Made by a program: the position numbers and the translations under genes
The notes under the pieces: generated by a model
What the model saw: the letters and a program-made list of their open reading frames with translations, nothing else
Databases searched by the model: none
Told to the model about the DNA's origin: nothing
Source of the DNA: Verrucomicrobiota bacterium
GTDB taxonomy: Bacteria; Verrucomicrobiota; Lentisphaeria; Oligosphaerales; Oligosphaeraceae
Length of the DNA stretch: 64,000 nucleotides
Assembly: GCA_019136135.1 (NCBI GenBank)
Contig: JAGVUR010000193.1
Span: 1 to 64,000 of the forward strand
Direction: 5' to 3'
Shown here: piece by piece, positions 1-64,000 of the stretch
Layout: each line of letters starts with the position of its first letter
Position numbering within the stretch: position 1 is the stretch's first letter

Positions 1-2652
1 ATTTTTCTGCGTTCCGACGGCGATTGTCTCGATTGGAAGCGGATATCTGTCCGCGGCGGCTTTACGTTTTCGGATTGGCTTTGGAACGATGTTGTGATAT
101 CGAAGATGCGTGGTCGCTTTTCGGGAAGTTGGGAAGGGATTAGCTTGGAGCGTCTTGACATTGTTCTCAGCCGGTCCGAGATGATACGCGGGAATGGGAG
201 CCTGTATCCGCAGAGTCGTGAAGTCGAGGCAGAGCTGGAAGGGGTTTTGACACCGGAGACATTGATGCAGCTCGGTGGCGTATCCCTCGGTGACGAGCTG
301 TCATCTGTGGTGCTTCCGACCTTGTCGTTCAAGGGGTCTTTGCCTAGGACGGAATTGGATCTGGACAAGCTGAATCCCAGCTTGAGCTGCGAGTTGGCGT
401 CGAAGATGTCCTGGAAGGGCATAGTCGCCTCATCGGGTCACTTTTCCGCCACGTTTGCCAATGGAGTATTGCATGTGCCCGAGTTTTCGCTGATCTTGTC
501 TGACAATGCTCGCGAGCATATTGGCGGCGAGTTGACATTCAACACCAAAACGAAGATGCTCAGCGGTGAGGTCCAGGGGCGGGCGGACTTCATTTCGCGT
601 TTGGGCGAGTACGGAGTGCGATTGCCGACGGAGATTTTGGAAGGCCATGGGAAAACAAGCGAATTCTCGTTTTCGTTGTCTCCATCTCCCCTGGACTGGC
701 GTTTGCTGAAGTCATCTGGCAGCTTTGAATTGTCTGGGATATCGTTGTTGTCTCACGACTGCCGTCGCCTGTCGATGTCGTTTTCCTATTCATCTGGTCT
801 TGTCGAGATCAAGCCTTTGTCTTTGACGTTGCGTGGTCAGGACGAGCCTGTTGAGTTGTCCTTGTCTTGCGATTTGGCGTCCAGCGTATCGAAGGGCGAG
901 TATGAGATTTCTTATGCAGCTGAATTTCCTGGTCAAGCGAAGCCTGATTCGCCTTGGGGCACGGCATTGTCATGTACGGGGAAGGTTGTTTGGCGTCCTG
1001 AAAATCAGATTCTTGGGATTGATTGCAAGGGTTCATGCCATCCTGATTGGTTCTACCAGACATATTGCCGCGACCTGGAACTGGATCTGTCCTACATTTT
1101 CGTGCCGTTGGGCACGAACAAGTCACCTGTCGATTTCACCTTGAAGTTGCCTGAGATGAGCCTTGGCAAGGATTCATGGAGCCTGGTTGGCCATGTTGAA
1201 GCACGTGATACGCATTTTGGCACGTTCCAGGCAAAGAAAGCCAGCTGCGACTACAGTGTCGATGGGCAGGCGGTCAAGGTGACGAACATCAAGGGCGAAA
1301 CGGTTGATGGCGATGTCGCCAGCCTGGATATTCGAGTCCAGTACGATCCGTTGGAAATGTCGATCACCAATCTTGTTTTGACCGGCAATCCCGCAATTGC
1401 GACTCCGTTTGTCATGAACGCAGAGGCGCAGGACATCTATCGCCAGATCTGGTCTTCCATCCAATGGGGGAAGCGTCCCGTGTTGCGGATGCCGTCTATG
1501 GTGTATCGCGACGGTCCGCCGTGGAATTTGACGTTGACGGGACATTTGGAAGCCGAGGATGTGACGTTCCGCGGATTTACCGGAGAAAGCTTGAAGGTTG
1601 TTGTGACGTTGGATTTGCCCACGTCGGTCAGGGTCGAACCCATCACCTTGAGTACTGGGAGTGGGGATGTCGTTGGAGATCTTGTCTTCTCGCTGGGTGG
1701 GGTTCCGAGATGCAACTTCAACCTTGACGGAACCGAAGGCAACCTTGATCCGAAGGCATTGCTGTGCGCCGTCGACGAGTCGTTTGCAGACATGATTCCA
1801 GGCATATCGTTTGGGAAGCCAACGCGCTTGACCATGACCGGGGAGTCTTTCTTGAGCGGCGATCCGAGGTTGACGGTCAAGGGGACTCTGAAGACGCCTG
1901 AAATCGCGTGGAATCAATTGAAGCTGACCGATGTTGAAACCAATTGGAACTACGCTTCGAACGTAATCAGTTGGGATGTAAAGAAATCAAGTCTTCTTGG
2001 TGGATCATTGCGTTCCTCCGGCAAATACGAATTGGATGTGAAGAGCGGCGAAGTCCTGGCGCTTATGGATGGGGTGCCTTTGCAGCGGGTCGGGGAATTG
2101 CGGGCGAAGGAACAGGATGCTGTGAAGGCGAAGGCGCCCAAGGCAAACGGAACCACGTCGCCGGCAATGCAGGGCATCCTGAGCGGTTCTTGCCACGCGA
2201 AGTTCTTGTTGGGCTGGGCCGGGCGTCCGTTGAACCTGGAAGGTGACGCGCATATTGCCTTGCGCAAGGCGGATTTGTGGAGCGTTCCATTGCTGTCAGG
2301 CTTGGTCAAGTTGCTGGACAATGCGACATTTGGATGGTTGACCGGTGGTGCCGGAAAGCTTGGAGTGATCAGCGAAGTTGACGCGGACGTGGAGTTTCAC
2401 GGCGATCGGTTGACTGTGCCCAATCTCTATACCAACGGAACTATCCTGGCGTTGTCGGGAAATGGGGAGTATAGTTGGGAGACCGATAAGCTTAACTTTC
2501 TTGTCAATGGGGTCCCTTTGAAGGATGTTGACGTCTTGTCGATGGTGCTTCGGCCGCTGACCTGGGCTTTCCAGGCGGAACTGATAGGTACAAGCAAGTC
2601 CTATGAATGGCGACAAATGACGAAGATTACACGAATGTTCTCCAACGAATGA
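1..2652 (+). CDS. AsmA-like outer-membrane/assembly protein, 5' truncated
   Basis: The frame is open from base 1, so the gene begins before the window; the first in-window ATG is at 94. The protein is a long beta-rich repeat chain of more than 850 residues with many alternating Ser/Thr/Leu strands. It ends in an AsmA-type C-terminal block: a PLLSGLVKLLDNATFGW-like stretch, a VDADVEFHGDRLTVPNL-like stretch, and a final region on omitted layers. Proteins of this family are periplasmic, anchored in the inner membrane, and proposed to move phospholipid to or assemble the outer membrane. The gene is followed 26 bases later by a secreted protein gene. Family assignment is good; the exact role is unknown. 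Confidence 0.7.
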   Translation: MFLRSDGDCLDWKRISVRGGFTFSDWLWNDVVISKMRGRFSGSWEGISLERLDIVLSRSEMIRGNGSLYPQSREVEAELEGVLTPETLMQLGGVSLGDELSSVVLPTLSFKGSLPRTELDLDKLNPSLSCELASKMSWKGIVASSGHFSATFANGVLHVPEFSLILSDNAREHIGGELTFNTKTKMLSGEVQGRADFISRLGEYGVRLPTEILEGHGKTSEFSFSLSPSPLDWRLLKSSGSFELSGISLLSHDCRRLSMSFSYSSGLVEIKPLSLTLRGQDEPVELSLSCDLASSVSKGEYEISYAAEFPGQAKPDSPWGTALSCTGKVVWRPENQILGIDCKGSCHPDWFYQTYCRDLELDLSYIFVPLGTNKSPVDFTLKLPEMSLGKDSWSLVGHVEARDTHFGTFQAKKASCDYSVDGQAVKVTNIKGETVDGDVASLDIRVQYDPLEMSITNLVLTGNPAIATPFVMNAEAQDIYRQIWSSIQWGKRPVLRMPSMVYRDGPPWNLTLTGHLEAEDVTFRGFTGESLKVVVTLDLPTSVRVEPITLSTGSGDVVGDLVFSLGGVPRCNFNLDGTEGNLDPKALLCAVDESFADMIPGISFGKPTRLTMTGESFLSGDPRLTVKGTLKTPEIAWNQLKLTDVETNWNYASNVISWDVKKSSLLGGSLRSSGKYELDVKSGEVLALMDGVPLQRVGELRAKEQDAVKAKAPKANGTTSPAMQGILSGSCHAKFLLGWAGRPLNLEGDAHIALRKADLWSVPLLSGLVKLLDNATFGWLTGGAGKLGVISEVDADVEFHGDRLTVPNLYTNGTILALSGNGEYSWETDKLNFLVNGVPLKDVDVLSMVLRPLTWAFQAELIGTSKSYEWRQMTKITRMFSNE

Positions 2653-2678
2653 TCATTATAAAGATAAGGAGCAAGGCG

Positions 2679-3722
2679 ATGAGACACTGCGTTTGGTATG
2701 CAATTGCGTTGATTTCCTGCCTCGTGGCACATTGCCAGGAGGCCATAAAGCCACTGATTGCTGATGGGCGGAAGTCTGAAGTCGAATTGGTTCAAAGTGG
2801 CGGTTTCGAAGGGAAGCTGTCGCGTCGCCGCGATTCCTTGAAGATATCGTTCAAGAAGATAGGGCAGGAGCGTCGATTGATTTCAGTCCGCATTGTTTTT
2901 CCCGAAGGCTTGTCCAGCTATCTTGCGCTTGAAGGGAACATTGCCGCGACATTTGGCTCGGATCAGGTCGTTCGCCCCTGCGTGATGTTCTTCGAGGATT
3001 CAGGTGCTTGCTGGTATCGTCTTGGTTCGGCGCTGGACTATCGCTATGGTGGCCTGTTCAGGCTGAATTTGGCTTCGTTGTCCCAGGCTGCGTTTTCCAA
3101 GGACGACAATGGTCAATTGGATTGGGACAAGATTCGTGAGGTTCGCGTAGGCGTGACCGTTGATGGAGCAGGAGAAGGCGAGGTGACGCTGAGCCAGTTG
3201 ATGTTGACAAGCCAGAGGTATGTTCCGACGAGGCCCGAGATCATTCCCCTGCCCAAGGCGAAATCAATTGGGAAAGGCGCGGATCCCGCCGCCAAGGTAA
3301 GCGTGGAAGATGTCGTCATAGACGGACAGCATGCGCTTCATTATTCCTTCGAGTTTCCTCTGAATCGCCACATGTACTTCGTTCCAAGCTTCAGGCTTCC
3401 CGACTTGGATTTCGCCTCCTATTCCGGTCTTCGCCTGACCTACAAGGCCTCGATTCCGAAGCCGATTCCCGGATTGCTGGTGCAGCTTTACGAAGGCGGC
3501 GGGTCGTACTATGCCCCACCACCAAAAAACAGTGACGATTTTACCACGGTGGACATCAAGTTCACCGATTTCAAAATCGCCGGGTGGGCAAAGAAACCCG
3601 GTGATGACCAGGACCTGAAGCTTGAAAAGCTCAGCAGCATTTCAATCGGTTGCCATGGAAGCGCCGCCGAAAACCAAGGCAAAGGCACATTTACCGTCAA
3701 GAAACTTGAGTTGATTCCCTGA
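2679..3722 (+). CDS. secreted beta-sandwich (carbohydrate-binding-like) protein
   Basis: I chose the ATG at 2679 because AAGGAG lies 8 bases upstream and the product then starts with a signal peptide (MRHCVWYAIALISCLVAHC). An in-frame ATG at 2607 would overlap the upstream gene and add 24 residues before the signal. The 347-residue product has two beta-sandwich-like halves, roughly residues 30-175 and 200-345. The second ends with a pattern like CBM11/CIA30-type jelly rolls (strands ending in a GTFTVKKLEL-like segment). No catalytic motif is visible. It lies between the AsmA-like gene and a small Cys-rich gene with short gaps, so the three may be cotranscribed. Confidence 0.55.
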   Translation: MRHCVWYAIALISCLVAHCQEAIKPLIADGRKSEVELVQSGGFEGKLSRRRDSLKISFKKIGQERRLISVRIVFPEGLSSYLALEGNIAATFGSDQVVRPCVMFFEDSGACWYRLGSALDYRYGGLFRLNLASLSQAAFSKDDNGQLDWDKIREVRVGVTVDGAGEGEVTLSQLMLTSQRYVPTRPEIIPLPKAKSIGKGADPAAKVSVEDVVIDGQHALHYSFEFPLNRHMYFVPSFRLPDLDFASYSGLRLTYKASIPKPIPGLLVQLYEGGGSYYAPPPKNSDDFTTVDIKFTDFKIAGWAKKPGDDQDLKLEKLSSISIGCHGSAAENQGKGTFTVKKLELIP

Positions 3723-3738
3723 TTTTTGGAGCCTTGAA

Positions 3739-4197
3739 ATGGAAAAGTCAGATATTGCCCGCGAATTGTTTTTGTCCGGCGCCAACTGCTGCCAGTCAGT
3801 TGCGGGCGCTTTTGCGGAAGAGTGTGGAATGGATCAATCGACCATGCTTCGCCTGGCATCAGGGTTCGGCGCGGGAGTCGCGAGGCTGAGGGAGGTTTGC
3901 GGAGCCGCAAGCGGAATCGTTATTGTGGTTGGACTCCTTGACGGCAACGACAAGGTGTCCGACAAGGCAGCGAAAGACGCACATTACGATCTTGTGCAAA
4001 AACTTCTCGGGACATTCAAGGCGGAAGCCGGATCCTTGATCTGCAGGGATTTGCTGGAACTAGAGCCACAGCAATCCGACGGTCCCGTCTCGGAAGCGAG
4101 AACGGAGGCGTACTACAAGGAGCGTCCATGCACCGGAATAGTCGTCCTGGCAGCGAAAATCCTCGAGAAATACATTGAGGGACGAAACAAGGCCTGA
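3739..4197 (+). CDS. C_GCAxxG_C_C family protein (redox-type, unknown function)
   Basis: The 152-residue protein has the spaced cysteine signature of the C_GCAxxG_C_C family: NCCQSV near residue 17, VCGAASG near residue 54, LICRDLL near residue 96 and PCTGIV near residue 131. Glycine-rich GFGAGVARL precedes the second motif. Members are small, often sit next to oxidoreductases and are thought to bind metal or act in redox chemistry; no reaction is established. The gene starts 16 bases after the preceding one, with GGAG upstream of the ATG. A strong hairpin follows. Confidence 0.85.
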   Translation: MEKSDIARELFLSGANCCQSVAGAFAEECGMDQSTMLRLASGFGAGVARLREVCGAASGIVIVVGLLDGNDKVSDKAAKDAHYDLVQKLLGTFKAEAGSLICRDLLELEPQQSDGPVSEARTEAYYKERPCTGIVVLAAKILEKYIEGRNKA

Positions 4198-4224
4198 CAG
4201 TCAATTTTGATTCAGAAACAACGC

Positions 4225-4256
4225 CGCCGCCTTTGCCCGGTATGGGAAAGGCGGCG
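4225..4256. terminator. bidirectional hairpin between convergent genes
   Basis: The arms CGCCGCCTTT (4225-4234) and AAAGGCGGCG (4247-4256) are perfect inverted repeats around a 12-base loop. The hairpin lies between the convergent C_GCAxxG gene and the isomerase gene. There is no strong T run on either side, so it may terminate weakly or simply protect both 3' ends. Confidence 0.6.
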
Positions 4257-4288
4257 TCGTGGTCTTCGATTCGAGCTATAAGCCATGC

Positions 4289-5173
4289 TTATGCAGGATT
4301 GGGATAGAAGTCGCCTCTGCAGCGCTTGAGGTAGTTGAGTCCGTTGACCTGTCCGGTCATTTCCAATTCGCCACGATAGACGGGATCGTGCCATCCTTCG
4401 ATGTCGATCGATCCCTTGAATCCGTGCCTTCTGAGTTCGGAGATGATTTCGGTCCAATTGCATTCGCCGAATCCTGGGGTCCTGTGGAAAGCGAATTGCT
4501 TTGTTCCATAGATTCCATGCTTGGCGAGCGTGTCCCGATGGATCGTTGCATCCTTGCCGTGGATGTGGAAGAAGCGTTTCGTCCATTCCCTGAGTTGCGG
4601 CATTGGGTCGATCAGCTGCACCATCTGGTGGCAAGGTTCCCATTCGAGTCCGATGTTGTCCAACGGGATTGCGTTGAACATCAGTTCCCAGGCCGCTGGA
4701 TTGATGGCGATATTGAAAGAACCGCGCTTCCAATCTCCGCCCATGTTGCAGTTTTCGAAACCGATTTTGACGCCTTTTGCCGCGGCGTATTCGGTCAGTG
4801 GGGCCCAGACTTCCTTGAATCTCTCGATGTTGTCCGGGATTGACTTGTCCAGGCGTCCGGTGAAACCGCAGACGACGTTTGTCTCGAAGAGATTGGCCGC
4901 GTCAATCAGCTTCTTCCAGTTTTCGCGCGCCTTTTCACCTTCTGGCGAATCGTCGAGGGTTTCCTTTGCATAGAGGCAGATTGCCGATGCGACCACGTTG
5001 TTTTCCTTGAGGATCGGCATCACCAGGTCAGCGAATTCAGCTGGTTCCTTGTAGCCGAAACCGCCGCCAAAGGAAAAGGCGAAGCTCTCGAAGCCGTAGG
5101 GAATGATTTGCCTGAGGTAGTTTTGGGATTTGTCGTTGGCGTTGACAAGTGTACCGAGTTTGATGTCCTGCAT
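4289..5173 (-). CDS. sugar phosphate isomerase/epimerase (TIM barrel)
   Basis: The 294-residue protein has the xylose-isomerase-like TIM-barrel pattern of the AP_endonuc_2 superfamily. GFENCNMGGDW (about residues 157-167) supplies a metal-ligand Glu, GLEWEPCHQ (about 194-202) resembles the usual DxGH region but with a Glu-Pro-Cys-His variation, and FFHIHGKDA (about 221-229) and DIEGWHDPVY carry the later metal and sugar ligands. There is no signal peptide, so it is cytoplasmic. It is the last gene of the minus-strand run, 36 bases downstream of ntpK, but has no known link to the ATPase. The substrate cannot be told from sequence. Confidence 0.82.
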   Translation of the reverse strand: MQDIKLGTLVNANDKSQNYLRQIIPYGFESFAFSFGGGFGYKEPAEFADLVMPILKENNVVASAICLYAKETLDDSPEGEKARENWKKLIDAANLFETNVVCGFTGRLDKSIPDNIERFKEVWAPLTEYAAAKGVKIGFENCNMGGDWKRGSFNIAINPAAWELMFNAIPLDNIGLEWEPCHQMVQLIDPMPQLREWTKRFFHIHGKDATIHRDTLAKHGIYGTKQFAFHRTPGFGECNWTEIISELRRHGFKGSIDIEGWHDPVYRGELEMTGQVNGLNYLKRCRGDFYPNPA

Positions 5174-5209
5174 GGTAGTGCCTTCCTAAGGGTAGTGGAA
5201 TTGAGTTTT

Positions 5210-5710
5210 TTAAAGGGCTGCCGTTGCGGCGGCTGCCTCGGCTGGGATGACTGCACCCAAAAGCATGATGGTAAAAACCATTGCGAAAATGGCGATGGTC
5301 TCAATGATGCCCATGGCGATCAGGTAGTTGACAAAACCCTGGCCGGTTTCGGAAAGGGCATCGCAGGCGCCAGCGGCGGCGCGGCCCTGATAGACGGCAG
5401 ACAAGGCAATGGCAAAGCCGCCGATTACGCCCATTGCCAGGAGGACAGGCCATGCAACGGCGGTCGCCGCATTGATCTTGCCCGAAATCAGCAACATCAG
5501 AATCATTCCGTAAATCGTCTGGGTCATCGGAGCGCCTGTCAAAATCGACAGCTGGAATGGGGCTGGCTTGCCTTGGACATAGCACTTCTTCCAGCCCCCG
5601 ATTGCGGATGCGGCGGCGACTCCGCATCCGTATGCGGAGCCTAGGGAAGCAATGACCATTGCGCTGTAGGCGCCGATGTTGGCAAGTGCGATTTGTGTGG
5701 CTTCGTTCAT
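5210..5710 (-). CDS. ntpK: V-type ATP synthase subunit K (membrane rotor)
   Basis: The 166-residue double-hairpin proteolipid has four membrane helices and forms the ion-carrying rotor ring. Glu137 in GIIETIAIF is the ion-binding carboxylate. Thr63-Gln64 (in PMTQTIYG) and Gln108 (in YQGRAAAG) match in type and spacing the Na+ ligands described for Enterococcus hirae NtpK (Thr64, Gln65, Gln110, Glu139). This supports sodium rather than proton coupling, by inference. The gene is last of the ATPase subunits, 68 bases after ntpI. Confidence 0.93.
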   Translation of the reverse strand: MNEATQIALANIGAYSAMVIASLGSAYGCGVAAASAIGGWKKCYVQGKPAPFQLSILTGAPMTQTIYGMILMLLISGKINAATAVAWPVLLAMGVIGGFAIALSAVYQGRAAAGACDALSETGQGFVNYLIAMGIIETIAIFAMVFTIMLLGAVIPAEAAAATAAL

Positions 5711-5778
5711 AGTGTGTGTTCTCCTGGTTCTTGTGATTGGGTTATCTAGTTGGCGAAAAATCCGTTTTGTCTAAGAAA

Positions 5779-7581
5779 TTAGTTCAGTTGTGTTTTCCTG
5801 AGCGGCTTGTATGGCCTGCCGCCCCAGTTGACATCGATATGACCTGAAAATTCAAGGGTGTTGAGCCGTATGGCGTGCACGAGGATACTCAATGTCGCCA
5901 TCGTGATATTGAGTACGTGACCTGCCAAAAGGACCAGGACGACAACGGGAATCAGGAGGGGGTTGCCCTGGTAGATGCCCTTCGCCAGGTTGTTGAAGGC
6001 CTGGGCAATGTAGACGCCTGAGAGTCCGACGGCGTACAGCCTGATGTAGGAAAGGACATCGACGAAGCTGTTGACAAATGAGAATGGCGTGTAGATAAGA
6101 TCCTCCATGTTCTTCCAGTCAATGCCGCAAGTCACGATGAGGATGAATCCGACCGAATAGAGCGAGATGCCTTCGAGCGGGAGGTCGCCGAAGTCCTTTC
6201 CATCGCAAATGAGCAATTTGGCAAGGAAGAAGTTGCCCCAGAGGAACAGTCCCCATCCGATGTGCCCTGCCGCCTTGCGCTTTGACTGCTGGTTGTTGTA
6301 GGCGTTCCACGCGCGCGCCAGCGAAGTATGGAATGCTCCGATGAAGAAGCAGAGCAGCTTGACGTTGACCTGGTTGACGTCGTCGTAGAGCCATGGGATT
6401 CCCTTGAGTATCTTTGGGAGATATTGGTTGGGCAGGCCGAACCAGTTTCCCGACAGCCATCCATAGCCAAGGATGCACAAGGAAATCAACAGAAACAGCT
6501 GCGATATCTCACGTGACTTTTCCGTTTTGGCCTTTTTGAGCGCGACCAGCGAGGCGATGGTCAAAAGCGCGCCGTACCCCGCGTCGCCGACGAGCATGCC
6601 GCAGAAAATCGCGAGGAAAATCAGCATGGCGATCGACACGTCCGTTTCGAAATATCCCGGCAGGATTCCGATGAAGTCGAAGATGTGCTGGGCCATCTTG
6701 AAGCGTTTGGGGATGTTAAGGAGCGTTGGGACCTCATGGTCGTTCTCTTCGATGTCCTCGTACCGGATTGCCCAGCCTTGCCTGTAGGCCTCGTTCCTGA
6801 CGGCGTCGAGCTTCGGCACGGGGACGTATCCAATCAGGTACGCGAGCTTGCCCCCGTTGCCCATTCCGGCCTTGGCCCGTTCCAGCAGGATGTCGTCTTC
6901 TAGCGTTGTCTTGTACTTGATCCATGCAGGTTTGGCGTTTTCCGCCAGCGAGATGAAATCGGCGTTGCACTGGTCTAGTTGCGCCTTGTTTTGCTTGAAT
7001 TTCCGCTTCAGTTCGGCTTGGTTTGTGATTTCCGGCATGGTCGCCCTTGGTAGCTGGAGGTCGTCCAGCGGTTCTGTCGAGAAGATTGCAAATGCGATGA
7101 TTCCCTTGTCTCGGGAAATCTCCTTGACGATGGCGTTTTCGGGGAGTTGCTTCAGCTTTGCGTTGCCGACTCCCGTGATGCAAAGCGCGATATGGATTCC
7201 TCGCTCCTTGAGCTTTTGGATGTCATTGAAGTCAAAGGATCCCCATGGTTCCAGGAGTTCGAGGTTTTTTGCGATGGTTGTGTTCTCGTCTTCCAGCGAT
7301 CTGATCGTGTGGAGGAGCTTTTCGGCGTCATTGAGGCTGAATTCAGGATCGATTTTCCCGGTTTCTTTTAGCTGTTCTGCGTTTTCCGGAAGCCTGTCGT
7401 CGACTTCCTTGAGCATTTTTCTCAGTGTTTCCTGTTGCTTTAGCAGGTCGTCGAGGTTTTTCGAGGCCGGTTGGACGACATTGGTGACGTGCACCAGTCC
7501 CTGGGCCTGAAGTGCTTCGACAGTCTTCGCCCTGTCGCTCTCAAGGCAGACCACTGTGACTTTTTTCATTACTTCAATCAT
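5779..7581 (-). CDS. ntpI: V-type ATP synthase subunit I (stator/ion channel)
   Basis: The 600-residue protein has a cytoplasmic N-terminal half with coiled-coil segments (about residues 40-110 and 185-235), followed from about residue 310 by seven or eight membrane helices. The channel half contains GDAGYGALL and a conserved YIRLYAVGLSGVYIAQAFN stretch that carries the essential channel arginine. It joins the peripheral stalks to the membrane and forms the ion half-channels against subunit K. Length is near the bacterial norm. It lies 53 bases after ntpD. Confidence 0.95.
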   Translation of the reverse strand: MIEVMKKVTVVCLESDRAKTVEALQAQGLVHVTNVVQPASKNLDDLLKQQETLRKMLKEVDDRLPENAEQLKETGKIDPEFSLNDAEKLLHTIRSLEDENTTIAKNLELLEPWGSFDFNDIQKLKERGIHIALCITGVGNAKLKQLPENAIVKEISRDKGIIAFAIFSTEPLDDLQLPRATMPEITNQAELKRKFKQNKAQLDQCNADFISLAENAKPAWIKYKTTLEDDILLERAKAGMGNGGKLAYLIGYVPVPKLDAVRNEAYRQGWAIRYEDIEENDHEVPTLLNIPKRFKMAQHIFDFIGILPGYFETDVSIAMLIFLAIFCGMLVGDAGYGALLTIASLVALKKAKTEKSREISQLFLLISLCILGYGWLSGNWFGLPNQYLPKILKGIPWLYDDVNQVNVKLLCFFIGAFHTSLARAWNAYNNQQSKRKAAGHIGWGLFLWGNFFLAKLLICDGKDFGDLPLEGISLYSVGFILIVTCGIDWKNMEDLIYTPFSFVNSFVDVLSYIRLYAVGLSGVYIAQAFNNLAKGIYQGNPLLIPVVVLVLLAGHVLNITMATLSILVHAIRLNTLEFSGHIDVNWGGRPYKPLRKTQLN

Positions 7582-7634
7582 GGCTGGACCCGATTTTGTT
7601 TAGGCGTTCGGAGTATGGTATGCAGGAATCGAAC

Positions 7635-8249
7635 CTAGGCGATGCTTGCGTCTCTTGCGGCGCACTTGCGCTTTGCGATCTTTGATCTTCCGACGGAATT
7701 TGTCTGCTGGTCTCCGAGGTAGATATTGATGACCCTGATGTTTTCCTTGGTTTCCGGGATCATTACCTTTTCGAAGAGGTTGACTCTTTGGGTTACGACC
7801 CTGAGTTCCTGCTCCAGCAGTTTCGTGGTTTCTTCAAGCAAGACCTTCTTCAATTCCAGTTCGATTTTTTCCCGGACGAGTTCCACGGCATCGTCAAACC
7901 ATGCCGGCGTTGCGAACAGGTCGTATTGCGTCTCATCTAATTCCAGGGACTCGAAGGTCGGGACATCGATGCCCGCGACGTTTCGGACGCCGGTCGTCCA
8001 GGACTTGACCTGAATGAGTTCCGTCACGCCGCCGGCGTCATTGCCTGAAAACATGGCGATTGTCTTCTCTGAGCGTTCCGCCAACATCTTCATGCTTGCT
8101 TCAAGCTGGGCGATTGCATCCTTGGCATGCCTGACTTCCAGCTGAAGCTGCTGCTTCTTGAGCTGCAAAGTCGGCAGGTATCTCTCGTATCGCTTCAAGG
8201 CGTCCCGCTGTGCCTTGAGTTCGTTTTTGGTTAGCTTGATTTTAGCCAT
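7635..8249 (-). CDS. ntpD: V-type ATP synthase subunit D (central stalk)
   Basis: The 204-residue, mostly helical protein is the central rotor shaft. The family start signature KIKLTKNELKAQRDALKRYERYLPTL is visible, with long N- and C-terminal coiled-coil helices and a C-terminal VNLFEKVMIPETKENIRVI segment typical of subunit D. It lies between ntpB (55 bases upstream) and ntpI. The final 20 residues are basic and poorly conserved. Confidence 0.95.
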   Translation of the reverse strand: MAKIKLTKNELKAQRDALKRYERYLPTLQLKKQQLQLEVRHAKDAIAQLEASMKMLAERSEKTIAMFSGNDAGGVTELIQVKSWTTGVRNVAGIDVPTFESLELDETQYDLFATPAWFDDAVELVREKIELELKKVLLEETTKLLEQELRVVTQRVNLFEKVMIPETKENIRVINIYLGDQQTNSVGRSKIAKRKCAARDASIA

Positions 8250-8304
8250 AGTCTTGCTTATTCAATAAGGATGACCGGTTGCGTTCGTCTCACGATCGTG
8301 CTCG

Positions 8305-9600
8305 TCATTTTGGCCAGAACTGCTTGACCAGGTCGGTTTTGATGCCCGTTTCAGCTGGCGTGAAGCATTCCGCGAGTGTTTTCCATCCCAGGTCGAGCGC
8401 TTCTTCCAGCGGGATATTGACGTTGAGGTCCATCATTCTGGCTTCGAAGAGCGATCCGTACTTGAGGAGCTTGTTGTCCCAGTCACTCATCCTGAAGCCC
8501 ATCGACTGCTTTTCCACTGATTCTTTGTACTCGGCGTATAGGCGGATCATGTTGTCCATCAGCGCCCTGTGGTCTGCGCGGGTTTCGGAGTTGACTTGCT
8601 GCTTGAGTCGCGAGAGCGAGCCGAAGGGTTCGATTCGTCCATTGACCAGGTAGAACTGTCCTTCGGTGATGTAACCGGTATTGTCCGGGACCGGGTGCGT
8701 CACGTCATCGCCCGGCATGGTCGTGACCGCCAATACGGTGATTGACCCTGCTGTTTCGAAATCGACCGCCTTTTCGTAGCGCGCCGCAAGCTGCGAGTAG
8801 AGGTCTCCCGGATAGCCTCGGTTCGAGGGGATTTGCTCCATTGTGATGGCGATTTCCTTGAGCGCGTCGCAGAAGTTGGTCATGTCAGTCAACAGGACCA
8901 GGACTCGTTGGTTTTTCTCGGTTGCGAAATATTCCGCGGCCGCGAGCGCCAGGTCGGGGACCAGGAGGCATTCGACGATTGGATCGGAAGCGGTATGGAT
9001 GAACATGACTGTTCTTGAGAGCGCTCCCTGCTTGTCCAGTGTTTCCCTGAAGTAGAGGTAGTCGTCATACTTGAGTCCCATGCCGCCGAGGATGATGATA
9101 TCGACTTCGGCCTGCATCGCAATGCGCGCCAGGAGTTCGTTGTATGGCTCTCCCGCCACGGAGAAGATCGGGAGCTTCTGGCTTTCGACCAGGGTATTGA
9201 AGATGTCGATCATCGGCAATCCTGTGCGGATCATGTTTTTGGGAATGATTCGGTTTGCAGGATTGACGGACGGTCCGCCGATATCGATGAAGTTGTCTGT
9301 AAGCTCAGGTCCGTTGTCGCGAGGGGATCCATTGCCGGTGAAGATGCGTCCCAGCAGCGCGTCGGAAGCGGAAACCCTCATGGGATGTCCGAGGAACCGG
9401 ACCTCCGAATCGGTCGAAATGCCCCGTGAACCGGCGAACACCTGCAGGTAGACCCTTGACTTGTCCAGGCGGATGACCTGGGCCAAGGAGGTGCCCTGCG
9501 GCGACTTGACTTCGGCAAGCTCCTGGTTGGCGACGTTGTCCGCTTCGACTGTGATGACGTTTCCGCTGATCTGGATGATTCTGTTGTAGATTTTCTTCAT
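8305..9600 (-). CDS. ntpB: V-type ATP synthase subunit B
   Basis: The 431-residue non-catalytic B subunit has an N-terminal beta barrel (residues 1-75), then a nucleotide-binding-like domain without a classical P-loop, as expected for B. Recognisable blocks are [15 protein letters not shown] (about 112-126), [18 protein letters not shown], and [16 protein letters not shown] (about 257-272). It alternates with subunit A in the catalytic head. It starts 18 bases after ntpA, so translation is probably coupled. Confidence 0.96.
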
Positions 9601-9618
9601 GTGTATCGTTCTCCTCGC

Positions 9619-11349
9619 TTAGCGGACTTCCTTGAGCATGTTGTCGATGCGGGCTTCCTGTTCCTTGAAGGCGTCTGTTTGCCATGGGCAGTAGTTCCAG
9701 TCGATGAAGCTCTGCCTGAGGTTTTGGAAATAGCTCCTGGCTTCGTTTTTGTCCGGGAAGTCGAACGTTTTGTTTATTACTTCGAGGATCTTGTCGAAGA
9801 CGTATTCCTGTCGTTGCGCCCCGCAGGCAGAGTCGATTGGGTCGAACGTATTTTGCTGCAGGTAGACGGAATCGAGGAATTCCGATTTGAGGTAGGTGAC
9901 GAAGTCCGACGTCGGCGTTCCTTCTTCCCCGACGACTTTCATCATCTGGTCGACGTCGTTTCCTGCCCTGATGAGGTTTCTGGCCACTGAGACCTTTTCT
10001 TCCGGCACGATGGAATTGTACTTGCTCCAGGAATCCAATGGATGGATGGCGGGATAGCGCCTTGCGTTGGCGCGGTCGCGCGAGAGGGCCAGGAACGAGC
10101 CTACGACCTTGAGCGTCGCTTGCGTGACGGGTTCTTCGAAGTTTCCGCCGGCAGGCGAGACGGCGCCGCAAATCGTGATTGAACCCAAGTTTCCATCCTT
10201 GAGCTGGACAAGTCCTGCGCGTTCGTAGAAGCCGGCAACAAGCGATTCCAAGTAGGCGGGGAACGCTTCTTCGCCGGGGATTTCCTCCAGGCGGCCGGAT
10301 TCTTCGCGGAGGGCCTGCGCCCAGCGGGAGGTCGAATCAGCCAGCAGGAGCGAGTGCAGGCCCATTTGGCGATAATACTCCGCCAGCGTGACCGAGGTGT
10401 AGATGGAGGCCTCGCGTGCCGCCACGGGCATCGACGAGGTATTGCAGACGATGATTGTCCTGTCGATCAGGTGCCGTCCGGTCCTGGGATCTTCCAGATG
10501 CGGGAACTCGCGGAGGATTTCCACGACTTCGCCGGCGCGTTCGCCGCATGCCGCGACGATGACCACGTCAACCTCCGAGCGCTGGGACAAGGCATGCTGA
10601 AGAACCGTCTTGCCGGCGCCGAACGGACCGGGCGTGCAGAACGTGCCGCCTTTGGCGACCGGGAAGAACGTGTCGATGCTGCGGACCTGCGTGATCAGGG
10701 GATCCCTCGGAAGCAATCTGTCCTGATAGGCCTTGATCGGGATTTTGACCGGCCATGTCTGGGTCATCGTGATGTCTCGTTCCCGGGTTCCGTCAGTTGC
10801 CTTTGCGACCACGGTCTTGATGTTGTATTGTCCTGGTTCGATGGTCCAGGTAATGGTCCATGATCCTTGCCAGGCGAAGGGGACCATGATCCTGTGGGTG
10901 AAAATTCCTTCGGGCACGGTTCCGACCGTTTCGGATGCCGTCAGCACGTCTCCGACCTTTGCGACCGGCGTGTAGTCCCAGGTCTTTTCTTGGTCCAGGG
11001 GATAGATGTAGACTCCCTTCTTGAGGAAGTACCCGGCCTGTTTCGCAAGTTCCGGCAGCGGGTTCTGGAGACCGTCGTAGACTTGGGTCAGCAAGCCGGG
11101 GCCCAATTCGACGGAGAGGAGCTGGGAGGTAAATTCGACCGGGTCCCCGACCTTGACTCCCGTCGTGGACTCGAAGACCTGGAGATCCGCCTCCCTGCCC
11201 CTGACTCGAATGACTTCCGCCTTGAGGCGCGAGCCATCTTCGGGCATGACGTAGGCGACTTCGTTCTGAGTGACGGCATCGGCGAATGCGACGGATACCA
11301 GGTTTCCGTTGACGCCGGTGACGCGGGATGTGCTTTTGTTTTGGGTCAT
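9619..11349 (-). CDS. ntpA: V-type ATP synthase subunit A (catalytic)
   Basis: The 576-residue catalytic subunit carries the P-loop GPFGAGKT at residues 241-248 and SRWAQALREESGRLEEIPGEEAFPAYL typical of V/A-type A subunits. A non-homologous insertion lies between the N-terminal barrel and the P-loop. ATP binding occurs here and drives, or is driven by, ion flow through subunits I and K. Length fits the bacterial family (570-590). The gene sits third in the operon, 24 bases after the DUF2764 gene. Confidence 0.97.
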   Translation of the reverse strand: MTQNKSTSRVTGVNGNLVSVAFADAVTQNEVAYVMPEDGSRLKAEVIRVRGREADLQVFESTTGVKVGDPVEFTSQLLSVELGPGLLTQVYDGLQNPLPELAKQAGYFLKKGVYIYPLDQEKTWDYTPVAKVGDVLTASETVGTVPEGIFTHRIMVPFAWQGSWTITWTIEPGQYNIKTVVAKATDGTRERDITMTQTWPVKIPIKAYQDRLLPRDPLITQVRSIDTFFPVAKGGTFCTPGPFGAGKTVLQHALSQRSEVDVVIVAACGERAGEVVEILREFPHLEDPRTGRHLIDRTIIVCNTSSMPVAAREASIYTSVTLAEYYRQMGLHSLLLADSTSRWAQALREESGRLEEIPGEEAFPAYLESLVAGFYERAGLVQLKDGNLGSITICGAVSPAGGNFEEPVTQATLKVVGSFLALSRDRANARRYPAIHPLDSWSKYNSIVPEEKVSVARNLIRAGNDVDQMMKVVGEEGTPTSDFVTYLKSEFLDSVYLQQNTFDPIDSACGAQRQEYVFDKILEVINKTFDFPDKNEARSYFQNLRQSFIDWNYCPWQTDAFKEQEARIDNMLKEVR

Positions 11350-11373
11350 GGCGATACTCTGTGGCTGAAAAAA

Positions 11374-11937
11374 CTATATCCTTGTGTTCTTTGCTTGTTC
11401 GATTGCGGCGTCGGTAATTCCGTCGAATACCTTGATTCCTTCCTCGAAGGACCTGGAGTCGCGCTTTTCCAGCAAGAGGAGCTTCAGCCTGTAGATGGCT
11501 AGCGCATCAAGGTCGAATAGGTGCGTCGCGGCGAGGTCCTCGAGGAAATTCCAACATGCCAGGTCAATGGCCGCTTCACGTTCGGCGGGAGTCGGCAATG
11601 AAAAGGCGTCTTCCAACGACTTTTTCGTGAATGAATCAAAGACCCGGGTCTCCCTGAGGCAATCGCCCAATGGACGCTTCAATCTGGAGGCTCTGATTTC
11701 GGCAATGCAGTTCTTGACGAAAACCAGCCATTCCTGCCAATTGCGATGTGCGTCCAATCCATTTTCGTTGCCATCTGGCGACAGTGAAATCGAGGCTATG
11801 GATCGGGCTTTCTTGTCATCGAGTTGCTCGTTGCACAAGGTCAGGAATTCGTCGCTCGAGATGCGCGGCTTCTGGTTGTGCATCAATGCCGGCAGGCTGC
11901 TGATCAGGTAGAAAAGGTCATTTGTGCTGCTTTTCAT
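11374..11937 (-). CDS. DUF2764 protein, probable V-ATPase accessory (subunit C-like)
   Basis: The 187-residue protein begins with FYLISSLPAL followed by a helical body, the pattern of DUF2764 proteins that sit between ntpE and ntpA in chlamydial, spirochaetal and Bacteroidetes V-ATPase operons. No subunit C, F or G gene is present here. I infer that this protein fills a stalk or C-like role. The operon position (27 bases after ntpE, 24 before ntpA) is the main support. There are no catalytic motifs and no signal peptide. Confidence 0.8.
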   Translation of the reverse strand: MKSSTNDLFYLISSLPALMHNQKPRISSDEFLTLCNEQLDDKKARSIASISLSPDGNENGLDAHRNWQEWLVFVKNCIAEIRASRLKRPLGDCLRETRVFDSFTKKSLEDAFSLPTPAEREAAIDLACWNFLEDLAATHLFDLDALAIYRLKLLLLEKRDSRSFEEGIKVFDGITDAAIEQAKNTRI

Positions 11938-11964
11938 TGTCGTGCTTCCGGTGAAAGGCCGTGG

Positions 11965-12567
11965 TTATTTGAGTGCTGCGGCGATTCTTGGACCCACGAA
12001 AGCGGCGACTGTGTCCGCCAAAGCCTCGTCTGAGAAGTCGTAGAGGACATCGTTGTCCTTGAAAACCAACTTGAATCCCGAAGCAACCGATGGGGTTGGG
12101 GCAAATGTGCAATGCTTTTTCAGGCTTTCGCCCAGTTTGCTTGAGACCGCCTGGGACAGCGTCTCGAATTGTTCCGGGTTGAGCAGGACTTGCAAGTCGT
12201 CCTGCGCGCCTCCTTGGGCCAGGTAGTTGGTCACGACGTCAGTAATGATCTGCGGGAGTTGCTGTGCGTCCATCGCCGCCCTGACGGTTTGCAGCGCCGC
12301 TTCCCTCACTCTTTCCTGGAGTTGCTGCCTGAGAGTCAGCATAATGTCTCGAGCGGCATGCCGGAGTGCTTCTTCGCCCTTTTGAGCCAGGATTTGCGCA
12401 TCCGCCTTGGCTTGGCTTCGGGTTGCGTCTGCTTCCTCCTTTGCTTTTGCCACGATTGCGTCCGCTTCGGCTTTAGCCTGGGCGATCAACTGTGTCCTGG
12501 CTTCGTCAGCCTTCTTGAGTCCTTCTTCGTTAATGCGGTTGAGTAGGGCTTGAAGTTCGTCTGCCAT
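11965..12567 (-). CDS. ntpE: V-type ATP synthase subunit E (peripheral stalk)
   Basis: The 200-residue protein has a long Ala/Glu/Lys-rich coiled coil (about residues 5-90, AKAEADAIVAKAKEEADA-like) and a globular C-terminal domain, as in E subunits that form the peripheral stalk. The ATG at 12567 gives the usual MADELQALL start and has GGAG 12 bases upstream. An in-frame start at 12636 would add 23 residues with no family support. It is the first gene of the ATPase operon. Confidence 0.92.
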   Translation of the reverse strand: MADELQALLNRINEEGLKKADEARTQLIAQAKAEADAIVAKAKEEADATRSQAKADAQILAQKGEEALRHAARDIMLTLRQQLQERVREAALQTVRAAMDAQQLPQIITDVVTNYLAQGGAQDDLQVLLNPEQFETLSQAVSSKLGESLKKHCTFAPTPSVASGFKLVFKDNDVLYDFSDEALADTVAAFVGPRIAAALK

Positions 12568-12638
12568 AATGCGCAAAATCTCCAATGGGTGGATGATGGG
12601 GCTTGGATGACCTGTGATTCGGTTGTTTGAAAGCAACC

Positions 12639-12667
12639 AATATAACCTTATACATTAATTAAAGCAA
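12639..12667 (-). promoter_or_regulatory. sigma-70-type promoter for the V-ATPase operon
   Basis: Reading the minus strand, a -35 box TTGCTT (12667-12662) and a -10 box TATATT (12644-12639) are 17 bases apart. They lie about 70 bases upstream of the ntpE start codon, in the divergent gap before the GH16 gene. The rest of the 380-base gap (12568-12948) holds no gene; I could not place a convincing plus-strand promoter for the GH16 gene there. Confidence 0.6.
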
Positions 12668-12948
12668 TCTGTTTTGATGTGTTTCTACAAATTTTTCTGT
12701 CTTCACCTGGCCTTCACTCTGGGCTATTATTTATTAGTCGGCATGCGGCAGGTCGGGCGGTTCATTCGTCATTCATCGGTTTCGTACTCAGATGGCATGT
12801 GGCATTCCTTTGGGGTTCGATATTTGGAAAAACAATGCGGGTTTTTTGAGATTGTTGATAGGGTTCGGCTTGAATGGGTGCTATATTAGCCACGGCTTTG
12901 AAAGTGAATCTTTGAATTGGCATGAACTCAAACCAGGAGACCGCTTCA

Positions 12949-13773
12949 ATGAAAACGTATGCCGTGGATGGACATGAAGACAGTTGGCTGCCCGATGGAT
13001 TCCAATGGAAATTGGCGTGGAGCGACGAATTCGACGGCGAGGTGCTCGATACGGAAAAATGGGATTTCAGGACAACGATGATGGGAAAGGTGCACCCTGC
13101 GTGGACACGGAACGGGGTGAGGCTCGACGGAAAGGGCAACGTCGAATTCAAGCTGATCATCGAAGACGGCAGGCCTGTCAGTTCCCAATTGCAAACAGGA
13201 TACAACTTCATGGACCAACCCGTGGTGCCTACAAAATTCGGCAACGACTACCTGCAATGGCCAATCGGCAAGCTCCATCAGAGCAAATTCCTACACAAGT
13301 ACGGATACTATGAATGCCGATGCCGGCTCCAGCAGAAGCCCGGCTGGTGGAGCGCATTCTGGATCCAATCCCCAATCATCGGAGCCTCGCTCGACACGGG
13401 GCAGGTCGGCGCCGAGATCGACGTGATGGAGAGCTTCCGCCCAGGGCAGATCGCCAAGCACTTCGTCCATGCCCGTGGCTACGGACTGGATCGTGTCAGC
13501 GTGGGAACGGACAAGGAACATACCGGCTTGTCCGTGGAGGAATTCCATCGCTTCGGCGTCCTTTGGGACGAGACGGGATATACCTTCTATGTTAATGGCG
13601 TGGAAGACGGTCGGGTGACAGACAATATCTCGCACTGTCCCGAATTCATCTTGATAACAACGGAAGTTTCAGGCTATCGCGGGAAGGACCACGCTCCCGT
13701 CCAAGCAGCTTTCGACAGCGTCGGAGACACGTTCCTCGTCGATTATGTCAGGGTTTTTGATGCCGTTCGATAA
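12949..13773 (+). CDS. glycoside hydrolase family 16 (beta-glucanase type)
   Basis: The 274-residue protein has the GH16 core: WSDEFDG near residue 24, and the catalytic signature EIDVME with Glu156 (nucleophile), Asp158 and Glu161 (acid/base). GH16 enzymes cut beta-1,3(4)-glucans, agars or related galactans. I chose the ATG at 12949 because GGAG lies 8-9 bases upstream; the ATG at 12922 has none. No signal peptide is visible, which is unusual since the next two products are exported. It heads a run with an acetylesterase and a phosphoesterase. Confidence 0.88.
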   Translation: MKTYAVDGHEDSWLPDGFQWKLAWSDEFDGEVLDTEKWDFRTTMMGKVHPAWTRNGVRLDGKGNVEFKLIIEDGRPVSSQLQTGYNFMDQPVVPTKFGNDYLQWPIGKLHQSKFLHKYGYYECRCRLQQKPGWWSAFWIQSPIIGASLDTGQVGAEIDVMESFRPGQIAKHFVHARGYGLDRVSVGTDKEHTGLSVEEFHRFGVLWDETGYTFYVNGVEDGRVTDNISHCPEFILITTEVSGYRGKDHAPVQAAFDSVGDTFLVDYVRVFDAVR

Positions 13774-13798
13774 AACCAGCAACTTAGGAGTCATGATT

Positions 13799-16000
13799 AT
13801 GAAGCGTTTTTTGTTTTTCATGTTGGCGTTTTTGTTTGCTTTGTCCTCACGGGCCGCCCTTCAGATGCCAGGGATTTTCGGTAACGAAATGGTTTTTCAA
13901 CGCGACATGGCGCTTCCCGTCTGGGGAAAGGCTTCGCCGGGAGCCGAGATAACCGTTCAGTTGGGCGATGCGACCGCCAAGGCGGTAGCCGATGCCGCGG
14001 GCAATTGGAAGGCGGTGCTGCCATCGCGTCCTGCAAGCGCAAAGCCATTGGAGCTGGTTGTCAGCGGAGACGGCGATCGCCGCATATTCAAGAATGTGCT
14101 TGTTGGCGAGGTCTGGCTATGTTCGGGTCAGTCCAACATGGCGATGGTCGTTGAATCTTGCAACGACGCCGAACGCGAGAAGGCTGATGCGGCGAACTAT
14201 CCGATGGTCAGGCAGTTCAAGGTACCCAACCTCGCACGCCCGTATCCGGAGTTTGATGCGCCTGGAGCGGCATGGTCGACTGCGTCGCCAAGCACCGTGG
14301 GACGCTATACTGCGGCAGGGTACTTCTTCGCCCGGATGCTTGCTTGCGAACTCGGAGTGCCGGTGGGCATCCTCAATTCGTCCTGGGGCGGAACCCGGAT
14401 CGAGCCGTGGACGACGCCGGACGGCTTCAAATCCGTGGAGAAGACGCAGGATATTTACGAAAGGCTCCAAATGCGCAATCCCGCTACTGATCAATACAAG
14501 AAAGCGCTCCGCGAATTCCTCGCGAAGTTGGGGCAGTGGGAGGCCTTGGCGCAGGAAAGCCTGGCGAAAAGCGTTCCGCTAAAGCCGATGCCCGCCTTTC
14601 CAGCTGACTTGATTCCGTACTCGGATCGCCAGCAACCGTCAACCCTGTACAACGGCATGCTCAATCCAATGGTGCCCTTCGCAATCCGTGGCGCATTATG
14701 GTATCAGGGAGAGGCAAACCGGAATGAGGGCATGATGTACTACGAAAAGACGAGGGCGCTGGTCAATGGCTGGAGACAAGTCTGGAACAATCCCGACCTT
14801 CCCTTCTACTTCGTGCAGCTGGCGCCCTATAAATATGGCGATGCAAAACAGGATTCTTTGGTGATGGGCAGCATCTGGGAAGCCCAGGCGGAATGCGAAA
14901 AGTCGATTCCAAATGTCTGGATGGCAGTGACCAACGATATCGGCGATATGAATGACATCCACCCCAAAAACAAGCAGGACGTGGGAAAGCGACTCTGCCT
15001 TTTGGCGCTCCACCATACGTATGGACGGAAAGACATCGTCTGCTCAGGGCCGAAGTTCGCGAAAATGACCAAGGAAGGAGCGTCGCTGAGAATCCACTTT
15101 GACGATGCGAAGGGATTGCGGACCCGCGATGGAAAGGCGCCTGATTGCTTTGAAATCGTCGGTCCCGGAAGCGAATTCGAAGTGGCGGATGCGCGCATTG
15201 ACGGCGAGACGGTCGTCCTTTCTTCGGCAAAGGTTCCCAATCCGACAGCCTTCCGTTTTGCCTGGCACAAGTACTCCGAACCCAATCTTCAGAATGCGGC
15301 GGGACTTCCTTGCGGGGCATGTCGCGCCGGCGATGTGCCCGTGGTCGATTATTTCGCCCTCAAGATCAAGGATGCAGACAGCTGGCGGCTTGTTTACGAC
15401 CTGCCAATCGCCAAGGGCGGCGACAAGATCGTCTATGACCGCGACGACAGCGGGAAGGTCAAGCCAGGATTTTCCAAGGTCGCGTACTTCTTGGAATTGA
15501 AGAAGTCGAATTCGTCCATGGAGTATGTCTTCGTATCGATGGATGCCTTCACTCAGGATGCCAAGAAGCTCGGCGTTCCTGCCTACGGAACAGGCGCTGT
15601 TTTCCAGCAAAAGGTTGGCAATCTGACCGTTGTTTCGAATGTGAGCGGCGTTGAAAACGTCGTCGATCTTTCCGATGCCGGCTTCATCGAGTTCTGGCCC
15701 AACAACTACGGTCCGGGCTTGTCGACGGTCATTCCCCAAGGAAGTGCCAGCAAATGGGATTTCAACGATAGGATGAGCGAACCCGAAAACGGATATGGAT
15801 CCATGCAAGTTCACAATATCAAGGCGGGACAGACGGTTTTTGCCTACAATAGCTGGAAAAGAGGCAGCAACGCAGACCTGGGCATCGGCAACAGCAAGCC
15901 CGTGTCCGGAAAAGAATCAACCATGAATACTCTGGATTGGACATTCAATGCAAACGCAGGGCAATTTGAAGTCAAGCGACTCAGGGTATTCGTTAAATAA
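13799..16000 (+). CDS. sialate O-acetylesterase-like carbohydrate esterase, secreted
   Basis: The ATG at 13799 has TAGGAG 8 bases upstream and opens a clear signal peptide; the ATG at 13793 is too close to that site. The 733-residue product has the SASA/SGNH esterase motif SGQSNM with Ser112 as likely nucleophile, SWGGTRIEPW, and WYQGEANRNEG as the later SGNH block. About residues 530-733 form a separate beta-sandwich of a kind often appended to glycosidases. It probably removes acetyl groups from a glycan in the periplasm or outside the cell. It follows the GH16 gene by 25 bases. Confidence 0.85.
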   Translation: MKRFLFFMLAFLFALSSRAALQMPGIFGNEMVFQRDMALPVWGKASPGAEITVQLGDATAKAVADAAGNWKAVLPSRPASAKPLELVVSGDGDRRIFKNVLVGEVWLCSGQSNMAMVVESCNDAEREKADAANYPMVRQFKVPNLARPYPEFDAPGAAWSTASPSTVGRYTAAGYFFARMLACELGVPVGILNSSWGGTRIEPWTTPDGFKSVEKTQDIYERLQMRNPATDQYKKALREFLAKLGQWEALAQESLAKSVPLKPMPAFPADLIPYSDRQQPSTLYNGMLNPMVPFAIRGALWYQGEANRNEGMMYYEKTRALVNGWRQVWNNPDLPFYFVQLAPYKYGDAKQDSLVMGSIWEAQAECEKSIPNVWMAVTNDIGDMNDIHPKNKQDVGKRLCLLALHHTYGRKDIVCSGPKFAKMTKEGASLRIHFDDAKGLRTRDGKAPDCFEIVGPGSEFEVADARIDGETVVLSSAKVPNPTAFRFAWHKYSEPNLQNAAGLPCGACRAGDVPVVDYFALKIKDADSWRLVYDLPIAKGGDKIVYDRDDSGKVKPGFSKVAYFLELKKSNSSMEYVFVSMDAFTQDAKKLGVPAYGTGAVFQQKVGNLTVVSNVSGVENVVDLSDAGFIEFWPNNYGPGLSTVIPQGSASKWDFNDRMSEPENGYGSMQVHNIKAGQTVFAYNSWKRGSNADLGIGNSKPVSGKESTMNTLDWTFNANAGQFEVKRLRVFVK

Positions 16001-16016
16001 CCAAAGGAATGAAGAG

Positions 16017-17693
16017 ATGAAGCATACCGTCTCTCCACGACTTGTATTGGCTTTTGGAATAGTGTTGGCAACAATGGTTAATGGACAGGTTTTCGATCGC
16101 AGGAACGTGGGCAGAACAGGCATGGAACCCAGCTTGGCGGGCATGGTCGCCTGCTTGGACAAATCCATCCAAGGTGGCTCAGTGGCATCATTGGGATTGC
16201 TCGGAAAAGTCGATATGACGAATAACGAGCTGACGCGTGGACAAATGGCGCAAATCCTCCATGCCGTGGAAAAGCGATTCCAGCCTGATCGGGTGACGTT
16301 TGACGAGCTTCGAAGACTTCTCGGAAACCTAGAGGAAACAAAGGGTACTTTGGGTGCCGAGAAGGCGTTTTCCGATGTCGGATATCGAAATCCCAACTCG
16401 CATGCGATTTACTGCTCTGTCGCCTGGGGCTTGATTTGTCCAAGGGAGTCCGGTGTATTTGGCGTTGACGACAAGGTTTCCCAACAAGAACTTGAAGAGG
16501 TGTTGAGACGGTTTTCTGGCGATTCTTCTCTGGCGGTCGATCGCGTGTCTGATGCCGTGGCTTATTGGTGCGGCGCAGGTAATTTGGGGATTGCAGGGAT
16601 GGTCGGCCTGAACGTGTACAAACAAGCACGTGAGGCGCTGGCGGCCAAGGACATGCCCAAGGAACTGGGCGGCGCTTTGCGGAAAATTCTCGACGAAGCC
16701 AGGCGTGCGGGGCGTCCTCAAGGTCAACGTGCAGACGTGGTCGGAACCAAGGATGACCTGAAGACCTGGATTTCCCGCTGGGACGAAGGTCCCTTTTTGC
16801 GAGAAGTCAACATCAAGGGGTTGAAGCCCAATACGGAACCTGTCGAGATCGTCCAAGTTACCGATACGCACTACAATCTCGTCAACAAGGACGACGAACT
16901 TGAAAACAATCCCTCCGTGATGAGCACAAGGCAATATCGGCGCTGGCTTCGAAACGGAACCTCAGTCCCCACAATCAGAAACGTGCTCAAGTTCGCCAGG
17001 CACTCCGACCAGACCGTCGTCACCGGCGATGTCCTCGACTACCTTTCCTGGGGCTGCCTCCAGTTGACCGTGGAAGAGCTTTTCTGGACGGATATCACTA
17101 TCCTCGCCTGCTTGGGCGGGCATGATGTCACGCGTGTCATGCAGGGCAAGGTCCCCGATCCAACATCCCGTGAGTCGCGCCTGGATATCATTGCCACATA
17201 TTGGCCGCATGATATCTTCTATGAATCCAAGGTTGTGAAGGACAAGGTTCTGCTCGTCACGATGTTCAACGATCTCGGCAGGTACTCCCAAAGCCAGGCG
17301 GATGCCCTGAAGGCGGACCTGGAACGGGCAAGGCGCGACAACCTGGCCATCCTGATTTTCCAACATGAACCGATCTGCACACGAAATCCCGCCGAAAAAT
17401 CGGTGATGCCCATACGTAGAAACGATACAGAAGCCTGGAACTTCTGCGACAACGGAGCTGGAAAGCCAAACTCCAACGCCACGACGCTGCAGGTTTACGA
17501 ACTCATCGTGAAAAATGCCGACGTGGTCAAGGGAGTCTTCTGCGGGCACATGCACAGCGACTACTATACGGAAATCATCGCAAGCTACCAAAAGCCCAAT
17601 GGCGAAACCGTGCAGACAACAATCCCGCAAATCGTCTCGACAGGCAGCGTTTACGACAGGGTCGGGCACGCCGTGCGTATCGTTGTGGAATAA
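16017..17693 (+). CDS. secreted metallophosphoesterase with N-terminal SLH-like region
   Basis: The start at 16017 has AAGGA 8 bases upstream and gives a signal peptide ending near GQVFD. Residues about 40-165 contain two SLH-like units (LTRGQMAQIL, AFSDVGYRNPNSHAIYCSVAWGLI, GVFGVDDKVSQQELEEVL). From about 255 a calcineurin-like phosphoesterase follows: VTDTHYN, VVTGDVLDY, FQHEPI and CGHMHSD. The usual GNHD is GGHD here. The SLH part suggests attachment to the cell surface. Gene order suggests a role in the same glycan-processing unit. The substrate is unknown. Confidence 0.82.
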   Translation: MKHTVSPRLVLAFGIVLATMVNGQVFDRRNVGRTGMEPSLAGMVACLDKSIQGGSVASLGLLGKVDMTNNELTRGQMAQILHAVEKRFQPDRVTFDELRRLLGNLEETKGTLGAEKAFSDVGYRNPNSHAIYCSVAWGLICPRESGVFGVDDKVSQQELEEVLRRFSGDSSLAVDRVSDAVAYWCGAGNLGIAGMVGLNVYKQAREALAAKDMPKELGGALRKILDEARRAGRPQGQRADVVGTKDDLKTWISRWDEGPFLREVNIKGLKPNTEPVEIVQVTDTHYNLVNKDDELENNPSVMSTRQYRRWLRNGTSVPTIRNVLKFARHSDQTVVTGDVLDYLSWGCLQLTVEELFWTDITILACLGGHDVTRVMQGKVPDPTSRESRLDIIATYWPHDIFYESKVVKDKVLLVTMFNDLGRYSQSQADALKADLERARRDNLAILIFQHEPICTRNPAEKSVMPIRRNDTEAWNFCDNGAGKPNSNATTLQVYELIVKNADVVKGVFCGHMHSDYYTEIIASYQKPNGETVQTTIPQIVSTGSVYDRVGHAVRIVVE

Positions 17694-17707
17694 CTGCTTT
17701 TTTAGGG

Positions 17708-18496
17708 TTATCGCTTTGGTTTGCGTGGGGACTTGAAGCGGGATTTTGTCTTTTTGCGCTCGGAGGCGGGTGATGTGGTGCGTATGGCGATGACGATCCA
17801 TCGTTCGGGATCGTCGTCGTCAAGAACCAATCTGTGCTCTTCCATCAACTCGAAGCCGAATTTAGGCATGGTGGCGAGGAACTCGTCACGTTCCTTGACA
17901 GGGTAGGCCGGTCCTTTGAGCAATAGAAGGAGGCCGTCAATGTCTAGGAGTTCGGCGGCATCGGGGAGAAGCTCGGCTGCCTTTCCGACGGCTCTCGCCG
18001 TTACGAGCTTGCATTTCCTGTAGAGGTCTGGAGCTTGCGAGGCGGCTTCCCTGCCTCTGAAAGCCATTGCGGCCGCATTGTTTGCCGCAGGCGTCAGGAG
18101 GATTGTCTGCTTTAGGAATTCGACCTTTTTGGGTCTGCTGTCAACGAGAGTCCAACGTCGATCCGGGAGCCAGGTCATCAAGGGAAGGCCTGGGTATCCT
18201 CCTCCTGATCCCAGGTCCAGGATGTCTTCGCCGGGTTTGGTATATGCCTGAATGAGGTTGAGCACTGTCAGTGAGTCGAAGACATGGAATTTGAGGTATC
18301 CCATCGGGTCTGTGATACGCGTCAGGTTGAGGGATTCGTTGACGTGCACGAGGTGAGAATAGAGGTTTTGGAGGATGGTTTTCTTTTTGTCGTCGACAGG
18401 AATTTCAAGGTCCTTGCATGCGTCGACGAACCAATTCCACGCATCGTCCGTGAAGTTCAGTTTAGGTGCCAGGTCGAATGAGAAGTCGTAATCCAT
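17708..18496 (-). CDS. rsmG: 16S rRNA (guanine527-N7)-methyltransferase
   Basis: The 262-residue protein carries the RsmG pattern: NLTRI(T)D near residue 57, HVFDSL near 71, and the SAM-binding DILDLGSGGGYPGLPL at 91-106. RsmG methylates N7 of G527 in 16S rRNA, and its loss gives low-level streptomycin resistance in known species. About 40 extra basic residues at the C terminus are not typical. It lies 15 bases after the RF3 gene and converges with the phosphoesterase gene, with only 14 bases between stops. Confidence 0.94.
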   Translation of the reverse strand: MDYDFSFDLAPKLNFTDDAWNWFVDACKDLEIPVDDKKKTILQNLYSHLVHVNESLNLTRITDPMGYLKFHVFDSLTVLNLIQAYTKPGEDILDLGSGGGYPGLPLMTWLPDRRWTLVDSRPKKVEFLKQTILLTPAANNAAAMAFRGREAASQAPDLYRKCKLVTARAVGKAAELLPDAAELLDIDGLLLLLKGPAYPVKERDEFLATMPKFGFELMEEHRLVLDDDDPERWIVIAIRTTSPASERKKTKSRFKSPRKPKR

Positions 18497-18511
18497 GTTG
18501 TGGGTTCCACG

Positions 18512-20116
18512 TTAGATTGTGTCGCCTTGCAGTGGGGAATGCTTGATCAGCTTGATCTCGGGATTTTTTTCTACGAAGTAATCGACCGCCCATTCGTCTG
18601 GGAACAGGATGACGAGCTGGTCGTCATTGTCTGTTGCCAGCCTGACATTTGATCCCAGGTACATGCCTTTGAAGTTATCCGGGGAGCTATTGAGGGGGAG
18701 CCATCTTACTTGTGTGAATGGCGAGTCTTCGAGCCTGCATTCGGCTGCGTATTCTGTTTCAAGCCTGTGCTTGACGACATCGAACTGGAGTTGTCCCACA
18801 GCTCCGAGCAGGACTGTTTTCTGTACTGTTCCGACCATTTGGAAGAACTGGATGACGCCTTCGTTAAGCAGTTGTTCAAGTCCATCCCTGAACTGCTTGA
18901 ATTTGGACGGAGCGGAGTTATGCAGGTAGCAGAAGACTTCGGGCGGGAATCTTGGGATTTCGTTGAAGACGAGATTCGGGACTTTGGTTAGCGTATCTCC
19001 GATTCTGAAGTTTCCATGGGAGACGAGTCCGACGATATCCCCCGGGTATGCGACGTCAACGGTTTCACGGTCTTGCCCGAAGAGTTTTTGCGGGTATGAG
19101 AGCCTCAATGGCTTTCCGCCTCTTGGATTTGGAACCGTCATGTCCTTTTCGAATGTTCCGGAGCAGACTCTCATGAAGGAGAGCGAATCCCGATGGTTGG
19201 GATCCATGTTGGCTTGGATCTTGAAGACAAAGGCTGAGAAGTCCTCATTTTCGACGGGTATCAGCCCGAGTGACGATTTTCTTGGCGCCGGAGGCGGTGC
19301 GTACTTGACGAAGTAGTTGAGCAGGAGCTGGACGCCGAAGTTGTTGATTGCCGAGCCGAAGAAGACTGGTGTGAGTTCGCCTGAGATGACCCGTTGGATG
19401 TCAAAGTCCTCTCCTGCCAGTGAGAGCAATTCGATCTGTTCGAGCCACTCTGCGAGGCGGTCGGGGTGCATCAGCGAGGTCAATTTCGGGTCGTCGGTAC
19501 CGGTCAGTGTTTCGGCTGCCTTGGCGGAGCCTTTTCCCAGGTTCGTGAAGACGTGGAGTGTCTTGTCCAGCCTGTCGAAGACGCCTTTGAAGTCCGGTCC
19601 ATCGCCTAGCGGCCAGGTGACCGGGAATGTGCCGATTCCAAGAACCTTCTCCAGTTCATCCAAAAGGTCGAGCGGACCGATTGCTGGACGGTCCATCTTG
19701 TTCATGAACGTGAAGATCGGAATGCCGCGCATTTTGCAGATTTCGAAGAGTTTTTTGGTTCGCTCTTCGATACCCTTGCCGGCGTCGATGACCATGATTA
19801 CTGAGTCGACGGCCGTCAGCACCCTGTAGGTATCTTCCGAGAAGTCCCGGTGCCCTGGCGTGTCAAGCAGGTTGATGACGAATCCTTCGTATTCGAATTG
19901 GAGTACTGTCGAGGTGATTGATATGCCTCTTTCCTTTTCGATTTCCATCCAATCGGAGGTTGTGTTCCGCTGGTTTTTCTTGGCTCTGACCGAACCTGCC
20001 AGTTGAAGGGCACCGCCGTAGAGGAGGAGTTTTTCTGTGAGGGTAGTCTTGCCTGCGTCAGGATGCGAGATGATTGCGAATGTCCTGCGGCGGTTGATTT
20101 CGTCTAGTCTGGTCAT
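18512..20116 (-). CDS. prfC: peptide chain release factor 3
   Basis: The 534-residue GTPase recycles RF1/RF2 after termination. The G1 loop is SHPDAGKTTL (residues 17-26). RNTTSDWMEIEKERGISITSTV is the RF3-type switch I, and DTPGHRDFSEDTYR and NKMDR are G3 and G4. The ATG at 20116 is preferred over an in-frame TTG three codons upstream. Length and order match RF3 rather than EF-G or TypA. It sits in a minus-strand run downstream of mcsA/mcsB-like genes. Confidence 0.95.
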   Translation of the reverse strand: MTRLDEINRRRTFAIISHPDAGKTTLTEKLLLYGGALQLAGSVRAKKNQRNTTSDWMEIEKERGISITSTVLQFEYEGFVINLLDTPGHRDFSEDTYRVLTAVDSVIMVIDAGKGIEERTKKLFEICKMRGIPIFTFMNKMDRPAIGPLDLLDELEKVLGIGTFPVTWPLGDGPDFKGVFDRLDKTLHVFTNLGKGSAKAAETLTGTDDPKLTSLMHPDRLAEWLEQIELLSLAGEDFDIQRVISGELTPVFFGSAINNFGVQLLLNYFVKYAPPPAPRKSSLGLIPVENEDFSAFVFKIQANMDPNHRDSLSFMRVCSGTFEKDMTVPNPRGGKPLRLSYPQKLFGQDRETVDVAYPGDIVGLVSHGNFRIGDTLTKVPNLVFNEIPRFPPEVFCYLHNSAPSKFKQFRDGLEQLLNEGVIQFFQMVGTVQKTVLLGAVGQLQFDVVKHRLETEYAAECRLEDSPFTQVRWLPLNSSPDNFKGMYLGSNVRLATDNDDQLVILFPDEWAVDYFVEKNPEIKLIKHSPLQGDTI

Positions 20117-20149
20117 AGGGGGCAATGTATGGTGATTTCGATACGTGTT

Positions 20150-21292
20150 TCAACAAAAAATTCCGAGTAGTTTTTTGACCCATGCCGCTCGTTCGACGGC
20201 ATCCCTTTCTGCGGCTGGCTTTGACCAAGACGTCCAGGTTTGGGTTTGTTCTTCAGCCAGCTCGTGGTTTGCTCCCCTTGCGATGATGGCGAAGGCTTCT
20301 TTTCTGGCTTCATGGGGGGCGAATCCGATTTCTGACGCGAACCACATTGTCGAGGCAAGGTGCAGCGCTTCTTCCCTTTCCATTTTGTATGCGTACTTGA
20401 TGACTCCCTTGGCTCGTCCGATATAGTCTTTCAGTTCGCTTTGTCCCGGGTCATTGAGGAGGACTCGCCTTGTTTCGAATTCATGGTGTTCTAGTTTTTT
20501 CGCGAAGGAATCAAGTCTTTCCGCCAGTTGCCTTGGGTGTTTTGAGCGTCCGTTTCTGGTTTTGACGCATGTGAGCGCATTGGCGACTGGTTCTCGTTCT
20601 TCCGCGATCACGTCAAAAGTCAGGTCGAAGGTATCCGCGGCTTTCAGGATTTGGTTTGTCCTGCGTTTGATGCAGAGTGCCGGCGTATGGAGCCTGACCA
20701 TCATTTTCAGGCCGTTTCCAATCTGGTCCCAATTGGTTGTGACGTAGCCTAGGTCGTCGTCGTAGAGCGAGAATTGTTCGAGTTTTGTTTTGCTGATCTT
20801 TGCGATGAGGTTTTCGAGGACTTCCCTCACCGTTGCATTGTTTCGTTGTGCGATGATATCTACATGGTTGTTGACGTTGATGAGGAACGAAAGGGTTTCG
20901 TCATCGAGGAAAACAGCATCCTGGTCATTGCGGTCGAGGCTGGATTGGTCGAGGAATTCCTGGATGATATCGCCTCTTGCCCGGAGTGCTTGCAATTGCT
21001 TTTTGGGGACAGATGTCCTCAAGTGCCTTTTCAAAGCTTTTTCGCCCAAGAGTTCATCTCTGATTTGCCTGGCGATTTTCCGTGTTTTCTCGTCGTTTGC
21101 GTTCCTGTAGAAGTTTTTGTTCGATGGGAGTTCGAAATCGATAAAGTTCCGCGAGAGGATCACCGATGACGAGAGTATGACGTGCGGCTGGAGGGTATCT
21201 GCATTAGGGAGGCTGGGCGGCAACGTATTGGTCAGCAGCGAAAGGAGGGTTCCTTTTTTGGATTCCTGTCTTTGATCGTTGTCACTGCTCAT
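20150..21292 (-). CDS. mcsB: McsB-like ATP:guanido phosphotransferase homologue, probably inactive
   Basis: The 380-residue protein aligns along the McsB fold: VILSSSVILSRNF (residues 38-50) corresponds to the usual SSRVRLARN, LGYVTTNWDQIGNG (181-194) to the CPTNxGTG block, LHTPAL to HLPAL, and YIGRAKGVIKYAYKM to the C-terminal IGRSxGIL segment. Key residues are lost: the CPTN cysteine is Val184, and the first two arginines of SSRxRLARN are Ser43 and Ile45. The start at 21292 has GGAGGTG and overlaps the mcsA end by 11 bases, so the two are coupled. It is probably a structural partner, not a protein-arginine kinase. Confidence 0.8.
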   Translation of the reverse strand: MSSDNDQRQESKKGTLLSLLTNTLPPSLPNADTLQPHVILSSSVILSRNFIDFELPSNKNFYRNANDEKTRKIARQIRDELLGEKALKRHLRTSVPKKQLQALRARGDIIQEFLDQSSLDRNDQDAVFLDDETLSFLINVNNHVDIIAQRNNATVREVLENLIAKISKTKLEQFSLYDDDLGYVTTNWDQIGNGLKMMVRLHTPALCIKRRTNQILKAADTFDLTFDVIAEEREPVANALTCVKTRNGRSKHPRQLAERLDSFAKKLEHHEFETRRVLLNDPGQSELKDYIGRAKGVIKYAYKMEREEALHLASTMWFASEIGFAPHEARKEAFAIIARGANHELAEEQTQTWTSWSKPAAERDAVERAAWVKKLLGIFC

Positions 21293-21899
21293 TATCCACC
21301 TCCGTGTCAAAATCGAATTCTGCAATCAGGTCGCGAATCCTCGCCGCCCTGTCGTAGTTTTCGGCTTGTACTGCGGCTTCCAGTTCCTTTTTGAGTCTTT
21401 CGACTTCATTTTGCGCGTCCTGGATGTAGGCATTGTAGTCGTCAGGCTTGAAGCCATCGGCGAGTGGCGCGAGCCGGAAGGAGTCGGTTCCGTCTTCCTG
21501 CCTGTCGATGTCATTCCATAGTTCTGTGTCTTCGGGTGTCAGTGCCGCGAGCAGGTTTTCCTTGAAATCGATGATGCACTGCGGGCATGAGATCGTTTTG
21601 ATTCCCGCGATTTCCGTGAAATACTTGTTGCATCCTGAGCATGTTATGATTGTGTTGTTGCTCGTTCCCGAGAGTTTTTTGATTTCCGCAGGGAGCGGGA
21701 GTGCGTCAAGCGCATTGCAATTGATTGCGGCTTCCATGAATTTCCTAGTCATTTCTGCCATTTGAGGGTATTTTTCCAGGAATTCCCTGTTTTGCTCCAA
21801 CAGGCAATCCATGCAGATATTTAGTCCTTCCCCGTCTGGAATTCCGAAATTGTTGAGATTGATTATCGCTTGGTTTTTCTGGCAAATGTCACATAGCAT
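21282..21899 (-). CDS. mcsA: McsA-like zinc-finger protein with UVR motif
   Basis: The 205-residue protein has two CxxC pairs near the N terminus (Cys3/Cys6, Cys29/Cys32), two more at Cys87/Cys90 and Cys105/Cys108, and a C-terminal UvrB/UvrC (UVR) helix pair, VERLKKELEAAVQAENYDRAARIRDLI. This is the McsA layout. In Firmicutes McsA activates the arginine kinase McsB in ClpC-dependent proteolysis. Here it precedes and overlaps an McsB homologue, supporting the pairing. No clpC or ctsR gene is in the window. Confidence 0.88.
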   Translation of the reverse strand: MLCDICQKNQAIINLNNFGIPDGEGLNICMDCLLEQNREFLEKYPQMAEMTRKFMEAAINCNALDALPLPAEIKKLSGTSNNTIITCSGCNKYFTEIAGIKTISCPQCIIDFKENLLAALTPEDTELWNDIDRQEDGTDSFRLAPLADGFKPDDYNAYIQDAQNEVERLKKELEAAVQAENYDRAARIRDLIAEFDFDTEVDNEQ

Positions 21900-21952
21900 A
21901 GTTTATACTCTCCTTGTTCATTCAACTCACGCGCAAAGACGTGCCGCCTGAA

Positions 21953-22879
21953 TCATCGCTTCTCCTCCAGGCGCTTGCGTTTCAGTTCCGCGAATTTTGT
22001 CTTGTCCCATCGTCTTGCCACCTGTTTCAAGATGATGCTTGTTTCTCCCTCGATTTTCGCTTGTTTCCAGTCGAGTTCGTTTCCGTAGGCATTCACCAGC
22101 GCTTTGACGCAATGTTCGACTGGATTTTCGGCGAGGAGGTAGAGGTTGAATGAGAATTGTGCAAGGTTTCGCCGTTTGAGGAAGAACGGCATGTTGATTC
22201 GATGGAACTTCGTCCTGTCGTTGTCAAGGTAGACCATCGCATTGTTTTTTTCGTCGGGACAGATGTTTCTAGGCAGGTAGTCCCCATGTATGAATCCATC
22301 CCGGTGGAGCATGGCGAGCTTTTTCCCGCAGAATTCCATCAATTCGAGTTTTTGACTGTCGTTTGCCTTGTAGAAGATATCTTCTGCAGTATCGAGTTCG
22401 ACTTCTTGCGCGATGAAGATTTCGTGCGGGTATCCGAGTTCCATTCTTTTCCTGGCTCCGAGGATCGGGGTTGGCGCCAGGTGTCCGAGCGAGATCATCT
22501 TTGCGGTTGTATTGAGGATCCTCAACGCCCTGGATGGATTCAATGTCCACTTGATCTTCGGGAATATCTCGCGTTTTTTGATCACTCCATCGTTTTGTGC
22601 CTTCATGTACTTTGTGTAGACGATTCCGGCTGTCGTGCTTGCCTTAAGGATGATTCTGCACGGCACGTCCTTCAGGGATTCCTGGTCTTTCCTTGTCATC
22701 CATTCGTCAATGCTTCGGATATCAAGGATGTCCACCCATTCGTTATTCACGAGTCCCCGCCAGCCGTCGTCAGATACGAAGGCTTTGAAGTTCAGGTTTG
22801 TCGTGGAATTTTTCGAATGAGATTCAGGATGTCTTGGATCGGGCGTCATAAATCTAGTTGCTTTCTTTGCGAAGGTCAT
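21953..22879 (-). CDS. lipopolysaccharide kinase-like (Kdo/WaaP/InaA type) protein
   Basis: The 308-residue protein has a compact kinase fold. LKASTTAGIVYTKYMK (about 78-93) holds the likely ATP-binding Lys, GFIHGDYLPRNI (195-206) the catalytic Asp200 and Asn205, and MVYLDNDRTKF (215-225) the metal-binding Asp pair. That combination (HGDxxxxN, D-x-D) is characteristic of Kdo kinase/WaaP proteins that phosphorylate the LPS core. It heads the mcsA-mcsB-prfC-rsmG run. No Shine-Dalgarno site is obvious. The precise substrate is inferred. Confidence 0.75.
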   Translation of the reverse strand: MTFAKKATRFMTPDPRHPESHSKNSTTNLNFKAFVSDDGWRGLVNNEWVDILDIRSIDEWMTRKDQESLKDVPCRIILKASTTAGIVYTKYMKAQNDGVIKKREIFPKIKWTLNPSRALRILNTTAKMISLGHLAPTPILGARKRMELGYPHEIFIAQEVELDTAEDIFYKANDSQKLELMEFCGKKLAMLHRDGFIHGDYLPRNICPDEKNNAMVYLDNDRTKFHRINMPFFLKRRNLAQFSFNLYLLAENPVEHCVKALVNAYGNELDWKQAKIEGETSIILKQVARRWDKTKFAELKRKRLEEKR

Positions 22880-22894
22880 TGGATGAAGTATAAT
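22867..22894 (+). promoter_or_regulatory. promoter candidate for the DUF4838 gene
   Basis: A -35-like TTGCGA (22867-22872) and a perfect -10 TATAAT (22889-22894) are 16 bases apart. They lie about 85 bases before the ATG at 22979. The site overlaps the start codon region of the divergent LPS-kinase-like gene, so the two transcription units may interfere. Confidence 0.55.
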
Positions 22895-22978
22895 ATAAGG
22901 GAAAAGTCGCGTGTTGCCACTGGCGAGGCGCGTAAGAATTGTAGTTCGTTGTCATTTGTTGAGTAGGAGAAGTGCCTG

Positions 22979-23926
22979 ATGTTCAGAAAAGGGGTTGTCG
23001 TCACTCCTGAGGATTTCGAAGGGGTTGATTGGATTGGCAAATGTGCGGAATTGGGATTGAACACGTTGGGGATTCATTCTGGTGGCGGTGCTGGTCACGA
23101 CGTCCTTTCAAAGCTTGGGCGTTATTCGGAGGAAAGCTTCCGTTCCGAAGCTTTGGCGTCGGGTATTGACATCGAGTACGAATGCCATGCTCCTCACGAA
23201 TTGTTGCCTCGTTCGCTGTTTTCCGAGCATCCCGAATACTTTCCGTATTCGTGGCATACTGGCGTGCGGATTGAGAGCGGGAATTGGTGCTCAGGGAACG
23301 CATTGCCGTTGGTTGGTCGCAATGGTGGAGCCTTGGGGCGTCGCTTGTCTCCGACGACTCATCGTCATTTCTACTGGGGCGAGGATCGTCGCGGCACCTG
23401 GTGCCATTGCGAAACATGCTCCAAGTTGAGCGCGTCGGACCAGAGCTTGCTTGCCGTCAATGCGATTGCCCGTGATTTGGCGGCGACGGATCCCAAGTCA
23501 CAGGTCGGCTTCCTTGCGTATTCCGAGGCATTGGAAGCGCCTGAGGCGGTCAAGCCCGAACCCAACGTCATCCTGGAGTTCGCCCCGATGCATCGCTGCT
23601 ATCGTCATGCCATCAACGATCCCGACTGCGCGATCAACCGTGTTAGCTGGCGTCAATTGCACGACCAACTTCGGGTTTTCGATGCTGCTCGTGCCCATGT
23701 ATTGGAGTACTGGCTTGACAGTTCCTGGGCTAGCGGCTGGAAGAAGCCCGCGAAGCGTCCTGCTTGGTTTGACCGCATGTTGGTGGAACGTGACATCAAT
23801 GCGTATGCCTCCCTTGGGATTCGCAGCGTAACCACATTTGCGGTGTTCATGGACGGTGCCTATTTCGAAGCGTTTGGCGACCGCGAACTTCGCGAATACG
23901 CCGAAATCCTGTCCGCCCTGGATTGA
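22979..23926 (+). CDS. DUF4838-like glycosidase-related protein
   Basis: The 315-residue protein has the DUF4838 pattern: an N-terminal TIM-barrel start (GVVVTPEDFEGVDWIGKCAELGLNTLGIH), SEHPEYFPYSW near residue 82, WCHCETCSKLS near 141, and VILEFAPMHRCYRHAI near 197. Relatives are alpha-glucuronidase-like enzymes or exported glycan-binding proteins, but this one is short and has no signal peptide. TAGGAGAAG precedes the ATG. It is followed 17 bases later by a phosphoesterase/TIM-barrel fusion, suggesting a joint cytoplasmic sugar pathway. The reaction is unknown. Confidence 0.65.
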   Translation: MFRKGVVVTPEDFEGVDWIGKCAELGLNTLGIHSGGGAGHDVLSKLGRYSEESFRSEALASGIDIEYECHAPHELLPRSLFSEHPEYFPYSWHTGVRIESGNWCSGNALPLVGRNGGALGRRLSPTTHRHFYWGEDRRGTWCHCETCSKLSASDQSLLAVNAIARDLAATDPKSQVGFLAYSEALEAPEAVKPEPNVILEFAPMHRCYRHAINDPDCAINRVSWRQLHDQLRVFDAARAHVLEYWLDSSWASGWKKPAKRPAWFDRMLVERDINAYASLGIRSVTTFAVFMDGAYFEAFGDRELREYAEILSALD

Positions 23927-23943
23927 CATTCTCAAGGACGAAT

Positions 23944-25473
23944 ATGATGGACAAAAACGTAAGGAAAGTCGCCGTCTTGGCAGACATGCATTTGCCCGAG
24001 CGCGAAGATACGGTCAAGGAGGCTGTGTTTGACTGGGCTTTGGCTGAGGCGGTGCGTCAACATGTCGACTTGCTGCTTGGCGCCGGCGATATGACGAGCC
24101 TCGGTACCCTTGGCGCTGCCAAAAGGTTGATTTCGAAGATGGCCGCGACAGGTATCCCGTTCCTCAATGCCCCCGGCAACGCGGAGAGGAGAACGGCGCA
24201 TTGCAGAAGTGACGTTGCGGCATTGTTCAATCCAAATACACGGCGGGGAAATGTCATCGTTCTGGACAACGCCAGGCAAAAACTGGCCGATGAAAGCAAG
24301 GATTTCCTGCGGAAGCTCGCTGCGTCAAACGCCAGGGATTTGCTGGCAGTGACCCATTGCCCCTTGACGACAATGACCGTAGATGAACAGATCTGGTTTG
24401 ACAAGTTCGTCATAGACGGCGTCATTTCATGCCTGGTCTGTGGACACAAGCATCAAGACTACTCAGACAAGCACTATCAGGTGGTTCGCGGACTTGATCC
24501 TGACAAGGCAATCGGAGGACCGCCAGCATTGGTCATCATGGAATGGATTGACAACGATTGGAAACGCCGGGACATCACGTGTCCGCTGGCGACCCCGACA
24601 GATTGGCCGCTTGAAAACAGGCAGGAATTCCTGGATCATCTGGGCATTTCCATATCGGGCAATCCACAGGAAGACATCGTCAGGGCGACTGAACTCAATG
24701 TGCCTTGCATCGAATTGAGGTATGGGGAGGGGTTGTTGTCGATGGCTGATCAACTCGCAAAACCACTGGAAAACTGGCGAAACGCAGGCGGCAAAACCCT
24801 GTCGCTGCACCTTCCGGTAATCTCTCCTGACGAATCCTGGACTGGCTTTTTAGGCGAATCCCAGCTGTTGGATGCAACGAGATTGGCTGTGACTCTTGGG
24901 TGCGATGCTGCGACGGTTCACGTGCCCAGCACCCATCCCATCGGCAAGATGTTGGGCGAGTATCGCAGTCGTCTTCTGGAAGCCACGAGTGCCTGCTTGC
25001 GTCCCTTGGTAGAGGCAGGGATTACCATCAGCGTCGAGAACATGCATTTGCGACGTGACGAGAAGATTGATTCGATGCGCGGCTACGGTTATATGCCTGA
25101 GGAATGCGTCAGTTGGATCGAATCCCTTCGCGAAATTCTTGCCTACGACAAAATTGGTTTCCTGCTGGATATCGGGCACGCACGCAACAACGGATGGTTT
25201 GCCAGTCGATATAATTTAAGCGAATGGTATGCGGAGATGGGCGGTATGTTGACGGGGTGCCATCTTCATCAAGTCGCTTTGTTGCCCAGTGGGAAGACCG
25301 CCAACCACAGTCCATTGAAGGAACTCTACGGGCAGTACATTTCATTGAGTTCGTTCCTGATGGCTTGGCGTAGCGGACAACTCAACCACGTTCCGTTGTA
25401 CTTGGAAATTCGCGGAGAATCCAGCATCGAGAGCCTGATAGAACTGAGAAGAATTATGAATTATGAATGCTGA
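23944..25473 (+). CDS. metallophosphoesterase fused to sugar isomerase/epimerase-like TIM barrel
   Basis: The start at 23944 (or 23947) follows AAGGA at 23934. Residues about 8-200 are a calcineurin-like phosphoesterase: AVLADMHLPE, LLGAGDMTSLG, PGNAER (His of GNHE replaced by Ala), VTHCPL and CGHKHQDY. After a linker, residues about 225-505 form an AP_endonuc_2-type barrel with ISVENMHLRR (Glu ligand), LLDIGHARNNG (Asp/His ligands) and GCHLHQV. The fusion could dephosphorylate and isomerise one sugar-phosphate substrate. The last codons run into a heptamer repeat that supplies the stop codon. Confidence 0.78.
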   Translation: MMDKNVRKVAVLADMHLPEREDTVKEAVFDWALAEAVRQHVDLLLGAGDMTSLGTLGAAKRLISKMAATGIPFLNAPGNAERRTAHCRSDVAALFNPNTRRGNVIVLDNARQKLADESKDFLRKLAASNARDLLAVTHCPLTTMTVDEQIWFDKFVIDGVISCLVCGHKHQDYSDKHYQVVRGLDPDKAIGGPPALVIMEWIDNDWKRRDITCPLATPTDWPLENRQEFLDHLGISISGNPQEDIVRATELNVPCIELRYGEGLLSMADQLAKPLENWRNAGGKTLSLHLPVISPDESWTGFLGESQLLDATRLAVTLGCDAATVHVPSTHPIGKMLGEYRSRLLEATSACLRPLVEAGITISVENMHLRRDEKIDSMRGYGYMPEECVSWIESLREILAYDKIGFLLDIGHARNNGWFASRYNLSEWYAEMGGMLTGCHLHQVALLPSGKTANHSPLKELYGQYISLSSFLMAWRSGQLNHVPLYLEIRGESSIESLIELRRIMNYEC

Positions 25474-25542
25474 ATGCGGAATGCGGAATGCGGAATGCGG
25501 AATGCGGAATGCGGAATGCGGAATGCGGAATGCGGAATGCGG
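25466..25542. repeat. heptanucleotide tandem array, AATGCGG x10
   Basis: Ten perfect copies of AATGCGG fill 25473-25542. One variant copy, AATGCTG, stands at 25466-25472, and a GAATTATGAATTATG run lies just before. The array separates the 3' ends of the convergent phosphoesterase-fusion gene and ribF. The stop codon of the former lies at the junction of the variant copy and the first perfect copy. Confidence 0.95.
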
Positions 25543-25553
25543 GTGTGCCAGGC

Positions 25554-26489
25554 TCAGGCTGTGGTCAGGAGTTGCCTTGCCTTTTGGATATCCGCCTGGA
25601 TTTGGGCTTGCAGTTCCTGCGGAGACTTAAATTTTCTCGAAGGCCTGATGTGTTCGATGAATTGGATGGCGAGTTCCTGACCGTAGATGTCCTCGTTGAA
25701 ATCAAAGAGATGGAGTTCGACGATGATTTCCGGTTTGCTGTCATCCCTGATTGTTGGTGCATCGCCGACGTATGCGATGCCGTCCAGCGACTTGTCTCCG
25801 TCAAGTTTTCCTCGTGCTGCGTAGACTCCGAAAGGCGGAAGGATTCTGTTGTTGACATTGATGTTCGCCGTTGGATAGTCGAGTAGCGTGGAGCCGATGC
25901 GATGCCCGTGGATGACAGTGCCCAGGATGTCAAAAGGACGTCCGAGCAATCTTGCTGCCAGGGTCATGTCTCCTTCGGCAATGGCGTTGCGGACTCTTGT
26001 CGAAGAGACCGGCTGTCCATCCAGGAGGACGCTGGGAACAATGGTGGTTTGGATGCCATGGGGAGAACAGATATCCTGAAGTGTCTGCGGCGTCCCTGAA
26101 TTCTTGTATCCGAAGCGCCAGTTTTGTCCGACGCAGAAGGCCTTGAATGTCGCCTTTGCATTCCAGAAGTAGGTTTCGATGAATTGGCTGGGATTGAGTT
26201 TTGCCAGTTCTTCGGTGAATGGGAATTGGATAAGGTTCTGGATTTTCGCCTGGTTCAGGAGTCGGATGTTGTGTTGTGGCGTGCAGATTGCCTTGGGTTC
26301 TGAACCTGGTGCGACGATTGACTTGGGGTGTGGCGAGAAGAAGAGGACGGCAGGTTGTGCGTCGTGCTCTTTGGCGAGTCGCGTGAGCTGCCTGAAGATT
26401 TCTTGGTGTCCGATGTGGACTCCGTCGAATACTCCCAGCGAGATCACCCAGTTTCCTGTTGGGAGTTCTGATGGGAAGTTGACGATCAT
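25554..26489 (-). CDS. ribF: bifunctional riboflavin kinase / FAD synthetase
   Basis: The 311-residue protein has the N-terminal nucleotidyltransferase motif GVFDGVHIGH (residues 19-28), SSTRVRNAIAEGDM near 167, and a C-terminal riboflavin kinase domain with GHRIGSTLLDYPTANI near 194 and GVYAARG. It converts riboflavin to FMN and then FAD. The ATG overlaps the truB stop by four bases (ATGA), so translation is coupled. Its end lies just beyond the heptamer array. Confidence 0.95.
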   Translation of the reverse strand: MIVNFPSELPTGNWVISLGVFDGVHIGHQEIFRQLTRLAKEHDAQPAVLFFSPHPKSIVAPGSEPKAICTPQHNIRLLNQAKIQNLIQFPFTEELAKLNPSQFIETYFWNAKATFKAFCVGQNWRFGYKNSGTPQTLQDICSPHGIQTTIVPSVLLDGQPVSSTRVRNAIAEGDMTLAARLLGRPFDILGTVIHGHRIGSTLLDYPTANINVNNRILPPFGVYAARGKLDGDKSLDGIAYVGDAPTIRDDSKPEIIVELHLFDFNEDIYGQELAIQFIEHIRPSRKFKSPQELQAQIQADIQKARQLLTTA

Positions 26490-27199
26490 AGTGAAATAGA
26501 CTCGATTGGAAGCAGGTTTTGCTGGAGTTCCGGGAGTTCCCAGGACTTGATTTGTTCGATGCCAACAGCGTTTTCCAAGGTGAAATCACCTGATTGAGTA
26601 CGCCTCAGTTCCGCCATCATGGCACCGCATCCAAGTTTGCGTCCGAAATCTGCGCAGATTGTCCTGACGTATGTTCCCTTTGTGCATTTGAGGGTGAAGA
26701 TGACATCAGGCAGTTCGATGCTGTTGATTTCAAAGGAGGAGATGGTGATTTCACGTGGCTTTCGTTCGACGGTTTGTCCCTTCCTAGCCAGCTTGTAGAG
26801 CGGTTGTCCGTTTTGCTTGATTGCCGAGACCATCGGAGGGACTTGCTCCTGGGTGCCAAGGAACGTTTTTGCCGTGTCGTTGATTTGCTGTTCTGTGATG
26901 GTGTCAAAGGTCGCCGTTGCGATAACGTTTCCGGTTCTATCCTCGCTGTCGGTTTCAGTTCCCAGCCTCATGGTAGCCAGGTATGTCTTGTCCTGCCCCA
27001 TCAGGTGGTCCTGCAGCTTTGTCGCCTTTCCTATCAGGATGACGAGCAAGCCTGTTGCGATGGGGTCGAGTGTTCCGCAGTGTCCGACCTTGTTGAGATT
27101 GAAGCGTCTTTTGACGCAATTGACCACGTCGTAGCTAGTCCAGTCCATGGGCTTGTCCACGACGAGAATTCCGTCAATCTTGTTTGGTGGTTGCCTCAT
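26486..27199 (-). CDS. truB: tRNA pseudouridine(55) synthase
   Basis: The 237-residue protein shows IDGILVVDKPMDWTSYDVV (about 8-26) and GHCGTLDPIATGLL with catalytic Asp45, followed by KTYLATMRLGTETDSED. It makes pseudouridine 55 in the tRNA T loop. I prefer the ATG at 27199, 13 bases after the rbfA stop. An in-frame GTG at 27262 would add 21 unconserved residues and overlap rbfA by 50 bases. Neither start has a strong ribosome-binding site. Confidence 0.94.
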   Translation of the reverse strand: MRQPPNKIDGILVVDKPMDWTSYDVVNCVKRRFNLNKVGHCGTLDPIATGLLVILIGKATKLQDHLMGQDKTYLATMRLGTETDSEDRTGNVIATATFDTITEQQINDTAKTFLGTQEQVPPMVSAIKQNGQPLYKLARKGQTVERKPREITISSFEINSIELPDVIFTLKCTKGTYVRTICADFGRKLGCGAMMAELRRTQSGDFTLENAVGIEQIKSWELPELQQNLLPIESISL

Positions 27200-27212
27200 T
27201 GCGCTAACGAAG

Positions 27213-27587
27213 TCAATCGTTTCTCTTGTCCTTGTTCGGTTCGCTGTCAAAACCGAGTTCACTGATGATTGACATCACCCGATCTGCCTTTGCTGCTGTG
27301 CGGTCGAGCTTGAAATGCAGGATTGGGGTGTACTTGAGGATGACCTTTGACGCAAGCATCGCCTGGATTGCGCCGCGCTTCTTGGTGATGAGATCGAGGA
27401 CGCGCTCCCCGGTTGACTCGTCGCCATAGACCGAAACGTACACGGTTGCGTTCCTGAGATTGGGAGCCGTATCGACTCCCGTGACTGTGACGAGCGTTTC
27501 GGCCTCCGGGCAGACGAGCATCTGGAAAACATTGCCCAGCTCTCTGCGGAGCAGTTCGTTGACTCGTGTGATTCTAGTATTGGACAT
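27213..27587 (-). CDS. rbfA: 30S ribosome-binding factor A
   Basis: The 124-residue KH-fold protein starts RITRVNELLRRELGNVFQML and contains VTVTGVDTAPNLRNATVYVSVYGD and PILHFKLDRTAAKADRV, the RbfA blocks. RbfA assists 16S 5'-end maturation, especially in the cold. It lies between infB and truB, as in most bacteria. Confidence 0.95.
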   Translation of the reverse strand: MSNTRITRVNELLRRELGNVFQMLVCPEAETLVTVTGVDTAPNLRNATVYVSVYGDESTGERVLDLITKKRGAIQAMLASKVILKYTPILHFKLDRTAAKADRVMSIISELGFDSEPNKDKRND

Positions 27588-27617
27588 GTTGTCTTGATGT
27601 ACTCGTTGATGAGTGAA

Positions 27618-29699
27618 TTAGTGGTTTGCGAATGGGTCGACTGTGACGATGTTGAAGAGTTCGAGTCGGTCTCCGACCTCGAAGTCCTCGAAGTTGTCCA
27701 GCTTGATGCCGCATTCGTTTCCGGCATGGATTTCCCTGACATCTTCCTTGAAGTGCTTGAGCGATGCGACGTGTCCAAGGTAGATCAGTTCCTTTTCGCG
27801 GAACACCTTCGCCTTGGCATTGATCTTCATCACGCCGGACTTCACGCGGCAGCCGCAGATCTTTCCTGTCTTCGAGATGTCGAAGACCTGGATGATTTCG
27901 GCTTCGCCAAGAGGCGTTTCCTTGGTTTCCGGCGCCAGCTGACCCTTCATCGCCCTTTCGACCTGTTCAAGCAGTTCGTAGATGACAGAGTACAATCTGA
28001 TGTCGACGCCCTTTTGCTTTGCGAGCCTGCTGATGCCGGGCATGATGCGTACATGGAAGCCGATGACGATGGCCTTGGAGGCGGCGGCCAGAACAACGTC
28101 GTTTTCGGTGATTTCTCCGACTCCTCCGTGGATGACGCGTGCGGAAATCTTGTCATGCTTGATTTTGTTGATATTTTCGATGATGGCTTCCAGCGATCCG
28201 CGCACGTCGGTTTTGAGTACGATGAGCAATTCTGGCTTTTCTTCCTCTTCGATGGTGGCGAAGATGTCTTCAAGGGATGTTTTCCTGACGACCGCCAGGT
28301 TTTCGTTCTTGAGGATTTCGGCTGTTTCCTGTGCCTTTTCCTTTGCTTCTCGTTCATTTTCGCAGACTGTGATTTGTTCTCCTGCTTCAGGGACTCCTGA
28401 AAGTCCCAGGATCATGATCGGTGTGGATGGAAGGGCGCGCTTGACAGTCTTGCCCTGGTAGTCGATCAAAGCCCTGACTTTTCCGTAGCATGTACCGCAG
28501 ATGAGGTAGTCTCCGAGCCTGAGCGTTCCGTTTTGTACGAGCACGTTGGCGGTTGGTCCGCGACCGGATTCCATTTTCGCCTCGATGACGAGGCCTTGGA
28601 AGGGCGCCTGCGGAGCGGCGGTAAGTTCCAGCATCTCGGCTTCCAGGAGGATGCGCTCCAGGAGGTCGTCAATCCCTTCGCCGGTATGCGCCGAAACAGG
28701 GATGACGGCGATGTCGCCACCCCAGTCTTCGGGAGTCAGGCCATGCTGCTGGAGCCCGACCAGTACCTTGTCAGGATCGGCGCTTGGCAAGTCCATTTTG
28801 TTCATGGCGACGACGATTGGGATGTTGGCCGCCTTGGCGTGGTTGATCGCTTCGACGGTCTGGGGCATCACACCGTCGTCAGCGGCGACGACGAGCACGG
28901 CGATATCCGTCGAATTAGCGCCACGCGCTCTCATTGTTGTGAACGCCTCGTGTCCCGGGGTGTCCAGGAACGTGATGGTCTGGTCTCCGACACGTGCCAC
29001 GGAAGCGCCGATGTGCTGGGTGATTCCTCCAGCTTCGCCTGACGTCACATGGGTATGCCTGATGTAGTCCTGCAAGGAGGTTTTTCCGTGGTCGACGTGT
29101 CCCATGAAGCAGACCACTGGCGGCCTGGGTTCCTTCGGGAAATCTGTTTCGTCGGTATCTTCGGCAGTTTTCTCCTTGTCTGCCTCGCGGACTTTTTCAC
29201 GTCTTTCGCGGACGAATTTGACTCCGAATTTCTCGCAGATTTTTTCGACTGTTTCGACTTCAAGGATTTGGGTAATCGTCGCGAAGATGTTCATTGACAT
29301 CAGCGTGAAGATCAGTTCGTTAGGTTTTTTCCCCAGTCCTTCCGCCAGCATTCCCACCGTGATAGGTGTTTTGAGGTGGAGTTCTTTTGGTGGCGAGGAA
29401 GGTTCTGCTTCCTCCTGGGGCTGTGCTTTTTTTGCGGAACCGGATTGTTTATCCTGTTGCTTTGCCTTATGCTTTTGCTGTTCGGACTCGCTCTTTTGCT
29501 TTTGCTGCGCAACGGCCTTTGCCTGCTTTTTCTGCCTTGACTTGATGACAATATCCCGAATGATGTCCGCTATATCGGCTTCCAGGTTGCTGGCGTGAGA
29601 CTTGACAGGAACACCTTCCTTCTCAAGCAAAGCGATAAGTTCTTTGTTGGTAAGCCCGAGTTCTCGGGCCAAATCATATACTCTGACTTTTTCACTCAT
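27618..29699 (-). CDS. infB: translation initiation factor IF-2
   Basis: The 693-residue protein has the IF2_N helix (RVYDLARELGLTNKELIALLEKEGV, residues 6-30), a short Lys/Gln-rich linker (about 54-100), and a second IF2_N-like segment (about 110-165). The G domain follows, with GHVDHGKTSL (200-209), DTPGHEAF and NKMD. Domains II, C1 and C2 end in an IDNFEDF-like tail. It brings initiator tRNA to the 30S subunit. The linker is short, giving a total length below that of E. coli IF-2 (890). Confidence 0.97.
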   Translation of the reverse strand: MSEKVRVYDLARELGLTNKELIALLEKEGVPVKSHASNLEADIADIIRDIVIKSRQKKQAKAVAQQKQKSESEQQKHKAKQQDKQSGSAKKAQPQEEAEPSSPPKELHLKTPITVGMLAEGLGKKPNELIFTLMSMNIFATITQILEVETVEKICEKFGVKFVRERREKVREADKEKTAEDTDETDFPKEPRPPVVCFMGHVDHGKTSLQDYIRHTHVTSGEAGGITQHIGASVARVGDQTITFLDTPGHEAFTTMRARGANSTDIAVLVVAADDGVMPQTVEAINHAKAANIPIVVAMNKMDLPSADPDKVLVGLQQHGLTPEDWGGDIAVIPVSAHTGEGIDDLLERILLEAEMLELTAAPQAPFQGLVIEAKMESGRGPTANVLVQNGTLRLGDYLICGTCYGKVRALIDYQGKTVKRALPSTPIMILGLSGVPEAGEQITVCENEREAKEKAQETAEILKNENLAVVRKTSLEDIFATIEEEEKPELLIVLKTDVRGSLEAIIENINKIKHDKISARVIHGGVGEITENDVVLAAASKAIVIGFHVRIMPGISRLAKQKGVDIRLYSVIYELLEQVERAMKGQLAPETKETPLGEAEIIQVFDISKTGKICGCRVKSGVMKINAKAKVFREKELIYLGHVASLKHFKEDVREIHAGNECGIKLDNFEDFEVGDRLELFNIVTVDPFANH

Positions 29700-29795
29700 C
29701 GGATCAGACCTCCTGGCGATATGTTGAAATGTGGTTTGATGTTACATAGCTGAACCTATAGTTGGCATTGGCATGCAGGCGGAATGAGGCAAGCC

Positions 29796-31067
29796 TCAGC
29801 TTTTTGTACCCTCGGCGACTGCCTTGATCGCCTCTGCGGATGGGTAGTCGAATCCTTCAAGTTGCGCCAGGTCGTCCAAGTCGGCGTCTGCAACCATTTG
29901 CGGTGTGACGTATCCATTGGAGACGAGCGTCTCGGCAAGGTCTTCTTCCAGTCCCAGCGTTTCGGCCAAGTTGTCGATGGCGTTTTGCAGTTGTTCCTGG
30001 AAGTTGGGTTTGGCAGATTCTTCTGGCTTGTCTTCCTTGACGATGTCGATTTTCCAGCCGATCAGCTTCGACGCCAATCGTGCATTTTGTCCCTTTTTGC
30101 CGATGGAGAGCGAAAGCTGATCCTCGGGGACTTCGATCTTGATCGCCTTGTTTTCCTGGTCAATCGAGATTTTCGAGAGCTTCGCGGGCTTCAAGGCGTT
30201 GGCAACGTACTTCTCGATGTCAGGATCGTAATGGATGATGTCGACCTTTTCGCCGGACAATTCCCTTACGATGATCTTGACTCGCTGCCCCTTTACTCCG
30301 ACGCATGCTCCGACGGGATCCACCTTGGGGTCCGAGGAGGCGACCGCGATCTTCGTCCGGTAGCCTGCCTCGCGTGCGATGCCCATGATTTCAACCAGGC
30401 CTTCAGAGATTTCGGTCACTTCGCGTTCGAACAACTTGCGTACGAAATCAGTGCTTGCCCTGGAGACGATCAGCGTCGGTCCCGGCTTGTCCATGTTGAT
30501 TTCAATGAGAAGCGCCGTGACGATGTCGTTGACCTCGAAGTCTTCTCCGGGAATCTTTTCATTGGACGAGAGTATGCCTTCCGCCTGGTCGAACTCGATG
30601 ATGACATCCTTTCTTTCGAACCTTCTGACTTCACCGGTGATAAGTGTATTGAGCTGGCTGGAGTAGGATTCGCAGATCTTGTTCTTTTCTGCTTGGCGGA
30701 TTCTCTGGACGATGATCTGCTTGGCGTTTTGCGCGGCGATCCGTCCAAAGTCCTTGGATTCGACCTCCCAATCGACTTCCTGCCCGATGCTGTCGGGACC
30801 GTATTTCTTTTCGGGATATCTCAGCTGGATGTCCTTGAGCGCGATTTCGGAGTCGGGATTCTCGACTTCATCCACGATGATCAGTTTTGCCCAGCATTGG
30901 ATTTCGCCTGTGTTTCTATCAACCTTGACCGAGACGTCTCTTGAAGCACTGACGGCTTTCTTTGCCGCTGCCAGCAGGGACTCTTCGATTGCTTCGAACA
31001 AGGTTTCGCGGTCGATGCCGCGCTCCTGCTCAATCAGCGTCAGGATTTGGATGAGTTCCGATTTCAT
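29796..31067 (-). CDS. nusA: transcription termination/antitermination factor NusA
   Basis: The 423-residue protein has the NusA N-terminal RNA polymerase-binding domain, an S1 domain (about 130-200), then KH1 and KH2 (about 205-340; GACVGVKGQRVKIIVREL and LSLSIGKKGQNARLASKLIGW), and one C-terminal helix-hairpin-helix-like segment. The ATG at 31067 has GGGGGT nearby; an in-frame upstream start at 31103 adds 12 unconserved residues. NusA controls pausing and termination. No rimP precedes it, which is unusual for this operon. Confidence 0.95.
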   Translation of the reverse strand: MKSELIQILTLIEQERGIDRETLFEAIEESLLAAAKKAVSASRDVSVKVDRNTGEIQCWAKLIIVDEVENPDSEIALKDIQLRYPEKKYGPDSIGQEVDWEVESKDFGRIAAQNAKQIIVQRIRQAEKNKICESYSSQLNTLITGEVRRFERKDVIIEFDQAEGILSSNEKIPGEDFEVNDIVTALLIEINMDKPGPTLIVSRASTDFVRKLFEREVTEISEGLVEIMGIAREAGYRTKIAVASSDPKVDPVGACVGVKGQRVKIIVRELSGEKVDIIHYDPDIEKYVANALKPAKLSKISIDQENKAIKIEVPEDQLSLSIGKKGQNARLASKLIGWKIDIVKEDKPEESAKPNFQEQLQNAIDNLAETLGLEEDLAETLVSNGYVTPQMVADADLDDLAQLEGFDYPSAEAIKAVAEGTKS

Positions 31068-31108
31068 TTGATACCCCCCGTGGGTTGATTTCTCTGTTGG
31101 CAAAAGCT

Positions 31109-31135
31109 AAAAAAAAAGCGGGCAAAAACCCGCTT
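31109..31135 (-). terminator. intrinsic terminator hairpin in the nusA leader
   Basis: On the minus strand AAGCGGG and CCCGCTT pair around a six-base loop (31135-31116), followed by nine T residues (31117-31109). It lies 42 bases upstream of the nusA start codon. A second hairpin (TGGGCAT/ATGCCCA, 31154-31139) lies just before it. Since a promoter is found further upstream at 31180-31207, this may be an attenuator rather than the end of the preceding transcript. Confidence 0.85.
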
Positions 31136-31179
31136 GGATGGGCATTCATGCCCAAGACTGGCGTTGTAATTACAAATTT

Positions 31180-31207
31180 ACTATAAGCCAAAAAATGGGA
31201 TTTGCAA
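31180..31207 (-). promoter_or_regulatory. promoter candidate for the nusA operon
   Basis: Reading the minus strand, TTGCAA (31207-31202) and TATAGT (31185-31180) are 16 bases apart. Transcription would start near 31173 and give a leader of about 105 bases holding both hairpins before the nusA start. Confidence 0.5.
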
Positions 31208-31286
31208 GCTGAAACGGAGATTTTTCGTCATGCTCAAAAACAACGCGAAACCAAGGCAAAAAACTTTACTGGATGCCTAGGTGCGA

Positions 31287-32636
31287 TCACGTGAAATGTG
31301 GATTTTTTGTATTGCGGATGAAATCCTTGATCAGGAACGTGCAGAAATATGGGAACGTGGTGATCTTGTCGGTTTCGCCGAGGTTGCCACGGTGTAGTTT
31401 GATTCCGTGGTTGATTTCCGGATAGAGCGGTGATGCAATCAGGGTATTGAGTGATTTGCTTGTTGAGGTTCCCGCCTTGACTTCCAGTGGGACTATGTGG
31501 TTTGCCGTCCTGATGATGAAGTCCAGCTCCAATGAGGAGTCTCCTTTTTTGTAGTAGAAAAGATCGTATCCTGACTTTGCCAGGGCTTCGGCGACAAGGT
31601 TTTCGTAGATGGCTCCCTTGTAAACTCCCAGGTTCTTGTTTCGTCGCAAGTCATCTTGTGCTTCATCCTCAAGCGAGGCAACCAACAGGCCGGTATCAGC
31701 GAAATAGAGCTTGTATTTGGAAGGATCTACATTGCCTTTGAGTGGGAGGGCCGGGAAATTGAGTCCTTGGCACTGTAGGATAATTCCTGCGTCGAGTAGC
31801 CATTCCACGCATCCGAAATACTCTCTGGAGCGAGCATTAGGCGCAACCTTGGTCAACTGGAATTTCTTGTGTCCCTTTGCCAGTTGTGGAGTGATGGCGT
31901 TGAAAACCGCCAGGATTTTTGTCTTGTCCAGACTTTCTGCGTACTTGCTGATATCTTCTCGGTAGTCCAGGAGGATTTGGCGTTGGATTTCAAACGTCCA
32001 TTCGAACGTTTTGGTTTCAAGGTATTTCCTGACGACCGCCGGCATGCCTCCAAGAATGATGTAGTCTAGGAAAAGCGAGTTGAACATTTCCATTTCGGTT
32101 GTCGAGAAGGGACGCATTTCCTCCAGGTGCGAGAGCATGTCCTGCGCCAGGTCGTCAGGATAGCCCGATGCCCACAGGAACTCCTCGAAATCAAACGAAT
32201 GCATCTGATAGTCCTGCTTGAATCCGACGCTATGCGACTGGACGCGAGCATGCTGGATGCCAAGAAGGGAGCCGCTGCAGATGACGTCGAAGCGACCATC
32301 CAATTTGAAGAACTTCAGGGCGGTGGTGACCTCTGGAAGCTCTTGGACTTCATCCAGGAAAATCAAGGTTTCCTCTGCTACGAAGCGAAACCCGGGTTCT
32401 ATCCTTGAGATATTCTTGACGATGCTGTCTGGCTTGAAGCCATCGTCGATGATGGTCTTGTAAATCGGTTCTTCGACGAAGTTGATAGTCACCACGTGCT
32501 TGTAGTTCTTTTCGGCAAAACGCCGGATGGTCTCTGTTTTTCCGACTTGCCTGGCTCCCGTGACGATCAACGGGAGACGGTTGGGATTCGAACGCCACCG
32601 CGCAAGGAAATGATCGGCTTTTCTTTTGTAGTACAT
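31287..32636 (-). CDS. AAA ATPase with DUF4143 domain
   Basis: The 449-residue protein has the Walker A motif GARQVGKT (residues 27-34), Walker B LIFLDEVQE (about 91-99), a sensor-like CSGSLLGI, and a C-terminal DUF4143 nuclease-like domain with SSLELDFII and VPLEVKAGTS. Such proteins are frequent and often in multiple copies in anaerobes; their function is unknown, though toxin-antitoxin-like or DNA-associated roles have been proposed. It stands alone upstream of the nusA operon and next to repeat-rich DNA. Confidence 0.88.
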   Translation of the reverse strand: MYYKRKADHFLARWRSNPNRLPLIVTGARQVGKTETIRRFAEKNYKHVVTINFVEEPIYKTIIDDGFKPDSIVKNISRIEPGFRFVAEETLIFLDEVQELPEVTTALKFFKLDGRFDVICSGSLLGIQHARVQSHSVGFKQDYQMHSFDFEEFLWASGYPDDLAQDMLSHLEEMRPFSTTEMEMFNSLFLDYIILGGMPAVVRKYLETKTFEWTFEIQRQILLDYREDISKYAESLDKTKILAVFNAITPQLAKGHKKFQLTKVAPNARSREYFGCVEWLLDAGIILQCQGLNFPALPLKGNVDPSKYKLYFADTGLLVASLEDEAQDDLRRNKNLGVYKGAIYENLVAEALAKSGYDLFYYKKGDSSLELDFIIRTANHIVPLEVKAGTSTSKSLNTLIASPLYPEINHGIKLHRGNLGETDKITTFPYFCTFLIKDFIRNTKNPHFT

Positions 32637-32709
32637 GACTTGGCTCCTGAATTGAAAAATGCAGCTACATTAAAATACCATTTCAATCCATTGGGTCAAG
32701 TAGAAAAAT

Positions 32710-32816
32710 CACAAAAGATGAGGATGATTTTGTCGGTTTTACACAAAAGATGAGGATGATTTTTGTAATTTCACACAAAAGATGAGGATGATTTTTGTGG
32801 TTTTACACAAAATCTG
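32710..32816. repeat. 32-base tandem repeat, three full copies
   Basis: Copies begin at 32710, 32742 and 32774, exactly 32 bases apart, each starting CACAAAAGATGAGGATGATT and ending in a variable T/G-rich half. A truncated fourth starts at 32806. There are no unique spacers, so this is not CRISPR. It lies in the 364-base gap 32637-33000, which otherwise holds only a GAC-type repeat and no gene. Confidence 0.95.
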
Positions 32817-32891
32817 TTTTTTTGTTTCGGTTGGGTTATTCGGAAAAGCAACACGAAATCAAGGAAAGATCCTTATTGTAATAAGCTTTTC

Positions 32892-32957
32892 TGGGACTGG
32901 GACCTTTGAGACAAATGAGACGAATGTGACTTATGGGACTGGGACTATGGGACGTTG
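32892..32957 (+). repeat. GACNNATGN short-period repeat, left copy
   Basis: Imperfect 9-base units of the form GACNNATGN (for example GACAAATGA, GACGAATGT, GACTTATGG) are framed by TGGGACTGGGAC at the start and GGGACTATGGGACG at the end. A second array of the same design and orientation is at 37702-37766, on the other side of the FAD-oxidoreductase/glycosidase block. Confidence 0.85.
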
Positions 32958-33000
32958 GCTTTGGGTTTTGAGGATTTTGTTTTTTGTCCTGAAACATGAT

Positions 33001-34248
33001 TTACGGCAACAAGTAGTCCCTCAATTCGCCCGCATCGACCTGGCTTGCCAAAATTCCTTTCCCCACCGCCGTCGCCGCCGCTGCGCCTGCTCCTGCGCCA
33101 ATTGCCATCGCTATGCACATCACGCGAAGAGATGCATGAGCCTCGTGAGTCGCGGAAATGCATCGCCCCGACAACAGGAGCCCCTCGATTCCCAGTGGTA
33201 CCAGGCAATCGTACGGGATCTCGTACGGCTTTACATTGAGCGCGTTGCCCTGCACAGCAGAATCGCGACCATCCGCCTGCCCAGAACCAGACGGATTATG
33301 GATGTCAATGCAAAAACACGCATCGAAGACAACTGCGTCTTGAAAGCGACGACCGGCAAGCAAATCCTCGCACGTCAAGCAATATCGACCATGAAAGCGG
33401 CGTGTCTCGCGAACCCCGATAACTGACGGCATCATCTCGATGTACGCATCGTCATAGCCGGGCAATGTCTTCCTCAAGAAATCCACGATTTGGAACGCCT
33501 GCTTGCGGCCATCGATTTCCGCAAGGGTCAAGTCATGCGGCGATGTCCCGTCCAGCCCATTTACCTGAGTGGCATTGACGAAGCTCATCCCGGGACGTTG
33601 AGAATCATACAGCCGGATAACGCCCACGTTCTCGGGCAATTCTCCGGATGCCTGCGCAGACGTCACGATCGATTCCCAAGTTCGACCGCCCAGAACCAAC
33701 TTTCGAGCCTGCTCCTCGGAGCCGCAATAGATCCGTTTGGACGGATCGATTCCGCCCAGTGTGAACATAATGCTCATCGGCTGGCACAAGCCATCGATCA
33801 AGCGACCTTGCTCGTACTCGACACCGCACATGTACGCCACGTCGCCGTCACCAGTCGAGTCAATCACAACTCCACCGGCAACCTCGAACTGGTCGCCCTT
33901 GCCGCCAACGACGACGCCGACAACTGACATGCCCTTGCGAACAACGGAAACAACAGGAGAATGCAACCAAACATCAACACCCAAGGACGAGAGGATTTCG
34001 TAGTACTGCAAGTCAAGACGAGTGAAGTCGATGACATGGCCGCCAATTTTCTTCAGGACGTTTTCGACCACCCGCGACTTCACGCCACCCATCAATGGAC
34101 CGACCAGAGCCTGAACCGCCATCCCGCCAAGGCGACCGGAACGCTCAAGCAACGCGACTCGGGCGCCATTCTCGGAAGCCGCAATTGCCGCGCCAATCCC
34201 GGCAGGACCACCGCCTACGACAACAACATCATACTCAATTCGTTTCAT
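33001..34248 (-). CDS. FAD-dependent oxidoreductase (FAD_oxidored type)
   Basis: The 415-residue protein starts with the dinucleotide-binding motif VVVVGGGPAGIGAAIAA (residues 8-24) and GRLGGMAVQALVG. It ends with the family's closing block LLLSGRCISATHEAHASLRVMCIAMAIGAGAG. These proteins are poorly characterised flavin oxidoreductases common in PVC and Bacteroidetes genomes near sugar-catabolic genes. There is no signal peptide. It is divergent from a large GH-A glycosidase. Base bias of this gene is opposite to that of most of the window. Confidence 0.85.
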   Translation of the reverse strand: MKRIEYDVVVVGGGPAGIGAAIAASENGARVALLERSGRLGGMAVQALVGPLMGGVKSRVVENVLKKIGGHVIDFTRLDLQYYEILSSLGVDVWLHSPVVSVVRKGMSVVGVVVGGKGDQFEVAGGVVIDSTGDGDVAYMCGVEYEQGRLIDGLCQPMSIMFTLGGIDPSKRIYCGSEEQARKLVLGGRTWESIVTSAQASGELPENVGVIRLYDSQRPGMSFVNATQVNGLDGTSPHDLTLAEIDGRKQAFQIVDFLRKTLPGYDDAYIEMMPSVIGVRETRRFHGRYCLTCEDLLAGRRFQDAVVFDACFCIDIHNPSGSGQADGRDSAVQGNALNVKPYEIPYDCLVPLGIEGLLLSGRCISATHEAHASLRVMCIAMAIGAGAGAAAATAVGKGILASQVDAGELRDYLLP

Positions 34249-34360
34249 GATTCGACAAGCCTCGCAATCAGTTCAATATGACTTAAACCTAAAAAAAACA
34301 GTTGAAACTGGGTTTTGTATCTAATTTGTTGATTATCAAATGGTTGCAAAATTTGATCCG

Positions 34361-34377
34361 TTCACCATGCTGGTGAA
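34361..34377. promoter_or_regulatory. perfect inverted repeat, operator-like
   Basis: TTCACCA and TGGTGAA flank a TGC centre. The repeat is between divergent genes, 113 bases before the FAD oxidoreductase start and next to the hairpin-rich element. It could be a regulator site for either gene; no matching regulator gene is in the window. Confidence 0.4.
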
Positions 34378-34400
34378 TTGAAATGCATCAGTCTTCTGTT

Positions 34401-34659
34401 GCGCCTTTACAAGGCGCCCGGCATGGGGGGCATCCTATCCCCGGGCTGAAGCCCGGGGTTAAGCATGGTCAGGCACCTACGGCGCAAAGTCTTTGGCGCG
34501 GACTAGGCGTCCGCAAGCCACACGGGTGGGCATGGGCAGACACGGACTTGTTAGAAGGATTTTCATAATGCATTGCGCTGCAAGCGCTTAACTATGCTTA
34601 ACCCCAGACTTTAGTCTAGGGTGGCGAACCCACCCGAAGACCGTGCCTTGTAAAGGCAC
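34401..34659. repeat. nested inverted-repeat element (REP/MITE-like)
   Basis: The ends are palindromes that are also inverted copies of each other: GCGCCTTTACAAGGCGC at 34401-34417 and GTGCCTTGTAAAGGCAC at 34643-34659. Inside lie a 12-base inverted pair GGGGTTAAGCAT (34455-34466) and ATGCTTAACCCC (34594-34605). Further hairpins are CCCCGGGC/GCCCGGGG (34439-34458), GCGGAC/GTCCGC (34498-34514), GCGCT/AGCGC (34575-34587) and a CCCCAGACT/AGTCTAGGG pair (34602-34621). It fills much of the 606-base gap 34249-34854. An open frame at 34383-34568 within it is not a gene. Confidence 0.85.
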
Positions 34660-34854
34660 TACAATCATAAGGCGTCAACTGCTTTTTTAGGTTAAATCGT
34701 ACTTAATATATATTCCTCACAACCAATTTGGAAGCGCAATTGCTACAAGAAAAGAAACACAAATCCAAAATGTCCATTGGTTTCCATTCTATACGAATGC
34801 TATATTGCCTGACTTCGATTGGAATCAACCTCAATGCTCATATTTATCACAACC

Positions 34855-37638
34855 ATGAAACACACATTGCTCTCCATTGTCACCGCCTGCCTCGCCATCT
34901 CCTGTCTCGCGCAAGAATTTGCCTATCCCGACCAGCCCTTCATCGAAGAACTCCTCGCCCAGGAACGGGGCAAATGGGACTTCCAAGGCGCCTTGGGACA
35001 TCGCCTCAAGCATCCGGGGACTGTAACCCTGAAGGCGAGAGGAACATCGCCCCCAACACAACTGGCCATCCTGCTCGAAGACCCGGAATTCCCAGGGGAT
35101 AGAAAACATGCCGAGTGGAAAACCATCAATCCGGAGCACGATGGTTGCACATTCGTTGTCAACGAGCCGAACGCAAAGCTGACAATCTTGGCAGAGAAAC
35201 CCGACAACGACGGCATCGTCAACGCAATTGCCTCCAAAATCGACCTCAACGAGGCCATGGCGGGAACGCATAATCTCGCCGCTATATTCTTGAAGATCGA
35301 CAACCAATGGACGCCATTGGAACTACCAGGGCAATCAGGCTCCCTGAAAGTCACAACAACACAACTTGCGTCGCTGTTTGATGAATCGGAACCCGTCGTT
35401 CTCAAGGCATATGGTTGGCCGAAACTTCCCGACAGCGGCACGATCCATATCGAAGACTATTGGAACAAAAAAACAGTCTTCACCCAAACCGTGAAGCTTG
35501 GAGGTCCATCGGCATCCATCCCGATTCCCCTCAATCAATTCGGTTCATTCACTGCAACCTTGACCTGCGGAGACAAAAACGCCAAGCTCAGATTCGCGAG
35601 AATCCCAAAACGAAAGGACATCGACCCCGAAAACTCCTTCATGGGCATGAATATCTTCCAGCAGCAAACATGGTACCACAGCTATCAACTGCCGATCTTC
35701 GCAAAAGCAGGCTTCAGGTGGATAAGGCCATGGCTCGCATGGGAAAACGTCTGGTCAAGACAGGAAACGACAAAAGGCAAGCTCGACCTCAAATACCTCG
35801 ATACGCAACTCAGGAGGCTCAAGCTACACGGGCAGGCACTCGAATACATGTTTTACAGGTTCCCGGCTTGGCTCGTCGGTAAAAACGCACCGAATGACAG
35901 GGTCGCCCTTGACGAAAATCAGCTTCAGGAATGGGAAAAGCACGTTGAAGCGATCGTCAAGCACTGCTCGCCGCAAGTCCTCGACTACGAAATCTGGAAC
36001 GAACCCGACCTTTGCGCGGACGGAACTTTCACCGCGGATTTCTATGCTACCCTCGCCATCAGGGGCTATGCCGCCGCCAAGCGCGCCAACCCGAACGTAC
36101 GAATCCACACCCTCTCGCATGCGGGTTCCTTGGACTGGCTCAAGACAATGGGCAATCGAAATGTCGCAAAAGCCACTGACGTGGTTACCCTGCACAGGTA
36201 TTCGGGCATCGAGAATTTCAATTTCCACGAGTCAAAGCGCCAACTGATCCTCGACAAGTGCGGCTTTTTCGGCATCCCGCAATATTTCAACGAAATTGGA
36301 CGAGGCGGCTATGCCGAATCACCGGAATACGCTGCCAGCCACAAGGGGACTACGGAGCACGACCAGGCAAGGACTCTGGTCGCGAACGCTGCGCAGTCGC
36401 TGGCCATCGCAGGGCCCAACTCGAAATTCTTTGTCTTCTGCAGCCTCGATCCCAGGGACAGCGCACAAAAGAAAGGATGGACGTGGGACAGCGCAATCGG
36501 TACACTCTACCTTGGGTTGACCCCAAAACTCGCCATCCCGGCCATGGCGGGTTTCGCAAAAGTCCTTGATGGAAACGAATGCCTCGGACAAGTCAACCCT
36601 TCCGGCAACCTCCACTACGTCGCTTTCCAAGGCAACAGGGCAGTGGCATGGCAAAATCAACCCTATTCAACGGCTACACCTGTCCAATTTGGTGCGCAAC
36701 CTGACGAAACCATCGAAGTCAAGGACATTTTCGCAAACACAATCGCCAAGGGGAAGGCTGATTCCATAAGCCTGGACATGCAACATGGTCCCTACTACAT
36801 CATCGGAAGCAGCCAAATGCAAATGGTCGCGGCCGCTACACAAAAAAAACAACGCCAGGACAGAATGCATAAGGCTATCGCAGAATCGCAGATCCCATTG
36901 TTTCCATCAATCACTGTCAACAAAAACGAACAGAAATCATTCTCCTTCACCATCCCAAAGGGCACAAATGTCGACGCCAAGCTCCTCCACGACCCGCAAC
37001 TCGTAAAACTTGATTTGGACATCGACGACGACAGGCTCAACCTCTACATCCAAGCAGGCGACAAGCAGGGGACGCCGATCGCGATGGTCACCTTTACCCT
37101 TTCGGATCCAGCCCTTCCGAAAATCAACCGTGCGATTCCCATCGCCATCGATTGCGTCTCCTTGATCAAGGACGGTTTCTTCACCTCTGGCAACCTCAAT
37201 GAATTCTCCTTGGCGGGACCTGAAATCTTCGATGAAAAAACTTCGTCGATGCTCATCAAGGCTCCATTCGATTCCAGGACACATCTCTACTGCATACCCA
37301 AGTACGACCCCACCAAGCCGCTGCATTTCAAGATCAAAATCCAGGGCAAGCTCTCGCCATCGGCCAGAGTCTCATTCAACTTCGCCTTCTTCAACAACGG
37401 TTGGGTTGGAACCTGGGCGGCGGCGGCGACGGACAAAATCGGACACAACAGCAACAAAATCTTCAAGGATTGCGTCATCGAAATCCCGGAAAACATCCAA
37501 AGCCCAACGACGATCACGGCTACGCTCCCGCCAAACCTCCTCAAGACAGATCCCGCCAAAACCATCTTCTTCATCGACGCAAGAGGTGGAGAGTCCAATG
37601 ACTACATCAACTTCTCCGAATTCGTGATGTTCCAATAA
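34855..37638 (+). CDS. large secreted clan GH-A glycosidase (GH39/GH5-like)
   Basis: The start at 34855 gives a signal peptide (MKHTLLSIVTACLAISCLAQ) and 927 residues; an in-frame ATG at 34819 adds a short, non-signal stretch. Residues about 60-260 are beta-rich. The TIM barrel follows with the acid/base motif WNEPD (Glu383) and the nucleophile motif YFNEIG (Glu480), the pair that defines clan GH-A. About residues 660-927 are beta-sandwich modules. The substrate is not clear; GH39-like xylosidases and related enzymes are candidates. No clear ribosome-binding site precedes the start. Confidence 0.8.
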   Translation: MKHTLLSIVTACLAISCLAQEFAYPDQPFIEELLAQERGKWDFQGALGHRLKHPGTVTLKARGTSPPTQLAILLEDPEFPGDRKHAEWKTINPEHDGCTFVVNEPNAKLTILAEKPDNDGIVNAIASKIDLNEAMAGTHNLAAIFLKIDNQWTPLELPGQSGSLKVTTTQLASLFDESEPVVLKAYGWPKLPDSGTIHIEDYWNKKTVFTQTVKLGGPSASIPIPLNQFGSFTATLTCGDKNAKLRFARIPKRKDIDPENSFMGMNIFQQQTWYHSYQLPIFAKAGFRWIRPWLAWENVWSRQETTKGKLDLKYLDTQLRRLKLHGQALEYMFYRFPAWLVGKNAPNDRVALDENQLQEWEKHVEAIVKHCSPQVLDYEIWNEPDLCADGTFTADFYATLAIRGYAAAKRANPNVRIHTLSHAGSLDWLKTMGNRNVAKATDVVTLHRYSGIENFNFHESKRQLILDKCGFFGIPQYFNEIGRGGYAESPEYAASHKGTTEHDQARTLVANAAQSLAIAGPNSKFFVFCSLDPRDSAQKKGWTWDSAIGTLYLGLTPKLAIPAMAGFAKVLDGNECLGQVNPSGNLHYVAFQGNRAVAWQNQPYSTATPVQFGAQPDETIEVKDIFANTIAKGKADSISLDMQHGPYYIIGSSQMQMVAAATQKKQRQDRMHKAIAESQIPLFPSITVNKNEQKSFSFTIPKGTNVDAKLLHDPQLVKLDLDIDDDRLNLYIQAGDKQGTPIAMVTFTLSDPALPKINRAIPIAIDCVSLIKDGFFTSGNLNEFSLAGPEIFDEKTSSMLIKAPFDSRTHLYCIPKYDPTKPLHFKIKIQGKLSPSARVSFNFAFFNNGWVGTWAAAATDKIGHNSNKIFKDCVIEIPENIQSPTTITATLPPNLLKTDPAKTIFFIDARGGESNDYINFSEFVMFQ

Positions 37639-37645
37639 TCTTCTC

Positions 37646-37672
37646 GCTGCGGCTTCGTCATGAAGTCGCAGC
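37646..37672. terminator. hairpin after the GH-A glycosidase gene
   Basis: GCTGCG and CGCAGC form the outer stem, with TTC/GAA pairing inside. It begins 8 bases after the stop codon. There is no T run, so it may stabilise the mRNA end rather than terminate. Confidence 0.5.
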
Positions 37673-37701
37673 ATGGTAGATAATGCAGAGGTTGGCTTTA
37701 T

Positions 37702-37766
37702 TGGGACTGGGACAGATGAGACGAATGGGACAAATGAGACCCATGTGACTGGGACTATGGGACGCT
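37702..37766 (+). repeat. GACNNATGN short-period repeat, right copy
   Basis: It has the same frame as the array at 32892-32957: it opens TGGGACTGGGAC, runs through GACGAATGG, GACAAATGA and GACCCATGT units, and closes with GGGACTATGGGACG. It lies in the 290-base gap 37639-37928, which also contains a hairpin and the prepilin promoter. Confidence 0.85.
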
Positions 37767-37837
37767 GGAGTTGGATTTGTGGAGCCCCTTATGAAAGTGA
37801 TTTCCGCAACTTCGTATTGACTTAGCATTTTTTGCTC

Positions 37838-37866
37838 TTGACATTTAGTTGCATATTTGGTATATT
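37838..37866 (+). promoter_or_regulatory. canonical sigma-70-type promoter of prepilin gene 1
   Basis: TTGACA (37838-37843), a 17-base spacer and TATATT (37861-37866) stand 62 bases before the ATG at 37929. A good AAGGAG precedes the start codon. Confidence 0.8.
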
Positions 37867-37928
37867 GTTTTTGTGGCTTTGATTTTTAGCAAGTATTTAG
37901 TATTTAAAGAAGCAGATAAGGAGACAAA

Positions 37929-38627
37929 ATGATGTCAAGGGTATTGAAATTTACGCTGATTGAGTTGTTGGTAGTCATCGCCATCATCGCCATTTTGGCT
38001 GCGATGTTGTTGCCCGCGTTGACGAAGGCGCGTGAAAAGGCGCGTCAGACAAATTGCATCAGCAACTACAAGCAATACGGGCTTGGTTTTGCGATGTACC
38101 TGAGTGACAACGAAGACAAGCTGTTCGGTTGGGGCAAGGCAGACGGCGGCGGCTCTACTTGGAACACAAATCAATATCCTCCCGGCAACACGAACAAGTC
38201 GCCGCAGGTTTTGTTCTGGGGATACACGGGCAATTCCGCAAAGGCGATGATTTGTCCGTCCCGTGAAGTTCCGACAAGCTATGGCTGGTGGGGATTCCAA
38301 AACTACGAGAATGCTGATGAATTGAATCCTGGTATCTCCAGCAAGTATAAAGGCAATACGATTATGCATATGGAGGATTTGATCACAAGACAATTTGCGT
38401 TGTCCGTGGTTATCCAGCCATCGTATGTTGGATTTGCCACGGAAGGGAATCACGTCGCCAGTTGGAATTGGCAGAACATTGACCATCGTGTAGGCACGGG
38501 CGATCGTCGCTGCGTATGGACGCACAATGGTCAGATCAACGTTGTGCACATCGATGGTCACGTTCAGTCCTATCCCCGCGATGGTTCGATGAACAAGTTC
38601 GGTTTCACGAAGACCGCAACACAGTAA
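37929..38627 (+). CDS. prepilin-type protein with H-X9-DG motif (copy 1)
   Basis: The 232-residue protein has a short basic leader and the type IV pilin/pseudopilin helix [20 protein letters not shown] (residues 8-27), with Glu at position 5 of the mature helix. It then continues [13 protein letters not shown]. The C terminus has [12 protein letters not shown], the H-X9-DG signature common in PVC bacteria. Such proteins are processed by a prepilin peptidase and are probably parts of a pseudopilus or surface structure; their function is not established. A near-identical copy follows. Confidence 0.88.
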
Positions 38628-38653
38628 TAGCTGGATCATTGCGAAAATGCAAG

Positions 38654-38704
38654 AAAGCCGTCGGCTTTTTGGGAAAATGCCCGAAAGCCAACGGCTTTTT
38701 TCTT
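38654..38704 (+). terminator. long intrinsic terminator after prepilin copy 1
   Basis: AAAGCCGT pairs with ACGGCTTT, inside which GGCTTT pairs with AAAGCC and GGG with CCC, followed by a T-rich run. It begins 26 bases after the stop codon and sits before the promoter of copy 2, so the two prepilins are separate transcription units. Confidence 0.85.
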
Positions 38705-38728
38705 TTGAGAAAAAACACATTTGCGTCC

Positions 38729-38757
38729 TTGAATTTGATATTTGGAGTTGGTATAAT
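38729..38757 (+). promoter_or_regulatory. sigma-70-type promoter of prepilin gene 2
   Basis: TTGAAT (38729-38734), a 17-base spacer and a perfect TATAAT (38752-38757) lie 60 bases before the ATG at 38817. The arrangement matches that of copy 1 in spacing although the bases differ. Confidence 0.8.
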
Positions 38758-38816
38758 AACTATAGTTATTCGTTCTTATTCGTCCATGTTCCTATTCTTT
38801 GATAAGGAGGCGCGAA

Positions 38817-39512
38817 ATGAAGAAAATGTTGAAGTTTACACTGATTGAGTTGCTGGTCGTCATTGCAATCATCGCCATTTTGGCTGCAATGCTGTTGCCC
38901 GCATTGACGAAGGCGCGTGAAAAGGCGCGGCAGACAAGTTGCATCAGCAACTACAAGCAATATGGGCTTGCTTTTGCGATGTACCTGGGTGATAACGAAG
39001 ACAAGCTGTTCGGCTGGGGCAAGGCAGACGGCGATGGCGCCACCTGGAACAATAATAACTATCCTCCTGGCAACACGAACAAGTCGCCGCAGGTCTTGTT
39101 CTGGGGATACATGGGTGGATCCGCAAAGGCGATGATTTGCCCGTCCCGCGAAGTTCCGACGAGCTATGGCTGGTGGGGATTCCACAACTACGAGAATGCT
39201 GATGAATTGAATCCTGGTCTTCCTGCCAAGTATAAGGGCTGCACGATCATGCACGTGGAGAATTTGATTGCATGGCCCTTTGCTTTGTCCAGTGTTGTCC
39301 AGCCATCGTATGTTGGATTTGCCACGGAAGGAAATCACGTCAGTTCTTGGAATTGGCAGAATATTGACCATCGTGTAGGCACGGGCGATCGTCGTTGCGT
39401 ATGGACCCATAACGGCCAGATCAACGTTGTGCATGTCGATGGCCACGTCCAGTCCTATCCCCGCGATGGTTCGATGAACAAGTTCGGTTTCTCGAAGGGC
39501 GCAAAGCAGTGA
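38817..39512 (+). CDS. prepilin-type protein with H-X9-DG motif (copy 2)
   Basis: The start at 38817 has AAGGAGG 7 bases upstream; an ATG six codons earlier would break the short leader. The 231-residue product has the same [18 protein letters not shown] helix and is nearly identical to copy 1 through most of its length. Differences cluster around residues 55-70, 95-105 and 135-155. The [12 protein letters not shown] motif is kept. It is a recent tandem duplicate with its own promoter and terminator. Confidence 0.88.
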
Positions 39513-39541
39513 GTAATAGCTGGCTTGCTTCAAGACGACGG

Positions 39542-39592
39542 AAAAGCTGTGGGCGTTCGGGCAATTTCCCAAAAAGCCCACGGCTTTTTTCT
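39542..39592. terminator. bidirectional terminator between prepilin 2 and the serine hydrolase gene
   Basis: AAAAGCTGTGGGC (39542-39554) pairs with GCCCACGGCTTTT (39576-39588), with one G-T pair, followed by a T-rich run on the plus strand; on the minus strand a shorter T run follows. It separates convergent genes. Confidence 0.8.
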
Positions 39593-39621
39593 TTTGACGC
39601 GATCGATGGTGTTCGGAGGTG

Positions 39622-40527
39622 TCAATCGAATTTCGCGACGCATTCCATCAGCTTTTTGATGTCTGCGTTCCATGAGTGGATTGCGATCACCCTGTTGGTT
39701 CTCGGGTTGAAGTGGAGGTATTGCCCCGCCATTCCGCCTTTGGCGTATCCGTCCTTGGGGTTGCCGTGGAATTCGAAGCCACGCGCCAGGACCTTGTCGA
39801 CGAATCGCTTGGAGAGGTAGCGCTTGCCGTTGTAGACTCCTCCTTGCAGGTAGAGCTGTCCGAGCTTCGCCATGTCCTCGGTTGTGATGTACATTCCTGT
39901 TGCTCCGATTGGGTAGCCTTGGGGGCATTTCGAGAAGGCGAATTCGCGGAATTGGAGTGGCACGAGGAGTTCTTTGGCGAGGAAATCATCGAGTTTCTGG
40001 TCAATGGTTTCTGTGACGAGCCTTGAAAGGAGATAGAACGCACCATCGCTGTATGAGGCATTGTCCCTGAAGTTGTCCGGGATTGGAAGTTGGAGTATGA
40101 GGCTAAGGTAGTCCGTCGATGACCACTGGGTTGCATTTTGCGCATCGATGTCGAGGAATCCACGGGGGAAGCCGCAACGATGGGTCATCACGTCCGAAAT
40201 CTTGATTTTCCTCCAGTTCGGGGAGTGGTTTTTGGGGAGGAAGTCGATGATGAACGGATAAAGTGGATCGTCCACATCAAAGTAATCCCTGTCGTCAAGG
40301 ATACCGATGGCCGTGACGACGAACGCCTTTGCGACCGAGTAGGTGTTGTGGCAGTTTGACGAAGGAATTATGCTGACCGTCCTGCTGACGCCGTCCTTGA
40401 TTTCGCAGATGTTATAGACCTGCATGTTGTCCTTGATTGCGATATCCTTGAGTTGTTCAAGCAGTGGTTTGACTTGTGCGGAGCAGGCTAGTCCTGCCGA
40501 CATCAGGATGGGAATGATTGAACGCAT
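39622..40527 (-). CDS. beta-lactamase-family serine hydrolase, exported
   Basis: The 301-residue protein has a short signal peptide (MRSIIPILMSAGLACSA), the nucleophile motif SVAK (Ser64, Lys67) and the Tyr motif YSD (Tyr159); His in HSWNAD near the C terminus may replace the KTG/HxG element. This is the class C/esterase fold that includes D-amino acid peptidases and esterases. It is the last gene of the kdsD-FAD-psd run, 20 bases after psd. A periplasmic cell-wall or esterase role is possible; the substrate is unknown. Confidence 0.82.
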   Translation of the reverse strand: MRSIIPILMSAGLACSAQVKPLLEQLKDIAIKDNMQVYNICEIKDGVSRTVSIIPSSNCHNTYSVAKAFVVTAIGILDDRDYFDVDDPLYPFIIDFLPKNHSPNWRKIKISDVMTHRCGFPRGFLDIDAQNATQWSSTDYLSLILQLPIPDNFRDNASYSDGAFYLLSRLVTETIDQKLDDFLAKELLVPLQFREFAFSKCPQGYPIGATGMYITTEDMAKLGQLYLQGGVYNGKRYLSKRFVDKVLARGFEFHGNPKDGYAKGGMAGQYLHFNPRTNRVIAIHSWNADIKKLMECVAKFD

Positions 40528-40547
40528 GTGCTTGCCTGGATTTTGGA

Positions 40548-41447
40548 TTATTTTTGAGTGGTTGCGATTTGGTTTCCAGCGAGGATTCTTGTTTCGATGC
40601 CTTGCTTCGAGTACTCGATGATATCTTGGTCAAATTGGATTTTGTTGTTTTGGAAGACCATGATGATCGTTGATCCTCCAAATGCGAAGTATCCCTTTTC
40701 GTCGCCTTTCCTGAAATTGGGTTCGCTGTGCGTTTGGATGATTGATGCGACTCCAAAAGCGCCGACTTCGATGTAGGCGACAGTGCCGCAAGAGTCGAGT
40801 TCGAGCATGGAAACCGTTCTGTAGTTTGTTGTGAACACATCGAGGTTCTGCCTCAATGCGATTGGATTGACGGAGTGATATTTACCCTTGACTGGCCATG
40901 TCTCGATTGTTTTTCCATTGGCTGGGTAGTGGTATCTGTGGTAGTCGGCAGGGCACAGCCTGCAGACGCAGAGGGATCCGTTTTCGAATTGTTCTGCTGT
41001 GTTTTGGCGATTTGGTCCGAGCAACTTGTCGAGTGTGAAGTTTGCTCCCTTGACTGGGATGCACGTGTTTCCGTCGAGCTTTTGCCAGGCCATCATCCTG
41101 CAGTCGGCCGGCGAGGCAATGATGCTTTCGTCACCATCAAACGTTCTTGCTTTTGGTTTGATTTTGCGTGCGAAGAAATCGTTGAATGAAGTGAATCCTT
41201 GTTCTGGGATGATGAAATCGTCCATGTCGATGTTCAAATCCCGGATGGTTTTTTGTATGCGGTTTTTTGAGCAATTTGTGTTTGCATACCATCCCAGGAT
41301 TCTTGAGACAGTGGCGTGTGCGAACATTGGCCACGAGAGGATGTGTTTTACCGGTGTTTCGTAGGCGAGCTTGACGAATGCGTCGCCGAGTACGATTTCA
41401 GTTTCCAGTTGCTTCGTGGCTCTGTTGTAGAGTGAGATTTCAGACAT
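40548..41447 (-). CDS. psd: phosphatidylserine decarboxylase proenzyme
   Basis: The 299-residue proenzyme has the self-cleavage motif GGST (residues 257-260; the usual form is LGST), with Ser259 becoming the pyruvoyl group. SPADCR (Asp115) and DYHRYHYP (His170) supply the other triad residues, and FTSFNDFFARKIKP is a family block. It makes phosphatidylethanolamine in the inner membrane. It lies 21 bases after an FAD oxidoreductase in an envelope-flavoured operon with kdsD. Confidence 0.92.
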   Translation of the reverse strand: MSEISLYNRATKQLETEIVLGDAFVKLAYETPVKHILSWPMFAHATVSRILGWYANTNCSKNRIQKTIRDLNIDMDDFIIPEQGFTSFNDFFARKIKPKARTFDGDESIIASPADCRMMAWQKLDGNTCIPVKGANFTLDKLLGPNRQNTAEQFENGSLCVCRLCPADYHRYHYPANGKTIETWPVKGKYHSVNPIALRQNLDVFTTNYRTVSMLELDSCGTVAYIEVGAFGVASIIQTHSEPNFRKGDEKGYFAFGGSTIIMVFQNNKIQFDQDIIEYSKQGIETRILAGNQIATTQK

Positions 41448-41468
41448 GTTCTAGTCTTTTTTGGCTAA

Positions 41469-43235
41469 TCAGGATGCCTGGAATGCGAAGAGCTTGCAGA
41501 GTTCGTCTCCCCAAGTTTCGTGGAGGACGAGTTTTATGGCGATGCAATTGACATCGACATTGATTGCGACCAGCCTTTGGTGCGCGCCATGTTCCTCGTG
41601 TATCGTTGTCCAGGATTGATCCTTGAGCTGGGCGAGGACTGAGAATTTCTTGACGAGTGTGTTTGGTACTGGTCTTATCGGTTGGTTGAGGGGGTAGTTT
41701 GAGAGGAGGTTGCGCTCTTCGAAGTTTCCGCAATCTCCCTGTCCTTTTCGGTTGAGGTCGGAGTCGAACACGATTCTGACTTTGGTGATATGGGTTTCTT
41801 GCTTGAAGCTGATTTTGACCCATGCCTTTGGTTTGGCGGACCATGCGTTGTCGTGTCCGTCCATGGGTCTGTCGCATCCATTGACGAGCACTTCCGGATT
41901 GCCTTCGGAGGCCGTAATCGTTGCGTTTTTTGTTGTCGCGGGGATTTTTCGTGTGAGTCCCGGGATGAAGCAATCGTCGTCAAGCAGGATGTCTTGCAGT
42001 TCTTCGATGTGTTTTTTTGCCACGTCCCTCGGGGTGCAATTGTACTTGGTTGCTATGGCTGCCGCAGTTCCTGCGGCTTGTCCTAGGATTGCGCATGTGC
42101 CCATCACCCGCGTTGAACTCAGGGCGGCGTGGGTCACTGAGATGTTCCGTCCTGCGACGAGCAGGTTGTCGATATTCCTTGAGTAGAGGCATCTAAACGG
42201 GATGCCGTAGGGCGACGGGGCGGGGTGGAAGATCGTCGGTTGTCCTTTGAAGTTGAGTCCGCCTGGGTGGTGGTCGTCCATTGACCAGCCTCCATATGCG
42301 ACGACGTCGTGGAAGCGTCCTTCGGCGCGGACGTCGTTTTGTGTGAGGATATGGTCTCCCAGGTATCGTCTTGATTCTCGTTTCCCAGGCAGGAAGCCGA
42401 TCCAGTCCAGCGCCCAGTTGTCAGCTCCGTGATCGCCGTGGTTTTTGATGTGGTCCCAGACCCCGAGCGCTGCTGCGAGGAGTCGCTTGGTGATGATTTC
42501 CGTATCGTGTATGGAGTCGTCTTCGCCTCCGAGTTCGATCCACCAGAAGTTGTTGAGTCCCCTGAAAGCGTGTCCCCGGTTTGGCAGGTCGTCGTCAGTG
42601 AGGTATTTGTTAGCCCATTTCGGCGGGATGAAGGTTGTCTTTCTGGTGAGTTCCCGCACTTGGATCAGGCAGCTGAGTCCCATCGTCTTGTTGTCAGCCT
42701 GTTCCGGCTGGATATCTTCGTTGAATTCCGCCCTTGCTTCTCGCCCGATTCTGAAATCCGCGCCTGTCAGTGGCGCCAGGATTGAGTCTCCCGAGCAATC
42801 CGCGAATGTTTTTGCGCTGACGTGGTGCCAGGTTTGCGTTGTCGTTTGCCATGCATCGACTGTTTTGACGGTGTTTTTGTCCATCGTCACATTGCACGCC
42901 GATGCGTTCATCAGGACTGTCAGGTTAGGCTGGAAGTGCGCGATTTCGTAGAGGATCGTGTCCCAGATATGCCAGTTGAGTTCGGGATTCCGGTAGTTGT
43001 TTTCCAGCTTGAGTTCTTCGACGATTCCCGTTTCGTGGACATCTTTTCGCGCTCCTGAGATCCACATTCGGCATTCCGAGGATGCGTTTCCTCCCAGAAC
43101 TGGCCTGTCGTGGATGAGAATGGTGTTGGTACCGTGCCTGGCGGCTGCGACGGCGGCGGCCAGGCCGGCCAATCCACCGCCTACGACGCAAAATTCAGCC
43201 GTGTGGTTGACATGGGGAAGCTTGTCGGAAATCAT
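41469..43235 (-). CDS. FAD-dependent oxidoreductase with C-terminal beta-sandwich
   Basis: The 588-residue protein has the dinucleotide-binding motif VVGGGLAGLAAAVAAA (about 18-33), LGGNASSECRMWISGA, GDSILAPLTGADFRIGREA and a closing NLLVAGRNISVTHAALSSTRVMGTCAILGQAAG block. Residues about 430-588 form a galactose-binding-like beta-sandwich. It has no signal peptide. It abuts kdsD with no gap and precedes psd by 21 bases. Relative to the FAD protein at 33-34 kb it is longer and only distantly related. Its substrate is unknown. Confidence 0.85.
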   Translation of the reverse strand: MISDKLPHVNHTAEFCVVGGGLAGLAAAVAAARHGTNTILIHDRPVLGGNASSECRMWISGARKDVHETGIVEELKLENNYRNPELNWHIWDTILYEIAHFQPNLTVLMNASACNVTMDKNTVKTVDAWQTTTQTWHHVSAKTFADCSGDSILAPLTGADFRIGREARAEFNEDIQPEQADNKTMGLSCLIQVRELTRKTTFIPPKWANKYLTDDDLPNRGHAFRGLNNFWWIELGGEDDSIHDTEIITKRLLAAALGVWDHIKNHGDHGADNWALDWIGFLPGKRESRRYLGDHILTQNDVRAEGRFHDVVAYGGWSMDDHHPGGLNFKGQPTIFHPAPSPYGIPFRCLYSRNIDNLLVAGRNISVTHAALSSTRVMGTCAILGQAAGTAAAIATKYNCTPRDVAKKHIEELQDILLDDDCFIPGLTRKIPATTKNATITASEGNPEVLVNGCDRPMDGHDNAWSAKPKAWVKISFKQETHITKVRIVFDSDLNRKGQGDCGNFEERNLLSNYPLNQPIRPVPNTLVKKFSVLAQLKDQSWTTIHEEHGAHQRLVAINVDVNCIAIKLVLHETWGDELCKLFAFQAS

Positions 43236-44231
43236 TTACATCACCTTAAATTTGGGCAGATCCTGAATATCAACCAAGCCTGCGAAGTGCCCTTCGTCAT
43301 CAACAGCGAGGATATCGTCAATCTTGCGTTTTTCCAGAAGTTTCATGATTTCGACGGCCATCGAATTTTCATTGATGGTGATGGGATTCTGTGTCATCAC
43401 GTCCTCGATCTTGGCGTAGATGACATCTGTTGACTTGGTAATTTGCCTTCTGAAGTCTCCGTCAGTGAAGATTCCGAGCAGCATGTTTTGGTTGTCAACG
43501 ATTGCTACCGCCCCACATCGTGCAGCAGTCATGGCGAGCAAGGCGTCCCTGACGGATGTCCCTGGCGCGACTTTGGCGGCGTGTTCGCCGGTTCTCATGA
43601 AGTCCTTGACCTTGAGCGTGATCGATCTTCCGATTGCTCCTGCGGGGTGTAGCTTTGCGTAGTCGTTGAGCTGGAAATGCCTGCAGTTGAGAAGGGTCAT
43701 GGCGAGTGCGTCGCCAAGGGCGGTCAGCGCTGTGGTCGTCGTTGTCGGCGCGAGGTTGAAAGGGCAAGCTTCCCTGGGGACGGGCATCGGGACCACCAGG
43801 TCTGAGCATTGCGCCAGGCGGGATGTTTCCACTCCCGTGATGGCGATGACGTCGATGTTGAGTCGTTTGATGGCGGGTATGACGGCGAGGAGTTCGTCAG
43901 TCTCGCCGCTGTAGCTCAATGCGATGACGGTATCCTGCGGGGATACGACGCCCAGGTCGCCGTGCATCGCCTCGACGGGGTGCATGAAGACGGCACGGGA
44001 ACCCGTGGAGGCCAGGGTGGCGGACATCTTCTGCCCGATGTGGCCGCTTTTTCCGACGCCTGTGACCACGAGCTTGCCGCCCCTGGCGATCGTGTCAAAG
44101 CAGAGCCGGACGCAATTTGCGAAAGGCTCGCCCAAGTTGTTCCTGATCGCGTTGAGACCTTCGATTTCGATGTCCAGGATTTCTGTTGCCTGCTTGAGAA
44201 TTTTTTCCGAAGTAAGTTGTTTCTGAGGCAT
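43236..44231 (-). CDS. kdsD: D-arabinose 5-phosphate isomerase (KpsF/GutQ family)
   Basis: The 331-residue protein has an SIS domain (about residues 40-175; VVTGVGKSGHIGQKMSATLASTGSRAVFMHPVEAMHGDLG) and two CBS domains (about 208-325). It converts ribulose 5-phosphate to arabinose 5-phosphate, the first step to Kdo of LPS. Its presence points to an LPS-bearing outer membrane, consistent with the LPS-kinase-like gene at 22 kb. It heads the minus-strand run behind a good promoter. Confidence 0.94.
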   Translation of the reverse strand: MPQKQLTSEKILKQATEILDIEIEGLNAIRNNLGEPFANCVRLCFDTIARGGKLVVTGVGKSGHIGQKMSATLASTGSRAVFMHPVEAMHGDLGVVSPQDTVIALSYSGETDELLAVIPAIKRLNIDVIAITGVETSRLAQCSDLVVPMPVPREACPFNLAPTTTTTALTALGDALAMTLLNCRHFQLNDYAKLHPAGAIGRSITLKVKDFMRTGEHAAKVAPGTSVRDALLAMTAARCGAVAIVDNQNMLLGIFTDGDFRRQITKSTDVIYAKIEDVMTQNPITINENSMAVEIMKLLEKRKIDDILAVDDEGHFAGLVDIQDLPKFKVM

Positions 44232-44292
44232 GTGAGGAAAAATGTGGGTGATGTGTTGATAATTGATAGCAAGAGTTGGTTTAGACCATTAC

Positions 44293-44320
44293 ATTATATA
44301 ACGCAAGCATGATATTTCAA
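44293..44320 (-). promoter_or_regulatory. promoter of the kdsD operon
   Basis: On the minus strand TTGAAA (44320-44315) and a perfect TATAAT (44298-44293) are 16 bases apart, about 60 bases before the kdsD start codon. It lies in the divergent gap shared with the pseudokinase-ankyrin gene. Confidence 0.75.
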
Positions 44321-44397
44321 GTTATCGCGTGGTGGAAAGGATGCTTGGTTGATCAGCGTTGGCGTGGAGTTTTTGTAATCAAGGAGCTGATGGTCTG

Positions 44398-47097
44398 ATG
44401 GGCGAGTCGTCGAAGAGTCAGGAAGCAGGTTGGCGTTATGCCGTAGGTCAGAAAATCGAGTCGTATTTGTTGACCGAGTGCTATTGTCGCGATGGTGTTG
44501 GCGAGACTTATCGTGCGCGCGATCGTCGCGATGGCAGTTCGTGCTTGTTGAGTTGTTTTTGCCTATCTGCTCCCATGGCCGTCGTCGAGATGATCCTTGC
44601 TCGTTGCGAGAGCTTGATGGGGTTGTTTGGCACTGATAGGATCGTACGTGCTGTCTTGCGTGGTGAGAATGCCTTGGATTCCCTGATCATCTGCGGTGTT
44701 CCCGAAGGTCAGAGTGTCAAGTCATTGGTTTCCGAATCTGGTGCGATGAACGAGGCTCGTGGCTTGTTGATTTTCCGGGGTGCATTGTCGGAGCTGTCTC
44801 GTTACGAGGAACTGGGTGCGTGCCATGGCCGTCTTGATTCCGGGAGCGTGTGTTTACGCAGTGATGGGAAGGTAACGTTTGGGTATGTGTTGTTTTCTGG
44901 TTCCTCTGACGGTTCTGATGATGGTATTGTTGGGGATTTGCGTTCGTTGGGTCGTGTGTTGTACTTCATGCTTGGGGGTGTTGAGGCGGGTGTTCCCAAG
45001 CCTGAACCGTTATGGGAATTGCGTCCGAATTTGAGTTCTGACACATGCTTGCTGGTTCATCGCCTGGTCGAGGGGGGTGGTGGCGCGATGACGGTTTCGG
45101 ATGTCCAGTCTTCGTTGTCTTCGATTGACTCCTCTCGTCGTTTGGACGCTGGCAAGATTCGCGAGCTATTGTCTGGTGGCGTCAAGCCACAAGTTAAACC
45201 TGCAACTGCTCCTGGAAAAGGGTCCAAGTTTCGCTTGGCGTTGATGCTGATATTGGCTGCCTTGGCTTTATGCGTTGCCTTTTGGATCGGCTTTGTTCTT
45301 GCCCACGGCGGTAGCGATACAGCTGAAGGTTCTGCTCCTGAACCAACACCTGCTTCCGATTCTGCTTCTGATTCTGCGCCTGCTTCTATGGGCGTCGTAG
45401 AGCTTGAAGAGGCGGAAGTTGTCGCGTCGCCAGTTGCTACGGTGCCCGTGCCTGAAACTCGTCGCGAAGACGAATTGGATTTGGATGAGGATTTGGTTGA
45501 GGACGAGTTTGACGTAATGGCCGAACCGCCATCACAGGAAGCCGCCGCTGATGATGATTGGTCTAAGCTGGAGGAGAAATTGGCTCGTGAGGCATTGGAC
45601 GAGGTGGATAAATGGGAGAAAGAGGTCGAAGAGGAAATCCTTGAGTTGCTGACGTTGGTTGAGCAGGAGAATGCGCTGGATAAGCAGGAGGGTGCGGAGA
45701 ATGCGCTGGATGAGCAACAGCTGTTGCGCCTGCAAGAACAACTTGAATTGGCGTTGAGGAAACGCAATTTGGATGCGGCATCCAACTTGGTTGCCCAGGG
45801 GGCGAAATTGGATTGGGCATCTCAATCCGGGGCGAGCTTGTTGCAGCAGGCGTGTGCAAGGCGGCAACAGGATGTGGTCGAGTTCATGTTGAAATCGGGA
45901 TGCGATCCTGATTGGCGCCCTGGCGGGGGAGGAAATTTCAGGTATCCATTGCAGGTTGTGTTGAGCGATGGCAGGAGATCCCATGCGATCTTGAGGCTGC
46001 TTTTGCGTCATGGCGCGGATCCCGATGTGCTTTCGGGGGATCGCGTTGACGATGGAGACGTCCAGTCCGGGCTCGTGCTGTTGTGCAATGACGTCTATAG
46101 GAGATCCGGTGACAAGTATGCACTGGAGGCATTGCGTGCATGGTACGAGGCTAACAAGGAGTCGCTTGGCGAGCACGACAAGATGTCCGCGATGCTCGTT
46201 TACGCGTTGCGGAGCGAATTGCCGAAGGAACTGTTGCGTGAAATGGTGCGTCGGACATCGTCGATGCGCAATCGCGAGTACGGCATGTTTTTGGTGCAGG
46301 CATTGTCGTCATTGAATCGTGTTGAAATACTGGAGTGGATCAAGAAGAAGCGGGTCGATGTGAATTCGCTGTTCGAGCATGTCGAAGACGGCGTCACGTA
46401 TCGGGAGACGCCGCTGGCGTACGTCATACGGCATGAGTACGATGATTTTGCCGTTCGTTGGCTGCTTGCCGAAGGGGCGAACGTGAAATGGGAATACGAA
46501 GACGGGAAAAGCATTTTCGACATGTGCCGCGACCCGAAGAGATTGCAGATCCTTCTCGAGGCAAGACGGGGAAAAAAACCAGAGGTGCCAAGTTGGTCAG
46601 ACGAGGTCTATACCACAGGAACAACGTCGATCACACACAATTCCCATTGGGATGCTGACTTGAATGCGCCGACATTTGCCCTGGGGCATGTAATTTGGAA
46701 GACCAATGCGAACCAGCAAGGAAGCTTCGATCAGAAGGATGCGGATTTCTACTGGCGCGTTGAAGGAGACACCCGTGTGCTGGAGCCTAGAAACGGTTGC
46801 GGAGCAGTGATCCTCAAGGGCGACTTGACTCCATTCAGGCAGATTTCGGTTTCTTCCATCCAACGCTGGACTTTCAGCCCGGAGGGGATTCGCTGCACGA
46901 AGGAGAACAATCCGTTGCGGAAGGATACGATCGTCTTGTTCAGGACTTCCAACGGCAACTTTGGCAAGCTGCGTGTTGTTAGCCTGGAGGATTCCCCGGA
47001 CAAGACGATGAGGAATTGCGACTTGCGCGTGGTCTGGTATGTCTATCACCTTGACAAGGACGAGGTTAGGCGCAGCAATAGCAAGAAGACTTGGTGA
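44398..47097 (+). CDS. membrane protein: pseudokinase domain, TM helix, ankyrin repeats
   Basis: The ATG at 44398 follows AAGGAG; an upstream in-frame TTG is not needed. The 899-residue protein begins with a protein-kinase-like domain (about 15-260). GETYRARDRRDG matches the glycine-loop/beta-3 region, but the ATP-binding Lys is gone. HGRLDSGSV stands where HRDLKPxN should be, and no DFG is seen. A single membrane helix is at about 277-303, followed by an acidic Pro/Glu/Asp-rich linker, ankyrin-like repeats (about 440-720) and a beta-rich C-terminal region of about 175 residues. The gene overlaps nothing and ends 3 bases before a permease gene. Confidence 0.75.
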   Translation: MGESSKSQEAGWRYAVGQKIESYLLTECYCRDGVGETYRARDRRDGSSCLLSCFCLSAPMAVVEMILARCESLMGLFGTDRIVRAVLRGENALDSLIICGVPEGQSVKSLVSESGAMNEARGLLIFRGALSELSRYEELGACHGRLDSGSVCLRSDGKVTFGYVLFSGSSDGSDDGIVGDLRSLGRVLYFMLGGVEAGVPKPEPLWELRPNLSSDTCLLVHRLVEGGGGAMTVSDVQSSLSSIDSSRRLDAGKIRELLSGGVKPQVKPATAPGKGSKFRLALMLILAALALCVAFWIGFVLAHGGSDTAEGSAPEPTPASDSASDSAPASMGVVELEEAEVVASPVATVPVPETRREDELDLDEDLVEDEFDVMAEPPSQEAAADDDWSKLEEKLAREALDEVDKWEKEVEEEILELLTLVEQENALDKQEGAENALDEQQLLRLQEQLELALRKRNLDAASNLVAQGAKLDWASQSGASLLQQACARRQQDVVEFMLKSGCDPDWRPGGGGNFRYPLQVVLSDGRRSHAILRLLLRHGADPDVLSGDRVDDGDVQSGLVLLCNDVYRRSGDKYALEALRAWYEANKESLGEHDKMSAMLVYALRSELPKELLREMVRRTSSMRNREYGMFLVQALSSLNRVEILEWIKKKRVDVNSLFEHVEDGVTYRETPLAYVIRHEYDDFAVRWLLAEGANVKWEYEDGKSIFDMCRDPKRLQILLEARRGKKPEVPSWSDEVYTTGTTSITHNSHWDADLNAPTFALGHVIWKTNANQQGSFDQKDADFYWRVEGDTRVLEPRNGCGAVILKGDLTPFRQISVSSIQRWTFSPEGIRCTKENNPLRKDTIVLFRTSNGNFGKLRVVSLEDSPDKTMRNCDLRVVWYVYHLDKDEVRRSNSKKTW

Positions 47098-47100
47098 GAT

Positions 47101-48219
47101 ATGAAAGCTTGCTTAGTTCGCGTATGGTCGTTGTTCAAGGGGAACATGGTCCTGGGAATCGCGCTGATTGCCGCCTTTGCCACGTCGTTTGTGGTTCCGC
47201 CAGATCGTGCCTGGCTCGGGTACTTTGACCTCAAGACGCTGACGTGCTTGTTTTGCGTTCTGGCCGTGGTCAATGCCTTGCGCAATATCTTGTTTTTCAC
47301 GATGCTGGCCAATAAGATCGTGTTGCTTTTCCGCACGACACGGATGTGCATATTGGCTCTTACGTTCATCACGTTCATCAGTTCGATGTTCATTGCGAAC
47401 GACATGGCGTTGCTGACGTTTTTGCCTTTGGCCTATTATGCGTTGTCAAGCACCGGGAATGAGCGTTTGCTTGCGTTTACGTTCATCATGCAGAACATCG
47501 CCGCAAACCTGGGTGGAATGTTGACCCCTTTCGGCAATCCCCAGAACCTGTACTTGTACACTAAATTCAACATTGGGAATATCGAGTTTATGGAGATCAT
47601 GTTCCCTCCGTTTGCGCTAGCGATTGGGTTGATAACGCTCTGTTGCCTATGCGTGCGTAGCGAACCATTGCGCGTCACGCATGCGCCAATCGAGAAGCAT
47701 CCTGTTCGGATGGCGGTGTACCTCGTGCTGTTCGCATTGTCGATTGTGATTGTTTTTCGTGTCATCCCATATTACTATGGATTGATTGTGATATTGGGTA
47801 CGTTGCTGGTGATGGATCGCAAGGCGTTGCGCAAGGTTGACTATCCGTTGCTGTTGACCTTTGCCGCGTTTTTCGTGTTTTCAGGGAACATGTCCAGGAT
47901 TGAATGCGTGCGTGAATGCCTAGGGAGCCTGCTTGAAAAAAGCACCTTGGTCGTCAGCACCTTGTCATGCCAGGTCATCAGCAATGTTCCGACCGCGATC
48001 TTGCTGGCTCAGTTCACGGAGAACTACCGCGACCTGCTGGTCGGCGTGAACATCGGTGGCGTCGGCACGCTGATTTCGTCTCTTGCGTCCTTGATCACGT
48101 TCAACGAGTACCGCCGGGTTTGTCCTGGGAAGACTTGGAGCTACCTATTGATGTTCACCGTGCTCAATGTGGCGTTCCTGGTGGTGATGCTTGGGTTCAT
48201 GTTGGTATACTCAAGTTGA
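47101..48219 (+). CDS. SLC13/CitMHS-type anion permease
   Basis: The 372-residue, strongly hydrophobic protein has about ten membrane helices. The blocks NDMALLTFLPL (about 100-110) and GMLTPFGNPQNLYL (about 139-152), plus a second SNVPTAILLAQF half-motif near 297, are the paired NxxxxxxxP/GNPxN elements of the ion-transporter superfamily (ArsB/NhaD/CitMHS). It probably moves an anion or exchanges it with Na+ or H+. It follows the pseudokinase-ankyrin gene by 3 bases, suggesting co-expression. Confidence 0.8.
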   Translation: MKACLVRVWSLFKGNMVLGIALIAAFATSFVVPPDRAWLGYFDLKTLTCLFCVLAVVNALRNILFFTMLANKIVLLFRTTRMCILALTFITFISSMFIANDMALLTFLPLAYYALSSTGNERLLAFTFIMQNIAANLGGMLTPFGNPQNLYLYTKFNIGNIEFMEIMFPPFALAIGLITLCCLCVRSEPLRVTHAPIEKHPVRMAVYLVLFALSIVIVFRVIPYYYGLIVILGTLLVMDRKALRKVDYPLLLTFAAFFVFSGNMSRIECVRECLGSLLEKSTLVVSTLSCQVISNVPTAILLAQFTENYRDLLVGVNIGGVGTLISSLASLITFNEYRRVCPGKTWSYLLMFTVLNVAFLVVMLGFMLVYSS

Positions 48220-48301
48220 TATTTCCGGAAATACGATTAAATTTAGTTTTTCCCGATTCTTTGTTTTTGAGTTTTCATCATGATTTATTGAGGGAACTAA
48301 T

Positions 48302-50230
48302 GTGACGACTTCGATCAAGAAAGAGGCTTTGGAGCAATGGTCCAGGCAGGACTCCGCAGATTTGTATGGAGTTGACAATTGGGGTTGCGGTTATTTTGAT
48401 ATCAATGCGAAAGGTGAACTTGCGGTTACGCCGTTTGGGAATGCGAAAGGCTCGGTGAGCTTGCTTGACGTTGTGAAAGGGATTCAGGAACGCGGGATGG
48501 ACATGCCTGTTTTGTTGCGGATCAGCAACATCCTGGAGTCCCGGATCAAGCTGTTGCATTCCAGTTTCCAGAAGGCGATCAAGGAGGCTGGATACCAAGG
48601 CGTGTACAAGGGCGTGTTTCCCATCAAGGTAAACCAGCAGCAGCAGGTGATCGAGGACATCGCCAAGTTCGGATTGGAATACCACCACGGTTTCGAGGCC
48701 GGCAGCAAGGCGGAACTGATTGCCGCGCTGGGCACGATGAAGGATCGCGAGGCGTGCCTGGTCTGCAATGGATACAAGGACGAGGAATTCATTGACTTGG
48801 CGCTGTACGCCAACAAGCTTGGCTTGAAGTGCTTCCTGGTCATCGAGATGCTCTCCGAACTTGATGTAATCGCGGAGCGGAGCAAGGTGCTTGGCATCAA
48901 GCCGAGGATTGGAGTGAGAATTAAGCTGTCAAGCAGGGCAACTGGGAATTGGACCGAGTCCGGAGGGGACAGGTCGGTGTTTGGCTTGAATACCTCCGAA
49001 ATAATCTGGGTTGTCGACAAGCTTCGCGACTTGGGCTTGCTAGATTGCCTTCAGCTGCTCCATTACCACATCGGCTCGCAAATCCCAAATATCCGCGATA
49101 TCCGGGCGGGTGTCCAGGAAGCGTCACGGGTCTATGTGGGCCTGGTTGAGGAAGGAGCCAAAATGGGGTACCTGGACTTGGGCGGCGGACTGGCGGTGGA
49201 CTATGATGGCTCCCATACCAACTACCACCACTCAAGAAACTATACGATTGACGAGTATTGCGTCGATATCGTGGAAACCGTTGGTGAAACGCTCAGTGCG
49301 AAGGGCATCTCGCATCCCACGCTGATTACTGAATCGGGACGGGCGACCATCGCATACTTCTCGGTTCTCCTGTTCAATATCCTTGAAGCGACGAAGTTCG
49401 AACCTGCAGAATTGCCCGCCGAACTCCCGGAAGACGCCAACGACATGACCAAGGAACTCCTGAATATCTACAATACAATCAATACCAGAAACCTTCAGGA
49501 GTTCTTCCACGACGCGATCTACTACCGCGATGAACTCAGAATCCTGTTCAGAAATGGACGGATTACCCTGCGCGAACGGGGATTGGTCGAAGGACTCTTC
49601 TGGCACATCATGGTTGCTGTCAACCGGCACGTCCAGAAAATGAAGTATGTTCCCGACGAATTCGAGGGGCTGGATCGCGTCTTGGCAGATACCTACTATG
49701 CCAATTTTTCCGTCTTCCAATCCTTGCCCGACTCCTGGGCAATCAAGCAGATCTTCCCGATCATGCCGATCCACAGGCTTCTGGAACGCCCGACCAGGGA
49801 AGGCATCCTGTCTGACATCACCTGCGATTGCGACGGGAAGATCGAGCAATTCGTCGATCTCCACGATGTCCGCCATACGTTGCCGTTGCACGATTTGCAT
49901 GACAACGAGGAGTATTACCTGGGCGCGTTCCTGGTTGGCGCCTATCAGGAGACGCTGGGCGATTTGCATAATTTGCTTGGTGACACCAATGTTGTTTCGA
50001 TCACCATTGATCCGGTGGATGGTCATTTCGAGTTTGTGAAGGAGATCGAGGGGGATTCCGTTGGCGACGTCTTGTCATATGTCGAGTACGATCCGAAGTT
50101 GCTTCGCGACAGCTTCAAGCGCAAGGCCGAGCGTGCTGTCCGCGAGCATTTGATCACACCTGCCGAGCGTCGCGAGATCATGGAAGCCTTTGAGAACGGG
50201 ATTAACGGATATACCTATTTCGAGCGGTAG
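48302..50230 (+). CDS. speA: biosynthetic arginine decarboxylase
   Basis: The 642-residue PLP-dependent enzyme starts with GTG at 48302, overlapping an ATG-TGA. Family blocks are YGVDNWGCGYFDIN, VFPIKVNQQQQVIEDI (PLP Lys, about 104-120), GLEYHHGFEAGSKAEL, YLDLGGGLAVDYDGS and a C-terminal DITCDCDGKIEQFVD. It makes agmatine from arginine. Together with the next two genes it points to the agmatine-to-spermidine route through carboxyspermidine. GAGGGAACTAA precedes the start. Confidence 0.96.
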   Translation: MTTSIKKEALEQWSRQDSADLYGVDNWGCGYFDINAKGELAVTPFGNAKGSVSLLDVVKGIQERGMDMPVLLRISNILESRIKLLHSSFQKAIKEAGYQGVYKGVFPIKVNQQQQVIEDIAKFGLEYHHGFEAGSKAELIAALGTMKDREACLVCNGYKDEEFIDLALYANKLGLKCFLVIEMLSELDVIAERSKVLGIKPRIGVRIKLSSRATGNWTESGGDRSVFGLNTSEIIWVVDKLRDLGLLDCLQLLHYHIGSQIPNIRDIRAGVQEASRVYVGLVEEGAKMGYLDLGGGLAVDYDGSHTNYHHSRNYTIDEYCVDIVETVGETLSAKGISHPTLITESGRATIAYFSVLLFNILEATKFEPAELPAELPEDANDMTKELLNIYNTINTRNLQEFFHDAIYYRDELRILFRNGRITLRERGLVEGLFWHIMVAVNRHVQKMKYVPDEFEGLDRVLADTYYANFSVFQSLPDSWAIKQIFPIMPIHRLLERPTREGILSDITCDCDGKIEQFVDLHDVRHTLPLHDLHDNEEYYLGAFLVGAYQETLGDLHNLLGDTNVVSITIDPVDGHFEFVKEIEGDSVGDVLSYVEYDPKLLRDSFKRKAERAVREHLITPAERREIMEAFENGINGYTYFER

Positions 50231-50264
50231 AAACCAAGTTGAACTGAACCCAAGGAGAAGAAAG

Positions 50265-51449
50265 ATGGCACGAGTCATGATTATCGGTGCTGGCGGTGTA
50301 GGGGCTGTCGTAGCTCACAAGTGCGCTCAGGTACCCGAAGTTTTCACGGATCTTTGTCTTGCGAGCCGTACTGAATCGAAATGCAAGGTGATTGCGGCCC
50401 AGTTGCCTCGCCCCATTGAGACGGCACGTGTTGATGCTGACAATGTTCCCGAGTTGGTTGCGTTGTTCCGTTCTTTCAAGCCTGATGTTGTGATCAACGT
50501 AGCTCTTCCGTATCAGGACTTGCATATTATGGATGCCTGCCTGGAAGCCGGCGTGAACTACGTTGACACGGCAAACTACGAGCCGCCGGAAGTAGCGCAC
50601 TTCGAGTACTCCTGGCAGTGGGCGTACCATGACCGCTTCAGGGAAAAGGGCTTGATGGCGCTGTTGGGATCGGGATTCGACCCAGGAGTTACCAACGTCT
50701 TCGTCGCATGGGCCATGAAGAAGCACTTCGATACGATTGAAGAGCTGGATATCATCGACGCCAACGCCGGCGACCACGGTCATCCCTTCGCAACCAATTT
50801 CAATCCGGAAATCAATATCCGCGAAGTCACCGCTAATGGAAAATACTACAAGGACGGGGAATTCATCGAAACAAAACCGATGGAATTTTCCCGCGTCATG
50901 GAATTTCCCGAGGGGATTGGCGATAAGAAGATCTACTTGATCTGGCACGAGGAGCTTGAGTCGTTGGTCAAGTTCCTTGAGCCACGTGGCTTGAAGAAGG
51001 CGCGGTTCTGGATGACGTTCTCGGACAACTACCTGAAGCACCTGGAAGTGCTCCAGAACGTGGGCATGACCCGGATCGATCCCGTGATGTACGATGGAAA
51101 GGAAATCATCCCGCTGCAGTTCCTCAAGGCCTTGTTGCCCGATCCCGCGTCCCTTGGCCCGTTAACCAAGGGCAAGACCTGCATCGGCTGCCAAATCAAG
51201 GGAACCAAGGACGGGAAGCCGAGAAAGTACTACATCTACAATATCTGCGATCATGAAGAGGCGTATCGGGAAGTCAAGTCCCAGGCAATCAGCTATACCA
51301 CAGGCGTGCCCGCCATGATTGGAGCGCTGATGATAGTGACTGGTACCTGGAAGGGAGAAGGCGTCTTCAACATGGAAGAGTTTGATCCGGAGCCTTTCAT
51401 GGAACGACTCAACATGCATGGCCTTCCCTGGACGGAAGTGTTCTACTGA
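50265..51449 (+). CDS. carboxynorspermidine/carboxyspermidine dehydrogenase
   Basis: The 394-residue protein belongs to the saccharopine dehydrogenase family. It starts MARVMIIGAGGVGAVVAHKCAQ with an NAD(P)-binding GxGxxG and has ANYEPPEVAHFEYSWQWAYHDRF, LLGSGFDPGVTNVF and FTYTTGVPAM-like blocks typical of carboxynorspermidine synthase. It condenses aspartate semialdehyde with putrescine or diaminopropane. The ATG at 50265 follows AAGGAGAAGAAAG; the upstream in-frame ATG at 50190 lies inside speA. Next to nspC, the assignment is firm. Confidence 0.92.
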   Translation: MARVMIIGAGGVGAVVAHKCAQVPEVFTDLCLASRTESKCKVIAAQLPRPIETARVDADNVPELVALFRSFKPDVVINVALPYQDLHIMDACLEAGVNYVDTANYEPPEVAHFEYSWQWAYHDRFREKGLMALLGSGFDPGVTNVFVAWAMKKHFDTIEELDIIDANAGDHGHPFATNFNPEINIREVTANGKYYKDGEFIETKPMEFSRVMEFPEGIGDKKIYLIWHEELESLVKFLEPRGLKKARFWMTFSDNYLKHLEVLQNVGMTRIDPVMYDGKEIIPLQFLKALLPDPASLGPLTKGKTCIGCQIKGTKDGKPRKYYIYNICDHEEAYREVKSQAISYTTGVPAMIGALMIVTGTWKGEGVFNMEEFDPEPFMERLNMHGLPWTEVFY

Positions 51450-51477
51450 GAACCCTAGCTTGCCAACGAGGAACTAA

Positions 51478-52623
51478 ATGGAAGGCTTGTCCCCGGAACG
51501 CATATGCACTCCGTGCTTTGTCGTCGACTTGGTTGCCTTGCGCCGGAACCTTGAGGTGCTGGGCGGGGTATCTCGTCGCTGTGGCGCCCGGATACTGCTT
51601 GCCCAGAAGGCATTTTCGATGTACAGCACGTATCCTTTGATGCGTGGTCATTTGCGCGGAGTGTGTTCGAGTTCTGTCTACGAGGCGCGCCTTGGCCGCG
51701 AGGAGTTCGGGGGAGAGGTTCACGCATTTGCGGCGGCGTATTCGGAAGCAGACGTCCGCGAGTTGATTGGATTGGTCGATTGCTTGGTGTTCAATTCGTT
51801 TTCCCAGTGGCGTCGCTTCCGTCCGCTGGTCGAGTCTTCGTCTAGGAAGATATCTTGCGGCCTGCGCGTTAATCCTGAGCATTCCGAGGCGGTTGCCGAG
51901 ATTTACTCGCCTTGCGCTCCCAAGTCGCGCCTGGGGATTCGACGCGTTGACTTTGACGGCGAGGATCTGAGCGGGATTGACGGGCTTCACTTCCATACGT
52001 TGTGCGAGCAGGATTCCGATGCGTTGGAGCGGACGCTCTCTGCCTTCGAATGCCGGTTTGGGGAGTTCATCCCGCGCATGAAATGGGTGAATTTCGGTGG
52101 AGGGCACCACATTACCCGTCCTGGTTACGACATTGGACGGCTTGAGCGCTTGGTGACGGAGTTCCGTCGTCGGTACGGGGTTGAGACGATTTACCTTGAG
52201 CCTGGCGAGGCGGTTGCGCTGAATGCCGGTTCGCTGTATGCGACGGTGCTGGACGTGGTTTACAACGACGGTCCCATCGCGATATTGGACGCGTCTGCAG
52301 CGGCACATACGCCCGATGTCATCGAAATGCCTTATCGACCACCCGTCAGAAATTCGGGCTTGCCCGGGGAAAAGCGCTTCGACTGCCGCTTGGCAGGCCA
52401 CTCCTGCCTCGCAGGAGATGTTTTCGGGGACTATTCCTTCGATGCCTTGCCGAAGCCAGGAGACAAGATTGAATTCCTGGACATGGCCATCTACTCCATG
52501 GTCAAGACCAATACGTTCAATGGATTGGCTTTGCCTTCTATCGCTACATACGATGGGGAACGTGACGAATTTACCTTGGTCAAGTCATTCTCGTACGAAA
52601 ATTTCAAGACGAGATTGTCCTAG
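51478..52623 (+). CDS. nspC: carboxynorspermidine/carboxyspermidine decarboxylase
   Basis: The 381-residue PLP enzyme has the fold-type III decarboxylase pattern: RTPCFVVDL-like CTPCFVVDLVALRRNLEVL, ILLAQKAFSMYSTYPLM with the PLP Lys (about 43-47), GLRVNPEHS, LHFHTLCEQ, WVNFGGGHHITRPGYD, and EPGEAVALNAG. It yields spermidine or norspermidine. It lies 28 bases after the dehydrogenase; GAGGAA is 5 bases before its ATG. Stop is TAG. Confidence 0.94.
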   Translation: MEGLSPERICTPCFVVDLVALRRNLEVLGGVSRRCGARILLAQKAFSMYSTYPLMRGHLRGVCSSSVYEARLGREEFGGEVHAFAAAYSEADVRELIGLVDCLVFNSFSQWRRFRPLVESSSRKISCGLRVNPEHSEAVAEIYSPCAPKSRLGIRRVDFDGEDLSGIDGLHFHTLCEQDSDALERTLSAFECRFGEFIPRMKWVNFGGGHHITRPGYDIGRLERLVTEFRRRYGVETIYLEPGEAVALNAGSLYATVLDVVYNDGPIAILDASAAAHTPDVIEMPYRPPVRNSGLPGEKRFDCRLAGHSCLAGDVFGDYSFDALPKPGDKIEFLDMAIYSMVKTNTFNGLALPSIATYDGERDEFTLVKSFSYENFKTRLS

Positions 52624-52688
52624 GCGAGTTGTTTCTGCAAAGGTGGATCATGGGGAGACTTTGAGTTGAAAAAATGCGTTTTATCGCC

Positions 52689-52718
52689 TTGACTTATTTT
52701 TGTTTGTGGATGTATATT
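52689..52718 (+). promoter_or_regulatory. promoter candidate for the cytidylate-kinase-like gene
   Basis: TTGACT (52689-52694) and TATATT (52713-52718) are 18 bases apart, 66 bases before the ATG at 52784. The start has a strong AGGAGGTG. Confidence 0.6.
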
Positions 52719-52783
52719 ACAGCGAGGTTCGCGTAGCGTATCGGTTCGTGAAGCCATTCATCCATTAAGCAGGAGGTGTCACC

Positions 52784-53611
52784 ATGGCGATCATCACCAT
52801 CTCACGAGAAATGGGTTCCGTGTCTTCAGAACACATCAAGTGGTTCAGCGACAGCCTGGGCATGGTGTTCATCGGCAAGGAGGCCATTAACGAACGAATG
52901 GAGGAAAAGGGAGTTTCTTCGGAGATGTTTCGGCAGTATGATGAGAAGAAGCCCGGTTTCATATACAATCTGTTCCATGGCGAACCAGACTATTATCTGG
53001 AATGCCTGAAGACAATCCTCTACGAAGAGGTGCGCGAGGGCAATAGGGTTTTGATTGGGCGAGGCACCAATTTCATCTTTTCGGATATCGCCAATTGCCT
53101 GCGGGTGAAAATCGTGGCTTCGGAGGAGACAAAGGTAGCCAACCTGTGCGAGTGGGATGGCGTCTCGGAGGCGACAGCAAGGGAACTGATCAAGAGTAGC
53201 GACAAGGAAAGGGCAGGGTATTGCCTCTTCCATTTCAATCGCGACTGGTATGCACACCACGAATACGACCTGGTGATCAATGCCTCAAGGCTTAGCTTGA
53301 ACAAGATGCTTTCGACGTTGAAGGCGGCGCTGGAAATCTATTCGACTCCAGAACGCGAGGCGCATGGGTTGAAGGTGCTTCGGGATCGGGCGCTGGCACG
53401 TCAAGTAGGGGAGGCAATCGTACTTAAAGAGCGTCTTGACATTCGTTTCCTGGAGATTGACTGCGACGATGGATGCGTAATCTTGCGTGGCTTGGCGATG
53501 TCTCCCAGCGTGCGAAACCGTGCCGAGAGGATCGTGGGCGAGTTGAGCGGGGTACGTGTGGTTGAGAATGAGTTGAAGATCATCACGCACGCAATACCGC
53601 GTCGCCGGTAA
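52784..53611 (+). CDS. cytidylate-kinase-like protein fused to a BON-like domain
   Basis: The 275-residue protein has the Cytidylate_kin2 start IITISREMGSVSSEHIKWFSDSLG, the usual RGTNFIFSD (about 93-101) and a FHFNRDWYAHHEYDLVINASRLS core. From about residue 215 a BON-like segment follows (LDIRFLEIDCDDGCVILRGLA, SVRNRAERIVGELSGVRVVENEL). The P-loop is atypical: REMGSVSS replaces GxxGxGKS, so nucleotide kinase activity is uncertain. It lies 13 bases before a symporter gene. Confidence 0.78.
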   Translation: MAIITISREMGSVSSEHIKWFSDSLGMVFIGKEAINERMEEKGVSSEMFRQYDEKKPGFIYNLFHGEPDYYLECLKTILYEEVREGNRVLIGRGTNFIFSDIANCLRVKIVASEETKVANLCEWDGVSEATARELIKSSDKERAGYCLFHFNRDWYAHHEYDLVINASRLSLNKMLSTLKAALEIYSTPEREAHGLKVLRDRALARQVGEAIVLKERLDIRFLEIDCDDGCVILRGLAMSPSVRNRAERIVGELSGVRVVENELKIITHAIPRRR

Positions 53612-53624
53612 GGATGCTTGCTCA

Positions 53625-55094
53625 ATGTCGTCTTTCGATTACGTTGTATTGGTCTTGTATTTGTTGTTGATGCTCATCATCGGCTGGCTGTCTGGCCGTG
53701 TCGGTCGTGGCAGGGACGATTATTTTCTGGCGGGTCGCGGGATGGGTTTCATTCCGATTGGCTTGTCGGTGATGGTGACGAGTTTCAGCGCGATCAACTA
53801 CGTCTCGATACCGAACGAGGTATTTAGCCACGGCTTGTATGTGATTGCCTCTTTCCCGGTATTTTTCCTTGTGGCGTATCCGATCTCCCGTTGGTGGATT
53901 CCTTATTTTTGGGGGTTGCGCGTCACGAGCGTTTATGAGTTTTTCGAGTTGCGCTTCGACCGTCGCGTCCGCCATTTGGCAAGCGGGATGTTTTTGTTTT
54001 GGCGTTTCGTGTGGATGTCAACGGTTTTGTATGCGTCTGGGAAGATCATGCAGGCGTTGACGTTGTTTCCGCTGGTGTCGATGATCTTGATATGCGGGCT
54101 TGTTGCGACGTTGTACACGACCTGGGGCGGCATGCGCGCTGTGATGTTTACTGACGTAGCCCAGTTTATCGTGTTGTTCGGAGGGATTGCGCTTGGAGTC
54201 GGCCTGGCGTTTTGGGAAGGCGGTTTTGATGTCATCCATCAAAGTGCCGCCGGTGGTCGTTTGCGTCCGTTTATGCCCTTCGACCCTGATTACTTGTCCT
54301 TTGATCCCCGTCATCGAATGACATTATGGAGCGCATTGATTGGCGTATCGGTTGCGTTTATGTCGAGGTACGGAGCCGATCAGGTTGTGATGCAACGTTA
54401 TTTCACTGCCAAGGATCTTGCGAGCGCACGCCGCGGCTTGTGGTTGAATGCATGGGTATCTGTGATATCGTTGTCGTTGCTGTCATTGCTTGGCTTGTGT
54501 GTTTTTTCCCATGCGTGCCAGACACACGGTGTCGATGGTGTTGGCATGTTGGAATTGATACGCGGCGGGAAGGTTCAGCCCTTGGATAGCCTTGGTCGGC
54601 TGATATGTTCGTTTCCCGTTGGTGTTACTGGCTTGGTTGCGTCCGGACTGATGGCCGCGACGATGTCGAGCATCGATTCCGGCTTGAATTCGTGCGTTGC
54701 CGCCTACGTGGTTGACTTTGGCGGTTCTCGCGATCGTTCTTCCTGGATGGTTTTCGTGACTGGGATAGCTGTGACCCTGTTGTCTCTACTGATGATTCCC
54801 TTGTCCCAGGCGTCCTCGGGTCTGTTTGTCGTCGTGAACAAGCTGGTGAATGCGCTTGGGAGTCCTTTGCTCGGAATGGTTTTGCTTGGGATGTTCAGCC
54901 GAGTAGTCACGGATCGCGGGTTGCTGTATGGCGGCGTGGCGGGCTTTTTCGCCAGCCTGGTCATCTCGTTTTTCGTGAAGCCCTTGGCGCTCCAGTACTA
55001 TGCGGTGGCGAATTTGTTGGCGACGCTCCTGTGCTGCTATGTCGCAAGCGCAATCCTGAAGGGAAACAGGGCACGGGAATTGCCGGAAACTTAA
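53625..55094 (+). CDS. sodium:solute symporter (SSS family)
   Basis: The 489-residue protein has about 13 membrane helices and the SSS blocks GRGRDDYFLAGRGMGFIPIGLSVMVTSFSAINY (about 25-60), WGGMRAVMFTDVAQFIVLFGG (about 165-185), and GLVASGLMAATMSSIDSGLNSCVAAYV (about 330-357), the last carrying the Na+-site Ser/Thr. It imports a sugar, amino acid or similar solute with Na+. It follows the BON-fusion gene by 13 bases; the partner of transport is unknown. Confidence 0.9.
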   Translation: MSSFDYVVLVLYLLLMLIIGWLSGRVGRGRDDYFLAGRGMGFIPIGLSVMVTSFSAINYVSIPNEVFSHGLYVIASFPVFFLVAYPISRWWIPYFWGLRVTSVYEFFELRFDRRVRHLASGMFLFWRFVWMSTVLYASGKIMQALTLFPLVSMILICGLVATLYTTWGGMRAVMFTDVAQFIVLFGGIALGVGLAFWEGGFDVIHQSAAGGRLRPFMPFDPDYLSFDPRHRMTLWSALIGVSVAFMSRYGADQVVMQRYFTAKDLASARRGLWLNAWVSVISLSLLSLLGLCVFSHACQTHGVDGVGMLELIRGGKVQPLDSLGRLICSFPVGVTGLVASGLMAATMSSIDSGLNSCVAAYVVDFGGSRDRSSWMVFVTGIAVTLLSLLMIPLSQASSGLFVVVNKLVNALGSPLLGMVLLGMFSRVVTDRGLLYGGVAGFFASLVISFFVKPLALQYYAVANLLATLLCCYVASAILKGNRARELPET

Positions 55095-55234
55095 ATTGCT
55101 TCCCCACAAAAACAAAGCAAAATCATACGCTGGAATTATTTGTGTTTTTGGGTAAAAAACATTACATTAATTCTTTGCGCAATTTGTAGTTTTCCGCGCT
55201 GTATTTCTTTTAGGATTTATCAAAGGGACTTTCG

Positions 55235-56485
55235 ATGAAACAGACTCCTGAAACCGTGGTATTGGTCAATTATGGCTACGAAGACATCCAGAAGTTGGCC
55301 AGAAGCATTCGAGACAACGGAATCTATACGATGGTGATGCCGTACACCGTCCCTGTGGAGAGGATTGAAGCTGAGGCTCCAATTGGGTTGATCGAGTGCT
55401 ATGACGAGAAGCCCTTGGCGGAGCTGGGACGCTTTGCCAGCCTGGGATTGCCGACGGCGCTTGTCTCGAGCGATGCCGACGTGTCGGCGCTGGTATCGTT
55501 TTGCAAGGAGGAGTGCGGTTGCACCTGTAGCTGGAAGTTGGAGACCTTCATTGACGAGGCTGTCAATGAGATTCGCGAGCAGGTTGGTGACGGTCGCGTT
55601 GTATTGGGTTTGTCCGGCGGCGTTGATTCATCCGTGGTTGCCGCATTGATTCACAAGGCTATCGGCGACCATTTGACCTGCGTGTTCGTCAACAATGGCC
55701 TGTTGCGCAAGAACGAACCTGAATTGGTGCAGGATATTTTCCAGCGCAATTTCAAGATGAATCTGTGCTATGTTGACGCCTCGGAGCGCTTTTTGGACAA
55801 GTTGGCCGGGATTGATGATCCTGAGCAGAAGCGCAAGGTCATCGGCAAGGAATTCATCGAGGTCTTTGCTGAAGCGGCTCGCAAGACCGGTGCCGAGTTC
55901 CTGGGACAAGGGACGATTTATCCGGACATCCTGGAAAGCATACCGTTGGACGGAAATCCTGCCGGAATAATCAAGAGCCACCACAATGTCGGGGGCTTGC
56001 CGAAGGATTTGAAGTTCAAGTTGGTTGAGCCGGTGGCTCGCCTGTTCAAGGACGAGGTCCGCAAGGTCGGTCGCCTGCTTGGTTTGCCTTCCGAGATGAT
56101 CGACCGCCATCCGTTCCCCGGTCCGTCCCTGGGCGTACGCCACTTGGGAGCCATTGCCCGCAATACCTTGGCGATGTTGCGTGAGGCGGACGCGATTGTG
56201 ACTGAGGAATTGATCAAGTCGGGTTGGTACCACAAGACCTGGCAGGCGCTCGCGGTTTTCGTTCCCGTCAAGTCAACGGGAATCAAGAATGGCCGAAGGA
56301 GCTACGACTACGTCATTGCGATTCGTGCCGTCAACAGCGTGGATGCGATGACGGCGGAAATCGTACGCTTGCCCTGGGAGCTTCTGGAGACGATGGCCGC
56401 GCGAATCACTAGCGAGGTCGATGGAATCAACCGTGTCGTCTATGACATCACGGGCAAGCCGCCGGCGACCATCGAGTGGGAGTGA
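55235..56485 (+). CDS. guaA: GMP synthase with vestigial glutamine amidotransferase domain
   Basis: The 416-residue protein has an intact ATP-pyrophosphatase domain (SGGVDSS at residues 127-133; LAQGTIYPD-like FLGQGTIYPDILES; PFPGPSLGVRHLG; C-terminal dimer domain ending PPATIEWE). The N-terminal 95 residues retain only the start of a class I amidotransferase (VVLVNYGYEDIQKLARSIRDNG). The region with the catalytic Cys, His and Glu is missing: usual length is about 515-525. It must use free ammonia or a separate glutaminase subunit. AAGGGAC lies before the ATG. Confidence 0.93.
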   Translation: MKQTPETVVLVNYGYEDIQKLARSIRDNGIYTMVMPYTVPVERIEAEAPIGLIECYDEKPLAELGRFASLGLPTALVSSDADVSALVSFCKEECGCTCSWKLETFIDEAVNEIREQVGDGRVVLGLSGGVDSSVVAALIHKAIGDHLTCVFVNNGLLRKNEPELVQDIFQRNFKMNLCYVDASERFLDKLAGIDDPEQKRKVIGKEFIEVFAEAARKTGAEFLGQGTIYPDILESIPLDGNPAGIIKSHHNVGGLPKDLKFKLVEPVARLFKDEVRKVGRLLGLPSEMIDRHPFPGPSLGVRHLGAIARNTLAMLREADAIVTEELIKSGWYHKTWQALAVFVPVKSTGIKNGRRSYDYVIAIRAVNSVDAMTAEIVRLPWELLETMAARITSEVDGINRVVYDITGKPPATIEWE

Positions 56486-56582
56486 AATGGAAAGGATGTA
56501 ATGCATGGCGGATAAAGCTACAGACAAGCGCCGCTTCGTAAAATCTCACAGTGTAAAGCTCGATGGTGAGTTTGTTTAGTGG

Positions 56583-56681
56583 ATGTCTGAGATTAAGCAG
56601 GGATTTCGTAATTCACAGATAAAAGCTTCGGTTAAGGTGAATTCAGAACAATTGCTTTTCAACTGGCAACAATGTATGTGA
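56583..56681 (+). pseudogene. remnant of a DUF1016 (YhcG/PDDEXK) nuclease gene
   Basis: The 32 residues MSEIKQGFRNSQIKASVKV, NSEQLLFNWQ match the N-terminal helix pattern of YhcG/DUF1016 proteins (EIKQxxxxSQIKAAVxVNxELLxFYW), after which the frame stops. A 24-codon open frame at 56505-56579 just upstream has no recognisable match. The remnant marks the left edge of a block of genes unlike their neighbours. The whole gap 56486-56841 holds nothing else. Confidence 0.55.
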
Positions 56682-56841
56682 CATGCCCATTTAAGGAGCG
56701 TAAAGTGTTCGCGGATGGGACGTAGCCGAAGAACGAAATGTAAACCATGCGATAGCTAACCACTTCCACTGTTAACTCGTATTTTGTTCTTAAGTTTTTT
56801 CATTTTTAGGAGATTTTGCCTTTAAAACACTTAAACCCAAA

Positions 56842-58200
56842 ATGCTTTTGCTTGCCGTCATCGTAGGCCTCTTGCTTTTTTTACTCAATCCCCTTGGTTT
56901 AAATTGGAAAAGCGCATTTTTATTTGCCTCGTTGGTGATGACTATCGTTCTTTGGGCAACAGAAGCTGTACACAAGTCATGGTCAAGCATCTATCTTTTG
57001 CTTGTGTTCATCCTTTTCGGGAAGACTTCTCCTCTTGGAGTGGTTAGCTTTGCCTGGTCGAACACAATGCTTCTGATCATCATGACTCAGATTCTATCTG
57101 TAGGCATGATGAAATCAGGGATCATTGACGGTCCTGTAGAAAATCTCATGAGAAAGACTTCAGACAAGCTTTTTCTCACGATGCTTTTGCCCTACCTCTT
57201 AGGCGTGGCACTGATCTTTATCATGCCTCAAGCCTTTTCCAGGGTCTTAATCCTCGGCAGTATTTACGATTCCATATTGAAAGCAGAAAATGACGAAGAA
57301 ACTCGAGCCAAGCAAGCCTTGATCTTCAATGCTTTTTTAGGAGTAACCGTTACCTACATGATGTTTCCTGGCGGAGACATCGTTCTCAATCATGCTGCCA
57401 TCAGCTTTTCCGGTCCCGAAGCTCAAAAAACCTTGACCTTTTGGAATTGGGCTAAATGGATGGTGGTGCCTACGGTCGTTACATCGGCTGTCGTGCTGGT
57501 CCTGACGCGATTTTTGTTTGCAAAGGACTTTGCGGGCTACCATACCGGAATGATTGTCGAAAAAACAAAGGCGGACAAAATTCTTCCTAGGGGCAAAAAG
57601 ATTTTGACGATTTTGACCATGGCTGTTATTATCGTCTTTTGGATGACGGAAAGCTTGCACGGCATTGCTCCTTGGATACCAACCCTGGCAGGCTTATTGG
57701 TAATGACAGGCTTAGGCTTGCTGAGGGAAAAAGATTTTAAAACCATTAATATTCATTTCCTCCTATTCTTGACGACCGCTTTCTCCATTGGTAAAGTTTT
57801 GGGTCAAGCCGGGATTACCGAAGTGATTTTCCTCAACTTGAAAAAACTGATGCCGGTCGGAAATCCAGTGCTTTATTTGCCGATCATGGCTATATTGACC
57901 ATGATGCTGCATATGTGCATCGGCTCCAGTGTGGCAACCATGTCCGTGGTGCTTCCGATTTTCGTGCCGATGGCGGTTGCAAACGGCTTTCCACCACAGA
58001 TGGTCACTCTGATTGTCTATATTATGGTCAATATCCATTTCTTTTTCCCGTTTCACCATGCAACTCTTTTGATCGGGGCAGGAAAGAATTACTATGAGGA
58101 CAGATTTATGCTGAAGACAGGGGTTGCGATGACCTTTGTCAGTCTATTGTTGGTCTTTTTACTATACCTCCCATGGTGGAAATTCATTGGATTGAAATAA
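56842..58200 (+). CDS. DASS/SLC13-type anion permease, start uncertain
   Basis: The 452-residue protein has about twelve membrane helices and DASS blocks such as IGSSVATMSVVLPIFVPMA near residue 356 and MMFPGGDIVLNHA near 173; relatives import dicarboxylates or sulfate with Na+. The ATG at 56842 has no ribosome-binding site nearby. The frame is open back to 56794, with FKTLKPK directly before Met, like the usual N-terminal region of such permeases. The true N terminus may therefore be lost. Codons differ from those of the neighbouring guaA. Confidence 0.78.
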   Translation: MLLLAVIVGLLLFLLNPLGLNWKSAFLFASLVMTIVLWATEAVHKSWSSIYLLLVFILFGKTSPLGVVSFAWSNTMLLIIMTQILSVGMMKSGIIDGPVENLMRKTSDKLFLTMLLPYLLGVALIFIMPQAFSRVLILGSIYDSILKAENDEETRAKQALIFNAFLGVTVTYMMFPGGDIVLNHAAISFSGPEAQKTLTFWNWAKWMVVPTVVTSAVVLVLTRFLFAKDFAGYHTGMIVEKTKADKILPRGKKILTILTMAVIIVFWMTESLHGIAPWIPTLAGLLVMTGLGLLREKDFKTINIHFLLFLTTAFSIGKVLGQAGITEVIFLNLKKLMPVGNPVLYLPIMAILTMMLHMCIGSSVATMSVVLPIFVPMAVANGFPPQMVTLIVYIMVNIHFFFPFHHATLLIGAGKNYYEDRFMLKTGVAMTFVSLLLVFLLYLPWWKFIGLK

Positions 58201-58211
58201 GGAGCAATACC

Positions 58212-59198
58212 ATGCACAGAATTTTTAAGTACAACGACAAGATTTTTAACAGTTCCGATGGAACGATTGTTTGCGGCATCGTCAATGTCACCCCGGATTC
58301 GTTTTCCGACGGCGGGCGTTGGTTTTCAACCGAAAAGGCCGTGGCCCATGCCCTGGAGTTGATCGATCAAGGGGCGGGAATGCTGGATATCGGAGGTGAA
58401 TCCACCAGGCCCGGCAGCACACCGGTTGATCCTCAGGAGGAAATCGACCGAATCGTACCGGTAATCCGTGAATTGAAAAAACGCACTGATGTGCCCCTGT
58501 CGATTGATACCTGGAAGGCGTCTGTGGCCAAGGCGACTATTGAAGCAGGAGCGGATATCATCAATGACATTACAGGCTTCTTGGGGGATCCTGGCATGGC
58601 GAAAGTTGTCGGCAACTCAAGGGTCGGAGCGATCTTGATGTTCAATCCTGTCATATCAAGGCCTGATCATCCGGGATCGAAAATCTTTCCTTCCTTCGGG
58701 GGCGAAGGAGTATTTAGCGAAGAAGAGATCGAAAGAATGAATGCTTTGCCGATACAAGAATCCATGTGCTACTACCTGAGGCGTTGCATCAAGGTGGCCC
58801 ATGAGGGTGGAGTGGAAGATGAACGAATCATGTTGGACCCGGGTATCGGTTTCGGCTTGACCAAGAGGGAGAACCTTTTATTGATCAAAGATCTTCACGT
58901 TTTAAGAGATATGGGTTATTGTACCTTTGTGGGAGTATCCAGAAAGAGATTCATAGTCAACATCCTGGAGGGCGCCGGCTTCAATATGGATCCGGAAACT
59001 GAGGAAGGCCATGAAAACCGAGACCTGGGCTCTGCCGCTCTTACGGCTATTTCCACCATGCTGGGAGCGGATGTCATTAGAGTCCATACCATTTTGCATC
59101 ATAGGATGCATTCGGAAATAGGAAATGCAGTGCGTTTCGCCGAAGCAATGGAAGACACTCATTTGAAACAGTATGGTGCCAAAAAAAGTAGCCAATGA
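58212..59198 (+). CDS. folP: dihydropteroate synthase (variant)
   Basis: The 328-residue protein has the DHPS signature blocks: NVTPDSFSDGGRW (about 25-37), LDIGGESTRPGSTPVDPQEEI, SIDTWKASVA, IINDITG, DPGIGFGLT, VGVSRKRF and IRVHTI. Pterin-pocket residues (Asn, Asp, Lys, Arg, His of the family) are present. A longer insert (MFNPVISRPDHPGSKIFPSFGG, about 150-172) replaces the usual MHMxGxPxxMQ loop. AAGGAG precedes the ATG at 58212. It overlaps the next gene by 4 bases; no other folate genes are nearby. Confidence 0.85.
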   Translation: MHRIFKYNDKIFNSSDGTIVCGIVNVTPDSFSDGGRWFSTEKAVAHALELIDQGAGMLDIGGESTRPGSTPVDPQEEIDRIVPVIRELKKRTDVPLSIDTWKASVAKATIEAGADIINDITGFLGDPGMAKVVGNSRVGAILMFNPVISRPDHPGSKIFPSFGGEGVFSEEEIERMNALPIQESMCYYLRRCIKVAHEGGVEDERIMLDPGIGFGLTKRENLLLIKDLHVLRDMGYCTFVGVSRKRFIVNILEGAGFNMDPETEEGHENRDLGSAALTAISTMLGADVIRVHTILHHRMHSEIGNAVRFAEAMEDTHLKQYGAKKSSQ

Positions 59199-60262
59199 AA
59201 CAACTATATCATGAAAAACTAAAGACCGTGGTCGTGGCAAGTGGAACAGAAAACGATCCTCTTGTCCTTGAAGGCATAGTCAGAAAGCTGTCCGACAGCA
59301 GCTTGTTTTTGAGTTGGACAGGCGGGGGCAATACGGAACCTCATGTCAGAAATGTAACCAGATATAGCAAGAGTTACGACGGAGGGAATACCTGGGACAG
59401 CGAAAAAATACTGTTTTCCCATCCGAACAAAGGAATATTTACCCCGGCTTTGTTTGTCGATGGCGATCATTTGTATGCCTTCCCAAATTCATATTACAAT
59501 CATACCACATTCGCACAGGATATGCAGAGTTATATCAGTGTAAGCACGGATTATGGCAAGAGCTTTTCGCCGCCGGCTTCCTTTAAAGGCTGTATTAACA
59601 ATATCCATATAAAGTGCACTGAAAAACTTGGCGACAAATGGTTGTTTGCCTGTTCGTGGTACGAAATCGATGGTACAAACTGGGCACCGCCAATGGAAGG
59701 CAAGGAATGTATTGTCGCTGGAACGGAGATAAAGCCTACAAGCGGTCAGTATTGGGCTTGGGTCACAAGCAACCATACGGAATACTCCGGGGTATTGATT
59801 TCCGAAGACAAAGGTGAAAGTTGGCGTCTTCACGGAAGAATCGGCCATAAAGGCAGAAACTTTGTCGAACCGATGTTCACATTCCTTTCAGACGGTACAA
59901 TCGTAATGTTCTTGCGAACCAACATACCGTACCTGTTCGAAAGCCGATCCTATGACGGAGGCTTGACCTGGAGCGAAGCGGTGCAGACAAACATCCCATC
60001 GGCAATCACAAAGGTTAAATTGCTGAAAGACAGCCACGGCACAATTTACCTGCTCCACAATCCCAATCCAAAAGGCAGGCATCCCCTTGCACTCTGGATT
60101 AGCGACGACGATATGCAAACATGGTCGAAAAAGATTGAACTTGTTAACGATGACAGCAGACCCTTATGCTATCCTGATGGTTTCATTGATGAAACGAACG
60201 GGAAATTATGTTTTTCATGGGAGGATAGGCGGCAAATCTATTATTCCGAGTTTACTTTATAA
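59195..60262 (+). CDS. sialidase-like BNR-repeat protein
   Basis: The 355-residue protein is a predicted beta-propeller with five Asp-box-like repeats: SYDGGNTWDS, STDYGKSFSP, SEDKGESWRL, SYDGGLTWSE and SDDDMQTWSK. There is no signal peptide, so it acts in the cytoplasm unless exported otherwise. The sialidase Arg triad cannot be assigned from sequence alone. Translational coupling (ATGA) to the folP-like gene suggests a shared pathway with the permease. Its 3' end overlaps the next, convergent gene by 22 bases. Confidence 0.8.
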   Translation: MKQLYHEKLKTVVVASGTENDPLVLEGIVRKLSDSSLFLSWTGGGNTEPHVRNVTRYSKSYDGGNTWDSEKILFSHPNKGIFTPALFVDGDHLYAFPNSYYNHTTFAQDMQSYISVSTDYGKSFSPPASFKGCINNIHIKCTEKLGDKWLFACSWYEIDGTNWAPPMEGKECIVAGTEIKPTSGQYWAWVTSNHTEYSGVLISEDKGESWRLHGRIGHKGRNFVEPMFTFLSDGTIVMFLRTNIPYLFESRSYDGGLTWSEAVQTNIPSAITKVKLLKDSHGTIYLLHNPNPKGRHPLALWISDDDMQTWSKKIELVNDDSRPLCYPDGFIDETNGKLCFSWEDRRQIYYSEFTL

Positions 60263-60696
60263 GGTAAGGAGCTGTTCTCGGCATCAACCATTTTTTCCCA
60301 AAAAGGCAATAATAGCTTTGTAAAATCCTCTTCAAGTTTATCGGTAATGGCCAATAATATTTTTAGCGAATTATAAACTAGGCATGCTTGTGTTTTATTC
60401 AAAGTTGAAAAAAAGCTGTTTGATAAACTATCCACTTGCTGGATTCCTGTATTTGCAGGATATAGTCCGTACAAGAAAACATCTAAATATGTTAAAGTAA
60501 TGTCGTCATGTGGTTTGGAAAGTGAATAAAACAAGACACTGAAAATCGTTTGGATTCGATCTTCATCAACCAATGATACACAGTCACAAAACATAGAAGT
60601 TATGTAGTCGCTGTCCATGGTTAAAATAGCTTTGCAATTTGGCTCATGCTTTTTTAAGAGTTCCAGGCAATTAAGAAATTCATTTGCTTCTTTCAT
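60241..60696 (-). CDS. hypothetical protein, orphan
   Basis: The 151-residue protein is acidic and helical with several Cys and no motif I recognise. It has no signal peptide or membrane helix. There is no strong ribosome-binding site before the ATG. A broken small frame lies 15 bases upstream on the same strand. It is A/T-rich compared with the chromosome and its 3' end overlaps the sialidase-like gene. It belongs to the acquired-looking block. Whether it is expressed is unclear. Confidence 0.4.
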   Translation of the reverse strand: MKEANEFLNCLELLKKHEPNCKAILTMDSDYITSMFCDCVSLVDEDRIQTIFSVLFYSLSKPHDDITLTYLDVFLYGLYPANTGIQQVDSLSNSFFSTLNKTQACLVYNSLKILLAITDKLEEDFTKLLLPFWEKMVDAENSSLPYKVNSE

Positions 60697-60711
60697 ATTG
60701 AACTGCTTTGT

Positions 60712-60885
60712 TTAGTATGGTCGTCCAACCACGAACTTATCGAGTCCTTTTCTCTGCTGAACTGTTTTCTTCAAGCACGCGACCTTTTCATAATCAGTCT
60801 ATCCGTCAGCAGAGGAAATGTAATTTTCAACCTTAAAAATACAATCTGAAAATGTCGTTATATTTTCAAGAGATATCGTCCTCAT
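60712..60885 (-). pseudogene. small open frame interrupted by an in-frame TAG
   Basis: On the minus strand an ATG at 60885 opens 28 codons (MRTISLENITTFSDCIFKVE, continuing), then TAG at 60801-60799, then 28 further codons (TDYEKVACLKKTV, ending FVVGRPY) to TAA at 60714-60712. The composition on both sides of the TAG looks like one coding frame. The rest of the gap, 60886-61150, has short frames such as one ending KDAESHTMLIEA, but nothing I can name. It is probably a decayed gene. Confidence 0.4.
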
Positions 60886-61150
60886 GAGAGGATACTGTCG
60901 TAACTACGCCTCAATAAGCATCGTATGAGATTCGGCGTCCTTGGCGCTGTTTTTCAAGGAAGTGGACTTGTAGGAAACATTTGGTTGAGTAGATTATAAA
61001 AGTGCATATGGTGTCCTTCCCTGGGCACTGGGGATGCAAAATCGGGAATTCATAAGTAGAAAGGCACAAAGAGTTAGGAGCTGTTCTAAAATTAAGGCAA
61101 CAGTTCCTTAGTCGAAAGCAGATTGTCGTCAACAGACAAAGGAGCGTATT

Positions 61151-62023
61151 ATGTTTATTGACATTCATGTGCATTTTCGTAGTATTCCGGGATTTTCGCG
61201 CGGTGGCAAGCAAGCATATGCAACACCGGAGCAGCTTTTGGAGCGTTACGCCGCCATCAAGGTAGAGCGCGCCGTGGTTTTGCCCGGTGTGAATCCCGAG
61301 TGTTCGCATACGCCGCAATCCAATGAAGAAGTGCTGGAGGTGGCAAAAAAACATCCCTTGTTCATACCCTTTTGCAATGTGGATCCTCGTGCCTTGACGA
61401 ATAACATCAGGGCGCCGTTCCATGATATCTTCAGCTTCTATAAAGACCGAGGCTGTAAAGGGATTGGCGAGGTCTGCGCTAACTTGCATTTCCTCGATCC
61501 GCTGGTGCAGAACATGTTTAAGGGTGCAGAGTCTGCCGGACTGCCGCTGACCTTTCATATTTCCCCAACCATAGGAGACAACTACGGCCTGTTCGACTAT
61601 GCGGGGCTAATTCAGCTGGAGACTTGCTTGCAGCGCTTCCCTAACTTGAAGTTCTTCGGGCACTCTCAGGCTTTTTGGGCCGAAATGGCGCCGCTGAAGC
61701 ATTTTTCTGATCGCTGGGGCTATCCGAAGTATGCGATAGAAGAGGAGGGCAGACTGCCGAAGTTGATGCGCAAGTATGGCAATCTCTATGGCGACCTTTC
61801 TGCCCATAGTGGCTGCAATGCCCTGACTAGGGACAGGGCCTATAGCATCAAGTTCCTCAATGAGTTCCAGGACAGGCTCTTCTTCGGCACCGACATCTGT
61901 GCCCCGGATACGCCCACGCCACTGGTGGACTACCTGCTGGAGCTGCGTAACAACGCCGAGATCTCTGAAGCCGTCTTCCAAAAGGTTGCCAGGGAAAATG
62001 CGATACGCGTGCTGCAACTATAA
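61151..62023 (+). CDS. amidohydrolase-superfamily protein (Amidohydro_2 type)
   Basis: The 290-residue protein is a TIM barrel with the metal motif DIHVHF (His6, His8), LTFHIS (about 138), FFGHSQAFWAEMA (about 174) and FGTDICAPD (about 243). Enzymes of this type are metal-dependent hydrolases or decarboxylases. GGAGCG precedes the ATG. The gene stands alone between decayed DNA and the convergent MBL-SGNH gene. The substrate cannot be told. Confidence 0.88.
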   Translation: MFIDIHVHFRSIPGFSRGGKQAYATPEQLLERYAAIKVERAVVLPGVNPECSHTPQSNEEVLEVAKKHPLFIPFCNVDPRALTNNIRAPFHDIFSFYKDRGCKGIGEVCANLHFLDPLVQNMFKGAESAGLPLTFHISPTIGDNYGLFDYAGLIQLETCLQRFPNLKFFGHSQAFWAEMAPLKHFSDRWGYPKYAIEEEGRLPKLMRKYGNLYGDLSAHSGCNALTRDRAYSIKFLNEFQDRLFFGTDICAPDTPTPLVDYLLELRNNAEISEAVFQKVARENAIRVLQL

Positions 62024-62085
62024 AAACTTGGGCTGAAGCAACAACCGAAACCCAAACCCAAAGAAGATGCTGTTGATGAAAAAGA

Positions 62086-63633
62086 TTATAGTCCTTCCGA
62101 GATGAAGATTTGATCCAGCGCTTCCGCCCAGACTTGGTATCCCTTTTCGTTCAGGTGGCAGTTGTCCATGTAGAGCGTCGTATTGAGTTCGCCGTCCTTC
62201 ATCATCTTGGGACCGATATCAACCAGCCTGATTTCCGGTCTCTGGCGCGTGGCCTTTTTAAGGATTTTGTTCAGGGCATTGATTTTCTCCCTGTAGGGTT
62301 CGTTGTTGAGTCCCCTTGGGAAGACCGCCATCAGGATGATTTTTGTTTTAGGCGAGCGTTGGAGGACTCTGTCGATGACGGCGAGTATGCCCTGTGCCGT
62401 TTGTTCCGGGGTGTCTCCGTCTGGATAGTTTTCAGTTGCCGAGAGGTTGTTTGTACCGATATGCAGGACGAATAGCTTGGGTGTTTGGTTTTCGAATTCT
62501 CCGTTTTCGAGCCTGTAGATCAGGTTGCATGTCCTGTCCCATCCGAATCCAAGATTGAGCACGTCTCGGTTTTGGAAGAGTTGCTTCCATGTTTTCGGAC
62601 CGTGCCTGTTTTCCCAGAAATGCGTGATTGAATCTCCCATCATCACGATGTCGTGGTTCTTTTGTTTTGCCTCGAGGCATTTTTCCTTGTGCCTTTCGTA
62701 CCAATCGTAGGAATCGTTTTCGATTTTCTCTCGGGGGGTTGCCGCTCTTGGTGGCTGTTGTTGCTTGTAGATCGTGAAGTTCCCCGGTTGCGGGATTGTC
62801 GTGCCCAGTTCGGGGTACTTGACCTGGTAGTAGTCAATGAAGTTTTGCGGGTTTTCCGTATTTCCGTTGAACATGTCGAAGTGCGCCGGGATGGCGAGGG
62901 CTGGCTGCAGTGCTCCTGCCAGGTCTGCCGCTTCCTGGAAGGTCATGTTTCCGATGCAATTGCCCTTGAGGCGTCTTGCGTCACGCCCGTTGATCGGGAG
63001 CATCATCAGGTCGTAGGGTCGGAATTGGCGGAGCTTTTGTGCGAATCCCTCGTAGATGCATGTGTCTCCTGCGTGGAAGATGCGTATTCCGTTGCCTTCG
63101 ACCACGTATCCCAAGTAGGGGAATTGGCCTGTGATTGGATTTCGATCCAAATATTCGTGTGCTGCGGCGATTCCCGTGACCTTGAGTTCGCCAAGGGTAG
63201 CGGATTTCCCATCGTCCAATCCGATGAAGCGCTCCTTCGGGATGCCGGTTGAGGCTGCGACCTCGTCGAGGACTTCTGCTGGGATTACGAACTTGACATG
63301 GTTGTGGAGGGCTGCGATCTTCTTCCATGTCGGCTTGTCGATGTGGTCGCTATGGTTATGCGTTCCCAATACGAATTGGATTGCCTCGAAGTCCTCGGGT
63401 TGCAGCAGCGGCGGGATGTTTCGTCCTTTTGAAGGAGTCAGGTAGGCGTCAATCGTGATGATTGTCTTTCCGAATTTGAGCAGGAAGCCTTGTTGTCCCA
63501 GGTGTGTCCAGGCGAGTTCGCCCTTGGCAAGATTGGCGGCGATGGTTTGCTGAATGGGTGTCATCTTGTTTTGTCCTTGTAGCATGGTGATTGAGAGCGT
63601 GGCAGCCAGGATGAAGGCGAGTCGGGTTTGCAT
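62086..63633 (-). CDS. secreted fusion: metallo-beta-lactamase-fold plus SGNH/GDSL esterase
   Basis: The 515-residue protein starts with a signal peptide (MQTRLAFILAATLSITMLQG). Residues about 35-290 are an MBL-fold domain with THNHSDHID (HxHxDH), AAAHEYL, FHAGDTCIY and IPAHFDMF, similar to UlaG-like lactonases. Residues about 315-515 are an SGNH domain with MGDSITHFW, GFGWDRTCNL, IGTNNL and DNCHLNEKGY, the four SGNH blocks. The fusion suggests two hydrolytic steps on one extracytoplasmic substrate. It converges with the amidohydrolase gene and follows a GH5-like gene by 14 bases. Confidence 0.88.
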   Translation of the reverse strand: MQTRLAFILAATLSITMLQGQNKMTPIQQTIAANLAKGELAWTHLGQQGFLLKFGKTIITIDAYLTPSKGRNIPPLLQPEDFEAIQFVLGTHNHSDHIDKPTWKKIAALHNHVKFVIPAEVLDEVAASTGIPKERFIGLDDGKSATLGELKVTGIAAAHEYLDRNPITGQFPYLGYVVEGNGIRIFHAGDTCIYEGFAQKLRQFRPYDLMMLPINGRDARRLKGNCIGNMTFQEAADLAGALQPALAIPAHFDMFNGNTENPQNFIDYYQVKYPELGTTIPQPGNFTIYKQQQPPRAATPREKIENDSYDWYERHKEKCLEAKQKNHDIVMMGDSITHFWENRHGPKTWKQLFQNRDVLNLGFGWDRTCNLIYRLENGEFENQTPKLFVLHIGTNNLSATENYPDGDTPEQTAQGILAVIDRVLQRSPKTKIILMAVFPRGLNNEPYREKINALNKILKKATRQRPEIRLVDIGPKMMKDGELNTTLYMDNCHLNEKGYQVWAEALDQIFISEGL

Positions 63634-63647
63634 CGAAATCTCCTTGG

Positions 63648-64000
63648 TTAGATGTTGCCTGCGATGATGTCCCCCAGTCGTTTCGATAGGATTTGCCTGT
63701 TGTCGTCGTCCACCAGCGAGAACCGGTTTCCGTCATTGGGCGTTGAGAGGTAGTTCCAGACGCAATAGGGCGTGTCGTTTTCGAGCAGCAGCCTGATGGT
63801 GTCTTCCATGAATTGCTCTCTCCACTGGATTTTCGCATGCCTGATCGTGCCGAATTCGCCGCACCAGACGATGCGTTCAGGATTTTGCCTTTGGAAGTCG
63901 AATGCGGGCTTGAGCGCCTCCTTGAGAAATTCGATATCCATCTTATCGAAATTGGCATACGCATTTGGGTTGTTGTTGACGACTTTTTGGAAGTCCCTGT
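63648..64000 (-). CDS. glycoside hydrolase family 5-like, C-terminal part only
   Basis: The minus-strand frame is open to the end of the window, so the gene starts outside. The visible 117 residues include PERIVWCGEFG, where Glu fits the GH5 nucleophile strand, and the closing pattern YCVWNYLSTPNDGNRFSLVDDD seen in GH5 cellulases. Its stop lies just before the MBL-SGNH start, suggesting a joint transcript. The subfamily cannot be set from this part. Confidence 0.7.
   Translation of the reverse strand, partial: RDFQKVVNNNPNAYANFDKMDIEFLKEALKPAFDFQRQNPERIVWCGEFGTIRHAKIQWREQFMEDTIRLLLENDTPYCVWNYLSTPNDGNRFSLVDDDNRQILSKRLGDIIAGNI

Follow-up and report, generated by a model that had tools for sequence, protein, structure and literature searches.

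Dihydropteroate synthase (DHPS, encoded by folP), against which the oldest synthetic antibacterials are directed, is a housekeeping enzyme whose gene is generally taken to be inherited vertically. In a Lentisphaeria genome, folP lies in an acquired-looking block, coupled to a permease gene and a sialidase-like gene, which raises the question of whether these genes form a pathway of their own or whether the block has a simpler history. The window analysed here, the whole stretch of 64,000 nucleotides of contig JAGVUR010000193.1, belongs to a draft assembly of 4.74 Mb in 217 contigs that is 88% complete (G000). It was compared with the sister genome UBA1407 (G003; relevant contig DBPZ01000029), with three congeners (G001, G002 and G004) and with two species of another genus of the same family (G007 and G017). 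Our reading is that the native folP of this lineage has very probably undergone xenologous displacement by a folP of Bacillota type, which arrived with passenger genes. The features of the locus, in window coordinates, are the following.

55235-56485, plus strand: guaA, the native left neighbour, colinear with UBA1407 at 91% (nucleotide level) up to 56485.
56504-56682, plus strand: decayed frame with an in-frame TAG, between guaA and the permease gene, DUF1016-like by eye only.
56671-56686, plus strand: core AATGTATGTGACATGC of a lineage-specific dispersed repeat, on the left margin of the foreign block.
56.7-60.7 kb: low-GC3 block of four genes (permease, folP, GH33-like propeller, orf151) between guaA and the amidohydrolase gene.
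56842-58200, plus strand: divergent DASS/SLC13-type permease (PF00939, 66 bits; TIGR00785, 88.7 bits).
58212-59198, plus strand: folP, an acquired gene for a 328-residue dihydropteroate synthase of Streptococcus pneumoniae type (PF00809, 235 bits; TIGR01496, 244.6 bits).
59195-60262, plus strand: GH33-like six-bladed propeller (BNR_2; PF13088, 101 bits), with an ATGA overlap with folP.
60241-60696, minus strand: orf151, a convergent orphan gene at the right end of the foreign block, GC3 0.33.
61151-62023, plus strand: Amidohydro_2 gene of native type, outside the acquired block, GC3 0.64, with genomes of the genus and family having several relatives each.

An earlier sequence-only reading had proposed that base and codon use shift at this block, and this is borne out, as GC3 falls to 0.54 in the permease gene and folP, 0.50 in the propeller gene and 0.33 in orf151, against 0.59-0.76 in 43 of the 44 other window ORFs of at least 150 codons (0.46 in the remaining one). 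That remaining ORF, at window 37938-38720 on the minus strand, also has atypical codon use. The lowest-GC 1-kb bin of the whole window is found at 60-61 kb (GC 0.378). A foreign segment is therefore supported, but its extent is 56.7-60.7 kb and does not reach 62.0 kb as had been proposed; the right boundary is placed at about 60.7 kb because the amidohydrolase gene starting at 61151 is host-like, both in composition and in its many genus and family relatives. As to the decayed frames that had been described, a disrupted frame with an internal TAG was recovered at 56504-56682, and a gene-free stretch of about 450 bp lies at 60.70-61.15 kb. The disrupted frame, proposed to be a DUF1016 remnant, gave no Pfam match at E<=1. 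No RNA families were detected within 55-64 kb, and promoter-like sites were no more frequent than expected by chance. For orf151, no Pfam family scored above its cut-off; in UBA1407 this gene is split by a MITE-like insert of about 310 bp (L013:11836-12150) with an AAATTCA duplication and terminal inverted repeats TTTTGGGGGT / ACCCCCAAAA.

The start of folP was set at ATG 58212, preceded by AGGAG, because this start is common to all relatives. The product scores above the cut-offs of PF00809 and of the DHPS equivalog TIGR01496 (244.6 vs 162.6 bits for the latter), and the DHPS catalytic residues, N25, D59, D99, N118, D209, K245, R290 and H292, are invariant in an alignment of this protein with the S. 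pneumoniae, Bacillus subtilis and native enzymes. Its best solved relative is the DHPS of S. pneumoniae (PDB 2vef; 370 bits over the full length, 55% identity), every other solved DHPS scoring at most 186 bits. The two proteins have in common an insert of about 25 residues after MFNPV and another of about 10 residues after NILE, both of which are missing from the native Lentisphaeria and B. subtilis enzymes in the alignment. A maximum-likelihood tree, based on 13 sequences only and with several long branches, places the four block-type FolP proteins together with S. pneumoniae on one side of a branch supported at 100/99. In a set of 388 genomes spanning the phylum, this type is carried by four, which belong to two of the 198 genera sampled. 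Judged by its sequence, FolP is an ordinary DHPS that took over the housekeeping step, and we infer that it catalyzes this step in vivo.

The native folP site has the order phoH-folP-cdaA-ybbR and is intact in G001, G002 and G004, all of which are without the foreign folP. In G000 and UBA1407, phoH and cdaA adjoin and folP is missing; given that their spacers are alignable and have an identical junction, the loss predates the split of these two genomes. In G007 and G017, the native gene is reduced to a 65-codon N-terminal remnant between phoH and cdaA. The genomes that lost the native folP and those that carry the foreign one are the same four of the seven studied closely, and a third member of the second genus (G024, 64% complete) showed neither gene. 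A profile search of G000 returned the block folP as its sole folP, with one further match that is MetH-like; apart from the block-type gene, profile searching detected no intact folP in the four carriers. Since all compared genomes are draft assemblies, a second folP may lie in an assembly gap of G000; the native locus is nevertheless assembled and empty in both G000 and UBA1407. The gene for the next enzyme upstream, folK, is retained in all four carriers, which implies that their pathway still requires a DHPS.

It could be argued that the foreign FolP was retained as a Sul-like, drug-insensitive DHPS conferring sulfonamide resistance, since such resistance is a known reason for the spread of mobile DHPS genes (PMC6335563, PMC10328974) and folP was replaced more than once in this family. 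We regard this explanation as unlikely, given that FolP scores 75-162 bits against curated Sul1-4 cut-offs of 475-600 and that its LDPGIGFGLT segment, compared with other DHPS, is without the Phe-Gly insertion found after the catalytic Asp in Sul1-3 (PMC10328974). Moreover, the loop residues equivalent to F17, S18 and T51 of Staphylococcus aureus are of the susceptible type and the loop-2 region has the same length as in S. pneumoniae 2vef. On the Sul1-4 scores and the missing insertion, a Sul-type resistance gene was rejected. A donor search gave nothing close in viral contigs, plasmids or phages; the donor phylum was probably Bacillota, as S. pneumoniae, the one relative pointing there, and the low GC3 suggest.

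The sequence-only reading had instead suggested a possible new catabolic or salvage unit of three tightly coupled genes; in such a unit, the pterin enzyme and the glycosidase would act on an anionic compound brought in by the permease. As regards the coupling, the order permease, folP, propeller on the plus strand and the ATGA overlap of the last two at 59195-59198 hold, but the permease gene and folP do not overlap and, with the start at ATG 58212, are separated by 11 nt. The permease scores above the PF00939 cut-off (66 vs 27 bits) and below that of TIGR00785 (88.7 vs 198.6 bits), and the canonical SNT motifs of DASS/SLC13 proteins were not seen in it by eye. Contrary to what had been suspected, its membrane domain is not truncated at the N terminus: residues 3-450 align to positions 9-470 of the 472 in PF00939. 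This gene has no relatives at E<=1e-20 in the 388 phylum genomes and is intact in G000 only; UBA1407 retains its 3' tail, the last 30 bases or so, before folP, and G007 and G017 have folP without it.

The propeller protein has an AlphaFold model with a pLDDT of 80.5, for which the Foldseek matches are GH33 sialidases (TM 0.77). Its residues R30, E225, R241, R295 and Y326 are conserved, corresponding to the Arg triad, Glu and Tyr of GH33 sialidases, and the Glu-16-Arg-Arg-Tyr spacing is GH33-like. By eye, no acid/base Asp of GH33 was seen at the expected site, E48 being the nearest residue, and no signal peptide was evident. The model match and the spacing suggest that the protein may be a working cytoplasmic glycosidase; it may also serve a purpose of its own, given a dN/dS of about 0.06 in the G000-UBA1407 comparison. 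The block-type gene occurs in these two genomes only, with no match in the second genus. Weaker relatives (30-44% identity) were found in 15 phylum genomes that are without the block FolP type, which counts against a necessary link between FolP and the propeller.

A functional unit would agree with the close gene spacing and the overlap, with the GH33-like fold and residues of the propeller, and with the maintenance of the folP-propeller pair in G000 and UBA1407 at low dN/dS. It is nonetheless highly improbable, because no DHPS other than FolP was found in the genome and FolP itself is an ordinary one, and because the permease and the propeller were not retained alongside folP across the carriers. 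The same three genes together were found in no other genome; part of what the sequence-only reading had itself named as evidence against the unit was thus observed, namely its absence elsewhere and the ordinary role of its key gene, folP. We likewise give very little credence to a narrower version in which the folP and sialidase-like genes would be a pair selected as a functional unit: a glycosylated pterin or folate would be the substrate of the cytoplasmic GH33-like protein, and through that link the two genes would have moved together.

Turning back to the displacement of the native folP, the spread of the foreign gene within the family can be followed in its divergence. Between G000 and G007 or G017, folP shows a dS of 0.65-0.72 and a dN of about 0.07, whereas phoH, cdaA, ybbR, folK and guaA of the same genera are near or beyond synonymous saturation (dN 0.33-0.98), which makes it implausible that folP descends from the ancestor that these genera share. 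In the second genus, folP has a GC3 of 0.41-0.42 against 0.64-0.79 in the host genes compared, and homology is limited to the gene and about 25 bp upstream of it. The gene is present in all four carriers and under purifying selection. Colinearity of G000 and UBA1407 extends over folP, the propeller gene and orf151 and continues through the right flank to position 64954 of the window contig; folP was accordingly inherited vertically within this pair. A recent transfer between the two had been suggested by their 97.5% identical folP-propeller segment and differing left flank; this idea was abandoned, as the right flank is colinear and dS lies at the low end of the background. Although this colinearity shows vertical descent within the pair, descent of the foreign FolP from the family ancestor, with losses elsewhere and no transfer between groups, is scarcely credible in view of the unsaturated dS, the foreign GC3 and the restriction to two of the 198 phylum genera sampled.

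The left edge of the block differs between the two sister genomes. Synteny with UBA1407 stops exactly at the guaA stop codon, with nothing in common beyond it on that side. The repeat core AATGTATGTGACATGC has 11 exact copies in G000 and four in UBA1407, and none in the other four of the six genomes tested (G001, G004, G007 and G017). It also occurs in UBA1407 at the left edge of a segment with a glycerophosphodiester phosphodiesterase gene, and recombination may have taken place at it. That gene lies to the left of folP in UBA1407 (L013:8243-9097, GC3 0.57) and has no counterpart in the window. The dispersed intergenic repeat itself, TTTCGTACTCAAAATGTATGTGACATGCCCCTGAGTTCGGCATT, was noted at window 56671-56686, at 64889-64920 of the window contig (beyond the window) and at L013:8135-8166; short repeats of GGACTGGGAC type often come after it.

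UBA1407 also has a 36-bp fragment resembling the guaA 3' end (83%; L013:9249-9284) before the permease tail and folP, its own guaA being located away from its folP. This fragment raised the possibility that the block had integrated at the 3' end of guaA, but an integrase gene was not seen nearby. An empty insertion site was not found in G001, G002 or G004, where the region downstream of guaA differs in each genome and no colinear right flank was found. A second guaA gene, a paralogue at 53% identity (G001:C60, G002:C4, G004:C157), is present in these native-folP congeners and was undetected in G000 and UBA1407. Separately, an inverted-repeat element is found at window 34382-34663, and copies of it adjoin the foreign folP in G007 and G017 (L015:1283-1344, L015:7177-7284, L014:2478-2508).

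Taken as a sequence of events, a segment with the permease, DHPS and sialidase-like genes of another bacterium would have entered the common ancestor of G000 and UBA1407. The foreign FolP would have taken over from the native enzyme in making 7,8-dihydropteroate from pABA and hydroxymethyl-dihydropterin pyrophosphate; loss of the native gene from between phoH and cdaA would have followed, gain before loss being the order that we infer. A separate replacement of like kind would have occurred in the second genus. The permease, the propeller and orf151 would be passengers at differing stages of loss, folP alone having been kept in all four genomes. The displacement is based on the enzyme class assigned by sequence, the foreign relationship, the match between native loss and carriers, the retention of folK and purifying selection.

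The locus is a clean case of an already known process. A housekeeping DHPS has been exchanged for a distantly related type in both genera, the old gene being deleted in one and a fossil in the other, so that through these loci it becomes possible to test in what order, and at what cost, an essential drug-target gene is replaced. The case also illustrates that the genes of an acquired block may be spaced as in an operon without sharing a pathway.

Among known systems, the propeller resembles the GH33 sialidase of Micromonospora viridifaciens (1eus) in its six-bladed fold (TM 0.77) but differs from it in having 16% identity and neither an evident acid/base Asp nor a signal peptide. The block FolP matches S. 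pneumoniae DHPS (2vef/2veg) in the two inserts, the catalytic residues and the GFGLTK loop, but has RVHT in place of RVHD. Its gene adjoins a permease and a sialidase-like gene in a Lentisphaeria host, whereas the S. pneumoniae gene sits in a folate operon. Like the mobile Sul1-4 genes, the block folP is a DHPS gene that moved between bacterial groups, but it replaces the native gene while Sul genes add to it. The closest parallel is xenologous gene displacement, an established term (e.g., PMC1274311), with a foreign homologue resident and the native orthologue gone from its conserved site; what differs here is that, across two genera, the native gene has been caught in both states, cleanly deleted and reduced to a remnant.
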